Source of the DNA: Bernardetia sp. ABR2-2B
Lineage (GTDB): Bacteria > Bacteroidota > Bacteroidia > Cytophagales > Bernardetiaceae
Length of the DNA stretch: 64,000 nucleotides
Reading direction: 5' to 3'
Assembly: GCF_037126435.1 (NCBI RefSeq)
Contig: NZ_CP147020.1
Span: forward strand, 3,452,001-3,516,000
The notes under the pieces are model-generated. The model made no database searches. It was not told the origin of the DNA and worked only from the letters and a program-made list of their open reading frames with translations. The translations under genes were made by a program, and so were the position numbers. The first letter of the stretch is position 1. Each line of letters opens with the position of its first letter. Of the stretch, positions 1 through 64,000 are shown piece by piece.

Positions 1-240
1 ACTGAATTCAAAATAAGAATTGTTATCATCATCATCCCAGTTTTCGAATATTCCAAATTCTGCCAATAACTCATCAGCATCATCGTCTGGCTCATCAGAA
101 CAATTTATTATCGCATAGTCAGATTTGAACTCTATCATTGCATCAAGTATAGCTTCTATTAATAAGTGTGTTGTAGAAGCTATTTTATTTTCAACGATTT
201 TAGTCAAAAAACCTACTGAATCTTCAATCTTAATTTTCAT
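1..240 (-). CDS. Hypothetical acidic protein, C-terminus outside window
   Basis: A frame opens on the minus strand at the ATG ending at 240 and runs off the left edge, giving 80 visible residues. It starts MKIKIEDSVGFLTKIVENK and later carries a strongly acidic stretch (DEPDDDADE, then NWDDDDNN). It begins 12 nt after the stop of the membrane-protein gene ending at 253, so the two are probably co-transcribed. I recognise no family and see no signal peptide or membrane segment. The tight spacing and open frame make it a likely real gene; function unknown. Confidence 0.6.
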   Translation of the reverse strand, partial: MKIKIEDSVGFLTKIVENKIASTTHLLIEAILDAMIEFKSDYAIINCSDEPDDDADELLAEFGIFENWDDDDNNSYFEFS

Positions 241-252
241 ATTTCAATTATT

Positions 253-642
253 TCAAAAAACACAATACAAAATAAATCCACCAAAAAGCATAGAAAAAGG
301 AAACAACAAACGAATATAAAGAGGTTTCAAAATATCGGCTGCTTGAGTTGCGTAATTATGATGATATTTTCGTGGTACAAAATAAAGCACTAAAGAAGTT
401 CCAAGCATAAACCAACCTAATAGCTTAAAAAAATCGGGATAACGACAAAAATCAGCATACAAAACCATCGCAGCAGCAGGAATCATTCGAATAGTAATTT
501 CGGCATAATTTATAAAATTAGTGCTTCCTGCTTTTCTCAATGTTGCTCTAGCTATTTTTGGTGCAAAAAGCATCAGAAAGCCAACCAAAATTAAAAAGAT
601 TCCGAAAGCTACGACTGTCCATTTTGCAATAATTGTAATCAT
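253..642 (-). CDS. Small integral membrane protein, unknown function
   Basis: This 129-residue protein has about four hydrophobic segments: residues 5-28, about 50-65, about 72-90 and about 108-128. Short basic or polar loops separate them (for example PRKYHHNYATQ). There is no cleavable signal peptide and no catalytic motif that I can see. It lies directly upstream of the partial acidic protein (12 nt) and 32 nt downstream of a lipoprotein gene on the same strand, so the three may form one unit. No family recognised. Confidence 0.6.
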   Translation of the reverse strand: MITIIAKWTVVAFGIFLILVGFLMLFAPKIARATLRKAGSTNFINYAEITIRMIPAAAMVLYADFCRYPDFFKLLGWFMLGTSLVLYFVPRKYHHNYATQAADILKPLYIRLLFPFSMLFGGFILYCVF

Positions 643-674
643 TCAAAGTAGTTTAGGTTTTGATGGTAAGAATT

Positions 675-1358
675 CTAGTCTAAGCACTCCATATCTTCCG
701 TTTGATTTCTATATTTCAAAACTAACTCATAATCTGTCATCAGTTCTGTAAGGTCTGAACAAGCGACTTCTTTATTGGCTACTGTTGCCGAGGTAGGGTT
801 ATTTTTAACAGACGAACGAATTGTAAATTCTTTTTCAAGACACTTTATTAATTGATTATCAATAATATAAAAGCGTTTTTCTGTCATGTCATCTCTAGTA
901 GCACTTTCTTGTTTTGCTTCTACATCAAAATTCCAAGTGGAAGCATCATGGAAAATAAAAAAAGGTGTATTGTCTTTCAAAAAGTATTCTTTTATTACTC
1001 CTCCATGTTCGTAGCCACTACTGTATGTTATTCTTCTCAACTGTCCATTTTCTGAAAAATAAACTACTTCTCCTACTCCTCCATCGCATTGATATTTAAA
1101 AGAGGTAGAATCTATTTTTCCATTTGCTATATTAGACATAATGCTTTGATATTCTTCTCTAATGTCTTCAATCGTTCTTAGTTCTTTTGTTTCTGTTATT
1201 TCTTGATTTATCTTATTAGAACTAGCTTCTGTAACTGTTTCACTTTCAGATGAAGTAGTATTTTCTTCTATATCAGAAGATTCAGTTGTTTTAGTTTCTG
1301 AACTTCCACTACAAGCAAAAAATATAGGAATAAGAAATAGAAATAATAGATTCTTCAT
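675..1358 (-). CDS. Lipoprotein, unknown function
   Basis: A 227-residue protein beginning MKNLLFLFLIPIFFACSGSS. The short hydrophobic segment ends in a lipobox (FFAC with the Cys at about residue 16), so it should be lipidated and exported. Residues 17-60 form a Ser/Thr/Glu-rich low-complexity linker typical of Bacteroidota surface lipoproteins. The rest is a mixed alpha/beta region with phrases such as GQLRRITYSSGYEHGGVIKEYF, which resemble repeated beta-strand 'antitoxin-like' or MORN-like surface modules, but I would not assign one. It stands first in a run of minus-strand genes. Confidence 0.65.
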   Translation of the reverse strand: MKNLLFLFLIPIFFACSGSSETKTTESSDIEENTTSSESETVTEASSNKINQEITETKELRTIEDIREEYQSIMSNIANGKIDSTSFKYQCDGGVGEVVYFSENGQLRRITYSSGYEHGGVIKEYFLKDNTPFFIFHDASTWNFDVEAKQESATRDDMTEKRFYIIDNQLIKCLEKEFTIRSSVKNNPTSATVANKEVACSDLTELMTDYELVLKYRNQTEDMECLD

Positions 1359-1427
1359 AAAGAATTATTTTTTGATAAATGAATAATATTTGTTCATTAC
1401 AAGATAAGCATCAAAATACTCAAACAC

Positions 1428-1462
1428 AAAAAAGGTCATAACATTTTGCTATGACCTTTTTT
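1428..1462 (-). terminator. Rho-independent terminator after nitroreductase gene
   Basis: Perfect inverted repeat AAAAAAGGTCATA / TATGACCTTTTTT around a 9-nt loop, with a T-run on the minus strand. It lies 29 nt past the stop of the nitroreductase gene and closes the DoxX-MarR-nitroreductase operon. Confidence 0.8.
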
Positions 1463-1490
1463 ATGAAATATTGAAAGAATCAATTAGAAT

Positions 1491-2123
1491 TTAGTCAATA
1501 AGAGTAACTAAATCCTCTTTAGATTTTCTTACTTTCTTTAAGTTTACCAACCAATCTTCTTCTGCTTTTCTGTAACCAACTGGTAAAAGGACACAACTTC
1601 TGAGTCCCTTTTCTCTAAGACCCAAAATTTCATCTACTTTATCTGGATCAAATCCTTCCATTGGTGTACAATCTACTTCTTGGAAAGCACAAGCTGTCAA
1701 AGCTTCTGTAAATGCAATATAGGCTTGTCTTGCAGCATGTTGGAAATTTTCTTCTGCATCTTTTTGTGGATAACTACCAAGTAACATTTGGCGATAGTTT
1801 TCCCAACCTTCGTTTTTAAATCCACGCACTTCATTTACCAAATCAAATGCTGTGTTTATTCTGTCAGCCGTATAAGTATCCCAAGCTGCAAAAACAAACA
1901 AATGCGAACAATCCGAAACGACAGACTGATTCCAAGCAACAGGCTTTATTTTGTCTTTGATTTCTTGATTTGTAATCACAACAACCTCAAAAGGCTGCAA
2001 ACCACTTGAGGTAGGTGCAAGAGAAATTGCTTCGATAATATTATCGATTTTGTCTTGTGATACTTTTTCGCCATTCATTGCCTTTGCAGCATAGCGCCAT
2101 CTTAACTTGTCTAATAATTCCAT
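1491..2123 (-). CDS. NAD(P)H-dependent nitroreductase/oxidoreductase (NfsB-like)
   Basis: A 210-residue protein of the FMN-dependent nitroreductase family, close to full family length. The N-terminal RWRYAAKAMNG is the usual FMN-phosphate-binding start (R-x-S/A-x-R/K-x-F/M). Then come APTSSGLQPFEVVVI (flavin site), the ARQAYIAFTEALTACA helix, and a C-terminal EKGLRSCVLLPVGYRK segment that closes the FMN pocket. Family members reduce quinones, nitroaromatics or other electrophiles with NAD(P)H in the cytoplasm. It is the last gene of an operon with a MarR-type regulator (35 nt upstream) and a DoxX-like membrane protein, which points to electrophile, quinone or peroxide stress. The true substrate cannot be read from sequence. 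Confidence 0.85.
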   Translation of the reverse strand: MELLDKLRWRYAAKAMNGEKVSQDKIDNIIEAISLAPTSSGLQPFEVVVITNQEIKDKIKPVAWNQSVVSDCSHLFVFAAWDTYTADRINTAFDLVNEVRGFKNEGWENYRQMLLGSYPQKDAEENFQHAARQAYIAFTEALTACAFQEVDCTPMEGFDPDKVDEILGLREKGLRSCVLLPVGYRKAEEDWLVNLKKVRKSKEDLVTLID

Positions 2124-2158
2124 TTTTGATTATTTTAATTGAGTTTTTATATAAAAAA

Positions 2159-2608
2159 TTAGCCTTTTTTTTCTGATAAAATCTTTATCCATTCATTGAG
2201 AACTTCTTTCAAATTCATAATATCTGAAACTTCTACATTTTCAGCAACTAATACTTTGGAAAGCTCTTCTGGAATGCAAGATGCTTGACTTTTGAGTTGA
2301 TTTCCTTTTTCTGTCAGTTTTATAATTACGCTTCTTTCATCTTTCTTCGAACGATTGCGCTCAATAAGTTCCATTTTTTCCATACGTTTGAGCATAGGAG
2401 AAAGTGTATTTGTATTGAGAAATAACTTTTCTGTTATCTGATTTACTGTAATTTTATTGCTCTCCCAAAGCACCATCAATACTAAATATTGAGGATAAGT
2501 AACTCCCATTTTATCCAAAAAAGGTTTATAAGCCTTCGTGATAAGACGAGAAACCGAATAGAGAGGAAAACATATCTGATTGCTTAATTTTAACTGTGAA
2601 TCTTCCAT
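2159..2608 (-). CDS. MarR family regulator, OhrR-like
   Basis: I place the start at the ATG ending at 2608 (149 residues, MEDSQLKLSNQICFPLYSVSRL). That N-terminus matches the OhrR/MarR pattern L-x-L-x-x-Q-x-C-F-x-L-Y-S-x-S-R, including the reactive Cys (residue 13) that senses peroxide or electrophile in OhrR. An earlier in-frame ATG at 2674 would overlap the DoxX gene by 40 nt and add a lysine-rich tail foreign to the family. The winged helix spans about residues 45-115 (TEKLFLNTNTLSPMLKRMEK recognition helix, then the RSKKDERSVIIKLTEKG wing). It probably represses its own operon (DoxX, itself, nitroreductase). A role on the distant ohr gene at 46 kb is possible but unproven. Confidence 0.85.
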   Translation of the reverse strand: MEDSQLKLSNQICFPLYSVSRLITKAYKPFLDKMGVTYPQYLVLMVLWESNKITVNQITEKLFLNTNTLSPMLKRMEKMELIERNRSKKDERSVIIKLTEKGNQLKSQASCIPEELSKVLVAENVEVSDIMNLKEVLNEWIKILSEKKG

Positions 2609-2634
2609 AAGTTGTAGATTTAAGTTTTCTTTAG

Positions 2635-3060
2635 TTAGCTTTTTTCTTTTGATTTTGCTCTCCAGTTTTGCCATGCACCACTAGACCACAATGCCCAAGC
2701 TATCAAAACAGGCTGAAAAAACAGTCGTATAAGTCTTGCTTTATCAGAATTTAATGCTCCAAAAGCATCTCTTCCTTCCAAATATTGTGAGATATTCCCT
2801 GGGAAAATCAATATGAAAAAGATTGCTAATGCCCACCCAAATTCAATTCGTTTGGATTTCCAAAAAGCCAGTCCAAGAGCTAAAGTTATTTCAACTATTC
2901 CTGATAGAATAACAACTAAGTCTTTACTAAAAAAAGGAATCCAGTCAGGAACTTGCGCTTGAAAATCAATCCGATTAAACGTCAGATGACTAACTCCTGC
3001 ATAGAGCATAAATAAAGCTAACAGGATTCTAAATACATTTTGTAGGGTGGATGTTTTCAT
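2635..3060 (-). CDS. DoxX family membrane protein
   Basis: A 141-residue, four-helix membrane protein: segments near residues 8-26, 45-65, 72-90 and 108-127. The loop FPGNISQYLEGRDAFGAL and the start FRILLALFMLYAGVSHLTF match the DoxX/MauE-like family, whose members are often co-encoded with redox enzymes and stress regulators. It is the first gene of the minus-strand operon and ends 26 nt before the regulator's ATG. The family is linked to thiol or oxidative stress resistance in some bacteria (established for MRC complexes in mycobacteria). For this copy only the association with MarR and nitroreductase is seen. Confidence 0.8.
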   Translation of the reverse strand: MKTSTLQNVFRILLALFMLYAGVSHLTFNRIDFQAQVPDWIPFFSKDLVVILSGIVEITLALGLAFWKSKRIEFGWALAIFFILIFPGNISQYLEGRDAFGALNSDKARLIRLFFQPVLIAWALWSSGAWQNWRAKSKEKS

Positions 3061-3420
3061 TTTATAATAATTTAAGTCGTTTGAGTCTTTATTTTGTGTG
3101 ATTTAATCGTGTGCGATACAAAAGTAATGATTTTTATTCAAAAACCTATTTTTTATCTGTTAATTATGTGAAAGGTTTTCGTAGAAATTCTGATAAAAAC
3201 TTTAGTCTATCAAAAGCTAATACTTAGCTATGCTTTAAGAGTGAGTTGTCGAAGAAAAGCAATGAGAAAATAAAAACATAATTTTTAGGATTAGAATTTG
3301 CCTTAATTGTTGAAATAAACTTATCAAAATTCTTCCAATAACTATCAAACTTCACTTTTACTATTTCTCACACTAGAAGTGGAAACATCAATATTTACCG
3401 TTTATAAAAATTATAAAGTT
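3061..3420. other. Divergent intergenic region
   Basis: A 360-nt gap between the minus-strand DoxX operon and the plus-strand SPOR gene. It holds the operon promoter and a candidate operator at 3106-3126 (separate entry). I see no ORF or RNA gene in the remaining AT-rich sequence. Confidence 0.6.
3106..3126 (-). promoter_or_regulatory. Promoter -7 element and inverted repeat before DoxX-MarR operon
   Basis: On the minus strand 3126-3119 reads TACTTTTG, a match to the Bacteroidota -7 element TAnnTTTG, 59 nt before the DoxX ATG. Immediately downstream (3117-3106) is the inverted repeat ATCG-N4-CGAT, placed where a repressor would cover the start site. A MarR protein is encoded in the same operon, so this is a candidate autoregulatory operator. 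No good -33 TTTG is visible at the expected spacing, so confidence is moderate. Confidence 0.4.
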
Positions 3421-4062
3421 ATGTTTCGTTTTATTTTAGCAAGTCTTTGTTTTATTTTCCTGCTTTCTACAAGCTCTGTTTTTGCTCAAAGTATGAGTAA
3501 AGAACAACAAAAAGTATGGAAGAAAAAGCAAAAATCAATGTCTGTACAAGATTTTAAGAAAAAAGTAGAAGGCTATGAAACAGCTATTGATGAAGCTAGT
3601 AAATTAGAAAGACAAGTCGTTTCAACAAGTCAAGCTCTGATGGAAAAAGAGAGAGTAATTGATAGTTTGGAACAAGCCTTAGCTGACACTCAAAAAGAGG
3701 CAGAATCAACAGCGAGTAATTCAGATGCTTCTTCATCGGATGGAAAAGATGATTATTCTAAAGGAACAGTTTATAGAGTTCAGGTAGGTGCATTTAGAAA
3801 TAAAGATTTGATGAAGTTTGTCGGACATAGGCGTTTTCATGCTGAAGAAGATGAAGATGGCGTAAAAAAATATACTATCGCAGCTTTTAGAGATTATTGG
3901 GAGGCTGATTTGTTCAAAAAATACTTGCGTGAAATGGGGGTAAATGATGCATGGATTGTTTCTTATAAAGATGGTGTTCGTGTTCAGATAGAAAGCGTTT
4001 TGTCAGCACAAGACCAAGAAATGGTACAAGCAGGAGATAGCAAAAATGATGATATTGATTAA
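3421..4062 (+). CDS. Secreted SPOR-like domain protein
   Basis: The ATG at 3421 gives 213 residues with a clear signal peptide (FRFILASLCFIFLLSTSSVFAQ, cleavage after about residue 23). An upstream in-frame ATG at 3379 would only add a polar stretch before the signal. Residues 25-95 are charged and helical (coiled coil likely). Residues about 118-200 have the SPOR-like pattern: YRVQVGAFRNKDLMKF, then YTIAAFRDYWEADLFKKYLREMGVNDAWIV. SPOR domains bind denuded peptidoglycan glycans. A periplasmic or outer-membrane-associated envelope role is inferred. The gene stands alone, followed by the tRNA. Confidence 0.65.
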   Translation: MFRFILASLCFIFLLSTSSVFAQSMSKEQQKVWKKKQKSMSVQDFKKKVEGYETAIDEASKLERQVVSTSQALMEKERVIDSLEQALADTQKEAESTASNSDASSSDGKDDYSKGTVYRVQVGAFRNKDLMKFVGHRRFHAEEDEDGVKKYTIAAFRDYWEADLFKKYLREMGVNDAWIVSYKDGVRVQIESVLSAQDQEMVQAGDSKNDDID

Positions 4063-4090
4063 AATAATTTCAGTTTTCTCAAAAAGACAC

Positions 4091-4120
4091 TTGCACAACA
4101 AAAAATAAGTCGTACATTTG
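4091..4120 (+). promoter_or_regulatory. Promoter of tRNA-Leu
   Basis: TTG at 4091 followed after 19 nt by TACATTTG (4113-4120), a textbook Bacteroidota -33/-7 pair. The tRNA begins 36 nt downstream. Confidence 0.65.
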
Positions 4121-4155
4121 TATTCTCAAAAGCACAACTACCAGCTTTTGAATTT

Positions 4156-4237
4156 GCCCAGATGGCGGAATTGGTAGACGCGCTGGTCTCAAACACCAGT
4201 GGAGCAATCCGTGCCGGTTCGACCCCGGCTCTGGGTA
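4156..4237 (+). tRNA. tRNA-Leu (anticodon CAA)
   Basis: The cloverleaf can be folded by eye. Acceptor stem GCCCAGA (4156-4162) pairs with TCTGGGT (4230-4236, first pair G-U). Anticodon stem CTGGT/ACCAG encloses the loop CTCAAAC with anticodon CAA at 4190-4192. A long variable arm (TGGAGCAATCCGTG region) is typical of leucine class II tRNAs. The T arm is CCGGTTCGACCCCGG. CCA is not encoded. The tRNA reads UUG codons and is transcribed alone, ending at the hairpin at 4247-4284. Confidence 0.93.
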
Positions 4238-4246
4238 CATTTATTG

Positions 4247-4284
4247 AAAACCTCTTTTCTAACTTTTGAAAAGAGGTTTTTTTT
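4247..4284 (+). terminator. Terminator after tRNA-Leu
   Basis: AAAACCTCTTTTC and GAAAAGAGGTTTT form a 13-bp stem with an 8-nt loop, followed by a T-run. It lies 10 nt past the tRNA. Confidence 0.8.
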
Positions 4285-4308
4285 ATTCCATAACTTTTAT
4301 GTCTCTTG

Positions 4309-4346
4309 CCGTTGTTGGTGTTTCAACGATAGTGATACCAACAACA
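4309..4346 (+). repeat. Short palindromic repeat, family C copy 1
   Basis: Arms GTTGTTGGTGT and ATACCAACAAC enclose a short loop, with the head CCGTTG. The same element occurs at 17611-17646 and, inverted, at 39367-39400. It lies just upstream of the TrpF-like gene. Confidence 0.7.
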
Positions 4347-4366
4347 ATAACTTACCTTTATCTATT

Positions 4367-4996
4367 ATGTCTTCTCCAGTTATAAAATTAAGCAGTATTA
4401 CAAATCTTCATGATGCTCGTTTCGGTGCAGGAATGGGAACAGTTTTAGATATGATGATTGGTTTTTCATTGAATCCTACGAGCAAAAATTTCGTGTCTGA
4501 ACAAGATTTTGTACAGATTTCGGGTTGGATAACAGGCTGTAAGATTGTAGCAGAGATAGAAGGCGATACAATCAGCGAAGAAGCTCACAAAATTCTTTCA
4601 AATAAAGAATACAAAATTGATTTCGTGCAGATTTCTCAAAAATCTATTTTTTCAGAATTAGAATCAAAAGGTTATGATTTTCCTATAATTTTCTCTACTA
4701 ATTTAGAAGGATTAGAAAGTTTGAGTTTAGAAGGTTTTGATGTAGATTATTTTTTAATAGAATCTAATGAAGAAAATTTATCTGAAATAGAAATTCAAAT
4801 ACTCCAAAAATTATCTAAAGAACATCCGATTATTTTAGGTTTTGGAATAACAAGTGAGAATATAACAGATTTACTTTCAGAAACACAGCTAAAAGGAATC
4901 GCTTTCAAAGGACAAACCGAAACAGAAGTTGGAATGGGTGGCTATACAGATTTTGATGAAATTTCAGATATTTTGGAGAAAGTAGAAGAGTTATAA
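4367..4996 (+). CDS. TrpF/HisA-like beta/alpha-barrel protein, catalytic residues replaced
   Basis: The start is the ATG at 4367 (209 residues); a longer frame from 4199 would begin inside the tRNA and is rejected. The sequence follows phosphoribosylanthranilate isomerase layout: KLSSITNLHDARFGAGMG for the first strand and helix, later DYFLIES, then ILGFGITSENI and GIAFKGQTETEVGMGGYTD for the phosphate-binding end. The TrpF first-strand motif K-x-C-G has become K-L-S-S, losing the catalytic Cys. The second-half motif ending in Asp has Glu (FLIE). Both general base and general acid of TrpF are therefore altered. No other trp genes are adjacent. It may be a non-tryptophan barrel paralogue; function unknown. 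Confidence 0.6.
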   Translation: MSSPVIKLSSITNLHDARFGAGMGTVLDMMIGFSLNPTSKNFVSEQDFVQISGWITGCKIVAEIEGDTISEEAHKILSNKEYKIDFVQISQKSIFSELESKGYDFPIIFSTNLEGLESLSLEGFDVDYFLIESNEENLSEIEIQILQKLSKEHPIILGFGITSENITDLLSETQLKGIAFKGQTETEVGMGGYTDFDEISDILEKVEEL

Positions 4997-5054
4997 GATG
5001 ATATATTTCTGATAGAAAATTAATTTCAGAACTCAAAAAAAATCCGTATTTTTG

Positions 5055-5088
5055 AAGTTGTCCTATACATAAAAGGGCAACTTTTTTT
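5055..5088 (+). terminator. Terminator after TrpF-like gene
   Basis: AGTTGTCC and GGGCAACT pair around a short loop and are followed by seven T. It lies 60 nt after the TrpF-like stop. TATTTTTG at 5047-5054 overlaps its left edge and could be a -7 box for the helicase gene at 5125. Confidence 0.6.
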
Positions 5089-5124
5089 GTTTACAGTGTC
5101 TTGTCTTAATTTCGTAATTGATTT

Positions 5125-8100
5125 ATGAACGTTTCGCCTAACGAATCTTTTAAGGTTGTTTATTCACTCTACGAACATCAGTTTTTGGGCTGTTTGTTTG
5201 AGTCTTTTGTAGTTCAAGTAAAGAATAACAAACTTACTTTTACCTATCAAAATATTTCTTCTCGCAATGCTCATGAGTTTGATAAAGGGCTTTCAGAGTC
5301 AGACTATGAGTTGATAAAATTGATGGATTCCATTCAGCAAGATGCGATTATTAAGAAATTTAGTTCTGTTTCTTCAAAAGTAGGCAAAACAAATAGAACT
5401 ACTAAAGCAGGAAAAAAACTAACGATTTTTGATTTTGTAGATAAAATATATGATGAAGAAAAAGGAGACAAAGCCACTCAAAAACTAATTGAAGAATATA
5501 TAGAAGCCAAAAAAGTAAAGATTCTGAATCTTCTTTTAGAAAAGAATAAGCTAGTTTATACTATGCAAAGAGATGGAACACCGACAGGAGAGTTTATTGA
5601 AATTCCTAAAACGGCTGCAACCATTCTCTTTCATGTCTATAAAAACCCAGAAAGCACACAATATTACCCAACCATTAGGCACGATGGAAAAACAATAGAG
5701 TTTCGTCAGTCTAACGCCAAAATAGTTTGTAATTCCTCTGCTTGGCTTTTGCATAAAAACGTTTTATATCATTTTGATAGACAATTAGAAGGTTCTAAAC
5801 TAAAACCTTTTTTGCGTAAAAAATTTATTCTCGTCAATAAAAGCGTTGAAGAAACCTATTATAAAAAATTTGTGGCTTCTTTGATTTCTTCTTACCAAGT
5901 CATTCCAGTAGGTTTTACTATCAATACTGAAAGGCACGACCCAAAAGCAGAACTACATTTCAAAATCTTGTCTTCTTCGACAGGTTCGCTTTTTGATACG
6001 GCTATTTCTACCAAAAATGATTCAAATGAAAGTGAAAATACGGTAATTTTTGAACTCAATTTTAGGTATAATGATGAAGTGTATAAGGTTTCAGAACTGA
6101 ATGAGCATCAAAATGGTCATGTTGTTTTTGAAAATAAAGATGGTAATTTCATTTTTACAAAGTTTATTAGACAAATTTTAATAGAAAAAGTAGCTATTTC
6201 AAAACTAAAAGAATTAGGACTAAATATTCAAAAAGGCAAAATTACGCTACCTCGTGGGAGGGCTTTTAATTGGATAGCAGAAAATGAAACTACGCTGCAA
6301 AAATTAGGAATTGAACTCAAACAGCATCAAAGCGAAGAGGGGAAAAATTATTTTATTGGAAAATCTCAAATCAGTATTTCGATAGATGAAAATAAAGATT
6401 GGTTTGATATTAATGCAAAAGTTTTTTTCGGAGACTATCAAATTCCCTTTATGCAGCTTCGTCAGTATATTTTGAAGGGACAGCACGAATTTACATTACC
6501 AAATGGAGAAATTGCTGTTATTCCTGAAGAATGGTTTGTAGAATATAGTGAGCTTTTTGAGTTTATGCAGTCTAAAGATGAAAAATTTGCACTCAAAAAA
6601 CATCATTTGGCATTAGTTCAAAACCTAGAGCAAGGCAATTTGGCAAATGTAACAATGAATCGAAAACTACAAAAACTCTACGATGCTGATAATTTTGGAG
6701 AGATAGAAGACTTTGAACTTCCAAAAGGATTTAAAGGAGAGTTGCGTCCTTATCAAAAGGCAGGTTATAATTGGCTGCGTTTTTTGCAAGAGTTTAATTT
6801 TGGTGGCTGTTTGGCTGATGATATGGGACTTGGAAAGACCGTTCAAACACTTGCACTTCTGCAATCTCAAAAGGAAAAAGAGGGAGAAGTTGCGCCCTCA
6901 CTTCTGATTATGCCTACTTCACTTCTCTATAACTGGGCAGTAGAAGCCAAAAAATTTGCACCAAATTTAAAGGTTTGGCGATACACAGGCACAGACCGAA
7001 ATAAAGATATTACTACTTATTTTTCAAAGTATGATGTAATCTTGACTTCTTACGGAACGATGCGAGTTGATGTAGATATTTTGAATCAATATTATTTTAA
7101 TTATGTAATTTTAGATGAATCTCAAGCCATAAAAAATCCAACTTCGGCAATTTCTAAGGCTGTCAAAACCCTAAAATCTCGTTTTAAACTTATCTTGACA
7201 GGAACTCCGATTGAAAACTCAACGCTTGATTTGTGGTCACAAATGTCATTTGTAAATGGTGGACTTTTGGGCAATCAAAAATTCTTCAAAACACATTATC
7301 AACTTCCAATCGAAAAGCAAAACGATGTCGATAAGGCAAGAAAATTACAAACGATTATAAAGCCTTTTATTCTTCGTAGAACTAAAAATCAAGTAGCGAC
7401 AGAATTGCCTCCAAAAGTAGAAAATATCATTTATGTAGAAATGAGTAAGGCACAAGAAAAAGTCTATGAAGAAGCCAAATCTTATTATAGAAATGAGATT
7501 TTGAAGCATATCGAAATTCAAGGAATGGGCAAATCTCAAATTATGCTTTTGCAAGGTCTGACACGTTTGCGACAACTTGCCAATCATCCAAAAATGGTAG
7601 ATGAAGACTATGAAGGCGACTCTGGTAAGTTTTCGGATTTGACAGAAAAACTAAAATCTGTTTTGAGCGAAGGACACAAGGTGCTTATTTTTAGTCAGTT
7701 TGTAAGACATTTGACTTTAGTTAGAAAAGAATTAGACAAAGATAAAATCAAGTATTCGTATCTTGATGGAGGTACAAAAGACCGAAAAGCAGAAGTAGAA
7801 AATTTCCAAAAAAACAAAGACATCAAAGTATTTTTACTTTCTCTAAAAGCTGGAGGAGTGGGTTTGAATTTAACGGCTGCCGATTATGTATTTATGTTAG
7901 ACCCTTGGTGGAATCCTGCCATAGAAGCACAAGCCGTTGATAGAGCGCACCGAATTGGACAAGAAAACAAAGTTTTTATTTATAAATTTATCACTCAAAA
8001 TTCAGTTGAGGAAAAAATACTAGCTCTACAACAGCAAAAAATTGCGCTTTCACAAGATTTGATTACAACAGAATCTAGTTTTGTCAAAACGCTTTCAAAA

Positions 8101-8127
8101 AATGATATTGCTGATATTTTGAAGTAA
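5125..8127 (+). CDS. SNF2-family DEAD/DEAH-box helicase
   Basis: A 1000-residue protein. The first half (residues 1-530) is a variable region with little recognisable sequence. The second half is a full SNF2 motor: Walker A in LADDMGLGKTVQTL (about residues 560-573), motif Ia MPTSLLYNW, motif II DESQ (about 664, in place of DEAH), motif III LTGTPIEN (about 692), then helicase C-terminal motifs HKVLIFSQF (about 853), LKAGGVGLNLTAADYV and QAVDRAHRIGQ (about 935-945). Such proteins translocate on double-stranded DNA and remodel protein-DNA complexes; bacterial HepA/RapA-like members act on RNA polymerase or in phage defence. It ends 10 nt before a repeat pair that precedes the kinase fragment, so it may belong to the accessory block. 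Confidence 0.9.
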   Translation: MNVSPNESFKVVYSLYEHQFLGCLFESFVVQVKNNKLTFTYQNISSRNAHEFDKGLSESDYELIKLMDSIQQDAIIKKFSSVSSKVGKTNRTTKAGKKLTIFDFVDKIYDEEKGDKATQKLIEEYIEAKKVKILNLLLEKNKLVYTMQRDGTPTGEFIEIPKTAATILFHVYKNPESTQYYPTIRHDGKTIEFRQSNAKIVCNSSAWLLHKNVLYHFDRQLEGSKLKPFLRKKFILVNKSVEETYYKKFVASLISSYQVIPVGFTINTERHDPKAELHFKILSSSTGSLFDTAISTKNDSNESENTVIFELNFRYNDEVYKVSELNEHQNGHVVFENKDGNFIFTKFIRQILIEKVAISKLKELGLNIQKGKITLPRGRAFNWIAENETTLQKLGIELKQHQSEEGKNYFIGKSQISISIDENKDWFDINAKVFFGDYQIPFMQLRQYILKGQHEFTLPNGEIAVIPEEWFVEYSELFEFMQSKDEKFALKKHHLALVQNLEQGNLANVTMNRKLQKLYDADNFGEIEDFELPKGFKGELRPYQKAGYNWLRFLQEFNFGGCLADDMGLGKTVQTLALLQSQKEKEGEVAPSLLIMPTSLLYNWAVEAKKFAPNLKVWRYTGTDRNKDITTYFSKYDVILTSYGTMRVDVDILNQYYFNYVILDESQAIKNPTSAISKAVKTLKSRFKLILTGTPIENSTLDLWSQMSFVNGGLLGNQKFFKTHYQLPIEKQNDVDKARKLQTIIKPFILRRTKNQVATELPPKVENIIYVEMSKAQEKVYEEAKSYYRNEILKHIEIQGMGKSQIMLLQGLTRLRQLANHPKMVDEDYEGDSGKFSDLTEKLKSVLSEGHKVLIFSQFVRHLTLVRKELDKDKIKYSYLDGGTKDRKAEVENFQKNKDIKVFLLSLKAGGVGLNLTAADYVFMLDPWWNPAIEAQAVDRAHRIGQENKVFIYKFITQNSVEEKILALQQQKIALSQDLITTESSFVKTLSKNDIADILK

Positions 8128-8137
8128 CCGATATAAT

Positions 8138-8226
8138 GTAGCTGACAGTTTCCAACTGTCAGAGATATACAGTTTTACAAAAACCTAAAATACTTTACCT
8201 TACGACAGTTGGAAACTGTCAGCTAC
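8138..8226 (+). repeat. Inverted REP pair (family A, BIME-like) before kinase
   Basis: Two palindromes face each other: GTAG-CT-GACAGTTTCCAACTGTC (8138-8160) and GACAGTTGGAAACTGTC-AGCTAC (8204-8226). Between them is an AT-rich spacer containing aaatactttacctta. GTAG (or its complement CTAC) sits at the foot of each hairpin, as in REPs processed by RAYT transposases. The right member ends 2 nt before the ATG at 8229. Confidence 0.85.
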
Positions 8227-8228
8227 TT

Positions 8229-8750
8229 ATGCTACCCACCATACAAGAATACATAGACTCGTTCAGAGAACCGAGCGATTATTTCAAAACCCTAAAGCTA
8301 CAAAACGTTCCTTCGAAGTTTGATGCAAACGAACCCTATTTTATTGCTGGTGGTTTTGCCTGTGTCTTTAAAGTAAAGCAAGAAAATCAGTTTTGGGCAT
8401 TCAAATGCTTTTTGCAGGAAGACAAACACCGAAACGAACGCCTTAAAATTCTGTCCGAATTTCTACAACAACGTACCGAAAGCTATTTTATCAAAACTCA
8501 CTACTATACCGATGAGCTTTGGGTATGTAGTCAGTTGAAAGGGAGCTTTTTTATCCGTAGGTTTTCTCCTACATTATTTCCAAGTTTGATAAATTTTTTC
8601 TCGCCTACTAAATGCTTCTTTCCCCCCTTCCATGATTCTTATAGCAGCTTGTTGAATTTTAGGATTATCAATACTTCCAATATTAGCAAACTGAGTTTTT
8701 TGATTTTCTTCATCATATTCACAAATGATAATTTGTTCACTATCTCCTAA
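8229..8750 (+). pseudogene. N-terminal fragment of a Ser/Thr protein kinase
   Basis: Residues 1-99 (to 8525) read as the N-lobe of a Hanks-type kinase of the sort found with vWA and PP2C partners: MLPTIQEYIDSFREPSDYFK, a glycine-rich loop GGFACVFKV (41-49), the ATP-anchoring Lys in FWAFKCF (Lys59), a helix with conserved acidic residues, and YTDELWV. After DELWV the reading frame passes into unrelated codons and stops at 8750, overlapping the 3' end of the opposite-strand PHP-ATPase gene. The HRD catalytic loop and DFG motif are absent, so it cannot be an active kinase. The break coincides with the edge of the inserted block. Confidence 0.7.
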
Positions 8751-11216
8751 AGCTAGAATATTAGGATTATGGGTTACAAAAATAAATTGAGTTGTTGGTT
8801 TTAAATCTTTGACTCTCTCAACTATTTTGTCTGCAACAGTAAAGTTATCAAGGTCGTCTTCTGGTTGGTCAATAATAAAAAGTTTTTTCTGCTCATTTGC
8901 TAATATGAATGCTATAAGTGCAGTTGCCTTTTGTCCGATAGAGTATTTTTGCAAGTCTTTGCCATCATAAAGAAACACATATTTGTCAGGTACTTTATAA
9001 GTTAGAAAGTCATTTATGTTTTCTTCAAAACTTTCAATAAAAGTAGGAAATAAATGACCTCCACTTAAAATGGTTTTTAACTCGCTTTCTTCTTTATATA
9101 AATCTTTATAAATGTTAATTGGATTATCGTAGTGTTCTACTATCTTTTTTATGTGTTTATCTTTTTGGAGTTGTCGTGTACATGTTTGAAGCCAGTCAGA
9201 AAAATTTTCTTTATTACCTTGAAAAGATATTTGAATTTCGAATTCGAAATCAAGTGCGTTCAACTTGTTAATCTCAGAATTAATAAAATCAAATTCTTCT
9301 TTCCATGCTGTTTGAAGAGTTTCTAAACTTTTAGTTAGTTTGTTTTCTAGAACTTCAAGTTTTTTTGTTTCTGACTTTATTTGATTTAAAAGGTCTTGTT
9401 CTTTAATTAGGTCTTTCTCATTCTGTTTATGTTTTTCTACATCAGCATCTGGTTGATTAATTTGTTTTTTTATTTCCTCAAACTCAACTTTTAGTTGGTT
9501 ATGGTGGTCTGTAAATTTTCTTTTAGCCACCAAAAAATCTTTAAGTAAAAAAATATTTTCTTGGTCTGATAACGTTTTTTCAAAAGCCTTAAAACTATCT
9601 TCTATTTTTTGTAGGCAAGGAATAATATCATTTTTAAATAATTTTTGACTTTCTTCTTGATTAGATTGATAATCTAAGTGTGTGCTAATATCAATCTGAG
9701 AAATTTCTATTTTTAACTTAGATATAATTTCATTTAAAGTACTTTTTATACTTTCTAATTTTGCTTCATCATTACTATAATCTATTTCTTTTTGTATAAA
9801 CTGCTCAAGTCCATACTCTTTGAATTTATCAATCTGTTCCTTTAAAACAGCAATTTTATTTTCAGTAATTTCTAAATTTTGCTCTTGCTTTTTTAATGAT
9901 TGTAGATTACTTATACAATCTTTTACTTCTAATCCAGCCTTTCGTATTTTTTCTTGATAAGTTATAAGTTGTTTATTTAGTATTCTTTCTTTAATTATTT
10001 TCTCATTGAAATCTTTGCCTACTTCTTCTAAATCTTTTTGACCAAAGTAAGCGATTTCTATTATGTTTTCTATTTTAAGATTTTTCTTTAAATTTCCATC
10101 TGCATCAAATATTTGAGGAGGGTTAGCTTGTGTTCTTTTGATTTTATAGCATAGATTATCTTGTTTATCAAAAAATTCAAGGGTCATTTCTCTACCTTGT
10201 CCTAAAAAACGTTTTACTATATCTTCTTTGTAGCTGCTATTATTCTGCTCAGGTAAAATGTCTAAGCCAAAACGTATAGTTTCTAGTAGAGTAGATTTTC
10301 CACCACCTCGCATTCCTATAACTGTGTTTAAGTTAGGATTTAATTTAATTTCAGTAGGGGTATCATTTGTTTCAATTATTATTTTTTTTAAAAAACAATC
10401 TTGAATATTTGGTTTTTCGTTCGCTATCCTTTCCTTGTGATGGCTAAAAGCGTATTTTACAGCATTAAATTCATACTCTCCTAATTTTATAAAGCACTTT
10501 TTATCTTGTTCGTTTTGTTTATGAGCTACGCCAACACCTTCTATACTTTTACAATCTGAGCCTTCCACAAATGCAGGGAGTACGTTTTCAAACCAATTAT
10601 TTAGAGCTTCTAATTTTCCATAATCTCTAAACTTTTGAAAACCTAAGACAATTTTTTTAAATAGACTATTTTGAGCGAATTCGGTAATACGTCCACCATT
10701 AAGTTCTTTTAAAAAGCCACTATTTTGATTCACATGAGCCATTATAATAAAATTGTCTCGTCCGTCTTTAGAATGCTCATCTAGTTTTTTTAATAAATCT
10801 TGCAAACCATATTTACATCTAGCATTTTCATTTTCTCTATTAGGTATTCCCTCAAAAGCAGCATCAAGAAATTGGTTAATGTAATCAACACTATTGTCTA
10901 TCCAATTTTCATAGTCAAATACTATTAGGCAGTGAATACCATTACTTCCATCATTTACAGAAAGTTCTACTCCTGCCATTAAATAAATTTCTTCTTTTCT
11001 AGCTTCTTTCCTTAAACTTTTAAATTCCTTTAAATCAAACTTATTATGGTTAGTAATTACTCCTACTCCAATATTTTCTTGTTGAAGTCTTTCTACATAT
11101 TCTTTTTTAAAAGAACTGGTGTTATTACTTTCATCAAATTTAAATTCCTTATCTGCTTTTGTATGTAAATGAAAGTCTGCTCTTAGCCAAGTACTACCAT
11201 GTTGGAAAATTTGCAT
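8574..11216 (-). CDS. PHP domain / SMC-like AAA ATPase (TrlF family)
   Basis: The start is chosen at the ATG ending at 11216 (880 residues, MQIFQHGSTWLRADFHLHTK); the longer frame adds an aromatic-rich tail not expected in the family. Residues 10-250 carry PHP metal-site motifs (DFHLHTKAD at 14-22, VITNHN, GVELSV, IMAHVN), predicting a phosphoesterase or nuclease. At about 296-306 is a Walker A, GMRGGGKSTLLE. Long coiled coils fill about 400-700. Walker B is FIIDQPEDDLDN (about 780) and the H-loop is FVTHNPNILALG. Such PHP-ABC ATPases occur in defence islands; the mode of action is inference. It lies opposite to its neighbours and splits an operon, leaving kinase and vWA fragments at its edges. 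Its base composition is very AT-rich. Confidence 0.8.
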   Translation of the reverse strand: MQIFQHGSTWLRADFHLHTKADKEFKFDESNNTSSFKKEYVERLQQENIGVGVITNHNKFDLKEFKSLRKEARKEEIYLMAGVELSVNDGSNGIHCLIVFDYENWIDNSVDYINQFLDAAFEGIPNRENENARCKYGLQDLLKKLDEHSKDGRDNFIIMAHVNQNSGFLKELNGGRITEFAQNSLFKKIVLGFQKFRDYGKLEALNNWFENVLPAFVEGSDCKSIEGVGVAHKQNEQDKKCFIKLGEYEFNAVKYAFSHHKERIANEKPNIQDCFLKKIIIETNDTPTEIKLNPNLNTVIGMRGGGKSTLLETIRFGLDILPEQNNSSYKEDIVKRFLGQGREMTLEFFDKQDNLCYKIKRTQANPPQIFDADGNLKKNLKIENIIEIAYFGQKDLEEVGKDFNEKIIKERILNKQLITYQEKIRKAGLEVKDCISNLQSLKKQEQNLEITENKIAVLKEQIDKFKEYGLEQFIQKEIDYSNDEAKLESIKSTLNEIISKLKIEISQIDISTHLDYQSNQEESQKLFKNDIIPCLQKIEDSFKAFEKTLSDQENIFLLKDFLVAKRKFTDHHNQLKVEFEEIKKQINQPDADVEKHKQNEKDLIKEQDLLNQIKSETKKLEVLENKLTKSLETLQTAWKEEFDFINSEINKLNALDFEFEIQISFQGNKENFSDWLQTCTRQLQKDKHIKKIVEHYDNPINIYKDLYKEESELKTILSGGHLFPTFIESFEENINDFLTYKVPDKYVFLYDGKDLQKYSIGQKATALIAFILANEQKKLFIIDQPEDDLDNFTVADKIVERVKDLKPTTQFIFVTHNPNILALGDSEQIIICEYDEENQKTQFANIGSIDNPKIQQAAIRIMEGGKEAFSRREKIYQTWK

Positions 11217-11342
11217 ATATTTAGGGTTTAAAGGTTTTGAGTTATGAATATAGTAATAAAAAAACAAAATTTTAATAAGTAATAAATAAATAGTAAAAAA
11301 ACAGAAGTTAATTTTTATTATTCTTGTTGTTGGCAGGGCGAA

Positions 11343-11963
11343 TTGGAAGGCAAAACGTGGGTTTCGGTAAGCGAGTTAGCAGCTACACCACTCGGCAGCG
11401 AAGAAGTTACAGAAACAAAATTGGTTCGTGGTACTTTCAAAACACAAACCAAAGAAGTAAAATATTGGCTTTCGTCTGTTGCTTCTTCGCTTACGCCTAT
11501 GGGAGCAGCACTAGAACACGCTTCCCTTTTACTCAAGGATTGGATAGAAGCGCACCCAAGCAGTTATCCTCCTACGGTTTTTAATTTTACCGATGACGCA
11601 CAAACCGATTGTTCGGACGATGAGCTACTAGAAAAAGCAAGGTTTCTCAAAAATCTCCATACCGAAGATGGCAATGTTTTGCTTTTCAACTGTAATATTT
11701 CCACTTCCAAGCAAGAACCGATATTTTTTCCTCTTTCTCGTACCGAGTTACCTCAAAACGACAAATATGCACACTTGATGTATAATTTATCGTCGGATAT
11801 GCCAGAAAAGTATGCTGCTGATGTAGCTGTTTTACGCAAAACAGATATTCCGACCGATTCAGTTTTTTCGGCGATGGTCTATCAAGCCGATGATGCTGCA
11901 CTAGTCAGAATGTTGGATATTGGTTCTCGTTCGCAGCGTACTATGATAGGTAGAGATAAGTAG
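11343..11963 (+). pseudogene. C-terminal fragment of a vWA-domain protein
   Basis: The open frame has no ATG (it enters at a TTG at 11343 and the frame extends a little upstream). It encodes the later part of a vWA fold: TWVSVSELAATPLGSEEV, then SLTPMGAALEHASLLLKDWI (the MIDAS threonine-loop region) and PTVFNFTDDAQTDCSDDELL (third MIDAS segment). The first MIDAS motif D-x-S-x-S, normally 50-60 residues earlier, is missing; the sequence upstream belongs to the inserted PHP-ATPase block. Proteins of this type (TerY-like) work with a kinase and a PP2C phosphatase. The remains lie in the expected place between kinase and PP2C. It is probably non-functional. Confidence 0.65.
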
Positions 11964-11966
11964 CCT

Positions 11967-12128
11967 GTAGGCGACAGTTTCCAACTGTCGCAAAAATATA
12001 GTATTTTGTATTCTTTCAAACTTTACCTTTCTGACAGTATGTAGGCGACAGTTTCCAACTGTCGTAAAAATATAGTATTTTGTATTCTTTTAAAACTTAC
12101 CCTCTGACAGTTGGAAACTGTCAGCTAC
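11967..12128 (+). repeat. Family A REP cluster before the RAYT gene
   Basis: Three palindromes: GTAG-GC-GACAGTTTCCAACTGTC at 11967-11989, the same again at 12041-12063, and the inverted form ending in AGCTAC at 12103-12128. A truncated CTGACAG at 12031 precedes the second copy. The spacer caaaaatatagtattttg follows both direct copies, so the left unit has been tandemly duplicated (period 74 nt). The last copy ends 3 nt before the RAYT ATG. Confidence 0.85.
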
Positions 12129-12131
12129 ATT

Positions 12132-12767
12132 ATGAATGAATTTAAAAAGGATTTTTATAGAGCTAATCTTCCTCACTTACAACCCTTAGGAGGAACTTTT
12201 TTTGTAACCTATAATCTTTCTGGTTCTGTTCCTATGCACGTTATAGAAAAGTGGGAAGAAGAATATAAGATAGACAAGAAGAAGATAAAGGAAAACAAAG
12301 ATGCAAAGTGGAATGATTTAGATAATCTGAATAAACGTTACTTTTTGAAGAAAGATAAATTTTTAGACGAAACTAAAAACGGTGACTTTTATTTACAACA
12401 AGATGAGATTGCAAAAATAGTTACTGGTTCGCTTCATTTTTGGGATACAAAAAAATTAGACCTTTTAGCATATTGTGTAATGCCAAACCATGTACATGTA
12501 GTTTTTCGTTTGTTTGATAATGAAGAAATAGAACAAGATGTATATTTGACTCAAATTATGCACTCTATAAAACGTTTTTCAGCAGCAGAATGTAATAAAA
12601 AGCTGGGATTAAGAGGCGAATTTTGGCAGCACGAAAGTTATGACAGATTGGTTAGAAATGAAACCGAACTAAAAAATATAATTGCTTATATTTTGGATAA
12701 TCCTGTAAAAGCAAATTTGTGTAAAGAACAAAAAGATTGGAAATGGTCGTATGAAAAAAGTGGCTGA
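12132..12767 (+). CDS. REP-associated tyrosine transposase (RAYT, IS200-like Y1)
   Basis: The start is the ATG at 12132 (211 residues, MNEFKKDFYRANLPHLQP). A longer in-frame TTG start would lie inside the REP. Diagnostic features are the LGGTFFVTYNL opening, the HUH motif in MPNHVHVVFRL (about residue 120), IKRFSAAECNK, GEFWQHESYDRLVRNETEL, and the catalytic-Tyr helix NIIAYILDNPVKANL, followed by WKWSY. These are the marks of RAYT proteins, single-copy Y1 HUH endonucleases that act on REP palindromes with a GTAG-like foot. Family A REPs with exactly that foot flank it. Its stop codon (12765-12767) lies within the downstream REP, suggesting gene and repeats form one REPtron unit. Confidence 0.88.
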   Translation: MNEFKKDFYRANLPHLQPLGGTFFVTYNLSGSVPMHVIEKWEEEYKIDKKKIKENKDAKWNDLDNLNKRYFLKKDKFLDETKNGDFYLQQDEIAKIVTGSLHFWDTKKLDLLAYCVMPNHVHVVFRLFDNEEIEQDVYLTQIMHSIKRFSAAECNKKLGLRGEFWQHESYDRLVRNETELKNIIAYILDNPVKANLCKEQKDWKWSYEKSG

Positions 12768-12876
12768 CAGTTTAACTTTGTTGAGAGCTAAAGCCGTTCC
12801 AACTGTTAGAGATATAAACGTCAGAATTACAAATTAAAAATAACGTACTTTACGACAGTTGGAAACTGTCGGCTAC
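12760..12876 (+). repeat. Family A REP pair after RAYT, left member interrupted
   Basis: The left member starts GTGG-CT-GACAGTTT, is interrupted by about 24 nt (aactttgttgagagctaaag and a few more), then resumes TCCAACTGT. The interruption resembles family D repeats, which share GCTAAAGCCGT. The right member GACAGTTGGAAACTGTC-GGCTAC (12854-12876) ends 2 nt before the PP2C ATG at 12879. The pair overlaps the RAYT stop codon. Confidence 0.75.
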
Positions 12877-12878
12877 TT

Positions 12879-13727
12879 ATGATACGCTCTCAAACCTGTG
12901 CTAAATACATTCACGAAGAAGACCAAAAAGAAGCCAATCGTCAAAACGAAGATGCTTTTTGTATTTATAATTCTGATTCAAAAAGCGATAAAAATCTAAA
13001 AATAGCTCTTTCAGATGGTGCTGGTGGAATGGGTTTGTTTGCTGCCGATTGGTCAAAACAGTTGGTAGATAATTTACCAAATGAGCCTTTTGAAAATGTA
13101 GAAAGCGTATCAAATTGGTTAGGCACTTTTTGGGAACAATTTTACGATAGATACAGTCAGAAAGCTGCAAAATTAGGAAGTGATTATCAAAATAAGTTTT
13201 TCGAACAGGGAAGCGCAGCTACATTAGTTGGTTTGTGGGAAAAAGAAACTGTTTTTGAATGGGTAACATATGGTGATAGTTGTATTAGTGTTTTTTCAAA
13301 AAGTAGTATTGATAATACGTTTCAAATGTTTCCTTATTCTTTACCTTCACAATTTTCTACTTATCCTCATTTGATAAATGTTCAAGAAGAATGTCAGCAG
13401 GAAGGTTTTTTGAAGGGAAGTTTTGAGAAAGAAAATGTAGATTTTATTCTGCTTACTAGCGATGCACTTTCTTTGTATATTTTATTGAGAGTTTGGCAAA
13501 CAGAAAAGAAAGAAGAATTTAAAAAACTGACTTTAGAAAACAGCAAAATAGGACATCTAGCAAATAAGATTAACGAGCTTGAAGAAGTTATTTCTGCAAA
13601 TGATTTTTTAGAGAACTTGTGGAAAATAACAGAATCAAAAGAAAGTTTTGAAAAATGGTGTTATGAAAAGCACAAAAGTGGAGTTTTAGAAAATGATGAT
13701 TATACATGTGTGATTGTAAAACTGTAA
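12879..13727 (+). CDS. PP2C-family protein phosphatase
   Basis: A 282-residue protein with PP2C motifs in order: RQNEDAFCIY (metal Asp near residue 25), LSDGAGGMG (about 46-54), GSAATLVGLW, WVTYGDSCISVF, LLTSDALSLYIL and the C-terminal DDYTCVIVKL. All metal-binding aspartates expected for Mn/Mg-dependent Ser/Thr phosphatases are visible. In TerY-P type operons this enzyme reverses phosphorylation by the partner kinase. Here the kinase and vWA partners upstream are broken, while this gene and the following PLD gene look intact. The start codon directly follows a REP hairpin, and no Shine-Dalgarno sequence is seen. Confidence 0.85.
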   Translation: MIRSQTCAKYIHEEDQKEANRQNEDAFCIYNSDSKSDKNLKIALSDGAGGMGLFAADWSKQLVDNLPNEPFENVESVSNWLGTFWEQFYDRYSQKAAKLGSDYQNKFFEQGSAATLVGLWEKETVFEWVTYGDSCISVFSKSSIDNTFQMFPYSLPSQFSTYPHLINVQEECQQEGFLKGSFEKENVDFILLTSDALSLYILLRVWQTEKKEEFKKLTLENSKIGHLANKINELEEVISANDFLENLWKITESKESFEKWCYEKHKSGVLENDDYTCVIVKL

Positions 13728-13816
13728 CCTACAGCTTCCAACTGTCAGAGGTGTAAATTTTAGAACTACAAAATTAAAAATACTTTACTTTACGACAGTT
13801 GAAAACTGTCGCCTAC
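13728..13816 (+). repeat. Family A REP pair before the PLD gene
   Basis: A degenerate left member, cctacagcttccaactgtca (13728-13747), and a right member GACAGTTGAAAACTGTC-GCCTAC (13794-13816) enclose a spacer with aaaatactttactttacg like that of the pair at 8138-8226. The right member ends 2 nt before the ATG at 13819. Confidence 0.75.
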
Positions 13817-13818
13817 TT

Positions 13819-14985
13819 ATGAAAACACTATTTGAAAATATTCGTCCTGTTATTTGTCAAGAACTAGAAAAAGCAACTTCTTCTATTTATGTAGCTGTGG
13901 CGTGGTTTACTGACCCTATTTTATTTAGAATTTTGGAACAAAAACTAAAAGAAAACGTACAAATCCGTATTTTTTTGGTGGACGATGAAATAAATTTTGG
14001 AAGTTATGGTCTTGATTTTTCAAAACTAGAAAGGACAAGTAATGGAACTAACGAAGCTAAAATTCATAAAATAGCCGAAACATTGATGCACCATAAATTC
14101 TGCATTATTGATAAAAAAACAGTCTTGACAGGTTCGTATAATTGGACAAAAAAAGCAGCTACAAAAAATAGAGAAAATTTAGTCATTACAGAAGAATTGG
14201 AATATGTAAAACCGTATTTAGAAGAGTTTGAGTTTCTATCTCAAAAATATGCAGGAATTACAAATAAAAATGAGCTAGGAGCAAATCTAAAAATCGTTTC
14301 TCTACAACAAGAAATCAAATTTTTGGAGGAAATAATCAGTCAGTTAGAAACCGAAAAACAATCTATCGAACAAAAGATAAATCATTTTATTCATCTGTTG
14401 CATCTGCGTTTAGGTCATTTATTCAAAAAATTAATAGAACTAAAAGAAAAAGTAGCTGAAGAAATTGCCGTTAAAACAGAAAAACAAGAAGATTATCAAA
14501 ACTGGCAACAAGTAAAATCTGACAAAGAACAATTTGAATCTACCTTTGAAAGCTACAAACAAAAAATGGTTTCTAATCAAAAGAAAGAAAAAGTAGCTTC
14601 TCTCAAAAAATTATATCACGAAATCGTAAAACGCTGCCACCCAGACAAAGTACAACCAAAACACGAAAAAGCAGCCACCGAGCTTTTCAAAAAAGCACAA
14701 CGAGCCTTTGAAGAAGGAAATAAAGAAGTTTTGAATGATATTTTGGAAAAACTAGAAAAAGGAATTGCCTTTGATTACAATATTGAATCTATAAACGATA
14801 TTGAATTTTTAGAGCAACTGCTTCTAAAGTTACAGAAAAAAGAAGCTGAACTTTTAGAGGAATTAGAAAATCTACAAAGACAACAAGAATGGAAAATCAT
14901 TACTACCTATGATGATGTAGAAGTTTATTTTTCAGAACAAGAAATTTTATTGAGTAAGGAGCTTAAAAACATGAGTTATGAATAA
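13819..14985 (+). CDS. Phospholipase-D-like nuclease fused to a J-domain-like region
   Basis: A 388-residue protein. Residues 1-130 are a PLD fold: SIYVAVAWFTDPILFRIL, then the HKD motif MHHKFCIIDKKTVLTGSYNW (about 90-109). A single HKD suggests a dimeric nuclease of the Nuc type rather than a lipase. Residues about 160-255 are a long coiled coil. Residues about 256-310 (LKKLYHEIVKRCHPDKVQPK, then LFKKAQRAFEEGN) contain the HPD tripeptide of DnaJ J-domains, so an Hsp70 contact is possible. The C-terminus is again coiled coil. It is the last gene of the kinase-vWA-PP2C block. A nuclease effector controlled by phosphorylation is inference. Confidence 0.8.
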   Translation: MKTLFENIRPVICQELEKATSSIYVAVAWFTDPILFRILEQKLKENVQIRIFLVDDEINFGSYGLDFSKLERTSNGTNEAKIHKIAETLMHHKFCIIDKKTVLTGSYNWTKKAATKNRENLVITEELEYVKPYLEEFEFLSQKYAGITNKNELGANLKIVSLQQEIKFLEEIISQLETEKQSIEQKINHFIHLLHLRLGHLFKKLIELKEKVAEEIAVKTEKQEDYQNWQQVKSDKEQFESTFESYKQKMVSNQKKEKVASLKKLYHEIVKRCHPDKVQPKHEKAATELFKKAQRAFEEGNKEVLNDILEKLEKGIAFDYNIESINDIEFLEQLLLKLQKKEAELLEELENLQRQQEWKIITTYDDVEVYFSEQEILLSKELKNMSYE

Positions 14986-15192
14986 TCCTTTATTTATAAG
15001 AGAAGCAAAAAAGAGTTTACTTTATTTTCCTCAAAGTATATCCTAAAACTATGCTCTTCATCAATCAAAAAAATAGATTCGTCGAAAAGTAATGTAATAA
15101 TATATTTCTAGCTTGAATATAGACAAACATTATGAAAAGAAAAGCCGTTTTGATGCTATATTTAAACTACATTTTTTCATCTAAAAAGCATA

Positions 15193-16404
15193 ATGAATTA
15201 CGATATAATTTTTACAGGAGGAGGCGCAGCAGCATTAATGTTACTGTATAAAATGACGAAAGACGAAACTCTATCTCAGAAAAAGATTTTGGTTATTGAT
15301 AAAGAAAAAAAAGATAAAAATAATCGCTCTTGGTCGTTTTGGACAAATCAAAAGACTGATTTTGATATTTTGGTGTATAAAGAATGGCAAAAGGTGCGTT
15401 TTATTGCTCCAAAAATTGATAAAACAGACGAATTAAATTCTCTAAAATATAAAATGATTCGTGGTATTGATTTTTATAATTTTGTAAATGCAAAACTAAC
15501 AGAGTTTGAAAATATAGAATTTTTACAAGCCGAAGTAAGTGAGGTAAAGTCAATTTCTGATACAGAAGCAGAAGTAAAACTAACAGAAGAGTTTGAAAAC
15601 AAAACTTTTCACTCTGAATATGTCTTTGATTCTCGTTTTTTAAAAGAAGATATTCCTCCAAAAAGTGATGATTATCATTCCTTATTACAGCATTTTTTCG
15701 GCTATGTAGTAGAAACTGATGAGCCTATTTTTGATACGGAAACGGCGCAACTTTTTGATATGCGTTTGCCACAGCGAGATGCAGTAGAATTTGTTTATAT
15801 TTTGCCTTTTTCTCCTAACAAAGCTTTAGTTGAATACACACTTTTTTCTAGTGAACTCTTAGAAAACAAAGAGCTTTATAAAGTTCGCTTAGAAAGCTAT
15901 ATGGCTACGAAGCTCAAAATAGAGGGTTTTAGAGTTTTGGAAGAAGAATATGGTGTAATTCCGATGACCGATTTTAAATTCGAACAGCCCAAAGCAAAGA
16001 ATATAGTTTATATAGGAACAAAAGCAGGAAGAGCAAAACCAAGTACAGGATATGCTTTTTTGAGAATGTATAGAGATGCAGAAGCCAGAGTAGATGCGTG
16101 GAAAAAGACAGGAAAACCACACTACGAAGAAAAATTTAATAAGCAGTTTGAAACCTATGATTCAATGATTTTGAATATAATGGAGCGTAACCCAGAAGAT
16201 ATTCAGCGTATTTTTACAGATATGTTTCAGAATAACTCTATTGAAAGAGTTTTGCTTTTCTTAGACGAACAAACGGATTTCTTGACCGATTTGAAAATTA
16301 TGGCTTCTGTTCCTTCTGTTCCTTTCCTAACTTCCATCAAAAACTTAATCACAGGAAAAAAAGGACAGAAATTACATCAGAATATTGTTAAGATTGCTTC
16401 TTAA
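15193..16404 (+). CDS. crtY: Lycopene beta-cyclase (CrtY type)
   Basis: A 403-residue flavoprotein. The N-terminus YDIIFTGGGAAALMLLYKM is an NAD(P)/FAD Rossmann motif. It is followed by VIDKEKKDKNNRSWSFW (the lycopene cyclase signature around the dinucleotide-binding end), VFDSRF, and YIGTKAGRAKPSTGYAFLRM near residues 275-295. Length and motifs match CrtY/CrtL-type cyclases, which close the ends of lycopene to make beta-carotene at the membrane. No other crt genes are adjacent, though dxs at 59 kb supplies isoprenoid precursors. Upstream lies about 200 nt of AT-rich DNA; downstream is a perfect palindrome (16439-16471). Confidence 0.88.
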   Translation: MNYDIIFTGGGAAALMLLYKMTKDETLSQKKILVIDKEKKDKNNRSWSFWTNQKTDFDILVYKEWQKVRFIAPKIDKTDELNSLKYKMIRGIDFYNFVNAKLTEFENIEFLQAEVSEVKSISDTEAEVKLTEEFENKTFHSEYVFDSRFLKEDIPPKSDDYHSLLQHFFGYVVETDEPIFDTETAQLFDMRLPQRDAVEFVYILPFSPNKALVEYTLFSSELLENKELYKVRLESYMATKLKIEGFRVLEEEYGVIPMTDFKFEQPKAKNIVYIGTKAGRAKPSTGYAFLRMYRDAEARVDAWKKTGKPHYEEKFNKQFETYDSMILNIMERNPEDIQRIFTDMFQNNSIERVLLFLDEQTDFLTDLKIMASVPSVPFLTSIKNLITGKKGQKLHQNIVKIAS

Positions 16405-16438
16405 TGTAGTTATTATACTCAATCAGAAGTAGTTCTCA

Positions 16439-16471
16439 AAACCCTAAGGGTCTTCAAGACCCTTAGGGTTT
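16439..16471. repeat. Palindromic repeat, family B copy 1 (possible bidirectional terminator)
   Basis: A perfect hairpin: AAACCCTAAGGGTCT, loop TCA, AGACCCTTAGGGTTT. It sits between convergent crtY and the PorP/SprF gene. A near-identical copy lies at 23121-23153, so it is a repeat family as well as a possible terminator. Confidence 0.75.
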
Positions 16472-16513
16472 AAATACAAACTATATTTTTTGATAAAATT
16501 TATTAGATAAAAC

Positions 16514-17509
16514 TTACCTAAAATTAATCGGACATTTTACTTCTTCTCTTCCTCTTGCCGAACGTCTCAAGTCATATTTTGGCATATAAACTAAGCTAAT
16601 CTCATAACTTCCTCCCACTCCAACAAGCGAAGCTAAAGCAAAATCATAACTTACTCCAAATTGCCAGTTTTCTACTTTTACGCCACTCACTAAAGCAAGG
16701 GCAGAGGAAGGCAAAAGCTGTGTTCCACTACGAGTAGGCAAACCACGGTACCAAGCTCCTGCATATAGAACATTCCACTCCCAATTCACACCTGTATCCA
16801 CTTGCAAAAACGGACTTTGATATTGAAAAATTGCAGAAGGAACAAGCGTATGTTCGTCATTCAAAGCAATTCTATAACCTGCCTGTGCCGTAAAACGAAC
16901 AGGGATTTGGTCACTTATATTAGAAATAGAAATGTCAGGTTGTAAGAGATGGTAGGCTGCCACACCAATCCACATTTTAGGATTATAGACAACAAAACCA
17001 GTCCCAAAGTCAGGATAACGAAGCGTGAAATTAGAAAACTCTTCGGCTGTTGCATTTCCACTAAGCATTGCATCTTCGAAGCGCAAACCGTCCATTCCTT
17101 GCGTTCGCTGTCCATAACTTGCTTGTGCTGCCATCGAAAGTTGCCAGTCATTTTCAAACTGAACTCTATACGAATAAATGGCAGCTACTTCCAAATTATT
17201 TGCATTCAGAGAACTCACTCTGTCTTGCTTTATCCAGCCTCCTAAAGCTCCTCTTCCTGTTCCAAAATTGTAATCAAATGCTCCAAAAAAAGACTGAATA
17301 CCTCCATTTACACCATACCATTGTTGGCGATACAAAACGGATGCTCTCCAATGTGGAACTGTACCTGTCCAAGCTGGATTGACTGTCATAGGTGCGCTCC
17401 AAATCTGTGTAAAACGGCTGTCTTGTGCCGAAACAGAACTAGGAAAAACATAAAAAAGAGAGATTATACTAAAACAAAAAACACAACTTATAGATTTTAA
17501 CTTATTCAT
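16514..17509 (-). CDS. PorP/SprF family type IX secretion membrane protein
   Basis: The start is set at the ATG ending at 17509 (331 residues), which opens a signal peptide (MNKLKSISCVFCFSIISLFY, cleavage near SVSAQ). The mature part begins DSRFTQIWSAPMTVNPAWTG, the PorP/SprF signature (Q-x-x-N-P-A-x-x-G). It continues as an outer-membrane beta-barrel with alternating aromatic strands and ends near EISLVYMPKYDLRR. Family members anchor cell-surface adhesins or assist T9SS-dependent gliding (SprF with SprB). No adhesin gene is adjacent, unlike the classical sprB-sprF pairing. The upstream gap holds a family C repeat. Confidence 0.85.
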   Translation of the reverse strand: MNKLKSISCVFCFSIISLFYVFPSSVSAQDSRFTQIWSAPMTVNPAWTGTVPHWRASVLYRQQWYGVNGGIQSFFGAFDYNFGTGRGALGGWIKQDRVSSLNANNLEVAAIYSYRVQFENDWQLSMAAQASYGQRTQGMDGLRFEDAMLSGNATAEEFSNFTLRYPDFGTGFVVYNPKMWIGVAAYHLLQPDISISNISDQIPVRFTAQAGYRIALNDEHTLVPSAIFQYQSPFLQVDTGVNWEWNVLYAGAWYRGLPTRSGTQLLPSSALALVSGVKVENWQFGVSYDFALASLVGVGGSYEISLVYMPKYDLRRSARGREEVKCPINFR

Positions 17510-17610
17510 TTCAAAATTTAATTTTATCATACATCTGACTACTACTTATTTTTTATTTCGTAGGGTTGTTTAGTAGCAAAAATACCATTGGTTTTAATCA
17601 ATAATTAATA

Positions 17611-17646
17611 CCGTTGTTAGTGTTTTAGCATAGCGACACCAACAAT
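17611..17646 (+). repeat. Short palindromic repeat, family C copy 2
   Basis: CCGTTGTTAGTGTTTTAGC then ATAGCGACACCAACAA: the same head and arms as copies at 4309 and 39367. It lies between the divergent PorP/SprF and mutY genes. Confidence 0.7.
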
Positions 17647-17774
17647 CATAAAGTTTTTATAAAAGAACGTCTAATTTCTTTTTTTATTCGCAAATTTATT
17701 AATTTATAATTACTTTTTATCAATTTTCACAAACATTACGTTGCTCTACATCAGTATCTAAATGTATTTCACAA

Positions 17775-18923
17775 ATGACAAAAAACTCATTTTTCGCTCA
17801 ACAACTCATTTCTTGGTATCATCAAAACAAACGAGATTTGCCGTGGCGAGATACTCAAAACCCTTATAAAATATGGCTTTCTGAAATTATTCTTCAACAA
17901 ACAAGAGTAGCACAAGGAATGCCTTATTATGAAAAATTTGTTGAGAATTTTCCGACTATTCAAGAATTGGCTAATGCAGACGAACAGACAGTTTTACGGC
18001 TTTGGCAAGGATTAGGGTATTATTCAAGAGCTAGAAATTTACATGCAGCAGCAAAATATGTTTCAGAAGACTTGAATGGAATTTTTCCAAACAATTATAT
18101 AGAAATCAAGAAATTAAAAGGTGTTGGAGATTATACAGCAGCAGCTATTTCTTCTTTTGCTTTTGATGAAGTACAGGCTGTTGTAGATGGAAATGTATAT
18201 CGTGTTTTGTCTCGTTTTTTTGGAATAGAAAAAGATATAACGGTAAGTAAAAATCAGAAAGAATTTAGAGAGTTAGCACAAAAACTGATTGACAAAAAAC
18301 AACCTGCTATTTATAATCAATCAATTATGGAATTTGGTGCGCTGCAATGTGTTCCCAAAAATCCAAATTGCAAAAACTGCCCTCTACAAAAAAAATGTGT
18401 TGCCTTTGAGAAGAATCTAATTGAAAAACTACCCATAAAAGGAAAGAAAACAGTTGTCAAAAATCGTTTTATGCACTATTTAGTATTTGTAAATGAAGTA
18501 AATTCTGAAAAGAAAGTATTAATCAAACAAAGACAAGAAGGCGATATTTGGCAGGGATTGAATGATTTTTTTGTGATAGAATTTATGGAGAAAGACAAAA
18601 AGAACTTTGAGCCTATAAAAGAATTAGAAGCTAGACTAAAAAAAGATGACTCTGACATAGATTTTGATAAAATTAAAAATGAAAAACAGAGACTGAAGTC
18701 TGTTCATGAATCTATCATTTTCAAACACCAACTTTCTCATAGAACCTTATATGCAAAGTTTTATACGATTGAAATAAAGGATACAAAGGAGCAAAAGAAG
18801 CTTTGGGATAAATTAAAATCAAATTATTTTTTGGAAGAAATAAACTGGGAAAAATTGGATAAAATCCCAAAACCTGTCTTGATTAGTAAATATCTTGACT
18901 ATTTAAGCTCTCATCTTTTCTAA
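17775..18923 (+). CDS. mutY: A/G-specific adenine glycosylase MutY
   Basis: A 382-residue base-excision enzyme that removes adenine opposite 8-oxoguanine. The catalytic Glu is at residue 37 (SEIILQQTR). The helix-hairpin-helix LKGVGDYTAAAISS precedes AVVDGNVYRV, with the Asp at residue 138; both positions match E. coli MutY numbering. The [4Fe-4S] cluster cysteines follow the pattern C-x6-C-x2-C-x5-C in CVPKNPNCKNCPLQKKC. The C-terminal third is the MutT-like 8-oxoG recognition domain. mutY-ssb-gldE is a common gene order in Bacteroidota and is kept here. Confidence 0.95.
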   Translation: MTKNSFFAQQLISWYHQNKRDLPWRDTQNPYKIWLSEIILQQTRVAQGMPYYEKFVENFPTIQELANADEQTVLRLWQGLGYYSRARNLHAAAKYVSEDLNGIFPNNYIEIKKLKGVGDYTAAAISSFAFDEVQAVVDGNVYRVLSRFFGIEKDITVSKNQKEFRELAQKLIDKKQPAIYNQSIMEFGALQCVPKNPNCKNCPLQKKCVAFEKNLIEKLPIKGKKTVVKNRFMHYLVFVNEVNSEKKVLIKQRQEGDIWQGLNDFFVIEFMEKDKKNFEPIKELEARLKKDDSDIDFDKIKNEKQRLKSVHESIIFKHQLSHRTLYAKFYTIEIKDTKEQKKLWDKLKSNYFLEEINWEKLDKIPKPVLISKYLDYLSSHLF

Positions 18924-19032
18924 GTCTATTATTTTTTTGTATTTTTACGGTATCATTCAAATACTATTCTAAAAGGACGAAGTAAATCATACTAATTTTT
19001 TACATTCAATTTTATTAAAGAAATCATAAGTT

Positions 19033-19518
19033 ATGGCAGGAGTAAATAAAGTAATTTTATTAGGAAACCTTGGGCAAGACCCAGAGATTCGTACCTTAGA
19101 GAGTGGTGTAAAAGTAGCAACAGTTTCTATCGCAACAAGTGAAAACTACAAAGACCAGTCAGGAGAATGGCAGGAGAGAACGGAATGGCATCGTCTTACT
19201 ATGTGGCGTTGGACAGCAGAGAAAGCTGAAAAACTCAAAAAAGGAGACAAAATTTATGTAGAAGGAAAACTTACAACTCGCTCTTGGGAACAAGATGGCG
19301 TGAAAAGATATGTTACCGAAGTAGTAGTAAACGACTTACAATTTACTGCAAAAATGGGAGATGGCAACTACAATGGAGGAGTTCCAATGCCAACACAAGA
19401 CCCTTATAGTGGTGGAAACACAACTACTTCAAATACTACACAACCTTCTCCTCAAAAAACAGAAGTGGCAAGTGAACTGAGTGGTTCTGGCAACCCCGAA
19501 GATGACCTTCCTTTCTAA
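19033..19518 (+). CDS. ssb: Single-stranded DNA-binding protein
   Basis: A 161-residue SSB. The OB fold covers residues 1-108 (MAGVNKVILLGNLGQDPEIR, VATVSIATSENYKD, EWHRLTMW, YVEGKLTTRSWE). A flexible Gly/Thr/Pro linker follows, then the acidic tip ending DDLPF, the interaction tail for replication and repair proteins. It binds single-stranded DNA during replication, recombination and repair. It lies 109 nt after mutY and 23 nt before gldE. Confidence 0.95.
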   Translation: MAGVNKVILLGNLGQDPEIRTLESGVKVATVSIATSENYKDQSGEWQERTEWHRLTMWRWTAEKAEKLKKGDKIYVEGKLTTRSWEQDGVKRYVTEVVVNDLQFTAKMGDGNYNGGVPMPTQDPYSGGNTTTSNTTQPSPQKTEVASELSGSGNPEDDLPF

Positions 19519-19541
19519 TCTAAAACTTAATTTTTACGACA

Positions 19542-20939
19542 TTGAACGAGAGCGACAGTTTTAGTTGGAATATTACATCCATTCTAGAGAATTTTTATAA
19601 TTTAGATATTCTTTTACAAGTAAACAGCATACAGGCTTCTAATTTAGCAATGTATGCCTTCGAACTATTTGTTATACTCATTTTATTGCTGCTTTCGGGG
19701 CTGATTTCAGGCTCGGAAGTAGCCTTTTTTTCTCTTACTACCCAACAGATAGAGGAATGTAAGGAGAGTGAAAAATTGGTAGATAAAAAACTTTTAGAGC
19801 TTCTTAGCAAACAAAAGCTACTTTTAGCAACTATTTTATTACTGAATAATTTAGTCAATATTGCTATCGTAATAGCTTCTACCTATATGATGTGGCAAAT
19901 TTTTGGGCGAGAAGAAGAAGGAATTGTAGTCGTTATCTTAACAGCAATTATTACAGCAGCTATTGTCTTTTTTGGAGAGGTTGTACCGAAAGTAATTGCT
20001 CGTCAGCGTTCACTTGTGTTTTCTAGAAGCGTAGCTCGTCCGATGGCTTTTGCAATTACAGTTTTTCAACCTGCTGCTTGGATACTTGCATTTATGGGCG
20101 AAAGGCTAGAAAAGAGTGTCAAAAAAGGACAAAGTCAAACTCCTGTTTCTGTAGAACAGCTCAATAAAGCCTTAGAGCTTACAACGAATAATGAGGCTGC
20201 AAAAGAAGCAAGACAGATTCTGAGAGGCGTAATCAACTTTGGTCAAATCAATGCCAAACAAATTATGACTTCAAGAACAGAAATTACAGCCATAGAATAT
20301 GCTACTTCGTACGATAATCTCTTAGAAACAATCAAAGAAAGTGGTTATTCAAGGATTCCAATTTATAAAGAAAAGGTAGATGATATTATCGGACTTCTTT
20401 ATGCAAAAGATTTGTTAGCACATTTGAGAGAAGAGAGTGATTTTGAATGGCAAAAACTTATCAGAGAGAATGTTTTTTACGTTCCAGAAACAAAGAAAAT
20501 AGATGACCTTTTTCAAGATTTTCAAACAAAACATATTCATATGGCAATCGTAGTCGATGAATATGGAGGAACTTCTGGGTTGGTAACTCTAGAAGATGTA
20601 ATTGAAGAAATTGTAGGAGAAATAAATGATGAGTTTGATGATGATGAAGAACGTTTATTTATCAGAACAGCAGAAGACGAATACATTTTTGAAGGAAAAA
20701 CACTTTTGAGTGATTTTGTAAAAGAGTTTGAGTTACATGGAAGTCATTTTGATACTGTAAAAGGAGAAAGTGAATCTATCGGTGGGCTTATGCTAGAGCT
20801 TTTTTCAAAGATGCCAATGCGAGGAGAGATAAAGGAATTTGCTCCCTTTGAGTTTATTATAGAAGCTGCAGACAGAAAGAGAGTAAAAAAAGTAAAAGTA
20901 AGAGTTTTGCAGCGAGAAGACCAAAAAGAAGAGGATTAA
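19542..20939 (+). CDS. gldE: Gliding motility-associated protein GldE (CNNM/CorC-like)
   Basis: The frame starts at TTG 19542 (465 residues); the next ATG is at 19650, inside the first membrane segment, so the TTG is kept with some doubt. Residues 37-62 (YAFELFVILILLLLSGLISG) and later hydrophobic segments to about 185 form a DUF21/CNNM membrane domain starting SGSEVAFFSLT. Two CBS domains follow (about 235-355: MTSRTEITAIEYATSYDNLL and VDEYGGTSGLVTLEDVIEEI), then a CorC_HlyC domain. It is placed after mutY and ssb, as in Flavobacterium. GldE is needed for normal gliding; ion transport is the family's inferred activity. The usual partner gldD does not follow. Confidence 0.85.
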   Translation: MNESDSFSWNITSILENFYNLDILLQVNSIQASNLAMYAFELFVILILLLLSGLISGSEVAFFSLTTQQIEECKESEKLVDKKLLELLSKQKLLLATILLLNNLVNIAIVIASTYMMWQIFGREEEGIVVVILTAIITAAIVFFGEVVPKVIARQRSLVFSRSVARPMAFAITVFQPAAWILAFMGERLEKSVKKGQSQTPVSVEQLNKALELTTNNEAAKEARQILRGVINFGQINAKQIMTSRTEITAIEYATSYDNLLETIKESGYSRIPIYKEKVDDIIGLLYAKDLLAHLREESDFEWQKLIRENVFYVPETKKIDDLFQDFQTKHIHMAIVVDEYGGTSGLVTLEDVIEEIVGEINDEFDDDEERLFIRTAEDEYIFEGKTLLSDFVKEFELHGSHFDTVKGESESIGGLMLELFSKMPMRGEIKEFAPFEFIIEAADRKRVKKVKVRVLQREDQKEED

Positions 20940-21050
20940 GCTTTAAGATGAAACAATGTTTTTACTAGGTGGCATCTGCTCTCATTATAAGATATAACTA
21001 CTACTAAATTCAGATTTAATCAAAAGGACACAATTTAGTAAAATCTAAAA

Positions 21051-21082
21051 TTTGCAAAACAAAACACTTTTTTGTATTTTTG
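21051..21082 (+). promoter_or_regulatory. Promoter of rimP-nusA operon
   Basis: TTTG (21051-21054), a 20-nt spacer, then TATTTTTG (21075-21082): a complete Bacteroidota -33/-7 promoter 137 nt before rimP. Confidence 0.7.
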
Positions 21083-21106
21083 TAACCAAATTAGAAAACA
21101 ATTACG

Positions 21107-21133
21107 AATGGAAGGCAGAAAAAGCCTTCCATT
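21107..21133 (+). promoter_or_regulatory. Leader hairpin of rimP mRNA
   Basis: AATGGAAGGC and GCCTTCCATT form a perfect 10-bp stem around AGAAAAA, about 18 nt after the predicted transcript start and followed by a T-rich stretch. It could be an attenuator or an RNA-stability element. It is not placed to terminate any upstream gene, since the promoter lies before it. Confidence 0.5.
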
Positions 21134-21219
21134 TTCGTTTTTATATATATATATTATCCTTAATAGAAAGAAAAAATATTTGCTTCTAATTTCTGAAATC
21201 TAACTTCTAAATTATTTAC

Positions 21220-21816
21220 ATGTCCGATTCAAAAACAGCACAAATTAATTCTATTAAAGAAAAAATAAGCAATTTTATTCAAAAGGCAACTTCTCCACAA
21301 GCTAGTGAAGAAGGAAATGAGCTTTTTGATTTTGCACTTTCAACACATATTTTTCTATTAGAAATTCAAATTTCGAAGACAAGAACACCAAAGGTAATCA
21401 TTATTATTGATGGTGATAATGGTGTCGGAATTGCTGACTGTGCTAATGTAAGCCGAAAAGTAGGAGCTTATTTTGAAGAAGATGATTTATTTGGAAAAGA
21501 TGAAAAAGGCGAAGATAATCCTTACAACTTAGAAGTAACTTCTCCTGGTATTGATTATGGATTACATATTTTAAGACAATATCCTCAACACGTAGGACGT
21601 ACTTTAGAGTTCGAACTCAAAGACGGAACGAAAAAAGTAGGCAAACTACAATCAATAGAAGAAAATGAAGAAGGCAAAGCAATTTTTCAAATCACAGAAG
21701 AATATGAAGTAGCCGAAGGGAAAAAAGGAAAGTTAAAAACGAAATACAAACCTGCTACTATTGACTTTGAAAAAGTAAAGGTAGCACACGTTCAAATATC
21801 ATTCAAAAAAAAATAA
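21220..21816 (+). CDS. rimP: Ribosome maturation factor RimP
   Basis: A 198-residue protein, slightly longer than usual. The RimP core is recognised by VIIIIDGDNGVGIADCANVSRKVGAYFE and NLEVTSPGIDYGL, the two conserved motifs of the N-terminal alpha/beta domain. A C-terminal beta-barrel part (LEFELKDGTKKVGKLQSI) follows. It assists late assembly of the 30S subunit in the cytoplasm. It is the first gene of the conserved rimP-nusA-infB cluster and has its own promoter and leader hairpin. Confidence 0.9.
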   Translation: MSDSKTAQINSIKEKISNFIQKATSPQASEEGNELFDFALSTHIFLLEIQISKTRTPKVIIIIDGDNGVGIADCANVSRKVGAYFEEDDLFGKDEKGEDNPYNLEVTSPGIDYGLHILRQYPQHVGRTLEFELKDGTKKVGKLQSIEENEEGKAIFQITEEYEVAEGKKGKLKTKYKPATIDFEKVKVAHVQISFKKK

Positions 21817-21859
21817 AGTAGAAGATAGCTTCCAAACTATCTAAAAAATATAAAATACA

Positions 21860-23110
21860 ATGAGCATAGAAACCACAACATTAATAGAATCCTTTGCAGA
21901 CTTTGCAAGGTTAAAACGTATTGACCGTCCTACGATGATTCGTATTTTGGAAGATGTTTTTCGTACACTTATCCGAAGAAAATATCGTTCAGATGAAAAC
22001 TTTGACGTTATTGTTAATATCGAAAAAGGCGATTTAGAAATTTGGCAATACAGAAATATTATTGCAGATGACGAGCCTGAATACGATGAGCAAACAGAAA
22101 TTCGCCTCACAGATGCAAAGGTAATTGAACCTGATTTTGAAGTGGGCGAAGATGTGGCTCAAGAAATCAAAATTGATGATTTTGGACGTAGATTAGTTCA
22201 GACGGCACGTCAAACTCTTATTCAAAAGGTAAGAGATTTGGAAAAAGATTTATTATATCAGAAATACAAAGAATACGTAGGCGAAATTGTTACTTGCGAA
22301 GTATATCAAGTCTTAAAGCGTGAAGTTGTTTTGCAAGATAATGAAGGAAAAGAGCTTAGTTTGCCAAAAGGAGAGCAAATTCCGAAAGACCGTTTCCGTA
22401 AAGGAGATAGTGTTCGTGCTGTTGTTCATCGTGTAGAAATGCAAAACGGTAATCCAAAAATTATTCTTTCACGTACTGCTCCCTTATTTTTAGAGAAATT
22501 ATTCGAATCTGAAATTCCAGAAATTGAAGAAGGAACAATTGCTGTTCGTAAAGTAGTCAGAGAAGCTGGTGAACGTGCAAAAGTTGCCGTAGAATCATTT
22601 GATGACCGTATTGACCCAGTAGGTGCGTGTGTAGGAATGAAAGGTTCACGTATTCATTCAATTGTAAGAGAGCTTTGTAATGAAAATATCGATGTGATTA
22701 ACTACACCGAAAACTTGGAATTACTCATTTCTCGTGCTTTGAGTCCTGCCAAAACAACTTCTATGAAAATAGATGAAGACAATTCTCGTGTAGCTGTTTT
22801 CTTGAAGCGTGACCAAATTTCTCTAGCTATTGGAAAAGGAGGGCAGAATATTCGTTTGGCTGGAAAGCTAGTAGATTACGAAATTGATGTCTTTAGAGAA
22901 GAAGCTGTTGATGATTTTGAGGACGATGTAGATTTGACAGAATTCAAAGATGCTATCGATGATTGGATTATCGAAGAGTTTCATAAAGTAGGTTTTGATA
23001 CAGCAAGAAGTGTATTAGAATACAACAGAGAAGATTTGATTCGTCGTGTAGATTTGGAAGAAGAAACAATTGACTTTGTTTTGGAAGTCCTTAAAAAAGA
23101 ATTTGAATAG
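21860..23110 (+). CDS. nusA: Transcription termination/antitermination protein NusA
   Basis: A 416-residue NusA. The N-terminal RNA polymerase-binding domain (LIESFADFARLKRIDRPTM) is followed by an S1 domain (about 130-200, with EIVTCEVYQVLKREVVLQ), then the two KH domains (GACVGMKGSRIHSIVREL and LAIGKGGQNIRLAGKL). A short helix-hairpin-helix end (VGFDTARSVLEYNREDLIRR) completes it. It controls pausing, termination and antitermination. It starts 43 nt after rimP. A family B palindrome follows its stop. Confidence 0.95.
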   Translation: MSIETTTLIESFADFARLKRIDRPTMIRILEDVFRTLIRRKYRSDENFDVIVNIEKGDLEIWQYRNIIADDEPEYDEQTEIRLTDAKVIEPDFEVGEDVAQEIKIDDFGRRLVQTARQTLIQKVRDLEKDLLYQKYKEYVGEIVTCEVYQVLKREVVLQDNEGKELSLPKGEQIPKDRFRKGDSVRAVVHRVEMQNGNPKIILSRTAPLFLEKLFESEIPEIEEGTIAVRKVVREAGERAKVAVESFDDRIDPVGACVGMKGSRIHSIVRELCNENIDVINYTENLELLISRALSPAKTTSMKIDEDNSRVAVFLKRDQISLAIGKGGQNIRLAGKLVDYEIDVFREEAVDDFEDDVDLTEFKDAIDDWIIEEFHKVGFDTARSVLEYNREDLIRRVDLEEETIDFVLEVLKKEFE

Positions 23111-23567
23111 TAATTTTTATAAACCCTAAGAGTCTCCAAGACCCTTAGGGTTTTGTATAAAAAGTTAAAAAAGTCAGATAAAAAAATAAATATTTGCTTT
23201 TTTTTACGATTTTAGATTATTTTTTCTAAAAATTATCGTATTTTTGTAAAAAACAGGCTCTTACCAATTCAAAATACATTTTATAAAGTAATAAAAGAAA
23301 TTTTTGAGTAGTAAGTAATAAGCAAAGTTTAAACATCAATAATTCATATATAACTGTACCCATACAAAATAGGGGCAGTTTATCCATCAAAACCAAATAT
23401 CGTTTCAAAAAAAACTTAAATTAGTTTAAGAACAGACCCTCCTAAAATCACTTAAAATAAAAATTACTTAGGAGTCAAAAGTAGGCAACTCATCATTTTT
23501 TAGAACATTAACTAACGCAAGGATAATTTTCAGAAGATAAGCTAAAAGTCGCCCCACAAAAAAATTT
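23111..23567 (+). promoter_or_regulatory. nusA-infB intergenic leader
   Basis: A 457-nt non-coding gap. It holds a family B palindrome (23121-23153) just after nusA, a -7-like TATTTTTG at 23239-23246 without a clear -33, a small hairpin with arms AACTG/CAGTT (23352-23380) and another with TCCTAA/TTAGGA (23440-23473). infB therefore probably has its own transcript with a leader of about 310 nt, besides any read-through from nusA. Confidence 0.45.
23121..23153. repeat. Palindromic repeat, family B copy 2
   Basis: AAACCCTAAGAGTCT, loop CC, AAGACCCTTAGGGTTT. It differs from the copy at 16439 by two bases. Located 10 nt after nusA; it may act as an intra-operon terminator. Confidence 0.75.
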
Positions 23568-26915
<3,348 letters not shown>

Positions 26916-26943
26916 AAACATTTCTCAATTTATATAAAAATCA

Positions 26944-26978
26944 AAAAGCATTTCTAATTTTTTAGGAATGCTTTTTTT
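26944..26978 (+). terminator. Terminator after infB
   Basis: AAAAAGCATTTCT and AGGAATGCTTTTTTT pair around AATTTTTT, 29 nt past the infB stop, ending in seven T. Confidence 0.75.
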
Positions 26979-26986
26979 AATTTAAT

Positions 26987-27015
26987 CCTCGTTGACGGCA
27001 ATGCCTCAACGACGG
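26987..27015 (+). repeat. Short palindromic repeat, family D copy 1
   Basis: CCTCGTTGACGG, a short loop, then GCCTCAACGACGG. Related copies are at 36142 and 59433. It lies between infB and the GT9 gene. Confidence 0.65.
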
Positions 27016-27037
27016 TTTACTTTATTTTTGAAATTCA

Positions 27038-28249
27038 ATGAAAGAAAGAACGACATTCCAAAAACTAAAAGAACGAATCAAAATTGCTTTTGAAGTTCGT
27101 TTATGTCATTTTATCGATAAATTAGTTATTGCTTCTACAAAATACAATTCTACTAAAGATAGTCTTCTGATTATTCGTTTAGATGCAATTGGAGATTATA
27201 TTTTATTCAGAAATTTTTTAGAAGAACTAGCAAAAGACAAAGTTTACAAAAACTACAAGCGTGTTTTGTGTGGAAATGCTATTTGGAAATCTTTGTTTGA
27301 AGAATGGGACAAAGAAACAGTAAATAATGTAATTTGGATTGACCGTAAAAAATTCTATAAAAGTTCTATTTATCGTTATCAAAAACAAAAAGAAATTAGA
27401 AAACAAGGTTTCGAAATAACTATCGAATCTACCTATTCAAGATTATTGCTTTTTGGAGATGCTATTGCGAATGTTTCGGGTGCAGAAAAACGAATTGGAA
27501 ACGAAGGAAATACAGATAATTTAATCCAAAAAGAGAAAAAGTTAGCTGATAGTTTTTATACCCAATTACTAGAAACTCCCAACAAACCAGTTTTTGAATT
27601 TGATAGAAATAAAATCTTTTTTGAGCAGTTTTTGAATAGAAAAATCGATTTAAAATATCCTTTTCTACTAGATAAAATTGATGTAACAGAAAAAAAAGAA
27701 AATCAAATTGCTCTTTTTATTGGTGCAAGTGAAGTGTATAAAACGTGGCATTTTGAAAATTTTGCGAAACTTATTTTAGAGTTATATTCCGTTAATAATG
27801 AATTAGAGTTTATTTTGATTGGAGGAAAAAATGAACAAATTCTAGCTCAAAATATAAATTACTTTATTGAAAATAATTTTGAAAATCAAAGTGAAATTCT
27901 AAATTCAATAACTGACTTTACAGGAAAAACAAATCTCATTCAGCTTTCTCAAAAAATAGCAGAAAGTAATCTATTAGTTACTAACGAAACCGTAGCCTCA
28001 CATCTTGGCGCAGCTACACAGACGAAGACTATTTGTATTGCCAATGGAAGACATATTGGGCGTTTTAGTCCGTACCTGAATGAATATAATTTACCTATTT
28101 CTTATATCTTTCCTCCTAAAATTGAAGAAGAGTTAAAGCAAAATGATAAAGAATTAGTTTATCAAAAATATTGTAATTCTATGGGAAATGATATTAATGA
28201 GATTACTGTTGAGCAAGTTTTTGTGAAGATAGAAGAAATAGTAAAATGA
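27038..28249 (+). CDS. Glycosyltransferase family 9 (heptosyltransferase-like)
   Basis: A 403-residue protein. The N-terminal RLDAIGDYILFRNFLEEL is the GT9 (RfaF/WaaC-like) opening R-x-D-x-x-G-D. The second Rossmann half has ALFIGASEVYKTWHFENFAKLI and then LLVTNETVASHLGAAT, matching the nucleotide-sugar binding segment (S/T-x-D/N-T/S-x-x-x-H-x-A). Family members transfer heptose or other sugars onto LPS core at the inner face of the inner membrane. The donor sugar cannot be read. It stands alone between infB and gapA. Confidence 0.85.
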   Translation: MKERTTFQKLKERIKIAFEVRLCHFIDKLVIASTKYNSTKDSLLIIRLDAIGDYILFRNFLEELAKDKVYKNYKRVLCGNAIWKSLFEEWDKETVNNVIWIDRKKFYKSSIYRYQKQKEIRKQGFEITIESTYSRLLLFGDAIANVSGAEKRIGNEGNTDNLIQKEKKLADSFYTQLLETPNKPVFEFDRNKIFFEQFLNRKIDLKYPFLLDKIDVTEKKENQIALFIGASEVYKTWHFENFAKLILELYSVNNELEFILIGGKNEQILAQNINYFIENNFENQSEILNSITDFTGKTNLIQLSQKIAESNLLVTNETVASHLGAATQTKTICIANGRHIGRFSPYLNEYNLPISYIFPPKIEEELKQNDKELVYQKYCNSMGNDINEITVEQVFVKIEEIVK

Positions 28250-28339
28250 TATTTTTAATAAAAAAACATAAATCTCTGATTTTAGACCAATCAGATAGCA
28301 AATAAGGGGTTGGGAAAATAAATTCTAATAAAAATTCCG

Positions 28340-28347
28340 TAATTTTG
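28340..28347 (+). promoter_or_regulatory. -7 promoter element of gapA
   Basis: TAATTTTG, 78 nt before the gapA ATG. A TTGG lies upstream but with 27-nt spacing, so only the -7 box is claimed. Confidence 0.4.
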
Positions 28348-28410
28348 CACCAATTTAAAGACGTAGCTTTATCCTAAATAGAGCAATTTTTCGTTTTACT
28401 CACTTCATAA

Positions 28411-29421
<1,011 letters not shown>

Positions 29422-29435
29422 TAATTTTTTACTTT

Positions 29436-29461
29436 GTCGCTCGTGAGGACACGAGCAACGG
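29436..29461 (+). repeat. Short palindromic repeat, family E copy 1
   Basis: GTCGCTCGTG, loop AGGA, CACGAGCAACGG. It is the exact reverse complement of the copy at 29630-29655. Located between the gapA stop and its terminator. Confidence 0.8.
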
Positions 29462-29480
29462 TAGAATTTAATAAAAACAA

Positions 29481-29516
29481 AAAAAGACTCAAGCAATTAT
29501 TTGTTTGAGTCTTTTT
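29481..29516 (+). terminator. Terminator after gapA
   Basis: AAAAAGACTCAA and TTGAGTCTTTTT form a 12-bp stem with a 12-nt loop, ending in five T. Confidence 0.8.
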
Positions 29517-29629
29517 AGATTAAAAAAAGACCACCGAAGAGTACTATTATTTTTTCAAATAAGTGGCTTTCAGAACGTCCGATACGAGCAGTCTTTTCTC
29601 TAAAATAAAGATACACAAAATAAATAGTT

Positions 29630-29655
29630 CCGTTGCTCGTGTCCTCACGAGCGAC
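29630..29655 (-). repeat. Short palindromic repeat, family E copy 2
   Basis: CCGTTGCTCGTG, loop TCCT, CACGAGCGAC: identical to copy 1 in the opposite orientation. It ends 12 nt before the pabB ATG. Confidence 0.8.
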
Positions 29656-29667
29656 ATAATACATCAA

Positions 29668-31041
29668 ATGCCAACCTTCCTAAAAAAATCCCTACAATGG
29701 GCTTCAACTTTCAAAACTTTTATTTACCTCAATCCAAATGAGATAGAATATCCCCATGAACCATTTTCACACGTTTTGGCAGTAGGAGAAAAAAGGAAAG
29801 TTTGTAGTAATACTGCTCATAAAATAGAAGGAAAAACAAGTTTTGATAAACTCTACAACTTTTGGAATAGTCAGAGCCAAACAGAGAATTCGTATCTTTT
29901 TGGCTATTTTAATTATGACTTAAAGAACGAATTGGAAAATTTATCTAGTTCTAATCTTGATAATTTAGGCTTTCCAGAATTTTATTTTTTCGAACCTAAA
30001 TACATTTTATTTTTTGATACAAAAGGAAATTTACTAATTGATAAAACAAAACAAGAAAATAATTTTGAGGATGAAATTCTATCACAACTAATTATAGAAA
30101 TAGAAAATACAGAAGTAGAAAGCAATAAGTCAATTTATAATTCTACACAGCCGTTGTCGGTGTCCCCACCGACGACAAAAAACACCTCAAAACCAAAAAT
30201 AAACTGCCATTTTTCAGAAAAAGAATATTTACAAACTGTTGAGATAATTAAAAATCATATTGTAGAAGGCGATGTCTATGAACTCAATTTATGTATAGAG
30301 TTTTTTATCGAAAAATTAGAATTAAATCCTTTAGAAGCCTATCAAGAATTATGTAAAATCTCAAAAATGCCTTTTTCTTCTTTTCTGAAAATTACGATAG
30401 AAGAAAATGAAAAAAAGACTGAAAAATATGCGCTTTGTGCTTCTCCAGAACGATTTTTAAAGAAGACAGGAAACAGACTAATTTCTCAACCCATAAAAGG
30501 AACAGTAAAAAGAGGAAAAACAGAAGACGAAGATGAAGAACATAAAAATTACCTCAAAACAAGTGAAAAAGAAAGAGCTGAAAATATGATGATTGTAGAT
30601 TTGGTCAGAAATGATTTGGCAAGAAGTGCAGAAATAGGTTCTACACATGTAAGCGAAATGTTTGGAATTTATACCTTTCAACAGGTTCATCAAATGATTT
30701 CTACGGTGGAAGCAACGTTATCAAAAGACAAAAATTGGTCAGAAGCCATCAAAAATGCCTTTCCAATGGGGAGCATGACAGGTGCACCCAAAATAAAGGC
30801 TACTCAATTAATAGAAAAATACGAAAAGTCAAAACGTGGTTTGTATTCGGGTTCGATTGGTTATATTTCTCCTAACGGCGATTTTGATTTCAATGTAGTT
30901 ATCCGAACTCTTTTTTATGATTCACTTTCAAAATATGCTTCTTTTCAAGTCGGAGGAGCAATTACGTACGATTCTGACCCAAAAAGTGAATGGGAAGAGT
31001 GTTTGTTGAAAGCAAAGGCAATTCGAAGTCTTTTTGAATGA
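29668..31041 (+). CDS. pabB: Aminodeoxychorismate synthase component I (PabB-like)
   Basis: The ATG at 29668 gives 457 residues; a longer frame from 29563 would run through a family E repeat and is rejected. The C-terminal two thirds is the chorismate-utilising fold: KGTVKRGKTEDEDEEHKNYL, AENMMIVDLVRNDLARSA, YTFQQVHQMISTVEATL, FPMGSMTGAPKIKA and GSIGYISPNGDFDFNVVIRT. This matches component I of PABA synthesis; anthranilate synthase TrpE is the alternative, less likely given the absence of other trp genes. A short in-frame insertion (PLSVSPPTT, codons at 30151-30176) is encoded by a palindromic repeat in the variable linker before the catalytic fold. Confidence 0.82.
   Translation: MPTFLKKSLQWASTFKTFIYLNPNEIEYPHEPFSHVLAVGEKRKVCSNTAHKIEGKTSFDKLYNFWNSQSQTENSYLFGYFNYDLKNELENLSSSNLDNLGFPEFYFFEPKYILFFDTKGNLLIDKTKQENNFEDEILSQLIIEIENTEVESNKSIYNSTQPLSVSPPTTKNTSKPKINCHFSEKEYLQTVEIIKNHIVEGDVYELNLCIEFFIEKLELNPLEAYQELCKISKMPFSSFLKITIEENEKKTEKYALCASPERFLKKTGNRLISQPIKGTVKRGKTEDEDEEHKNYLKTSEKERAENMMIVDLVRNDLARSAEIGSTHVSEMFGIYTFQQVHQMISTVEATLSKDKNWSEAIKNAFPMGSMTGAPKIKATQLIEKYEKSKRGLYSGSIGYISPNGDFDFNVVIRTLFYDSLSKYASFQVGGAITYDSDPKSEWEECLLKAKAIRSLFE
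30151..30176 (+). repeat. Palindromic repeat inside pabB (family E variant)
   Basis: CCGTTGTCGGTG, loop TCCC, CACCGACGAC. Head, loop and tail match family E, while the stem has changed on both sides (CTCGTG/CACGAG to TCGGTG/CACCGA), so pairing is preserved. It lies in frame within the coding sequence. Confidence 0.75.
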
Positions 31042-31127
31042 AAATAATTTGTAAAATGAATATTATTTTATCTACATTTGCAAACCTTTTTTAAATAAAT
31101 TTCTTTAAATTATCATATTTCATAAAC

Positions 31128-31739
31128 ATGAAAAAACTAATTTTATTTTCTATCTTTTTTGCTCTTTGTTTTTCTTCTTTTGCTCAAACTTCACTCAATA
31201 CAAGTGTAGGATATACCACGCATGGAAGTGGTGATATGTTTGGATACGCTGCAAGTTTTGGAGTAGATAAACTCCTTCCCAAAATTTCAAATCGTCTTTC
31301 TTTAGGATTCAACGCTCGTTTTATGACACATAGTAGAGAGTACGAAATGAGTTATCTAAATCAAACTTTACCTAATTATCAAAATTCAAATCTTAGAGTA
31401 GTAACTTCTGGTTCTCAATTAGAAATCGTTCCTTCTTTTGCACTTATTAAAACAGAAGTTTTCTCATTTCGTTTTCATGCAGGTATTTTAGGACGTTATC
31501 AAGTTACAAATAGTCCAAGTATTTTTGGCTCTACGATTATGTATGATGAGGTTGTTTTAAACGTTATTAATGATGATACAAATGATTTTAGAAGATTTGA
31601 TGTAGGCTATATTTCACAATTCAGTATGCAATTCAAAGTTTCTAAACGCAGTCAATTGGGAATTGCGATGTCTTTTCAAAATGATACAAATGGTTCTGCT
31701 ATTACGTCTATTCCATTGAGTTATTATTTTTCTTTGTAA
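31128..31739 (+). CDS. Secreted/outer-membrane beta-strand protein, unknown
   Basis: A 203-residue protein with a signal peptide (MKKLILFSIFFALCFSSFAQ, cleavage after Ala19-Gln20). The mature part alternates polar and aromatic residues (YTTHGSGDMFGYAASFGVDK, LSLGFNARFMTHSREYEM) and ends IPLSYYFSL with a C-terminal aromatic/Leu pattern typical of outer-membrane beta-barrels. No family recognised. It has its own terminator at 31763. Confidence 0.65.
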   Translation: MKKLILFSIFFALCFSSFAQTSLNTSVGYTTHGSGDMFGYAASFGVDKLLPKISNRLSLGFNARFMTHSREYEMSYLNQTLPNYQNSNLRVVTSGSQLEIVPSFALIKTEVFSFRFHAGILGRYQVTNSPSIFGSTIMYDEVVLNVINDDTNDFRRFDVGYISQFSMQFKVSKRSQLGIAMSFQNDTNGSAITSIPLSYYFSL

Positions 31740-31762
31740 AAACATTCAAGTCTGTATTTTCT

Positions 31763-31799
31763 AACCTATATTATTTTCAGAAATGGTATAGGTTTTTTA
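31763..31799 (+). terminator. Terminator between convergent genes
   Basis: AACCTATA and TATAGGTT pair around a 16-nt loop, followed by a T-run. It touches the stop of the opposite-strand TPR gene at 31797. Confidence 0.65.
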
Positions 31800-33221
31800 T
31801 TCTTTCCTAAATCGAATAAACAAAACCATACCCAAAAAAAGAGCAAGAAGAGCAATTATTCCGACTTTAATAGAAGTTTTTGTATCAATTCTACTGACAA
31901 TAATTTTCTTATCCGTAGAGTTTTTGGCTTCCTCTTCTGCCATAAAAGCAGCTAAATAAGCTACTTTTTGAAGTGAATCCACTACTAGATAATCAGGAAT
32001 TTTATTATTTACAATATAAAGAAGCTGGGAAGCTACTGTATCGCTTTTAATAAAAAAAGTAGAATCACTATACCCTTCTAGCTCAGGTAAATAATTATCT
32101 TCAAATTTTTTGTCAATTCTGAATCCTTCTTCAATCCAGTCTTTTTCTTGTTGAAAAATAGGTTGTAAATAACTATCTCTCTCTTTTATTTTTTGAGCTA
32201 AAAAGACCGAAATATCCGTAGTATTATATTTTTCTTCTTTCTTGAGATAATTTTGATGATGCAACAAAACTGAAGAAGCAAGATGAGTATAAGCTTTTGC
32301 AGCCTTAGGAGAATAGTTAGAAATAAGCTGCGCAGCTCTCAAATACGCAAAAGCTGCTACTTGTGCAGAACCTCTTTTGTTCTGACGCTCTTCTTTTTGT
32401 TTTTCTGTATAAGTAACTTGGTCTTCACCCAAAGTGGGCAACGCTGTCTTTCCTAAAAATAAATCTCCAATCGCTTCTATCAAAATGATATTTTCAGAAT
32501 GTGAAAAGCGAAGAAGTTGTAACATAGCAAAAATTGCTTCATCGGTTTGTTCTTCTGTTAGTTTAGGTTTTTTCTTATTTCTATCTTTTCTCTTCTGAAA
32601 TTTTTTAGCTAAGAAGGTATAAAAGTTAGGAATTTCATAAATTTGCCTTTGTTTTGCCAAGTCATCAACTGTAAAATCGCCCTGTACTGGTAGAGTAATC
32701 TTACGCCTTTGTTTTTTTGTTGCTCCTTTTCGTGCTGCACATTCAATCAAATAATCTATCCAATACACTTGATATTTATCTCTCAAAGCTAGAGGACTAA
32801 ATTTTTTGAGTAATTTTTGAGCATAAAAACGAGCTTTATAGAGTTCTCTATCTGCAATATAAAAAGTAGCTAAATTTGCGTAAGTGCTGTATTCTCCTGC
32901 TTTTTTTCGTTCCTTTGCAATCATTAATCGAATGGCATCTTTTGTTCTACCTGTCAGATGATAAGAAATTGCCATTGCATCATAGAGTATCAAAGAGTCT
33001 GGATTTTTATTCCACTCATCTTCATACATAGATATTCGCCAAAAATGGTAATTTTGTGAATGTTTTAAATGATTGCCCACCAAAACCTGCATAACTGTTT
33101 GGTAAGGAACAGCATTCAACTGACTTGTTTCATCGTCCCAAAGAGAAGCCAAGGCCAAAAAAGGGTAGAGAAAAAAGCCACAAAAACAAAGTATCAGAAA
33201 TTTAGAAAAGAAATTATTCAT
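31797..33221 (-). CDS. Exported protein with helical (TPR-like) repeats and C-terminal membrane anchor
   Basis: A 474-residue protein. The N-terminal signal (FLILCFCGFFLYPFLALA) is followed by helical pairs reminiscent of TPRs (DSLILYDAMAISYHLTGRTK, STYANLATFYIADRELYKAR). A basic stretch lies at about 200-220 (KRKDRNKKKPKL). One membrane helix closes the protein (VGIIALLALFLGMVLFIRF, about 452-470). It is probably anchored in the inner membrane with a periplasmic domain. I do not recognise a specific family. It is monocistronic on the minus strand. Confidence 0.65.
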   Translation of the reverse strand: MNNFFSKFLILCFCGFFLYPFLALASLWDDETSQLNAVPYQTVMQVLVGNHLKHSQNYHFWRISMYEDEWNKNPDSLILYDAMAISYHLTGRTKDAIRLMIAKERKKAGEYSTYANLATFYIADRELYKARFYAQKLLKKFSPLALRDKYQVYWIDYLIECAARKGATKKQRRKITLPVQGDFTVDDLAKQRQIYEIPNFYTFLAKKFQKRKDRNKKKPKLTEEQTDEAIFAMLQLLRFSHSENIILIEAIGDLFLGKTALPTLGEDQVTYTEKQKEERQNKRGSAQVAAFAYLRAAQLISNYSPKAAKAYTHLASSVLLHHQNYLKKEEKYNTTDISVFLAQKIKERDSYLQPIFQQEKDWIEEGFRIDKKFEDNYLPELEGYSDSTFFIKSDTVASQLLYIVNNKIPDYLVVDSLQKVAYLAAFMAEEEAKNSTDKKIIVSRIDTKTSIKVGIIALLALFLGMVLFIRFRKE

Positions 33222-33331
33222 TTATATATCATCATTCAACTAGAAACAATTCAAAAATACAACTTATTCTTGATGTTGTTAAATAAAATACTCACTAAAA
33301 CTAGCTTATTTTGCTCAATAATTAAGAAGCA

Positions 33332-34387
33332 ATGAAAGCGCATAATTTTATTTTTATGAACTCTACTCTCAAAAAAGCACTCCAATTTAGCATTTCGCTG
33401 CTCATAGGAATTATATTTTTTTATTTTTTGTATCGTAATGTTGATACAGCCAAAATGCTTGAAGATTTGTCAAAGGCAGATTACAGAATTATACTCTTAT
33501 CGATGGCATTAGGTTGTCTGTCGCATTGGAGTAGAGGTGTTCGTTGGACAATTGCACTACGTCCTTTAGGCTATAAAGTACAAAAAAGAAAAGCTTTTGT
33601 TTCGGTTATGGTAGGTTATCTTATGAATATTGCTTTTCCTCGTGCTGGAGAAGTAGCTCGTTGTGCTTTTTTGAAAAGAACTGATAATGTGCCTGTCGAA
33701 ACTTCCTTTGGGTCTGTAATCGGAGAACGTGCTTTAGATTTTGTTCTTTTAGTATCAATTACAACTTTTACTTTTTTGGTAGAGTGGGATATAATAAAAG
33801 GGTTTTTAGATAAATATGCAGATTTTGGAATCTATGAACAAAAATTTTATGATAACATTTGGTTACTTTGGATTTTGATTGTCTTAGGCGTTTTGACTTT
33901 AGGGCTTATTTATTTATACAGAAAACAAATACGTGAAAATGCTTTTGTGATTAAAATTCAAGCATTTTTGGGAGGACTTTGGAAGGGGATTTTGTCAATA
34001 ACAAAACTCAACAGAAAACAACAAGTCTTTTATATTTTACATACTGTGATTATTTGGGCATGTTATCATTTGATGATTTATGTCCTTTTCTTTTCTATTG
34101 ATGCTACTTCTGACCTTACTGTTATGGCAGGTTTTACGGCTATGGTTATGGCAGGTGTGGGAATGGTTATTCCTATTCCAGGAGGAATTGGTTCTTTTCA
34201 CTTTTTTGTTCAACAAACACTTATTGCGTATGGAATCAATGAAACAACAGCTTTAGATTTTGCTTTTTTAGGGCATACAGGACAAACAGTAATGGTTATT
34301 ATTGTGGGTGGAATCAGTGCAGCAATTGGTTTATATCTTTGGGGAGGAAAATCAGTTGTCAGTAAACAGTCATCAGTTACAAGTTAA
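33332..34387 (+). CDS. Lysylphosphatidylglycerol synthase TM-region/flippase-like membrane protein
   Basis: A 351-residue (or 343 from ATG 33356) polytopic protein with about eight membrane segments. Hallmarks of the LPG_synthase_TM/UPF0104 family are FRNVD-like YRNVDTAKMLEDLSKADY after the first helix, LSHWSRGVRWTIALRPLGY, YLMNIAFPRAGEVARCAFLK and the late VIPIPGGIGSFHFFVQQTL. These proteins move or modify lipids in the inner membrane. The C-terminal tail (KSVVSKQSSVTS) is encoded by a CAGT-rich simple repeat and is probably not functional. The start choice is uncertain because both ATGs lack a clear ribosome site. Confidence 0.8.
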   Translation: MKAHNFIFMNSTLKKALQFSISLLIGIIFFYFLYRNVDTAKMLEDLSKADYRIILLSMALGCLSHWSRGVRWTIALRPLGYKVQKRKAFVSVMVGYLMNIAFPRAGEVARCAFLKRTDNVPVETSFGSVIGERALDFVLLVSITTFTFLVEWDIIKGFLDKYADFGIYEQKFYDNIWLLWILIVLGVLTLGLIYLYRKQIRENAFVIKIQAFLGGLWKGILSITKLNRKQQVFYILHTVIIWACYHLMIYVLFFSIDATSDLTVMAGFTAMVMAGVGMVIPIPGGIGSFHFFVQQTLIAYGINETTALDFAFLGHTGQTVMVIIVGGISAAIGLYLWGGKSVVSKQSSVTS

Positions 34388-34468
34388 TTTCATTTGAAAC
34401 TCTCATTCTTCATTCCCAATTCCCATATTCTAGTTCCTATTTTCCAATTCCTAACTCCTAAAATTCAA

Positions 34469-34936
34469 ATGAAAAAAATATTTATTCTACTTTTTTTATT
34501 ATTGACTTTCTCTTCTTGTGAGAGATTTTATACTCATCAATTCAAATTACAAAACAATACAGATGATACATTACTCATCAAATACATAGAAAAAAAGAGT
34601 AGTTTTAAAAGTCAGTTTCCTGATACGATTCGTAGCTTTCATTTAGTTCCTGTTGAGAAGTTAGTTTTGAGAGAACCAAGAAATATCTATACTGTTACAG
34701 GAGAAAAATCGGCTACTGCGCCTGATATTTATACAGATAAAATTGATGTTTTTGATTCACTAAAAATTGCCAAAGTTAAAACTATTTTTCCAGATACAAC
34801 AGGAATAGGAAAGTTTGATACTTCTGCTTTCATTCAAAAAGATTTTTTAAACAGAAGTTTTTGGGAGTATTTTATTGATGAAAATCAAGATGCAGGGGTT
34901 TATTTATTCGAAATTGAAGATTCAGATTTGGAGTAA
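34469..34936 (+). CDS. Lipoprotein, unknown function
   Basis: The start at 34469 gives 155 residues with a lipobox signal (MKKIFILLFLLLTFSSC, Cys at 17). A longer frame from 34394 is rejected, since it translates a low-complexity repeat of 'cattc/aattcc' words. The mature domain has a beta-rich appearance (FKLQNNTDDTLLIKYIEKKS and VEKLVLREPRNIYTV). No family recognised. It lies 81 nt downstream of the flippase-like gene and 81 nt upstream of the cytochrome peroxidase, so it may be co-transcribed with either. Confidence 0.65.
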   Translation: MKKIFILLFLLLTFSSCERFYTHQFKLQNNTDDTLLIKYIEKKSSFKSQFPDTIRSFHLVPVEKLVLREPRNIYTVTGEKSATAPDIYTDKIDVFDSLKIAKVKTIFPDTTGIGKFDTSAFIQKDFLNRSFWEYFIDENQDAGVYLFEIEDSDLE

Positions 34937-35017
34937 AACATTATATAAATTTAGCAGAATATTAAAAACAAGAGTGAATAAAGGAACGTTTCAGTAAGAA
35001 ACTAGCTAGAAATTACA

Positions 35018-36127
35018 ATGAAAAAAATATTGAATTTGCTCTTGGTTTTTTCTATTTTCTCGTGTACAGAAAAAGAAACACCAAAACCCCAAGAAGAATT
35101 AACTGGAAATTACCCTACTTCCGAATTACTCTATTTTGGAGATGCAAACCTGCCAACAGATAATATAACAACTTATGAAGGAGTAGAGTTAGGTAGAAAA
35201 TTATTCTATGACAAACGTCTTTCTTCTGATGGGACGGTTTCTTGTGCTACCTGCCATAAACAAGAATTAGCTTTTACAGATGGAAAAGCAAAAAGTATTG
35301 GTGTAAATAATGAAGAAATGCCAGTTAGTGCCATGTCGCTAGTAAATCTGACGTGGAATAGCCGTTTGACGTGGAACGGAAAAAGTCAAACACTGGAAGA
35401 ACAAGCTATTTTGCCAATGGAAAATCATCAAGAAATGAATCAAGATGCAGAAATTACGGCTCAAATTCTTTCAGAAACAACTGAATATCCTGTGCTTTTT
35501 GAAAAAGTCTTTGGAAGCAAAGAAATCACACCTAGTAAAATCACAAAAGCTTTAGCACAGTTTCAGAGAACACTTATCAGCAATAATTCGAACTACGATA
35601 AATATTTGAGAGGCGAATACCAACCTACCGAATCCGAACTCAGAGGAATTCAATTATTTTTTACGCATCCAGATGCAGAACGAGGAATCCGTGGAGGTAA
35701 TTGTGGTGATTGTCATTTGGGTTCGCTCACTTCTGGAAGCACATTAGGTTTTGAAGGCTTACACAATAACGGATTGGATGATGACCAAAATTTGAAAGAT
35801 GGTTTATTTGCTGTTACTCAAAACCGTTTTGATAAAGGAAAATTTAGAACGCCTTCTCTCCGAAATATTGCCCTAACTGCTCCTTATATGCACGATGGAA
35901 GATTACAGACTTTAGAAGAAGTAATAGAACACTACGATAATGGAATCAAAAAAAGCCAAACTCTTTCCTCCTTGATTACGGCAGCCAGTAATGATTTTAT
36001 TAGTGACCCAAATGGAGAAATTCGTTTAGCTCTGACTGAACAAGAAAAAAAGGATATTATTGCTTTCTTAGAAATGCTAACTGATGAAGAATTTATCACA
36101 AATCCTAAATTTAGTGAGCCTAAGTAA
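35018..36127 (+). CDS. Dihaem cytochrome c peroxidase (MauG family) lipoprotein
   Basis: A 369-residue protein. The signal ends in a lipobox (LLLVFSIFSC). Two haem-binding motifs are present: CATCH (about residue 78) and CGDCH (about residue 229), each typical for the bacterial cytochrome c peroxidase/MauG family. Between and after them are LGRKLFYDKRLSSDGTVSC, FDKGKFRTPSLRNIALTAPY and MHDGRLQTLEEVIEHYDNG, all family signatures. It reduces hydrogen peroxide with electrons from the periplasmic chain, or performs MauG-type oxidation. A family D repeat follows its stop. Confidence 0.9.
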   Translation: MKKILNLLLVFSIFSCTEKETPKPQEELTGNYPTSELLYFGDANLPTDNITTYEGVELGRKLFYDKRLSSDGTVSCATCHKQELAFTDGKAKSIGVNNEEMPVSAMSLVNLTWNSRLTWNGKSQTLEEQAILPMENHQEMNQDAEITAQILSETTEYPVLFEKVFGSKEITPSKITKALAQFQRTLISNNSNYDKYLRGEYQPTESELRGIQLFFTHPDAERGIRGGNCGDCHLGSLTSGSTLGFEGLHNNGLDDDQNLKDGLFAVTQNRFDKGKFRTPSLRNIALTAPYMHDGRLQTLEEVIEHYDNGIKKSQTLSSLITAASNDFISDPNGEIRLALTEQEKKDIIAFLEMLTDEEFITNPKFSEPK

Positions 36128-36141
36128 TTTTTTGTAAAACC

Positions 36142-36173
36142 CCTCAACGACGACTTTATGCCTCGTTGACGGT
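36142..36173 (+). repeat. Short palindromic repeat, family D copy 2
   Basis: CCTCAACGACGACTTT then ATGCCTCGTTGACGG, between the convergent peroxidase and TIGR03643 genes. The copy order is inverted relative to 26987. Confidence 0.65.
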
Positions 36174-36184
36174 TGGAAATTCAC

Positions 36185-36469
36185 TTACCTTTTACTAATT
36201 TTATTGAGTGAAACAGCCTTCTGTCTGCTACATCTGAAACGCTTCAAATCATCAGCTGCTTTCTTGGAGTGTTTTGTGCTTCTTCCCTGTACTCGCTTTC
36301 GCCACATTCTGAAAGATGAAGGTTTCATTTCTCTACGCATGAGCGTAATTGTTTCTTTTTCTGTTAAATTAAACTGTGATAGAATTGCATCAAAAGGCGT
36401 TCTGTCTTCCCACGCCATTTCTATTACTCGGTTTTTATCTCGTTCTGAAAGTTGTTTTAGTTTTTTCAT
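36185..36469 (-). CDS. TIGR03643/DUF2805 family protein
   Basis: A 94-residue basic protein. The pattern LSERDKNRVIEMAWEDRTPF, TLMRREMKPSSFRMWRKRV and TKHSKK matches the small conserved TIGR03643 (DUF2805) family found across bacteria. The middle resembles a helix-turn-helix (FDAILSQFNLTEKETITLM), so nucleic-acid binding is plausible. Function is not established. It precedes an ArsC-like gene in the opposite direction of the peroxidase. Confidence 0.8.
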   Translation of the reverse strand: MKKLKQLSERDKNRVIEMAWEDRTPFDAILSQFNLTEKETITLMRREMKPSSFRMWRKRVQGRSTKHSKKAADDLKRFRCSRQKAVSLNKISKR

Positions 36470-36573
36470 AATTTTTATTTTGTTGAAAGTAACTTAAACA
36501 ATAAATCTTTTGATACAAAAAAAGTTTGCATAATTTTTATACAAACTTCTCAAAATCAAAATTTTGATGGGAG

Positions 36574-36996
36574 TTACTTCATTTTTTCATTTGCTGGACG
36601 GTTTGAATAAAGAGCCGTAATTTCATTGCGTTGTTTACACAAAATAGCCTTTTTATCAATGGCAGCAATAGGAAATTTTATCATTTTATAATCATTTGCC
36701 AAAATAGTAAGCCAGTCTTCCATTGCATATTCTTTGTCTTTGATTTTCTCATCATAATCTTTGTGATGTTCGTCAAAAAGAGCTTTTGGTTCTAGGTTGA
36801 GCCAATTCAAAAGAGTTTTCCACATAGTTGTAGTAAGGTCTTGGAGTTCCATTTCACGCACAAATTTGGCTATTCCGTTTGCTTCCGTACGTCTTTCTTC
36901 CCAATTTTTTTGGTCTTTGTCATACATAAAAACCAATTCTTGAGGTTTGATTGAAATACTTTCCATATTTTCGTCTTTAGTTGTGTTATGTTCCAT
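36574..36996 (-). CDS. ArsC/Spx-like thioredoxin-fold protein lacking the active Cys
   Basis: A 140-residue protein. The second half (LLNWLNLEPKALFDEHHKDY, then MEDWLTILANDYKMIKFPIA and DKKAILCKQRNEI) follows the arsenate-reductase/Spx fold: the helical insert, then a K-x-P-I strand and final strand. The first strand (LVFMYDKDQKNWEERRTEAN) is where C-x-x-S or C-x-x-C is expected, but there is no cysteine, so it is not a standard reductase. Similar Cys-less proteins exist in Bacteroidota. Function unknown. Confidence 0.55.
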   Translation of the reverse strand: MEHNTTKDENMESISIKPQELVFMYDKDQKNWEERRTEANGIAKFVREMELQDLTTTMWKTLLNWLNLEPKALFDEHHKDYDEKIKDKEYAMEDWLTILANDYKMIKFPIAAIDKKAILCKQRNEITALYSNRPANEKMK

Positions 36997-37103
36997 AATA
37001 GATTAAACAGTTTAAAAAGTGTAGTTTAAAAGTTTATTAACCTCATGAAACAAAAAAAGTTATTGAGCAAAATCAAAACTATACATTTATTTTCTAATTT
37101 CAT

Positions 37104-37835
37104 CTATTCTCTTACTTCTTCGTCTATTTGATTCAGAATTTCTTTTGGTTTGAGATACGTACTTTTTTTGAATGATTTATAAGACTCAGAAGCATCAGAT
37201 AAAAATATGGCATAATAAGACCAATCATACATTTGCCACTTCAAACCCCTAGCAACTGTCATGCTGTCAATTTCTTTTTCATAATTGGCTTTTCTTTTCT
37301 TGCTCGTATAAGCCCAAAGACGCTCCAAAACTCCTCCAAAAGTACGATTTTGATAATCTACAAAATGACTAAACTCGTGTGCAAAAATTCCTATTCTTGC
37401 ATTAAAAGGAACTTCATCAATTGTTATCATGCCTTCTTTTTGGCTGTTATTTATACGAACTACATAATTTCTTTTTGATTTATTTTTAAAACATAAAGAA
37501 CTAATTGTAGGACGAGCATTGAGCGTTGTTTTGATAGTACATTCTTTAAAATCAATGGGCGTTTGGATAAGTTCGGGGTAATAAGAAAGTGCAATAAGAA
37601 TAGCAGAACGATATTTGGTAGGAATTTTTTTATTTTTTCCATAAATCAAATCCAAACTATCTATGGTTTTGCCTTGTTGTAGGCTGTCAATGCAATGTAA
37701 ATTGAAAAAAGAAATAGCAGAACTAGGAGAGTGAGGATGTTTTGAAACGCAGTCTTTCTTTTGAGCAAAGGAAGAGTTAATCAAGCAATAAAGTATAAAT
37801 TGAACGATAAATAATGAGATAGCTTTAAAGGGCAT
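37104..37835 (-). CDS. Secreted HExxH-type zinc metalloprotease-like protein
   Basis: A 243-residue protein with a signal peptide (FIVQFILYCLINSSFAQ). Residues about 155-163 contain HEFSHFVDY, an HExxH zinc site. A conserved acidic helix follows about 40 residues later (YEKEIDSMTVARGLKW), fitting the third ligand of gluzincin-like peptidases. Several Cys in the first half could form disulphides after export. Substrate unknown. It is transcribed divergently from the metal-transport permease at 38043. Confidence 0.65.
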   Translation of the reverse strand: MPFKAISLFIVQFILYCLINSSFAQKKDCVSKHPHSPSSAISFFNLHCIDSLQQGKTIDSLDLIYGKNKKIPTKYRSAILIALSYYPELIQTPIDFKECTIKTTLNARPTISSLCFKNKSKRNYVVRINNSQKEGMITIDEVPFNARIGIFAHEFSHFVDYQNRTFGGVLERLWAYTSKKRKANYEKEIDSMTVARGLKWQMYDWSYYAIFLSDASESYKSFKKSTYLKPKEILNQIDEEVRE

Positions 37836-37959
37836 AGTAAATAATTAGAAATAAGATAAGTAAGTATTACAATTACTAAAGCGCAAAATTCAAGCTAGAA
37901 ATTAAATTATAATTTGGTAAAAAATATTTTATTTAAAATAATATTTGTTTTTAATGTCA

Positions 37960-37994
37960 AATCTAACTTTAAAGTTAGATTTTTCTAACTTTGT
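37960..37994 (+). promoter_or_regulatory. Palindromic operator overlapping promoter of metal permease
   Basis: A perfect 22-bp palindrome AATCTAACTTT/AAAGTTAGATT (37960-37981), followed by a third half site TCTAACTTT (37984-37992) that merges into TAACTTTG (37987-37994), a -7 promoter box. The layout fits a dimeric repressor blocking transcription of the gene at 38043. The AACTTTAAAGTT-type palindrome resembles DtxR/MntR-class boxes, but that assignment is inference. Confidence 0.55.
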
Positions 37995-38042
37995 TTTAAT
38001 TATCAAAAACTACTGCTTTATTTTTAAGCAACACAGATTTAT

Positions 38043-39326
38043 ATGAATGAGATAATTGATTTTTTTTTATTGACTGAACCAAATACTCGTTACGTAGTTT
38101 TGGGATCGATTCTGTTAGGTACAAGTTCGGCTATCGTGGGCTGTTTTACATTTTTGCAAAAACGAGCCTTAGTAGGCGATGCTGTTGCTCATTCCATCTT
38201 ACCAGGGGTTTGTGGTGCTTTTTTGATGGCAGGAACAAAGAATCCATTTTTTTTGATTATAGGAGCTTTTGTTTCAGGTTGGCTTTCCATTATTTGTATG
38301 AATCTGATTACAAAGTATAGCAAACTCAAAGAAGATACAGCCGTTGCGCTTATTTTATCTGTTTTTTTTGGTTTTGGTGTGATGCTTCTTACGTATATCC
38401 AACAATCTGGAAATGCTTCACAGTCTGGTTTAGAGAGTTTTTTGTTTGGAAAAGCTGCTGCACTTGTGGGAAGTGATGTTTGGATTTTTGGTGGTTTGGC
38501 TGCTTTGATGTTACTTTTAGTTGGACTTTTTTACAAGGAGTTTATTATTGTTGTTTTTCATAAAAGCTTTGCTCAAACCATCGGACTTCCCATTGTTGCC
38601 ATTGAAATTCTGCTTACTACACTTACCGTTTTGGCTGTCGTGGTAGGTATTCAGTCGGTGGGAGTGGTTCTGATGGCTGCAATGCTCGTTACTCCTGCTG
38701 CTGCTGCTCGTTTTTGGACAGATAAACTACACAAAATGCTTTTTATTGCTGCTGGTTTTGGTGCTTTGGCAGCTATTGGAGGAGCTTTTGTTTCTTATAT
38801 TCAAACGCAAATGCCAACAGGTCCTTGGATTGTTTTGGTCGCTTCTGCTATTGCAATGCTTTCATTTTTCTTTGCACCAAAAAAAGGAATTGTAGCAAGG
38901 AAGCGAAGACAATATTTATATAAGAAACAGATTTTGGAAGAAAATATTCTGAAAGCTATTTATCATATTGCAGAAAAAGATGCTACCAAATCTATTTCTT
39001 CATTGGAGGATATTGGACTTCAAAGACAGTTTAAGCCTGTTTTACTCAAAAAGTCATTAAAAAAGCTAACACGAAAACAGTTTATTCAAAAAACTCAAAA
39101 TGGATGGGGACTTACTGAAAAAGGAAATCAAAAAGCAAAACGACTAGTAAAGCTACATCGTCTTTGGGAGTTGTATTTAACCGAGTTTGTACGTCTTGCA
39201 CCTGACCACGTACACGAAGCTGCAGAAGCTTTAGAGCATATTCTGACACCAGAAATAGAAGCGCAGTTAGAAGTTAGATTAAAATATCCACAAAAAGACC
39301 CTCACGATAGAGAAATTCCTTATTGA
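38043..39326 (+). CDS. Metal ABC transporter permease fused to a DtxR-like regulatory region
   Basis: A 427-residue protein. Residues 1-280 are an ABC-3 family Mn/Zn/Fe permease with about eight membrane segments (VLGSILLGTSSAIVGCFTFL, KRALVGDAVAHSILPGVCGA, SVGVVLMAAMLVTPAAAARF). Residues about 290-427 leave the membrane: a winged-helix-like part (ILKAIYHIAEKDATKSISSL, KKLTRKQFIQKTQNGWGLTE, KGNQKAKRLVKLHRLWELYL), then a DtxR/MntR dimerisation and metal-site segment (DHVHEAAEALEHILTPEIEA and PQKDPHDREIP). This reads as a transporter fused to an iron-dependent-repressor domain. No ATPase or binding-protein gene is next to it. Confidence 0.85.
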   Translation: MNEIIDFFLLTEPNTRYVVLGSILLGTSSAIVGCFTFLQKRALVGDAVAHSILPGVCGAFLMAGTKNPFFLIIGAFVSGWLSIICMNLITKYSKLKEDTAVALILSVFFGFGVMLLTYIQQSGNASQSGLESFLFGKAAALVGSDVWIFGGLAALMLLLVGLFYKEFIIVVFHKSFAQTIGLPIVAIEILLTTLTVLAVVVGIQSVGVVLMAAMLVTPAAAARFWTDKLHKMLFIAAGFGALAAIGGAFVSYIQTQMPTGPWIVLVASAIAMLSFFFAPKKGIVARKRRQYLYKKQILEENILKAIYHIAEKDATKSISSLEDIGLQRQFKPVLLKKSLKKLTRKQFIQKTQNGWGLTEKGNQKAKRLVKLHRLWELYLTEFVRLAPDHVHEAAEALEHILTPEIEAQLEVRLKYPQKDPHDREIPY

Positions 39327-39366
39327 TATAAAAGGAAATGGATTACGAACTTGTTTTGTATGTGTA

Positions 39367-39400
39367 TTTGTTGGTGTCGCTTCGCTAAAACACCAACAAA
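39367..39400 (-). repeat. Short palindromic repeat, family C copy 3
   Basis: TTTGTTGGTGT, loop CGCTTCGCTAAA, ACACCAACAAA. Inverted relative to copies at 4309 and 17611. Located between convergent genes, so it may help transcription termination. Confidence 0.7.
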
Positions 39401-39429
39401 GGATAGGTTTATGTTATTGATACAAAGGT

Positions 39430-42150
39430 TTATAGCTTCACACTCATAACCAAAATATCATCGGTTTGTCTTCTCTTTTTCTTCCATCTAATAAGTTCTT
39501 TACTAAAGGCTGAATACTGTTCGGCAGAAGAAAGAATACTGATTTTTTCTAAAAATTGTCTAAAGAAACGAGTGTAATACTTGCGTTCTGTTTTATCATC
39601 CATTGTCTTATCTGCTCCAAATTGGTCTTGAAAGCCATCAGAAGCTAAAAATAGATTATCTCCTTTTTCGTATTTGAATATATTTATTTTGTATTCTTTT
39701 TCTTTTTTCTTAGAAATAAATGAGCCACCGATAGCAAAAGAACTTCCTTTGATGGTTTCAATTTTTCTATTTCGGACAATATACAAAGGCATTTTTGCTC
39801 CTGCATAATAAATTATTTGTTCTTCTTCATCAATAGCACAAATTCCAATATCCATTCCATCATTTCGACGGCTTTTTGGAGTGTGCATTTCTTCTAAATG
39901 GAAAGTATGACGAACACGCTCATCTAGTTTTGTCAGAATTTCATCAGGTTGCCACGTTCCTCCTTCTGCAATAATTTGATTCAAAAGATTTACCCCCATA
40001 ATTGTCATAAGTGCGCCCGGTACTCCGTGTCCTGTACAATCTGAAAGAGCAATCATTTTGAGTTTGTTAGGCATATTTTGATGCAATTCATCATCGAAAT
40101 CTTCTTTTAGTAGCGTTTCGAACCAATAGAAATCTCCACTTACAATATCTCTAGGGCGATAAAAAACACTAGCTTCATCAAAATTTTCTGTCAATATTTT
40201 TGGGCGTGGCAAAAGTCCTTCTTGTATGCGTTGTGCATAACGAATACTTTGCATTGTCTTTGTGTTTGCATTTCGGATTTTAGAATACGAAGACGCATTA
40301 TCCAAGGCAATGGCAGTATAAGAAGCAAGCGTTTTCATAATCTCAAAATGCTGACTTGTATAGGCATTTTTTTCAAAACTCTGTACCGAAACAACTCCCA
40401 AAACTTTCTCTCCAACTAATAAAGGAATAGCAATAACAGATTCTGGAACCTCTCCAATAATAACTTCAATATTAGGTAGATATTTCTGAATTTCTACTTC
40501 TGCATCATTTATGAATATACTTTCTTTTTTCCTCACTACATAAGCCGATAAGTTATTTGGATTATTTGAGTCAATTTTTTCTTCTGGAAGCAATACTTCA
40601 TTTTCTATATTATACACATAAACAATCTGCTCTTTATCAGGGTAATATAAATCTACTCCAAAAAATGGAGAGTCCATAAGCTCATGTACATAACGATAAA
40701 GAACTGCAAAAATAGCCTCATAATCCAAAGAAGCCGTTATTTCTTGTCCAATAGAAGATAAAATAGAAACTGTTCTGTACGAATTTTCTAAGGCTTCGGC
40801 TTTCTCATTTAGTTCGGAAGTGCGCTCTTCTACTTTTGATTCTAGCTGTTCATTTGCTTCTACTTGTGATTCCATCATCGAACGCTGTGCATCATTTTTC
40901 TCGTTTCTAATTTCTCTTATTCGAACTCCTATGGCAAAAGAAAGCAAAATCACTTGAAGCGCAGCTCCTACTTGTACACTATATTCTGTAAAAGCATTTA
41001 AAGGAAGGAAAGAACTTGTCTTTAAAGCAAAAATAATATAACCCAAAATATAAACAGAAAAACCACTTATGAAGAACCAAGCAGAAGTATTTCCTCTCAA
41101 AATAGCACTTGTTCCTGTTATCAGAAGCACTAAAGCTGTTGCAGCAGCCGAAAGATTAGATAAATAAATGGCATATTGATAAGGCAAGAAAATGGTCAAT
41201 ATGAAGAAGGCTAATTGTACAAAGCCAAAGACACGAAGTGCTTTATCAAATTTTTCTAAGAAAGTACGAGTATTCAAAAACCTTCTACAAAACAAAACAA
41301 GCCAAAAATCCAAAAATGTAAGGCACATCGGTAAGGCTTTTTGTTGTAAGAATGGAAAATTACTCCACAAATACTCATACGCATGACCATTCAAGTTTGC
41401 GATAACCAAAAGTGAACACGCCATCGCAATTACATAATATAAATAGCTATTTCCCTTACCTAGATTAAAGTATAAGAATAAATTATTGATAAGAATAAAA
41501 ATAATTATTCCGTAAATAATTCCAAAAATAAACTGAAATTGATGGTTATACTGCTCAAAAGCTAACGGTTTCCAAACACGCATCGGAAACTGCATCAAAC
41601 TTGCCTTAGAAGCAATCTTGAAGTAAAACACTTGTTTTTCTTGAGGTCTTAATTGAAAAGGAAATAAAAAATAGCGATTTTCGATAGGACGTTCTGAAAA
41701 CTCAAAAGTATCTCCTGTAATTATTTTCTCATACTTTCCCTCCTCTTTATAAAAGAAAGCAATTGAATCCAAAAGAGGTGCAGCTATTTCTATTAAAAAA
41801 TTATCTTGTTCTTTATTTTGATTTTCTAATTCTATGCGAACCCAAAAAGCAGATTCACTAAAGCCAAAATTTGGGTTGTAGCCTTCTGAGGGTTTGAAAT
41901 TAGATACAAAACTTTCTTCTGAAATTTGGGCAAATGTTTTGTTATGATTTGTATCTTCAAAAATACCAACAGTAGTTCCTTCCAATCTCAAATTATTTTC
42001 GGCTGGTTTGAGAATAGCTGTTGTGAAGTTTGATTTTGAGTTACTTTGTTGAGCATATGCAGAAAAGCCTCCCAAAATGCTAATTAAAATTAGATTGAGG
42101 AAGAAAAATAAAGATAAAACTATTTTCTTTGTATGCGTAGTAATAAGCAA
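39430..42150 (-). CDS. 7TM-sensor / GAF / SpoIIE-type PP2C phosphatase
   Basis: A 906-residue membrane signalling protein. After a signal segment (about 10-32), residues 50-190 form a 7TMR-DISMED2 extracellular domain (FSESAFWVRIELENQNKEQD). Seven membrane helices span about 205-410, a short coiled coil follows (about 415-455), then a GAF domain (about 460-620: SILSSIGQEITASLDYEAIF). The SpoIIE/PP2C domain is at about 645-906 (RPRDIVSGDFYW, LSDCTGHGVPGALMTIMGVN, DDILVMSVKL). Such phosphatases dephosphorylate STAS anti-anti-sigma proteins; the STAS gene at 58082 is a candidate partner. Confidence 0.88.
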   Translation of the reverse strand: MLITTHTKKIVLSLFFFLNLILISILGGFSAYAQQSNSKSNFTTAILKPAENNLRLEGTTVGIFEDTNHNKTFAQISEESFVSNFKPSEGYNPNFGFSESAFWVRIELENQNKEQDNFLIEIAAPLLDSIAFFYKEEGKYEKIITGDTFEFSERPIENRYFLFPFQLRPQEKQVFYFKIASKASLMQFPMRVWKPLAFEQYNHQFQFIFGIIYGIIIFILINNLFLYFNLGKGNSYLYYVIAMACSLLVIANLNGHAYEYLWSNFPFLQQKALPMCLTFLDFWLVLFCRRFLNTRTFLEKFDKALRVFGFVQLAFFILTIFLPYQYAIYLSNLSAAATALVLLITGTSAILRGNTSAWFFISGFSVYILGYIIFALKTSSFLPLNAFTEYSVQVGAALQVILLSFAIGVRIREIRNEKNDAQRSMMESQVEANEQLESKVEERTSELNEKAEALENSYRTVSILSSIGQEITASLDYEAIFAVLYRYVHELMDSPFFGVDLYYPDKEQIVYVYNIENEVLLPEEKIDSNNPNNLSAYVVRKKESIFINDAEVEIQKYLPNIEVIIGEVPESVIAIPLLVGEKVLGVVSVQSFEKNAYTSQHFEIMKTLASYTAIALDNASSYSKIRNANTKTMQSIRYAQRIQEGLLPRPKILTENFDEASVFYRPRDIVSGDFYWFETLLKEDFDDELHQNMPNKLKMIALSDCTGHGVPGALMTIMGVNLLNQIIAEGGTWQPDEILTKLDERVRHTFHLEEMHTPKSRRNDGMDIGICAIDEEEQIIYYAGAKMPLYIVRNRKIETIKGSSFAIGGSFISKKKEKEYKINIFKYEKGDNLFLASDGFQDQFGADKTMDDKTERKYYTRFFRQFLEKISILSSAEQYSAFSKELIRWKKKRRQTDDILVMSVKL

Positions 42151-42573
42151 TTTGATTAAATAATTACAGATAAAAGAGTATAATAGGCTGTTTATATAGG
42201 TTTTATGTATTAGTTATGTAACGAAGCAATTTAATGAAAACTGATTAAAATAACTAAAAATAATCGTTGCCAGAGTTATTTATTCGACAAATTTGCTATT
42301 TAATTTAATGAATCAATCGTATTTGAAGTTATGTTTATTGAACTTTTTTGATTTCCAAAACTATTTTTTAGCAATACAAACGATATAGTTGTATATTAGC
42401 CTTACTAACTTAGAGATTTAAAATAATAAATTTGATATTATTTGAATTTTACCTATTTTACTTCAATTTTTATCTAGTTTTTCAACTAACTATTTTCAAA
42501 CCATTTTTCTAGTTTTTATTTTTAGTCTTTAAAATAAGAAAAACGACTTTATCATATCCAAAATCCGAATTTT
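42151..42573. other. Divergent intergenic region
   Basis: A 423-nt, very AT-rich gap between the SpoIIE gene and the coiled-coil gene. It must hold two promoters, but I see no confident -33/-7 pair, no hairpin and no ORF. Confidence 0.5.
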
Positions 42574-43635
42574 ATGAGCAGATACAACACCCGTGAAGGC
42601 AAAACATTTATTGCAGTAGTAGCTATACTTTCATTGGTCTTAGTAGTGGGCGCAATTTGGGCAACAAATGCCTTCAAAAACTCTAATAAAGAAACATTAG
42701 AAGCCTTATACAAAGATTTCAATAGATTAGAACAAGCCTATTCGAATGAAATTAGAAATATTGATAACGAACTTATTCCTTATCAAAATGCAGATTCATT
42801 GCGTCAAGTATTATTACTGACTAGAAATGATATTAAAGTCGAAAAAGCTCAAATAAATGCAACCATTAAAGAAGAAAGTGATGAGGCTCTTGCAAGAGTT
42901 AGTGAGCTGCAACAGAAAAAACTAGATTATTCTGAACGTTTAGGACAAGTTTATTCAGGAAAAGATGAATATGCAATAGGCGAAATTTCAACATTAAAAG
43001 AAGAATTGAAGAAAAACCGTGAGCGTATTGAAGCTCTTTTAAAGCAAATTCAATCGTATAAAGGGCAACTTGCAAGTATGACCAAAAAATACAAACTTTC
43101 GGCTGCCGAAGTAGCTAAATATAAAGCTGAAAAAGCAAAATTAGATAAAATACTGTCTGAACAACAAACTTCTCTTGCACAACTTGAGCAAATTGGAGAA
43201 GACCGTACAAAACTTAGAGAATTACTCACACAAAGTGAAGAACTTATCCAACGCCAAAAAGAAGAAATCGAACGCTTGAAAGGACTTACACGTAAGGCGT
43301 ATAATTTTACAGCACAATATGACTTTCAGAAAAGACGTGTTATTCTTGACCAAACAGGAAAGCACAAAGGCAAGATTGGAAAAGAAGTTCACTTAGAATT
43401 TGAAGTAGGTGAAGGACTTTTTGAAGGAGATGCACAAGAACGTATTGTTTATCTTACACTTTACAGAAATGGAAAGCCATACAAGGTAGTAAAAAGACCA
43501 ATTCCTGTTTTGGAAAATGGGCGTACACAAGCTCAAATTTTTGTAGATAAAAACTTAGAAGACGGAGATTATTATTTTGACCTTACCTACAAAGAAGAAT
43601 CTGTAATGGATAAATACAAATTTAGAATTAGATAG
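42574..43635 (+). CDS. Membrane-anchored coiled-coil protein, unknown
   Basis: A 353-residue protein. One membrane helix near the N-terminus (FIAVVAILSLVLVVGAIWAT, about 11-30) has no cleavage site. Residues 40-235 are a long Glu/Lys-rich coiled coil (EISTLKEELKKNRERIEALL, YKAEKAKLDKILSEQQTSLA). Residues about 245-353 are a beta-rich end domain (AQYDFQKRRVILDQTG, IVYLTLYRNGKPYKVVKRPI, LEDGDYYFDLTYKE). The layout suggests an inner-membrane protein that projects a C-terminal binding domain into the periplasm. Family not recognised. A clear terminator follows. Confidence 0.65.
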   Translation: MSRYNTREGKTFIAVVAILSLVLVVGAIWATNAFKNSNKETLEALYKDFNRLEQAYSNEIRNIDNELIPYQNADSLRQVLLLTRNDIKVEKAQINATIKEESDEALARVSELQQKKLDYSERLGQVYSGKDEYAIGEISTLKEELKKNRERIEALLKQIQSYKGQLASMTKKYKLSAAEVAKYKAEKAKLDKILSEQQTSLAQLEQIGEDRTKLRELLTQSEELIQRQKEEIERLKGLTRKAYNFTAQYDFQKRRVILDQTGKHKGKIGKEVHLEFEVGEGLFEGDAQERIVYLTLYRNGKPYKVVKRPIPVLENGRTQAQIFVDKNLEDGDYYFDLTYKEESVMDKYKFRIR

Positions 43636-43672
43636 TTTTTTATTGATTAATGAATTTCGTTGTGTATTGAGG

Positions 43673-43709
43673 AAAACCACTTTTATATTATAGTAAAAGT
43701 GGTTTTTTG
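43673..43709 (+). terminator. Terminator after coiled-coil gene
   Basis: AAAACCACTTTTA and TAAAAGTGGTTTTTT pair around a short loop; the T-run follows on the plus strand. Confidence 0.8.
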
Positions 43710-43760
43710 CTACTTCTTTGTGCATTCGTTTTCCTAGAAAACAAATAATAGTAATAATGT

Positions 43761-44066
43761 TTAATATCTCAATCCTTTTTTAACTAGGCTTTGATACTCT
43801 TCATGCTTTTTAATAAACGCTCCTATAAATGGACAAGTAGGATAAACTGTCCAGTTTTCTTCTTTGATATAATCCAAAACTGCTTTTACGAGTTTTGAAC
43901 CAATTCCTTTTCCCTCTAACTCTTGAGGTACTTCTGTATGTGTCAAGAAAATCTCATCTTGAGCATTAAGAATATAATCAATAAATGCCGTTTTTCCTTC
44001 TACATTCCATTCAAAACGTTTTGCATCTCCGTTTTGATAGATAGCTTCTTTATTTATTTGTTTCAT
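43761..44066 (-). CDS. GNAT-like N-acetyltransferase (YjdJ/Gcn5-related)
   Basis: A 101-residue protein matching the short 'acetyltransferase' GCN5-related family: FIDYILNAQDEIFLTHTEVP, then QELEGKGIGSKLVKAVLDYI (the acetyl-CoA-binding Q/R-x-x-G-x-G/A loop), and TVYPTCPFIGAFIKKHEEYQ with the conserved CPF segment. It probably uses acetyl-CoA. Substrate unknown. It lies 27 nt upstream-side of the terminator of the TPR gene, on the same strand. Confidence 0.85.
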   Translation of the reverse strand: MKQINKEAIYQNGDAKRFEWNVEGKTAFIDYILNAQDEIFLTHTEVPQELEGKGIGSKLVKAVLDYIKEENWTVYPTCPFIGAFIKKHEEYQSLVKKGLRY

Positions 44067-44093
44067 TTTGTTAGTTTTTGATTATAGGACATA

Positions 44094-44137
44094 AAAAAAA
44101 TCCTTATCTCTAAAAATAGAAATAAGGAATTTTTGTT
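44094..44137 (-). terminator. Terminator after TPR gene
   Basis: On the minus strand ATTCCTTAT and ATAAGGATTTTTTTT pair around a loop, 25 nt past the stop of the TPR gene at 44162. Confidence 0.75.
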
Positions 44138-44161
44138 TTAAAATTTACATTTATCAGATTA

Positions 44162-45523
44162 TTATCTAGCACGAAGAGTAGTAGAAGTGTTTATCCAACA
44201 TCCTACATTAACTGAATCTCCAAGCTTATACTTAGGATTAGTAAATATATCTTCTTTAGTAGGAAACTGTGCTTTTGCAGAAGCTATCTTTGAGGCATTT
44301 CCCCCTTTCACATACATATCATAAGCAGCCAAAAAAGCAAAACGTATTTCTATGCCTCCCTCTCCTTTACATTGTTTATAGCTAGTCATGTACAAATCTC
44401 CAATAAAAGTATAAGCATTTGCAGCTACAGTTGCATTACCCATTTCGGCAGCCTTATACGATAAAGAACGAGCTTTTGTATAATTTCCATCTTTATAAGC
44501 TAATTTTGATAGTGTCAAGACTGTATTTGCAGCTTTTTCTTTTTCTTCTGCACTTGCACCTACTAATGACTTTTCAATCCAAGTAAGAGCTTGGTCAGTA
44601 TCTCCATTTTGCATGTGAAGTTGTCCGATAGTATTTGCAATAGCATTTGTAGGAGTAAGTTTGTAGAATGCTTGCATCGCTTCTAAGAACAAAGGCTCTT
44701 TCGTACAGCCATTATCGCCCATTAATTTTACAACTCTTTGAACAAGAAGTGTATCATTCGGACTTCCTTTCAATTTCTCGCCAAATAATTCTGCAATACG
44801 ATTACAGTCTTTAGGAAAATAAATAAGCTCAAGTTCATCAATTTTGTCTAAAACATATGATTGCCATTTGTCTTTTTCTTCTTGAGATTCTTCATTTTTG
44901 ATACGCTCACCTACATAATTTTTAAGTTCTTTATAAACTTCTGTCATTTTATCTAAAGTGATAAGCTCTTTTTCATATTCTTTACCTGCTGCATCAGCAT
45001 AATAAATTACCTCTGAACGAGAAAAATGCTCTCTATCTAGCTCATATGTTTTCTTATAGTGTTTGTAAAGCGTATCTATTTTTGCAGGATTATCTTTCCA
45101 ATAGAAATAAGCATCAAGACCAAAACGATGATAAATATCAGACATATCTTCTACCAAACCATTTTTGATACGCATTTGATACATTTCAGCAATTTTTTCT
45201 TGATTTACTTTTACTTCGCTATCACGTCCGTCAGCTTCGGCTTTTTTTGCGAGTCCGTCATATAGTTTGACAGCTTTCACATAAACATCAGCATGTAAAT
45301 CAGGAGCATTTTCTAAAATCCAATTAAGAGGCTTGATAGCTTCTTCGAATTGCTCGTTGTTTACATTGTCTATCAAAAGAGCGTAATTTTCTTTTGCAAT
45401 ACCCATATCATCACCTTCTGGCCAATTTGGCTCATTTTCTTGTGCAAAAGATGAAGGAGCTAAAAAGGCAAAAAGAGCCAATAGTAGCAAAATAGTTTTG
45501 AAATTGAATAATATCTTTTTCAT
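44162..45523 (-). CDS. Secreted TPR-repeat protein
   Basis: A 453-residue protein with a signal peptide (FKTILLLLALFAFLAPSSFA, cleavage near residue 27). The mature protein is made of helical pairs with TPR spacing, best seen in AIANTIGQLHMQNGDTDQAL and YTKARSLSYKAAEMGNATVA. The C-terminus (IKYKLGDSVNVGCWINTSTT region) may be a small extra domain. Such proteins often act as periplasmic scaffolds in Bacteroidota. The partner is unknown. It is monocistronic, with a 550-nt upstream gap shared with ohr. Confidence 0.75.
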   Translation of the reverse strand: MKKILFNFKTILLLLALFAFLAPSSFAQENEPNWPEGDDMGIAKENYALLIDNVNNEQFEEAIKPLNWILENAPDLHADVYVKAVKLYDGLAKKAEADGRDSEVKVNQEKIAEMYQMRIKNGLVEDMSDIYHRFGLDAYFYWKDNPAKIDTLYKHYKKTYELDREHFSRSEVIYYADAAGKEYEKELITLDKMTEVYKELKNYVGERIKNEESQEEKDKWQSYVLDKIDELELIYFPKDCNRIAELFGEKLKGSPNDTLLVQRVVKLMGDNGCTKEPLFLEAMQAFYKLTPTNAIANTIGQLHMQNGDTDQALTWIEKSLVGASAEEKEKAANTVLTLSKLAYKDGNYTKARSLSYKAAEMGNATVAANAYTFIGDLYMTSYKQCKGEGGIEIRFAFLAAYDMYVKGGNASKIASAKAQFPTKEDIFTNPKYKLGDSVNVGCWINTSTTLRAR

Positions 45524-46074
45524 AATAATATATTTTGGATTAGTGATTTAATTAGTTGAAATTTATTGACCAATTAAATTTAGTATGTTTTGAAATAATT
45601 TGTGTAAACTATAAAAGTTATACTATCTTATTTCGATAATTTATATAAATAGTTGAAAGGGAATGTTTGTGTATCTGTATTTGAAAAGTTTAATGAAACC
45701 ATTATTTATTGATTTCGTTTAAGGAGCTTCAAATCTATCAAATGACAAATATCTATTTTTTTAGATTATTAAACAATTTAACACCTAATTTTAGTTTGAT
45801 TTTTTCAGATTGATGTCCTTTTTTGTGTATTAATCTTTTTTTTTACCCTATTTTTGAATGGAGTTAAGATATTTTACCAAACTTTATTTTTATTGTTACC
45901 TATTCTTTATAATTCCAAATGAGTGCCAAAAGTAACAAATAGATGTTAATTTTATAAAATCAAACCACAAACTAGAATTTGATTTTGTTGTATTTTTTAT
46001 GCAATTTGCATACACAAAAACTTACGAACTACTGTTTTTACAAACTAATCTTATCTTACTATTTAAAAAAAATA
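45524..46074. other. Divergent intergenic region upstream of ohr
   Basis: A 551-nt AT-rich gap between the minus-strand TPR gene and ohr. It contains the inverted repeat at 45998-46012 (separate entry). No ORF or RNA gene is evident elsewhere in it. Confidence 0.5.
45998..46012 (+). promoter_or_regulatory. Candidate OhrR operator upstream of ohr
   Basis: TATGCAA-T-TTGCATA, a perfect inverted repeat 63 nt before the ohr ATG. A TTTG (45978-45981) lies 19 nt before GCAATTTG (46001-46008), so the palindrome would overlap the -7 box. The shape resembles known OhrR boxes (AT-rich arms meeting at the centre), but no binding data support it. Confidence 0.45.
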
Positions 46075-46512
46075 ATGGAAAAAAATACAAATTTCAACCC
46101 CCTCTATACAGCTAAGGTAATGGGAGTAAGTGGTAGAAGTGGACATGTAAAGTCTTCTGATGGAGTAATTGACCTTGACGTACGCTTACCAAAAGGAATG
46201 GGAGGCGATGAAACAGGCAAACACACTAACCCAGAGCAACTATTTGCAGCAGGTTATGCAGCTTGTTTTGGTGGTGCATTAGGTGCAGTAGCTGCCAGTA
46301 AAAAAATCAAGTTGGCTTCTGCTCCAGAAGTAACTGTACACGCAACTATCGGGAAAGAAGGAGAAGGTTTTAGCTTGGCTGTCGATATTTTTGTGCATAT
46401 TTCGGATATGGAAATAGCAGAAGTACAGGCTCTTACAGAAGCTGCACACCAAGTTTGTCCATACTCAAAAGCAACAAGAGGAAATATTCCAGTTAATATT
46501 CACGTAAACTAA
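46075..46512 (+). CDS. ohr: Organic hydroperoxide reductase (Ohr/OsmC family)
   Basis: The start is at 46075 (145 residues, MEKNTNFNPLYTAKVMGVSG), the usual Ohr length. A frame extending upstream to 45979 is rejected. Both redox-active cysteines are present in family context: FAAGYAACFGGALGAVA and HQVCPYSKATRGN. LPKGMGGDETGKHTNPEQLF is the typical Ohr loop with the active-site Arg/Glu neighbourhood nearby. Ohr reduces organic hydroperoxides using lipoyl thiols in the cytoplasm. The OhrR-like regulator in this window lies 43 kb away, not next to it as is usual. Confidence 0.9.
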   Translation: MEKNTNFNPLYTAKVMGVSGRSGHVKSSDGVIDLDVRLPKGMGGDETGKHTNPEQLFAAGYAACFGGALGAVAASKKIKLASAPEVTVHATIGKEGEGFSLAVDIFVHISDMEIAEVQALTEAAHQVCPYSKATRGNIPVNIHVN

Positions 46513-46562
46513 TTTAGATTTCTGAGAAACCTTTCTTAGATTGCTGTATTAATTCTTTAAAG

Positions 46563-46595
46563 CTCCAATAAACTCATTTTATTGGAGTTTTTCTT
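46563..46595 (+). terminator. Terminator after ohr
   Basis: CTCCAATAAA and TTTATTGGAG pair around a short loop, followed by TTTTTC, 50 nt past the ohr stop. Confidence 0.75.
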
Positions 46596-46625
46596 GTATT
46601 TTATTCAAATTTTGGCAAATAAATT

Positions 46626-47432
46626 ATGTTACTTTATGCACTTAATTATCTTTACTTCTACTTAAAGGCTGGTAATCAACATGCTGTTCATTCTCCTTTT
46701 GTGTATAAATTATATACACTTGTTGTACAAGATAAAAAGAAATACTATGCTTTTTCAGAATTAGAAAAACTTCGTCAAGAACTTATTTCTGACCATACTG
46801 AACTTGAAGTTACAGATTTTGGGGCAGGTTCAAAACATACGATTTCTCAAAAAATAACTACTAATTCTACAAAAAAAAGCATTTCAAAAATTGCTCGTTA
46901 TTCTGCCACTACTACCAAAAAAGCACAGTTATTATTTAGATTGGTTGAGTATTTTAAGCCAAAAACTATTTTAGAACTCGGAACTTCACTAGGAGTTTCT
47001 ACACTTTTTATGGCTTTAGCTGCTGATAACCTTGAAACCCAAATTATTACGTTTGAAGGCTGCCCACAAATTGCTAAAAAAGCAAAAGAGAATTTTGAAG
47101 AACTAAAACAAAACAATATCGAAATTATAATTGGAAATATTGATAAGACACTTTCAAAAAGCCTTCCTTCTTTTCCTTTATTAGATTTTGTTTTTTTAGA
47201 TGCAAATCATCGTTACGAACCTACTATTGATTACTTTAATCAAATTTTGGAAAAATGTCATAATGATACCATTATTATTTTAGATGATATTCATTGGTCA
47301 GCAGGAATGGAAAAAGCATGGAAGCAGATAATAGAACACGAAAAAGTAACTGTTTCGATAGATTTATTTCAATTAGGATTGATTTTTTTGAGGAAAGAAC
47401 AACCCAAACAACATTTTAAGTTGAGGTTTTGA
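46626..47432 (+). CDS. Class I SAM-dependent methyltransferase
   Basis: A 268-residue protein. The SAM motif I is KTILELGTSLGVSTLFMALA (about 114-133). It is followed by TFEGCPQIAKKAKENFEELK (motif II, with an acidic ribose contact), DFVFLDANHRYEPTIDYFNQ and IIILDDIHWSAGMEKAW. The order matches O-methyltransferase-type class I enzymes of Bacteroidota. The N-terminal 70 residues (LYALNYLYFYLKAGNQHAVH) are an added segment common in this group. Substrate unknown. It starts just after the ohr terminator. Confidence 0.8.
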   Translation: MLLYALNYLYFYLKAGNQHAVHSPFVYKLYTLVVQDKKKYYAFSELEKLRQELISDHTELEVTDFGAGSKHTISQKITTNSTKKSISKIARYSATTTKKAQLLFRLVEYFKPKTILELGTSLGVSTLFMALAADNLETQIITFEGCPQIAKKAKENFEELKQNNIEIIIGNIDKTLSKSLPSFPLLDFVFLDANHRYEPTIDYFNQILEKCHNDTIIILDDIHWSAGMEKAWKQIIEHEKVTVSIDLFQLGLIFLRKEQPKQHFKLRF

Positions 47433-47463
47433 GAAATTATATGGAATAGAAATTAAATAAATT

Positions 47464-47513
47464 ATTTTTGAACTATTGACAGCCTTATGCAAGGACTGTC
47501 AAAGTTCAAAAAT
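47464..47513. terminator. Long inverted repeat between convergent genes
   Basis: ATTTTTGAACT-A-TTGACAG and CTGTCAA-A-GTTCAAAAAT form an 18-pair stem with one internal mismatch around CCTTATGCAAGGA. It sits between the convergent methyltransferase and amidohydrolase genes and could terminate both strands. Confidence 0.65.
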
Positions 47514-47541
47514 GCAGTAATGTACCTTACCAAGCGATTTT

Positions 47542-48921
47542 TTATTCTTCTCCAAACAAATCCAAAGCAGACTGCACCATCACTTTTACGCCTGTTTGAA
47601 TAGAAGGTTCTGGAACTGGCGCATAAAAAGGAGAGTGCAAAGAAGGCAAAGGTTTTCCTGTTTTCTTGCTTTCTTCAATTTTTTCAGGTGCTACCACTCC
47701 TAACCAAAACAAACTAATCGGGACATTCTCTACTGTACGTCCAAAACGACTAAAATCTTCTCCTCCCATAACAGGCTCTACTTCTACTACATTTTCATCT
47801 CCCAAAATTTTCTTAGCAGAATTGGCTACTTTTTCTGTCAGTTCTGGGTTGTTAATAGTAGCAGGTGTTGGGTTTCCATCAATTTCTATGATAGGCATTT
47901 TCTCTACTCCTGCTGCCATTGCATATCCTTTTGCCATTCTTTTTATAGATTCTAAGGTGTGATTTCTGACTTCATCCGTATAAGAACGAAGAGTAAGCTG
48001 CAGTTCTGCACGGTCTGAAATAATATTATGTTTTGTTCCTGCATGAAAAGAACCAACAGTTACAACGGCTGCATCAGTAGGTGAAGTTTCTCTGCTTACA
48101 ATCGTCTGAAAACCAAGTATCATTTGAGAAGCCAAAACAATTGGGTCTTTTGTGGTATGTGGGTATGCACCGTGTCCACCTTCTCCAAAAACCGTAATAT
48201 TTACCATATCTACATTAGCAAGGGCAGCATTCTTACAATATCCGATAGTTCCGTGAGGCAAATTTGCATTAGTATGTAGAGCAAGAGCATAATCAGGTGT
48301 TCCAAATTTCTTATAGAGGTCGGCTTCTACCATCGCTTTAGCACCACTTCCTACTTCTTCAGCTGGTTGTGCTACCAAAATCAAAGTTCCTTTCCACGTA
48401 TCTTTTAAATTTGCCATTGTCTGTGCAACACCTATCAGAACAGTCATGTGCATATCGTGTCCACAAGCGTGCATAACAGCAACTTCATTTCCATCTAAAT
48501 CTGTTCGTTTCATTGTACTGGCATAAGGCAACCCTGTTTTTTCTTCAACAGGTAGCGCATCCATGTCAGCACGAATAAGAATTGTTTTTCCTTTTCCATT
48601 TGTAGGAAGGTTTTTCATAACAGCTACTACTCCATAATCTCCAAACTTTTCAGTTACTTCATAGCCTAATTTTCTTAGTTCAGAACCCATTTTTTTAGAA
48701 GTTTCTTCTTCTTGTTCTGATAGTTCTGGATTTTGATGAAGATAAGTATATAAATCAATTAGTGAAGACGTGCTTTTTTCTAAATCTTTATTTATCAGTT
48801 TTTCTATATTTTCTAATGTTGAAGTTTGCATAGTATTGGTATTTGTTTGAGCGAGTACATTCAATGACTTACAAGAAAAGTAAATCAGTAAACTAAGTAT
48901 GACTAAAGTAGAGCGAATCAT
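47542..48921 (-). CDS. M20-family amidohydrolase/carboxypeptidase, exported
   Basis: A 459-residue protein. The signal segment (IRSTLVILSLLIYFSCKSLN) has a lipobox-like FSC, but a signal peptidase I site near VLAQ is also possible. The M20D metallopeptidase core is clear: LIRADMDALPVEEKTGLPYA, MHACGHDMHMTVLIG (first metal ligands), AQPAEEVGSGAKAM, and GGEDFSRFGRTV near the end. Members hydrolyse N-acyl amino acids or dipeptides, as in the ama/IAA-hydrolase group. The location is probably periplasmic. It lies just downstream of the gld cluster, in the position where gldN might be expected, but on its own terminator-bounded unit. Confidence 0.88.
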   Translation of the reverse strand: MIRSTLVILSLLIYFSCKSLNVLAQTNTNTMQTSTLENIEKLINKDLEKSTSSLIDLYTYLHQNPELSEQEEETSKKMGSELRKLGYEVTEKFGDYGVVAVMKNLPTNGKGKTILIRADMDALPVEEKTGLPYASTMKRTDLDGNEVAVMHACGHDMHMTVLIGVAQTMANLKDTWKGTLILVAQPAEEVGSGAKAMVEADLYKKFGTPDYALALHTNANLPHGTIGYCKNAALANVDMVNITVFGEGGHGAYPHTTKDPIVLASQMILGFQTIVSRETSPTDAAVVTVGSFHAGTKHNIISDRAELQLTLRSYTDEVRNHTLESIKRMAKGYAMAAGVEKMPIIEIDGNPTPATINNPELTEKVANSAKKILGDENVVEVEPVMGGEDFSRFGRTVENVPISLFWLGVVAPEKIEESKKTGKPLPSLHSPFYAPVPEPSIQTGVKVMVQSALDLFGEE

Positions 48922-49001
48922 GAGAAAGTATTTTAAATAATTGAATGAGAATCAATATAATGTACAATTTAATCAAAAAATAGCAAGAAATAAACAAGCA
49001 C

Positions 49002-49037
49002 AAAAAAACAGAACACTTTTGATGTTCTGCTTTTTTT
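49002..49037 (-). terminator. Terminator after gldM
   Basis: On the minus strand GCAGAACATC and the matching GTGTTCTG arm are followed by a T-run. It lies 27 nt past the gldM stop and closes the gldL-gldM unit. Confidence 0.75.
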
Positions 49038-49063
49038 ATATAATAATATAACTTTTTGTTTTA

Positions 49064-50671
49064 TTATTGAGTGATAGGGTAAGTAATGATTACTTGTCCT
49101 ACACTTACGTTTTCAACTTGATTCTTGAAGTTCATACGCTGAACGCCTTTTACTTCAATAACCAAACGATCACCTTCTTTAGCTTTAGAGCCTAAAGATG
49201 AAATATTAGCCGTAGGACCATTTGAATTTGCAGAACCAATTACACGTCTTCCTCTTGCAAGAGTAACTGTATAACCTGATACACGATAACGAGCATCTTT
49301 AGGCAATTGGTCTTTAAAACTAGCATCTGCAATAGCATCTAAAGTAATAGAACGAGGACACGCACCACCTTGTTTGATATTCAAGCCTCTAGCTTTTACA
49401 TCAGGCTTAGGAACCATCTTCACTTTGAATTTCTTAGTACCGATAGGATTTCCTCCACTAGAAACACTAAGACTTACACTAGCAGATGTAGGAACGATAA
49501 TAATACTTCCTTTTCCACCAGAACCATTTTGTACTGAACCACCAGATGCAGAGAAAGAAGGGTTATAATCTACTCCAAGAGCAGGAACTTTAACCTTCAA
49601 ATCATTACCACACTTCAAGTAAAGTGAATTGATAGTACCAGATTCAATTTCAATTACTGGAGAAACAACTGTATATTCTTGTTTTACTACAAGTGTAGTA
49701 TCCTCACCAGCAGCATTTCTGATAGTAATAGAACCTGTCCAAGTTTTCTTAGCACCTTCCGTAGTACCACCCGAAGCTGTAAATTCTACTGTACCAACGC
49801 CATCACCATCTACACGTACTGCACCAGCACCACTAGCAGACATTTTTGGAGATAAAGTCGTTGAAGTTGCACTAATAAACATCTTAGCTTTGTACTTAGT
49901 ACCTGCTGCAACCGTATTTGATTCAGCAGAAGCCATAGCAGAAACTTTGTCAAACTTGATTTGGAATTCTCCAATACGACCACGCATAGCATCAACTGAT
50001 TTAGTTTCTACTTTTACTACATCATTCTCTAATTGAGAAAGTACAGCAAGAGAAGCTACCATTGGCGTATTTTGGAAATTGATATGTTCCCATTCCATTC
50101 CATCATACTTAGGTGATTGATAACGAGGCTCTTCAGATTTCTCTTTTGCTAAAGGCATAAGATTAGCTCCTTTAAGGATTGGACCTAGTGTATCATCAAT
50201 AGCTGCAATTTTAGCTACATAAGCGTTAAGCTCATCTTGTAACTTAAATGCAAATCCATCTTGACTCTCACCAGTTCCAAGCATCAGACGGTTTACGTCA
50301 TCATACTTATCACCCATTGGGTAAGCTCCTGTTTCAGGGTCTATATCGCCCATTTCAGTAATAATAGTTTTGCGTATTTCTTGAATACGTTCGATCATCT
50401 TAGCTGATTCCTCCTTAATGTCATTAGCTTTCTTAAGAACTGCTAAATCTCTTGGATTACTACCAGAATCTTTGATTTGCTCACTCATTGATGTGATGAT
50501 CTTACTGTTGGTACTTAGACCAACTTCTTTTGCATCTTGAAGACTAGCATCTATAAAATAGAACTTTTCTAGTACTTCGTTTTGAACCTGTAGTGCTAGA
50601 AGGGCAGTCAGTACGAGGTACATCATGCCAATCATCCGTTGCCTTGGGGTTTCTTTTCCTCCGCCTCCCAT
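49064..50671 (-). CDS. gldM: Gliding motility / T9SS motor protein GldM
   Basis: A 535-residue GldM. The N-terminus KETPRQRMIGMMYLVLTALL is the single membrane helix that crosses the GldL helices in the rotary motor. Residues 30-220 are the helical D1 region, followed by beta-rich periplasmic domains (for example TVAAGTKYKAKMFISATSTT, then three Ig-like parts to the end). Together with GldL it converts proton motive force into movement for gliding and T9SS export. It is located 89 nt after gldL. No gldN follows. Confidence 0.95.
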   Translation of the reverse strand: MGGGGKETPRQRMIGMMYLVLTALLALQVQNEVLEKFYFIDASLQDAKEVGLSTNSKIITSMSEQIKDSGSNPRDLAVLKKANDIKEESAKMIERIQEIRKTIITEMGDIDPETGAYPMGDKYDDVNRLMLGTGESQDGFAFKLQDELNAYVAKIAAIDDTLGPILKGANLMPLAKEKSEEPRYQSPKYDGMEWEHINFQNTPMVASLAVLSQLENDVVKVETKSVDAMRGRIGEFQIKFDKVSAMASAESNTVAAGTKYKAKMFISATSTTLSPKMSASGAGAVRVDGDGVGTVEFTASGGTTEGAKKTWTGSITIRNAAGEDTTLVVKQEYTVVSPVIEIESGTINSLYLKCGNDLKVKVPALGVDYNPSFSASGGSVQNGSGGKGSIIIVPTSASVSLSVSSGGNPIGTKKFKVKMVPKPDVKARGLNIKQGGACPRSITLDAIADASFKDQLPKDARYRVSGYTVTLARGRRVIGSANSNGPTANISSLGSKAKEGDRLVIEVKGVQRMNFKNQVENVSVGQVIITYPITQ

Positions 50672-50760
50672 ATATTGTTATAGGTTATTGGTTAATAATA
50701 TATTTAAAATTTTGATGAATGAATGTATTTTCAGTTGTATCTATGATACAAAACTAAAAA

Positions 50761-51573
50761 TTAACCTTTCATTGCAGTAAGCATATTGCCATATACCTTG
50801 TTAAGGGTAGTAATGTTAGTCGTCAATTTAGACATTTGCTCTTTGAATACTTGAGATTCTTTACTAGCATCTGCCATACTTTCCATAGCTTGAGTAAGGT
50901 TGCTATAGAATTTGTTCATTGCTTTCAAGTGACTATTAGCATCTTTCAATTCCATTTCATATACAGCATTCAAACCAGCAAGGTTTTTAGTGATTGCTTG
51001 TACTTGAACGTGATATTCTTTCGCATCTTTCGCTGCATTAGACATTTCGCCCATTGCAGATACAGTAGAAGAATAAGCAGAGTTAAGACTTGTAAGTGAC
51101 TTAGACGCTTGTTTCAAGTTATTAGAATAGTCATTTGTAGAGTTTACAGCTTCTGTAATGCTTTTCATACGAGTAGCAGTATCATTCAAAGACTGAATAC
51201 CTTGTCCGAAACGCTTGAATGAGTCAGCAGAAAGATTAGCTTCTGCAAGCATTTTGTCCATACCTGCCATAATCTTAGCATTCTTTCCGTCTTCATCGCC
51301 TTTCTTAGCTACAACAGCTTTTACATTTGCATCTACCAAACCTGGATAAACACGTTCCCACTCATAGTGAGGGTCTGCAGGAGCTGCTGGCTCAAAAAGA
51401 CCAAACAAGAAAATAACTGATTCTGTCAAAAGACCTACGATAAGCATAGGGCCTGCACCCGGCCAGTGCATAATTTTAAATAAAGCACCTAATACTACAA
51501 CAGCAGCACCGACACTGGTTGCCTTAGGAATTACTGTACGATAAAAACGTTGGAGTCCTGTTTCTTGAGCCAT
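50761..51573 (-). CDS. gldL: Gliding motility / T9SS motor protein GldL
   Basis: A 270-residue GldL. Two membrane helices lie near the N-terminus (TSVGAAVVVLGALFKIMHWP and PMLIVGLLTESVIFLFGLFE, about 14-64), with the conserved proton-path Glu in LLTES. Residues 75-270 are a long cytoplasmic helical region rich in Asn, Ser and Ala (NSTNDYSNNLKQASKSLTSL). It forms the proton channel of the gliding motor with GldM. Its promoter seems to lie at 51645 (TATTTTTG on the minus strand). Confidence 0.95.
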   Translation of the reverse strand: MAQETGLQRFYRTVIPKATSVGAAVVVLGALFKIMHWPGAGPMLIVGLLTESVIFLFGLFEPAAPADPHYEWERVYPGLVDANVKAVVAKKGDEDGKNAKIMAGMDKMLAEANLSADSFKRFGQGIQSLNDTATRMKSITEAVNSTNDYSNNLKQASKSLTSLNSAYSSTVSAMGEMSNAAKDAKEYHVQVQAITKNLAGLNAVYEMELKDANSHLKAMNKFYSNLTQAMESMADASKESQVFKEQMSKLTTNITTLNKVYGNMLTAMKG

Positions 51574-52402
51574 AGTTCAAACGATTGTTAGAGTTGAGAG
51601 TTGATTTATTAAAAAGAAGTTAAAATTTCAATAGATTAAAGATACAAAAATAGATTTATATAAAAAAAGGTTTCTTTGATTATAAATTGTATATAATTCT
51701 ACGTTTGTATATTGGTTAGTCAAATTATTGATAGATAAGAGTTTAATAAAATATTACAATAAATTAGATTATCAAAAAACTACTATTTTTCAATTTGAAT
51801 ATCCTAAATAAGTCATTTATTTGGAATGTTCCAAAGATTTTATAAAAAAAATAGGCTTAAATTGAATAATTTAGAACGATTATTATGTTTAATCAACAAA
51901 TATTCAACATTTATTATCAGCATTTTGTACAATAACTAATTAGGAGTAACCTAAAGTTATAATTATTCTCAATGATTTTTTGAGCAAATGAACAATTTGT
52001 TAGTTGTACAAACTTATTATCTGCTATAAGATAATAAGTAAATAATATTTTAGGTAAAAGTGTAATAAAAAAATAAATTACACAAGTATTTTTTCAAAAT
52101 ACAGAATTATTTTTTGTCTTTCTGATAGTAGGCTTATTTTTTTACAAATGATTTATTAAACTTTCAGTCAGTTTTAACTTTGAAAATATACTATTTCTTA
52201 TCACAAATATCATAGCTAATTTGTACCTATATCTTAGAAAAGAACTCTATTTCGTTAAATGCATGTTTTTGAACTAACTAACACTTATTTATTATCGATA
52301 AAATTAGAAAAGGTGTTTAACAAAAAAACTCATCTTTCAAATAAACATAAATGATTTATCAAAAAGATGAGTTTTACAATGTCAATATTATTTATTTCTT
52401 GA
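51574..52402 (-). other. Non-coding gap between gldK and gldL
   Basis: An 829-nt, very AT-rich region where genes are normally adjacent. It holds TATTTTTG (51652-51645, minus strand), a -7 element for gldL, and near gldK the terminator at 52323-52375. The middle shows no ORF longer than a few dozen codons and no RNA gene that I recognise. Confidence 0.6.
52323..52375 (-). terminator. Terminator after gldK
   Basis: AAAACTCATCTTT and AAAGATGAGTTTTTTT (minus-strand reading) pair around a long loop; the T-run is on the minus strand. It lies 28 nt past the gldK stop and separates gldK from gldL-gldM. Confidence 0.75.
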
Positions 52403-53464
52403 CTAGAATTCCATTCCAGAAGAACGACCTAAGTAAGTCATTACACAACGGAATCCTGTATAAGCAGTTACTGAATCTTGATATTGATAGTTACGAGTAC
52501 CTGTTTCAATAAAGAATGCAATATCTTTCCAAGAGCCACCACGAACCAACTTGCGAGGTTCACTATCATCAATAAAAGTAGGATTCAAATCCCAAATCAA
52601 AGGCATTGCATTTGGAGCGTATGCATCATTACACCATTCAGCAACGTTTCCAGCCATATCATAAAGACCAAAATCATTAGGAAAATATGCACCTACGGGA
52701 TTTGTATATTGGAAGCCATCATCATAATAGTTACCACGACCTGGTTTGAAGTTGGCAAGTGCACAACCTTTAGCATTTCTTGTATAAGGACCACCCCAAG
52801 GATATTTTGCTACATCACGACCACCACGAGAAGCATATTCCCATTCAGCCTCTGAAGGCAAACGGAACATAGGAACTGGAAATTTACCAGCAGACTCTCT
52901 AGCTTCGTTCATAAATTTAGTTCTCCAACCACAAAATGCTTTAGAAGCAAACCAACTAACACCTACTACTGGATAATCATCATAAGCAGGGTGAGCATAA
53001 TAATTTTCTGTCATTGGGTCGCCATAGTGATGCGTAAAGTTTGTCATCCAAACTGTAGTGTCAGGATAAAAACGTTCTTTAATTTCTTCTTCTGATAGAA
53101 TTTCACCATCAACTGAATCTGGATTATCAGTCATCTCATCGATAAACTGACGATATTCATTATTTGTAATTTCTGTTTGATCCATATAAAATCCACCAAT
53201 CGTAATCTGACGGTTCATATTGATTTTTGAGGATAAGATGTCTTGGTCGGCTTGTCCCATATGGAATGTACCAGCAGGAACTACAATCATTCCGTAAGGA
53301 ACTTCTTGTCTCCAGCCTTCACGCCCCAAAGCACCAGTTAGTTCTCCATTTTCTTGTAGTTTGGCCAGATTGCCTCCACCACCACAGCTTTGAAGAAAAA
53401 GGGAAGCAGTTATGCCTAAAAGGACAGCCCAAAGTGTACGAGTTGTACGTATTTTTTGTATCAT
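52403..53464 (-). CDS. gldK: Gliding motility / T9SS lipoprotein GldK
   Basis: The start is the ATG ending at 53464 (353 residues); in-frame ATGs at 53476 and 53503 only add residues ahead of the signal. The signal ends with a lipobox (LGITASLFLQSC). The mature protein is a formylglycine-generating-enzyme-like fold: GMIVVPAGTFHMGQ, MDQTEITNNEYRQFI, FRLPSEAEWEYASRGG, DMAGNVAEWCNDAY and LVRGGSWKD. GldK forms the periplasmic ring with GldN at the outer membrane. It lies downstream of a PorP/SprF gene, as in other Bacteroidota. Confidence 0.95.
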   Translation of the reverse strand: MIQKIRTTRTLWAVLLGITASLFLQSCGGGGNLAKLQENGELTGALGREGWRQEVPYGMIVVPAGTFHMGQADQDILSSKINMNRQITIGGFYMDQTEITNNEYRQFIDEMTDNPDSVDGEILSEEEIKERFYPDTTVWMTNFTHHYGDPMTENYYAHPAYDDYPVVGVSWFASKAFCGWRTKFMNEARESAGKFPVPMFRLPSEAEWEYASRGGRDVAKYPWGGPYTRNAKGCALANFKPGRGNYYDDGFQYTNPVGAYFPNDFGLYDMAGNVAEWCNDAYAPNAMPLIWDLNPTFIDDSEPRKLVRGGSWKDIAFFIETGTRNYQYQDSVTAYTGFRCVMTYLGRSSGMEF

Positions 53465-54000
53465 GTTCGTAGTCATGTTCGGTTTTCTTGTTATAAAGGT
53501 CAAGAACGCATCTATTTTAAAATTTTATCTACTATTAATATGAATAAGCAGATTATAGATTTGTTGTAATGAGTTTCTTAAATATTTGGATAGTCAATTA
53601 AATATTAAAAGTAAATTTTGAGTCAGACTTTTAAATTAAATTTTGAATCAGATTAATTTCTTAAAAGAATTATAGAATAATAATGCCAAAGATACCTATT
53701 TTATTGTTTTAATGATTTATGACAAACCATTAATTATCAACTAGATAAAGGTAATTGCCCTAAAATTCTATTTGCTATTCTTATACTAATAACTCTATTT
53801 TTTAGAAATTAGTATAGTTTTACCGAAATATTTATCAAATTTATCGAAACTTTCTGTCTATTCGTCGAATCTAAGCAACTTTTTTTCAATCTTTTGTCAA
53901 AAAAGTCAATTCTAATGCAAAAGTAAAATAATTTAGTAGATTATTTGGTAAAAAAAGTGTTTTTTTTTAAATAATCGTCTAGTTTATTCTTTCTCAGGTA
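53465..54000. other. Non-coding gap between gldK and PorP/SprF
   Basis: A 536-nt AT-rich gap. Two minus-strand -7-like boxes are visible: TATCTTTG (53694-53687) and TACTTTTG (53925-53918), neither with a clear -33. gldK thus probably has its own promoter. No ORF is evident. Confidence 0.45.
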
Positions 54001-55005
54001 TTAGAAACGAAAACGAGGTGTTCGTATTGTAGGAAGAACTTTAGGTTTTGGAGAAGGAAGACGATAACCAATTGAAATTTCGTGCGAAGTAGGTTGTTTT
54101 GCATCTCTACCACTTGTTACCAAATCTAATGAATAAGTAATTCTAAGGTCTTTGTTTTCCAACATATTTACACCTAAAATAAAAATTCCTGCATCAAGGG
54201 CATTAGAAGCTCTAGCTGAAAGACCTCCAAAGTAGGTTTCGTTATAATTCAACAAAACACTTCCTTCATACGACAATGCACCTGAAGTAAATTTCAAAAT
54301 TGCTGAAGGTTGTAGCATAAGAGATGGTGAAATATCAAAACTGCTTCCACCCATCAAATAAACATGAGGTTGTAGAGAAGTTATATTAATTCCTGTACTG
54401 TAATCAAATGTTGATTGTAACAAATGATTTGTACTTACTCCAACATAATAACCTTTGACAGATTGATAATATAAACCTACTGCCAAATCGGGTTGAAATT
54501 GATTTTCTACTCCTGTACTTGGAATATTTGGATCGTTTTCTTGATTCGGGCGATACTGACTAAAATCAATTCTTTGATTGTACATTCCCCCACGTAATCC
54601 AAAAGAAATACGGTCTTTATTTTTTAGATTGAAATGATAGGCATAAGAAATTTGTACTTCCGTGCTACTCAAAGGACCAATTCTATCATTAGCGAAATGA
54701 AGTCCTACACCACTATTAATACTGTTGAGAGGCATACTGACAAAGCCAACTTGTGAGCTAGGCGCACCACCATCATCGAAGGTAGGAGAATAATTTATCC
54801 ATTGACTTCTATGAAAAACTCCCATCGTTGTATAACTAGCATCACTTCCTGCTGTTGCTGGATTGAAGTAAAGAGAGTTAAACATGTATTGACTAAACTG
54901 AGCATCTTGTTGAGCCAAAATAGTATTACTAATAAAGAATATAGCACAAAAGAAAGTCAGATTAAAAAATGAGCTACAAAGACTAGAAGAAAAATATTTT
55001 TTCAT
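54001..55005 (-). CDS. PorP/SprF family type IX secretion membrane protein
   Basis: A 334-residue protein with a signal segment (FFCAIFFISNTILA). It opens QQDAQFSQYMFNSLYFNPAT, the PorP/SprF signature Q-F-S-Q-Y-M-x-N-x-x-x-x-N-P-A. The rest is a beta-barrel with repeated amphipathic strands (SFGLRGGMYNQRIDFSQYRP, YYQSVKGYYVGVSTNHLLQS). The position upstream of gldK matches PorP, which anchors the C-terminal unit of the T9SS motor track to the outer membrane. The paralogue at 16514 lies far away. Confidence 0.88.
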   Translation of the reverse strand: MKKYFSSSLCSSFFNLTFFCAIFFISNTILAQQDAQFSQYMFNSLYFNPATAGSDASYTTMGVFHRSQWINYSPTFDDGGAPSSQVGFVSMPLNSINSGVGLHFANDRIGPLSSTEVQISYAYHFNLKNKDRISFGLRGGMYNQRIDFSQYRPNQENDPNIPSTGVENQFQPDLAVGLYYQSVKGYYVGVSTNHLLQSTFDYSTGINITSLQPHVYLMGGSSFDISPSLMLQPSAILKFTSGALSYEGSVLLNYNETYFGGLSARASNALDAGIFILGVNMLENKDLRITYSLDLVTSGRDAKQPTSHEISIGYRLPSPKPKVLPTIRTPRFRF

Positions 55006-55449
55006 GATTCAATGACATTATTTTTAGGATAAACTAGATAAACTCTATGGAACAATTACGACTTGCTAAAGCAGCGAAGCTAATTAAAAATTACGAATTA
55101 AAATTGCTAACTATCAGTTGATTATAAATTTAAAAACAGTAAATTATTTAATTTCTATTCCCATATTAAATTGTATTACAAGTATTCAGAAGTTTTTTTA
55201 TAGAAATATGTTATTGTATTTTTCTATATTTTTTATTCGATTTTATTTTTATTCTGTTTTAGAGCAACTATAAAATTGATATGCTAAGTTAGTAAACTTT
55301 TGAAAAAATAAACTCAAAGTACAAACAAATCCATAAAAAAATCCACTCTTTAACAATTAACTTGTTTAAAAAGTGGATTTGAGAGCAAGGTTTATGAAAA
55401 TATCTTGATTTTATTTTATACTCTTCTATTTAAATGACTTTATGAAAAC
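55006..55449. other. Non-coding gap between PorP/SprF and pspC
   Basis: A 444-nt AT-rich gap holding the pspC terminator at 55335-55380. I see no confident promoter pair, ORF or RNA gene in it. Confidence 0.5.
55335..55380 (-). terminator. Terminator after pspC gene
   Basis: On the minus strand AAATCCACTTTTTAAA pairs with the matching arm ending AGTGGATTTTTTT. It lies 70 nt past the PspC stop. Confidence 0.65.
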
Positions 55450-55632
55450 TTAGAACTCTTTAGGCATTACTACTGCTAAGATAAGATAAATAAGGATGGG
55501 CGAACCTACTCCAAAAAATGTAAAAAGAACAAATGCTATACGAATTAAATTGCTATCCCAGCCAAAAGCTTCTGCAATCCCTCCACAAACACCTGCCAAA
55601 ACTGAATCATAAGTAGATTTTATAAGTTTCAT
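55450..55632 (-). CDS. PspC domain membrane protein
   Basis: A 60-residue protein consisting only of a PspC domain: LIKSTYDSVLAGVCGGIAEA, FGWDSNLIRIAFVLFTFFGV, then a last helix ILIYLILAVVMPKEF. PspC proteins respond to envelope stress and bind PspA-like partners in some bacteria. No other psp genes are adjacent, so its partner is unknown. The start is the only ATG and the length is typical of stand-alone PspC genes. Confidence 0.88.
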   Translation of the reverse strand: MKLIKSTYDSVLAGVCGGIAEAFGWDSNLIRIAFVLFTFFGVGSPILIYLILAVVMPKEF

Positions 55633-55846
55633 AAGTAAGATTATTTTGATAGTGAGTAATTGATTTATGAAGTTTGTAAATTAAACAGACTTGTATATTT
55701 AATCAACGAGTAAAAATCTTGTAAGGTTACAAAAAAAATAAATCTCTTTATATCATAGGATGCAAATGACTATACCAAGATGAATAAATACCGTTTGGAG
55801 AAGTTAGAACTATTTGAGAAACCATCTGATTTATTGTTTATTTTAA

Positions 55847-57739
55847 TTATACTCTTAGCCCTAAAATAGTCATATCATCTCGCTGAGTTTCTTTATCTTT
55901 GAAGGTTTCAAATTCTTTCGTAAGTTCTAATTTTTGGGTTGCAAATGGATGTTCTTTTATTTGTTCTAAAAACTGTGTCAGTTTTTGGGTTCCGTATTTT
56001 ACTCTGTCTGAATTATTTTGGTCTGCAAATCCGTCTGTTGTCAAGTAGAGTGTATCATTCGTTTGTAGATGAATAGTATGTGTTATAAACTGATGATTTT
56101 CTTGCTTTTGCTTTCCTCCTATGCTTCTATTATTACCTTTTATTTTCAAAAATTCTCCATCTTGTACGTAATAAAGAGGGCGATGCGCTCCTGCAAAAGT
56201 TACTTTTTTTCCCAAATCTGTATTTTCAATAGCACAAATAGCGACCTCCATTCCATCGTCATTTTTACCTTCATTTTGCTTTAAGGCATGTTGAATTTCC
56301 AAATGCAAGACCTCTAAAATCATAGCAGGGTCATAGATTTTGCTTTGTCCCACAATTTTATTGAGAAGTGTTTGTCCAATCATAGACATAAATGCCCCCG
56401 GTACGCCATGTCCTGTACAATCTACCACAGCAACAAATGTCTTTCTTTTTTTACGATATACCCAGTAAAAATCTCCTGAAACTACCTTTTGAGGTCTGTA
56501 AATAACAAAGCTATCCAAAAAATACTCATTTAGTTCGACTTCAGTAGGTAAAACAGCATCCTGAATTTGACGAGCATAACGAATAGAATCCATTATTTGT
56601 AATTGTGAACGTTCAATTTCCTGTGTTTTTTCTTGTGTTTCATTCAAACTACTTTGTATTTTGTCTAGCATCAGACCAAAATCTTTTGAAAGCCAACCTA
56701 TTTCATCACTTGTAATAATAGGGTTTATTTTAAACTCTTCTGAAAAATCATTTTTTATTACTTTATGAATAGAATCTGAAAGCTGCTGAACAGGAAAACT
56801 AAGTTTTTTACTAATCAGATAACTTACTATCATTCCCAAAATAAAACATAAAACTATGACTGCTCCTAGCGTATATTTTATTCTATATGTAATTTCTTGT
56901 GCTTGGCGTTTGCCTTCTTTATTTATCTGACCAATAATATCAGCAATTTGATAGGCTTTTTGTTGCGTTTGATAACGCATTCCTTCATGAACATTTAGTC
57001 CAATTTGTTTTTCATAATCTACCATGTCCAAAAAAGCATATTGATACTTTCGAAGTAAGTCTAACATTTCATTTTGGTATTTTTTATCTTTTACTGTTTC
57101 TCTAATATCTGCACGAAGTTCTTGCACAGCAAGAGAAAGTTTATCGATATACTCTTCTTCTTTACGAATCATAAAATCTTTTTCATGTCTTCTAATCATC
57201 AATAGCTTTTCTTTTCCGAAAGGTAAATTAGAATTTTCTATTTCATGAATAAACTTACGCATCTGTCCTATTTTACCAAAGTCTTTGTATCCTTTTCGTT
57301 GCGTAATCAAAACTAATCGCTCAAAAAGAACTTCATATTCTCCCACTGCTTGGTTTAATTTGAATAGCTTTTTATCAATATCTTCATTTCGTAACTCCTT
57401 TCTATTTTTTAAAGCTATTAAGCTATGTTGGATAGTATATAATTTTTGTTTCCTACTATCCAAATATTCACTTTCTCCTGTTTTAAAAAAAGTAGTATTG
57501 ATGGTTTCATACGTAAAAAAATCTTTTTCTATCCCACTAAGAGTCTGAATATCAATATGAAGTTCTGTAAGTAAGTCGGTAATATATTCTATGCGTTCAC
57601 GTTTTTCATAAAACATAAAAATAGCACCAATGATAAGTGCCGTCAGTAGCAAATAAATACTGAAATAGAGTTGTAACTTGTTTTTGATTCCTCTAAATTT
57701 CTTATTAGACTGACTAGAAGTAGTAAAAATTTGATTCAT
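55847..57739 (-). CDS. Membrane sensor with HAMP and SpoIIE-type phosphatase domain
   Basis: A 630-residue protein. Membrane helices at about 28-48 and 285-310 enclose a helical periplasmic sensor (about 50-280). A HAMP-like segment follows (LISKKLSFPVQQLSDSIHKV, about 306-365), then a coiled coil (LNETQEKTQEIERSQLQIMD). The SpoIIE domain is at about 400-630: RPQKVVSGDFYWVYRKK, VAVVDCTGHGVPGAFMSMIG, DDGMEVAICAIENT and RDDMTILGLRV. It resembles the phosphatase at 39430 in this domain. It lies just upstream of a STAS gene, its probable substrate. Confidence 0.88.
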   Translation of the reverse strand: MNQIFTTSSQSNKKFRGIKNKLQLYFSIYLLLTALIIGAIFMFYEKRERIEYITDLLTELHIDIQTLSGIEKDFFTYETINTTFFKTGESEYLDSRKQKLYTIQHSLIALKNRKELRNEDIDKKLFKLNQAVGEYEVLFERLVLITQRKGYKDFGKIGQMRKFIHEIENSNLPFGKEKLLMIRRHEKDFMIRKEEEYIDKLSLAVQELRADIRETVKDKKYQNEMLDLLRKYQYAFLDMVDYEKQIGLNVHEGMRYQTQQKAYQIADIIGQINKEGKRQAQEITYRIKYTLGAVIVLCFILGMIVSYLISKKLSFPVQQLSDSIHKVIKNDFSEEFKINPIITSDEIGWLSKDFGLMLDKIQSSLNETQEKTQEIERSQLQIMDSIRYARQIQDAVLPTEVELNEYFLDSFVIYRPQKVVSGDFYWVYRKKRKTFVAVVDCTGHGVPGAFMSMIGQTLLNKIVGQSKIYDPAMILEVLHLEIQHALKQNEGKNDDGMEVAICAIENTDLGKKVTFAGAHRPLYYVQDGEFLKIKGNNRSIGGKQKQENHQFITHTIHLQTNDTLYLTTDGFADQNNSDRVKYGTQKLTQFLEQIKEHPFATQKLELTKEFETFKDKETQRDDMTILGLRV

Positions 57740-58081
57740 TTCCTTTAAAGTTGTAATTATAATATGGTCTGGTAATTATTGCCTTATTAGGTTTTATTTC
57801 TTGACTACAAAATTACAAGGAAGGCACTCAAAAAACTCACAAAAAAGATTGCTAAATAATTACAGTTCTATCAATGAATAAAAAAGGAAGTAAATTAACT
57901 CTGAACCGAAACCTTAAAATTAAAATATTAAAATAATTAATATAACTTTTTATACTAAAAAAAGACTAGATTACTTTTGATTGAAAGTTTAGTAAATAAA
58001 CTGTTACACACAAAAACCCTAAAGTCATAATTGATTTTAGGGTTTTGTCTAAGAAATTAAGAAAAAGATTATAATACTTTA
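57740..58081. other. Non-coding gap with SpoIIE promoter and STAS terminator
   Basis: A 342-nt gap. TAATTTTG on the minus strand (57815-57808) is a likely -7 element for the SpoIIE gene, and the hairpin at 58011-58047 terminates the STAS gene upstream. Confidence 0.45.
58011..58047 (-). terminator. Terminator after STAS gene
   Basis: AAAAACCCTAAA and TTTAGGGTTTT pair around a short loop; the T-run is on the minus strand, 35 nt past the STAS stop. The stem resembles family B palindromes but is shorter. Confidence 0.7.
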
Positions 58082-58465
58082 TTAATTCTTCTTCTCATCT
58101 GCTTTAATATCACGTTCTAATTCTGCCATAAAAACAGCATCTACAGATTCTTCTACCGTCGGAACGATATTAAGAACGCTATCTAGTTTTGAGATTGTCA
58201 TGAGTTTCATTACATGGTCGCTGACAGCAGCAAGAGCCAAATAACCATTGATTTGTTCTGAAAGACGTTTAGCTACCAAAATAGAACTAAGTCCTGAGGA
58301 ATCTACATACTTGATGTCGCTCATATCAAAAATAAGATTGACCATTCCAGACTGGTATAAAGTAAAAAATTCAGTCTTGAGTTTTGGTGCAACTGAAGAG
58401 TCTAGTTTTTCTTCTTGCAGCTTGAATACAGTATATTTTTCTTGTTTGTTGAGTGTAAATTGCAT
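58082..58465 (-). CDS. STAS-domain anti-anti-sigma factor
   Basis: A 127-residue protein of one STAS domain. The key motif is MSDIKYVDSSGLSSILVAKR (about 48-67), with the phosphorylatable Ser in DSSGL. It opens VFKLQEEKLDSSVAPKLKTE and ends with an acidic/basic tail EELERDIKADEKK. Such proteins bind an anti-sigma kinase when dephosphorylated. The SpoIIE phosphatases at 55847 and 39430 are candidate activators. No anti-sigma kinase (RsbW-like) is seen in the window, and no sigma factor either. Confidence 0.88.
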   Translation of the reverse strand: MQFTLNKQEKYTVFKLQEEKLDSSVAPKLKTEFFTLYQSGMVNLIFDMSDIKYVDSSGLSSILVAKRLSEQINGYLALAAVSDHVMKLMTISKLDSVLNIVPTVEESVDAVFMAELERDIKADEKKN

Positions 58466-59090
58466 AGTATGTTTTTATAGGTTGAAATAGGGAGTAGGAA
58501 TCAAAAAAATAACTTTGAAATAATTTTAAGTAAAATACAAAATAGTTTACTGAAATCATAAAAATAAAATCGTCAGCTTATTTGCCTAGCAAGTTACAAA
58601 AAAACCTCAAAATAGCTGTATTGTTTAAACTCCTTTTTAGTAGATAGGTTTTATTTCAAATTTATTGAGTTAGAGTTTGTAAAAGTTGTAGATAAGTCTT
58701 AATTTTGCACTCTTTACAAGTTCTGTTACAGAATTAGTAAAAAAGAAATCAATTCAAAAAATCGTAGGTTCTGTTTGTGTAACACCAAGAATCAAACGAA
58801 TAATCAAGAAAAATATAAGCTCAATTATTATAATCGTAATTCGTATATAATTGATTTTTAATTTTTCATCAGGCTTTTATTTTATTCCTCTCATAAACTA
58901 AAAGCTCTGTAATTTAATAAACGGATTGCTCTATTTTTATTAAATTTAGGATTGAAATTAGATTTTTTCCATCGTATTAGTTGTATTTACTAATACAGTA
59001 ATACATAAAAAATTCTTTTTAATCAGATGTTTTTTGATTGTAAAAGATTAAAATTCAATTAAAAACTCATCAAAAATAGTTTAACACTAA
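58466..59090. other. Non-coding gap and long rpsT leader
   Basis: A 625-nt gap between STAS and rpsT. Plus-strand promoter at 58676-58707; from there to the rpsT ATG is about 380 nt without an ORF. A weak inverted repeat lies near 58976-59000 (attagttg...actaat). No known RNA recognised. Confidence 0.5.
58676..58707 (+). promoter_or_regulatory. Promoter of rpsT
   Basis: TTTG (58676-58679), a 20-nt spacer, then TAATTTTG (58700-58707): a complete Bacteroidota promoter. The rpsT ATG is 384 nt downstream. Confidence 0.65.
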
Positions 59091-59348
59091 ATGGCAAATC
59101 ATAAATCAGCCCTCAAGCGTATTCGTTCGAATGAAGCTAAACGTCTTCGTAACCGTTACCAATTAAAAACGACTCGTACTTTTATGAAGCGTTTGAAAGC
59201 AACTACTGATGCAGCAGAAGCAAAAGAATTACTTCCTAAAGTAATCTCTATGGTAGATAAGTTAGCAAAAAATAATATCATCCATGATAGAAATGCAGCT
59301 AATAAAAAATCTAAATTGATGAAATATGTAAACAATCTTTCTGCATAA
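59091..59348 (+). CDS. rpsT: 30S ribosomal protein S20
   Basis: An 85-residue, Lys/Arg-rich protein. MANHKSALKRIRSNEAKRLR and the later LLPKVISMVDKLAKNNIIHD, then NAANKKSKLMKYVNNL match S20 throughout. It binds 16S rRNA early in 30S assembly. It is preceded by an unusually long leader and followed by a strong terminator. Confidence 0.97.
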   Translation: MANHKSALKRIRSNEAKRLRNRYQLKTTRTFMKRLKATTDAAEAKELLPKVISMVDKLAKNNIIHDRNAANKKSKLMKYVNNLSA

Positions 59349-59380
59349 GTTGTAGTAAAAACGTATTATTTCATTAATAA

Positions 59381-59414
59381 AAAGGCAACTTTATTTTTAA
59401 AGTTGCCTTTTTCT
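59381..59414 (+). terminator. Terminator after rpsT
   Basis: AAAAGGCAACTTTA and TAAAGTTGCCTTTTT pair around a short loop, 33 nt past the rpsT stop. Confidence 0.85.
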
Positions 59415-59432
59415 GTTTTAATTCAAAAAATC

Positions 59433-59463
59433 CTCAACGACGGCTTTAGCCTCGTTGACGGTT
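59433..59463 (+). repeat. Short palindromic repeat, family D copy 3
   Basis: CCTCAACGACGGCTTTA then GCCTCGTTGACGG. CAACGA-GGC/GCC-TCGTTG can pair with one bulge. It ends 19 nt before the dxs ATG. Confidence 0.7.
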
Positions 59464-59481
59464 GATAAAAAACCGTCAAAA

Positions 59482-61389
59482 ATGTCTATCAAAAATCTCA
59501 ATCTTACCGAATTAGAAAAAAAATGCCAAGAATTGCGTCGTTTTATCATCGAACACGTAGCCGAGCATGGTGGACATTTGGGCGCAACTTTGGGAGTTAT
59601 TGAACTAACTGTTGCACTTCACAAAGCCTTTACTTTCTTGGGAACAGAGCAGTCTGATAAACTTATTTGGGATGTGGGGCATCAGGCCTACGCACACAAA
59701 ATTTTGACAGACAGAAAAAAGAATTTTCATACGATAAGAAAACTAAACGGACTTTCAGGTTTTCCATCTATCAAAGAAAGTAAATTTGATGACTTCGGAA
59801 CAGGACATTCTTCTACTTCTATTTCTGCTATTTTGGGAATGGCTGTGGCTGCTAGTTTTTCAGATGAAGAAAAAATCAAAAGTCGTTGGCATATTGCTGT
59901 TATCGGAGACGGTGCTTTTACGGCTGGTTTGCCTTTTGAAGCCTTAAATAATTTACAGAATAATTCAGAAAATGGAATAAAACCCAATATTCTCATCATT
60001 TTGAACGACAATGGAATGTCTATCGATGAAAATGTAGGAACACTTAAAAACCACTTTCAGCAGCTTTCGAAACAAAAATGGAAAAAAAATACATCAGAAA
60101 AAGAACTAGAAAGTGATTTTACAATTCCTTCAGTTTTTGAATTTTTTGGTGGATATTTTCACGGTTCTGTTGATGGGCATAATTTGGAAACATTGCTTGA
60201 TTTTTTTGAGGAATTAAAGCAAAATACAAAGCAGAATTTATATCAAAATAATGTTCACTTTCTGCATATAAAAACAATCAAAGGAAAGGGAATCATTGAA
60301 AACTCAGATATAGCATTAGAATCAAAATATAATTCGTGGCACGCACCAGCCAAATTTGAAGCTAAAACAGGGGAGCTTATACCAGCAGCACCTCAAAAAA
60401 ACAAAAAGCAATTTCTCAAATTTCAAGAAATTTTTGGTAAAACATTGATTCAATTAGTAAAGAAAAATGACAAAATTGTTGCTATTACTCCTGCTATGGC
60501 TTCTGGAAGTTCGCTTTTAGAAATGCAGCAATTATTTCCTCAAAGAGTTTTTGATGTAGGAATTGCAGAGCAACATGCTGTTACGTTTTCAGCAGGTTTG
60601 GCTACTCAAAAATTACTTCCTTTTTGTATAATTTATTCTACTTTTTTGCAGCGAAGTTACGACCAAATTATCCACGATGTTTGTGTACAAGAACTCAAAG
60701 TAATTTTTTGTATTGACCGTGCAGGGCTTGTAGGAAATGACGGCGCAACCCATCAAGGCGTTTATGATATTGCTTATCTTCGTCCGATTCCAAATCTTAT
60801 TTTGGCTGCTCCGATGAACGAGATAGAGTTTCAGAATATGCTTTTTTCGACACAATTAGAAAAAAACAAAACCTCTTTTGCCATTCGTTATCCTCGTGGA
60901 GAAGGTTTTATCTTGGAGAAAAAAAACGATTTAGAATATAATTTTGAAGAAATAAAAATAGGTAAAGCAAGAACAATAAAAGAGGCAACTAAAGAAACTC
61001 AACTCGTAATTTTATCTTATGGAATTGTGGGGAATTTTGCCAAAGAAGCCATAGAATTAGTAGAAAAAGAAGATAATTATAAAGGTAAAGTAGCTCACTA
61101 TGATATGCGTTTTTGTAAGCCTTTAGATTCAGAAACTCTACATCAAATCTTGAGTTTTGAGAATATAAAAAGTATCATCACGATAGAAGATGGAAGTAAA
61201 ATTGGAGGTTTTGGAAGTGCTGTCTTAGAGTTTTTGAGTGAGAATGGTTATCTAAAATATATTGATACAATAGAGACTTTGGGTGTGCCAGACCAAGTAA
61301 TCCCCCACGCTACACAGCAAGAACAATATGATTTCTGTAAAATTAATACAAAAAGTATTTCTCAAGCCATAGAAAAGATTATTTGGTAG
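59482..61389 (+). CDS. dxs: 1-deoxy-D-xylulose-5-phosphate synthase
   Basis: The start at 59482 gives 635 residues, the usual Dxs length; a frame from 59455 begins inside a repeat and is rejected. Thiamine diphosphate motifs are clear: LIWDVGHQAYAHKILTDRKK, IGDGAFTAGLPFEALNNL (GDG...N) and ILNDNGMSIDENVG. The catalytic C-terminal half has FDVGIAEQHAVTFSAGLATQ, DRAGLVGNDGATHQGVYDIA and IRYPRGEG. It makes DXP from pyruvate and glyceraldehyde 3-phosphate, the first step of the MEP route that feeds carotenoids (crtY, 15 kb) and quinones. Confidence 0.95.
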   Translation: MSIKNLNLTELEKKCQELRRFIIEHVAEHGGHLGATLGVIELTVALHKAFTFLGTEQSDKLIWDVGHQAYAHKILTDRKKNFHTIRKLNGLSGFPSIKESKFDDFGTGHSSTSISAILGMAVAASFSDEEKIKSRWHIAVIGDGAFTAGLPFEALNNLQNNSENGIKPNILIILNDNGMSIDENVGTLKNHFQQLSKQKWKKNTSEKELESDFTIPSVFEFFGGYFHGSVDGHNLETLLDFFEELKQNTKQNLYQNNVHFLHIKTIKGKGIIENSDIALESKYNSWHAPAKFEAKTGELIPAAPQKNKKQFLKFQEIFGKTLIQLVKKNDKIVAITPAMASGSSLLEMQQLFPQRVFDVGIAEQHAVTFSAGLATQKLLPFCIIYSTFLQRSYDQIIHDVCVQELKVIFCIDRAGLVGNDGATHQGVYDIAYLRPIPNLILAAPMNEIEFQNMLFSTQLEKNKTSFAIRYPRGEGFILEKKNDLEYNFEEIKIGKARTIKEATKETQLVILSYGIVGNFAKEAIELVEKEDNYKGKVAHYDMRFCKPLDSETLHQILSFENIKSIITIEDGSKIGGFGSAVLEFLSENGYLKYIDTIETLGVPDQVIPHATQQEQYDFCKINTKSISQAIEKIIW

Positions 61390-61771
61390 ACTAAATAGTG
61401 AAAAACGATTAAATATTGCTTTTTACCGAAAATCCCAAATTTACACCCATAAAATCGCTATATTCCTCGTAACCCAGTAACAAATTATCACGTTGATTTG
61501 ACTGTTGAGTAAATACTTCATCTAAGACTTCTTAAAAGCAAAATTATTCCTATTTCATGAAATTTTTTTTCAAAAAAGGAAACTTACCTGTCATTTGTCA
61601 TATTTTTATCTACATCTATTATGTAGTTTGCAAGTATATTGGGTAGGTATTCATATTTTGATATGAGATTATATTAGAATTTAGATAAAGATTTTATTCA
61701 CACAAGATAATTTGATTACACTTCAATACAATTCAGGAAAATAATACACATAAAAAATAAACTACTTTATT
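61390..61771 (+). other. Non-coding gap before the multi-PAS gene
   Basis: A 382-nt AT-rich gap between dxs and the PAS gene. I see no clear terminator for dxs, no confident promoter and no ORF. Confidence 0.5.
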
Positions 61772-64000
61772 ATGACTACCGAAAAAAAACTAGAAAACTG
61801 CCAAAATCAGCTCCAATCTTTAGTTGATGCCCTTGATCGTAGTGCTATTATTTCCATTGCTGATAAAAAAGGTCTCATAACAAAGGTAAACGAAGCCTTT
61901 TGTGAAGTTTCAAAGTATAAAGAAGAAGAATTATTAGGAAAAGATCATAAAATTGTAAACTCTGGACACCACCCAAAAGAGTTTTGGAAAGAGATGTGGA
62001 GAGATATTTCCAGAGGTAAAACTTGGCGTGCCGAAGTAAAAAATAAAGCCAAAGATGGTTCGTATTATTGGGTAGATACAGTTATCAATCCGATGTTTGA
62101 TGATAATAAAAAAATCACAAGTTATTTATCTATTCGTTATTTAATCACAGAAAAAAAGGAACAAGAACTTGAAGTCAAGCAACAGCATGAAGAACTAAAG
62201 ACCATCCAAGAGAAAATGGATAATAGCAATCAACAAGTTTTTGCTATCACAGAAGCTTTAGATAGAAGTGCTATTATTTCCATTGCTGATAAAAAAGGTC
62301 TTATAACAAAAGTAAATGAAGAGTTTTGTAATGTTTCTAAATACAAAGAAGAAGAATTATTAGGAAAAGACCACAAAATTGTAAACTCTGGACACCATCC
62401 AAAAGAGTTTTGGAAAGAGATGTGGAGAGATATTTCTAGAGGCAAAATGTGGCGTGCCGAAGTAAAAAATAAAGCTAAAGATGGGTCTTATTATTGGGTA
62501 GATACAGTTATAAATCCGATGCTGGGAAGTGATGGAAAAATAGAAAGTTATTTATCTATTCGTTATTTAATTACTGACCGAAAAGAGAAAGAATTTGAGG
62601 TTCAGCAACAGCACGAAGAGCTACAAGCAACTGAAGAAGAGCTACGTCAAAACTTAGAAGAGCTACAAGCTATTCAAGAACAAATGGAGCAAAGCAACCA
62701 ACAAGTTTTTGCTATCACAGAAGCTCTTGATAGAAGTGCTATTATTTCCATTGCTGATAAAAAAGGTCTCATAACAAAGGTAAACGAAGCCTTTTGTGAA
62801 GTTTCAAAGTATAAAGAAGAAGAATTATTAGGAAAAGATCACAAAATTGTAAATTCTGGATACCATCCAAAAGAGTTTTGGAAAGAAATGTGGAGAGATA
62901 TTTCTAGAGGCAAAATGTGGCGTGCCGAAGTAAAAAACAAAGCAAAAGATGGCTCATATTACTGGGTAGATACGGTTATCAATCCAATGCTGGGAAGTGA
63001 TGGAAAAATAGAAAGTTATTTATCTATTCGTTATTTAATCACTGACCGTAAAGAAAAAGAACTTGAAGCCCAACAACAACAAGAAGAATTACAAGCTACA
63101 GAAGAAGAGTTACGTCAAAACTTAGAAGAGTTAAATGCTACTCAAGAGCAACTACAAGAAACGTTCTTATTGAATAAAGCTCAATTAGATGCCATTAGCA
63201 CTAGCTTTGGTTACGTAGAGTTTGATTTGAATAAAAAAATAGTAAAAGTAAATCCAATTCTTGCTAAATGGACAGAGTTTTCAGAAGATGAGCTTATCGG
63301 ACTTTCACATAAAGGTCTTCTTCCTAAAGATGAAGAAACAGAAAGCTATTTCAAAGAACTGTGGAGTAAGTTAGAGAAAGGAGAAACAGTTAGTGGAGTG
63401 TTCAGACGTAAAACAAAATCTGATAAGGATTTATGGATTTTTGGTGCATATTGTCCTGTAACAAATGATAAAGGAGAGGTAATAAGAGTTATCAAAATTG
63501 CTTCTAATTATAATGAGCAGAAAAAAGCTGAAATCGAAATTCAATCTCAACAAGAAGAATTACAAGCTACAGAAGAAGAGTTACGTCAAAACTTAGAAGA
63601 ATTAAATGCTACTCAAGAGCAACTACAAGAAACGTTCTTATTGAATAAAGCTCAATTAGATGCCATTAGCACTAGCTTTGGTTACGTAGAATTTGATTTG
63701 AATAAAAAAATAGTAAAAGTAAATCCAATTCTTGCTAAATGGACAGAGTTTTCAGAAGATGAGCTTATCGGACTTTCACATAAAGAACTCTTGCCACAAG
63801 ATGAAGCAACAGAAAGCTATTTTAAAGATCTTTGGAAACAACTCAAAAATGGAGAGACTGTAAGTGGAGTATTCAGACGCAAAACAAAATCTGATAAGGA
63901 TTTATGGATTTTTGGTGCATACTGCCCTGTAACAAATGATAAAGGAGAGGTAATAAGAGTTATCAAAATTGCTTCTAATTATAATGAGCAGAAAAAAGCT
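61772..64000 (+). CDS. Multi-PAS sensor protein, C-terminus outside window
   Basis: An open frame from ATG 61772 continues past the right edge (743 codons seen, no stop). It starts MTTEKKLENCQNQLQSLVDA without a signal or membrane helix, so it is probably cytoplasmic. Three near-identical PAS/PAC units (A type) share ALDRSAIISIADKKGLITKV, YKEEELLGKDHKIVNSG, then WRAEVKNKAKDGSYYWVDTV. Two further units (B type) share AISTSFGYVEFDLNKKIVKV. Coiled-coil linkers (QATEEELRQNLEELNATQEQ) separate them. A histidine kinase or methyl-accepting-type output domain may follow outside the window. Confidence 0.85.
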   Translation, partial: MTTEKKLENCQNQLQSLVDALDRSAIISIADKKGLITKVNEAFCEVSKYKEEELLGKDHKIVNSGHHPKEFWKEMWRDISRGKTWRAEVKNKAKDGSYYWVDTVINPMFDDNKKITSYLSIRYLITEKKEQELEVKQQHEELKTIQEKMDNSNQQVFAITEALDRSAIISIADKKGLITKVNEEFCNVSKYKEEELLGKDHKIVNSGHHPKEFWKEMWRDISRGKMWRAEVKNKAKDGSYYWVDTVINPMLGSDGKIESYLSIRYLITDRKEKEFEVQQQHEELQATEEELRQNLEELQAIQEQMEQSNQQVFAITEALDRSAIISIADKKGLITKVNEAFCEVSKYKEEELLGKDHKIVNSGYHPKEFWKEMWRDISRGKMWRAEVKNKAKDGSYYWVDTVINPMLGSDGKIESYLSIRYLITDRKEKELEAQQQQEELQATEEELRQNLEELNATQEQLQETFLLNKAQLDAISTSFGYVEFDLNKKIVKVNPILAKWTEFSEDELIGLSHKGLLPKDEETESYFKELWSKLEKGETVSGVFRRKTKSDKDLWIFGAYCPVTNDKGEVIRVIKIASNYNEQKKAEIEIQSQQEELQATEEELRQNLEELNATQEQLQETFLLNKAQLDAISTSFGYVEFDLNKKIVKVNPILAKWTEFSEDELIGLSHKELLPQDEATESYFKDLWKQLKNGETVSGVFRRKTKSDKDLWIFGAYCPVTNDKGEVIRVIKIASNYNEQKKA
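61830..63050 (+). repeat. Three tandem A-type PAS repeats
   Basis: Units anchored on 'tgctattatttcc' at 61843, 62269 and 62737 (spacings 426 and 468 nt, both multiples of three). Long stretches are identical at the nucleotide level, including silent positions, so the copies are recent or kept alike by gene conversion. Confidence 0.85.
63080..64000 (+). repeat. Two tandem B-type PAS repeats, second one cut by window edge
   Basis: Units anchored on 'acgttcttattgaataaagc' at 63161 and 63632 (471 nt apart, 157 codons). Most positions are identical, including third codon bases. A short segment near 63317 and 63788 differs. Confidence 0.85.

What the first reader, a model, noticed from the sequence alone, without database searches (positions are those of the whole stretch)
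8138..13818. REP pairs abutting four start codons of one operon
Before the kinase (8229), RAYT (12132), PP2C (12879) and PLD (13819) ATGs there is the same unit: a hairpin with GACAGTTTCCAACTGTC, a spacer containing a/tactttac, the inverted hairpin ending GCTAC or CCTAC, then 2-3 nt and ATG. Spacers are also related, so whole BIME-like units were copied. A hairpin this close to ATG could affect translation or mRNA processing. Finding them at every gene junction in one operon and not elsewhere in the window is striking.
Basis: seen in the sequence. Interest (0 to 1): 0.76.

Follow-up and report, generated by a model that had tools for sequence, protein, structure and literature searches.

The report
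RAYT-linked REP pairs filling operon gaps
Short mobile hairpin pairs, of the kind copied by a transposase gene found in the same operon, fill the tiny gaps between its genes; in related species they favour the ends of genes rather than the starts, so their closeness to start codons here is mainly a result of very short gaps.

Summary
The units are real: GTAG-headed REP pairs (REPIN/BIME type) at 8138-8226, 11967-12128, 12762-12876 and 13725-13816, each ending 2-3 nt before an ATG, around an intact RAYT gene (12132-12767). Close full-length copies (78-84%) were found only in this operon (capped candidate list). A sister species has another hairpin type at the three shared junctions, so REPs here changed together. 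The start-codon reading fails: over 102 sites in six species of the genus, outer REP edges of pairs outside the two operons touch stops (12 of 25 within 4 nt, 4.15 expected), often with GTAG supplying the TAG, but do not prefer starts (1 of 31, 3.44 expected). In the operons 5 of 7 pairs touch a start and 5.15 are expected from gap size. The gaps are a few bases wide, so a pair there touches both genes. The first gene is a remnant: a TrlF-type gene replaced the kinase core and VWA 5' part. Stop-proximal REPs, REP-supplied TAG stops, REP-flanked RAYTs and clustering near RAYTs are published. This is a new member of a known kind; effects on translation are untested.

The parts
8138..8226 (.). 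REP pair (REPIN/BIME unit) K: GTAG-headed REP, 43-nt spacer, inverted REP; ends 2 nt before the kinase-remnant ATG (8229), 10 nt after the SNF2 stop
   Evidence: full-unit homology to the other units
8229..8537 (+). 5' remnant of the TerY-P type kinase gene (intact 637-aa homologue in the sister genome, PADLOC STK_OB)
   Evidence: blastn to L057; PADLOC on the sister protein
8574..11267 (-). TrlF-family AAA ATPase gene that replaced the kinase core and the VWA 5' part; outside the REP system
   Evidence: NCBIfam NF045780 453 bits (cut-off 350); boundaries of homology
11343..11963 (+). 3' part of the TerY (VWA) gene; its stop TAG lies 3 nt before the first REP head
   Evidence: PADLOC TerY 4.9e-33; sequence
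11967..12037 (.). first unit before RAYT: REP plus spacer, 94% identical over 62 nt to the next unit (tandem, period 74)
12041..12128 (.). REP pair R before RAYT; its spacer, reverse-complemented, is related to those of K and D; CTAC 3 nt before the RAYT ATG
12132..12767 (+). RAYT (TnpA-REP, Y1 transposase) with NHVH, WQ and YILDNP motifs
   Evidence: Pfam Y1_Tnp; NCBIfam REP_Tyr_transpos 81.2 bits over cut-off 80; PDB 4er8 TnpArep E 5e-5
12762..12876 (.). REP pair P; the RAYT stop TGA lies inside its left REP, left arm carries an extra stretch; CTAC 2 nt before the PP2C ATG
12879..13727 (+). PP2C phosphatase gene of the TerY-P type module
   Evidence: PADLOC PP2C 2.6e-14; no Pfam family at 0.001
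13725..13816 (.). REP pair D; left head reads GTAA, so that the PP2C stop TAA lies in it; left half keeps the AGCTT form seen in the sister species; CTAC 2 nt before the PLD ATG
13819..14985 (+). PLD-DnaJ gene, last gene of the operon
   Evidence: Pfam PLDc_2; DnaJ match below its cut-off
21818..21841 (+). related single REP elsewhere in the window, 1 nt after a stop codon

Best explanation
The units are REP pairs of the REPIN/BIME kind, non-autonomous mobile repeats served by the RAYT encoded among them (a REPtron). RAYT with its flanking REPs entered between the VWA and PP2C genes of a TerY-P type operon in an ancestor of two species of this genus (inferred from their shared order and its absence in two other genera). 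Further units arose at nearby gaps, and in this lineage one unit sequence then spread to the REP-bearing junctions of the operon by local copying or conversion, replacing older units. Insertions persist where they do no damage. The native gaps here are only a few bases, so a surviving unit fills the gap and touches the stop on one side and the ATG on the other. The rule in the genus is point contact with the stop codon: the GTAG head coincides with, or lies a few bases beyond, the stop. Shown here: anatomy, relatedness of the units, a different hairpin type in the sister, stop preference, no detectable start preference, gap explanation. Inferred: that this RAYT did the copying, and that local copying rather than ordinary recombination did the replacement.
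For: RAYT assignment. GTAG head, hairpin and inverted pairing, with compensatory stem changes: 1187 of 1295 stem pairs Watson-Crick in 165 REPs. Clustering: 7 of 11 exact palindromes of a 5.38-Mb genome lie in this 6 kb. Close full-length unit copies (78-84%) only here among the candidates scored. The sister species (L057) has REPs at the same three junctions but of another hairpin type: operon REPs are 6 short-type and 0 long-type in this genome, 0 and 12 in the sister, and spacers match within this operon but not at the same junction across species. Two relatives of other genera have VWA and PP2C 1 and 23 nt apart with no RAYT. Stop contacts of pairs outside the two operons 12 of 25 (4.15 expected, simulated P 3.5e-5), start contacts 1 of 31 (3.44 expected); start contacts in the operons 5 of 7 (5.15 expected). 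At three stop-contact sites, 9 of 11 aligned orthologues without this REP pair end at the same codon and 2 end one codon later. Published agreement: GTAG REPs often supply a TAG stop and lie near 3' ends, at varying distance from downstream ORFs (PMC3733652, passages); REPs concentrated near some rayt genes (PMC2817692, passages).
Against: No transposition was observed. The replacement could be plain gene conversion without RAYT. RAYT and the REPs may be co-inherited passengers. The motif YILDNP matches no row exactly in the subclass table seen in PMC6006769. The unit is not wholly private: a REP pair elsewhere in this genome (L001) has a short spacer related to that of K (0 of 1000 shuffles), L013 matches half of the D unit (85%), and G004 has a weak full-length match (71%). 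The stop test uses home-made gene models. In a direct comparison of 23 one-directional pairs outside the operons, the stop side is nearer in 14 and the start side in 9 (P 0.40), so the stop preference is a point contact and not a general shift.
Confidence: 0.8

Rival explanations
1. The units are selected as mRNA elements at start codons: a hairpin next to each ATG throttles initiation, or couples it to termination of the upstream gene, and so sets the stoichiometry of the operon.
For: Right-arm hairpins of -9.4 to -10.7 kcal/mol end 7-9 nt before four of four ATGs; the whole K, R and P pairs fold at -45.9, -40.4 and -36.1 kcal/mol, better than all 200 shuffles each. Predicted unpaired fraction around the four starts is 0.32, 0.39, 0.51 and 0.41 against 0.55 (sd 0.12) for 31 control starts; keeping the left arm unpaired raises all four values, by 0.01 to 0.23 (for the ATG itself three rise and PP2C falls).
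Against: No start preference found in the genus; operon start contacts match chance given the gaps. The long stem is interrupted in the P unit and weak in the D unit (z -1.82; 11 of 200 shuffles fold as well). Distances to the ATG are 8, 2 and 9 nt in the sister. Wobble pairs do not follow the transcribed strand: G-T to A-C is 27:14 where the REP strand is the transcript and 11:5 where it is the template, whereas selection on RNA predicts a reversal. Three of the four starts lie within the control range.
Confidence: 0.12
2. The units act on the upstream gene: a hairpin directly after the stop codon stalls ribosomes and lowers output, as reported for E. coli REPs closer than 16 nt to a stop.
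For: Left hairpins begin 9 nt after the VWA stop, overlap the RAYT stop, and begin 2 nt after the PP2C stop. REP edges touch stops across the genus. The E. coli rule is described in passages of PMC12306157, which cites Liang 2015 (that paper itself not seen).
Against: No expression data. Two of the three left hairpins are interrupted or degenerate (P and D). Stop contact is equally expected if GTAG simply coincides with TAG stops and insertions elsewhere are purged.
Confidence: 0.2
3. Concerted evolution by ordinary recombination between inverted or direct repeats of the operon, without RAYT.
For: Five related units within 6 kb, two of them in tandem at 94% identity, and both orientations present; a half-and-half arm in the D unit (AGCTT left half, AACTG right half).
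Against: The kinase unit exists only in this species and sits at a junction where the sister has another repeat family, which asks for a new insertion or a carried-in unit; RAYT is intact and clustered with the REPs.
Confidence: 0.25

Closest known systems
REPtron: RAYT/TnpA-REP gene flanked by inverted GTAG REPs (Nunvar 2010 PMC2817692, passages; PMC8266576, passages)
   Same: intact RAYT, inverted GTAG-type REPs on both sides within a few nt of its start and stop, REP type differing between species, REPs concentrated near the gene
   Different: sits inside a TerY-P type operon; further units fill neighbouring gene junctions; RAYT motif between published subclasses
REPIN / BIME pairs (PMC3116915, search listing only; PMC3733652, abstract and passages)
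   Same: two inverted REPs around a short spacer, extragenic, found as pairs, singles and tandem arrays
   Different: low copy number, and close full-length copies of one unit found only in a single operon
GTAG REPs supplying stop codons (PMC3733652, passages)
   Same: head GTAG gives TAG stop; near 3' ends of upstream ORFs, at varying distance from downstream ORFs
   Different: here quantified for one genus with a gap-corrected null and orthologous sites that lack the REP pair
Stop-proximal REPs that reduce translation in E. coli (Liang 2015, seen only as cited in PMC12306157)
   Same: hairpin within 15 nt after a stop at three junctions
   Different: no expression evidence here

Membership tests
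REP (GTAG type) | GTAG or GTGG head 0-2 nt before a hairpin with a basal stem of 7 or more pairs and a short loop (rule as given in PMC6006769, passages) | tested here: met
   GTAG + 2 nt + 7-bp stem, 3-nt loop; 1187 of 1295 stem pairs Watson-Crick in 165 copies. The same rule's demand for three G or C in the first four stem bases is not met (GACA has two).
REP (GTAG type) | repeated and mainly extragenic | tested here: met
   17 places in the own genome for each of two patterns; 4 of 102 unique sites inside genes
REPIN/BIME | two REPs in inverted orientation with a spacer | tested here: met
   at four junctions, two of them with an interrupted or degenerate left arm
RAYT | Y1 HUH transposase domain with HUH and Tyr motifs, REP-associated | tested here: met
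   (81.2 bits, cut-off 80); NHVH and YILDNP read from the sequence
RAYT | gene flanked by two inverted REPs | tested here: met
   12106-12128 before it and the interrupted REP from 12762 after it; sister species likewise
RAYT | binds and cleaves its REPs | not testable with these tools
   needs protein
RAYT | fits a published subclass (2.4 YIxNNP or 2.7 YI[LR][NQ]NP) | tested here: inconclusive
   YILDNP fits neither exactly (table seen in PMC6006769 passages)
TerY-P type module (PADLOC) | kinase STK_OB, VWA TerY and PP2C together | tested here: inconclusive
   sister genome: kinase STK_OB and TerY, PP2C 83% identical to the window's; in the window kinase and TerY are truncated. That these three names form one system is recalled.

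The most novel reading that the evidence does not exclude
A resident RAYT keeps rewriting the REP pairs of its own operon, so that each species carries its own hairpin type at the REP-bearing junctions. These pairs serve as standard intergenic linkers that give each gene its stop and its leader, coupling termination of one gene to initiation of the next.
Probability: 0.12. Interest if true: 0.65.

Novelty: new member of a known kind. Interest (0 to 1): 0.33.

Why it matters
It gives a clean natural example of REP pairs turning over together around their transposase, with a sister species carrying another hairpin type at the same three junctions. That makes local RAYT-driven copying directly testable. 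It also shows why position next to ATGs in compact operons must be corrected for gap length before a regulatory role is claimed.

Tried and rejected
Start-codon preference: tested with gap-corrected placement and not found. In the first version my gene caller missed the kinase-remnant start and the second REP of the sister PP2C junction; both were corrected by hand (start contacts 4 of 36 to 6 of 38, expected 7.21 to 8.60; stop contacts 17 of 32 to 18 of 32, expected 7.95 to 9.30). My caller takes the first in-frame ATG, which can place starts too early and so hide start contacts; three start-facing edges overlap such starts by 26-35 nt and are not counted as contacts. Stops are not affected by this.

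Selection on RNA pairing: tested by wobble direction against transcription; no strand dependence (odds ratio 0.88, P 1.0). Copies share ancestry, so this is weak.

REP supplies the stop by truncating the upstream gene: not supported at three sites, where 9 of 11 orthologues aligned without this REP pair end at the same codon and 2 (L228, L230) one codon later. Only orthologues with both flanks in one stretch were aligned; split matches in G000, G002 and G003 were left out. Two of the 11 (L207, L218) may hold a decayed REP; L228 has a GTAG-headed hairpin of another kind at its stop; L208 ends in GAGTAG without the REP pair.

Spacer comparison in forward orientation alone missed that the RAYT unit is inverted; found by the unit search and repeated in both orientations. 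The P-R spacer pair stayed below my threshold (z 2.5).

A GTAG-hairpin scan of eight other RAYT loci printed none; reading the flanks of six of them shows other hairpin families there, some touching the RAYT start or stop (L060, L062, L063, L065). The scan was too strict. A REP regex printed nothing because it allowed the wrong length; searches replaced it.

Limits: site statistics use REPs; the 39 short-type hits in G004 and G005 were not followed up as such. Four fetched loci (L101, L105, L155, L184) gave no REP under my hairpin filter and dropped out, and a few single hits (such as the second REP of L130) were lost to it as well. 16 sites were merged as orthologous by flank similarity (118 to 102), a few perhaps by chance. 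In one search at most 40 candidates per genome were scored (51 in G000, 83 in G005). One literature search returned no paper.

Full report
What is there. Four gaps around 8.1-13.8 kb hold pairs of inverted palindromes with GTAG-type heads. The first pair has 23-nt arms that are fully complementary. The RAYT gap holds a third REP, and its two left units are a 74-nt tandem, 94% alike over 62 nt. The right-hand CTAC lies 2, 3, 2 and 2 nt before the ATGs of the kinase remnant, RAYT, PP2C and PLD genes. On the left side, the RAYT stop TGA lies within the REP; the PP2C stop TAA is part of the changed head; the VWA stop TAG lies 3 nt before the head; the SNF2 stop lies 10 nt before it.

The genes. 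The operon is a kinase-TerY-PP2C module with a PLD-DnaJ gene. A sister genome (G005) has the intact order kinase-VWA-RAYT-PP2C-PLD in another neighbourhood; one search finds the same region in a contig of equal length (19,687 bases) labelled Flexibacter sp. CG_4_10_14_3_um_filter_32_15, a metagenome-assembled genome. In the window the homology to it breaks at 8537 and resumes at 11328: a TrlF-family gene on the minus strand has replaced the kinase core and the VWA 5' part. In two other genera of the family VWA and PP2C lie 23 and 1 nt apart, by first ATG, with no RAYT between them.

The RAYT. It reaches NCBIfam's cut-off for REP-associated tyrosine transposases narrowly (81.2 against 80) and matches a TnpA-REP in the PDB (4er8, E 5e-5). 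It has NHVH, WQ and YILDNP motifs. Of six other RAYT loci whose flanks I read, four have a hairpin touching or close to the RAYT start or stop, of other families.

Genome and genus. Of 11 exact palindromes in the own genome 7 lie in this operon; of 17 headed REPs with up to 3 mismatches, also 7. A related long-type REP (up to 2 mismatches) occurs 17 times in the own genome, none in the operon, and 6 to 67 times in five of six sister species, with none in G003. The short type (up to 1 mismatch) occurs 11 times in the own genome, 6 of them in the operon, and 30 times in G005, none in its operon; the G005 operon instead holds 12 long-type REPs. So the REPs of this operon are of one type in each species. 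The exception is the D unit, whose left arm joins a long-type left half (AGCTT) to a short-type right half, which points to partial replacement.

Unit copying. A search with the whole D unit in 8 genomes (at most 40 candidates scored per genome) gave matches over most of the unit at the P unit (84%), the K unit (79%) and, inverted, the R units (82% and 78%) of this operon. The one other match across the whole unit was weak (G004, 71%); L013 of the own genome matches half of it (85%); the remaining listed matches cover smaller parts. Of the spacer pairs, K-P, K-D, P-D, K-R and R-D (R inverted) are related (0 or 1 of 1000 shuffles reach the score); P-R is not above threshold. The 23-nt spacer of L001, elsewhere in this genome, is also related to K (0 of 1000). 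Spacers at the same junctions of the two species are not above threshold.

Starts or stops. From the REP sites, contexts were read for 118 sites in six species, 102 after merging orthologous ones, 4 of them inside genes. After correction, 38 of 71 stop-facing outer edges lie within 4 nt of the stop or overlap it, 14 of them with the stop being the TAG of the head; 9 of 64 start-facing edges lie within 4 nt of a start. With pairs placed uniformly in their gaps, stop contacts outside the two operons are 12 of 25 (4.15 expected, P 3.5e-5) and start contacts 1 of 31 (3.44 expected). In the two operons start contacts are 5 of 7 (5.15 expected) and stop contacts 6 of 7 (5.15 expected). The start contacts are therefore what gap size predicts. 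In 23 one-directional pairs outside the operons the stop side is nearer in 14 and the start side in 9, which is not significant. At three stop-contact sites, 9 of 11 aligned orthologues without this REP pair end at the same codon and 2 one codon later, so the unit was mostly added at an existing stop.

Possible effects. Right-arm hairpins alone fold at -9.4 to -10.7 kcal/mol; whole pairs fold at -45.9 (K), -40.4 (R), -36.1 (P, z -3.19) and -18.8 (D, z -1.82). The four start regions are on the structured side of 31 control starts, but only the kinase remnant lies below all of them. Stem wobble pairs do not depend on the transcribed strand. In E. coli, REPs closer than 16 nt to a stop lower translation (PMC12306157 passages, citing Liang 2015); the VWA, RAYT and PP2C genes meet that distance here. 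Nothing here tests it.

What is known. [quoted passage not shown] PMC2817692 (passages) describes REP-flanked RAYTs and REPs concentrated near some rayt genes; PMC8266576 (passages) repeats this for Marinomonas. PMC6006769 (passages) reports RAYTs with canonical REPs of subclass 2.4 in Bacteroidetes. My searches used RAYT, REP and stop-codon terms only and listed no paper on this operon; I did not search for the operon itself. The finding is a new member of a known kind, with a clear case of REPs differing together at all three shared junctions.

Noticed in passing
window 8574-11267: A minus-strand TrlF-family AAA ATPase gene replaces the kinase core and the 5' part of the TerY gene, leaving remnants on both sides.
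   Followed up: partly
L057 (G005:C308), upstream of the kinase: The sister species has a different inverted hairpin pair (GGTCGCTCGTGGGGACACGAGC) upstream of the same gene; with up to 3 mismatches this family has 36 matches in the own genome and 55 in G005, including two in the window near 29435 and 29635.
   Followed up: partly
window 12771-12798 and L065:3174-3201: The extra stretch in the left REP of the PP2C unit (TTTAACTTYGTTGAGARCTAAAGCCGTT) also sits in a hairpin next to another RAYT of the sister species, so it may belong to a longer REP-like element and not be random sequence.
   Followed up: partly
L057, between the VWA and RAYT genes: Six head-to-tail REPs with a 28-nt period form a tandem array in the sister species.
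   Followed up: no
L110 near 2100-2145 and many places in six genomes: Another abundant short repeat family appears in the search with L110; the alignments show further small hairpins at the same junctions in other species.
   Followed up: no
L124, L164, L178, L186: A REP pair 3 nt before the same start codon is kept in four species with different stem letters.
   Followed up: no
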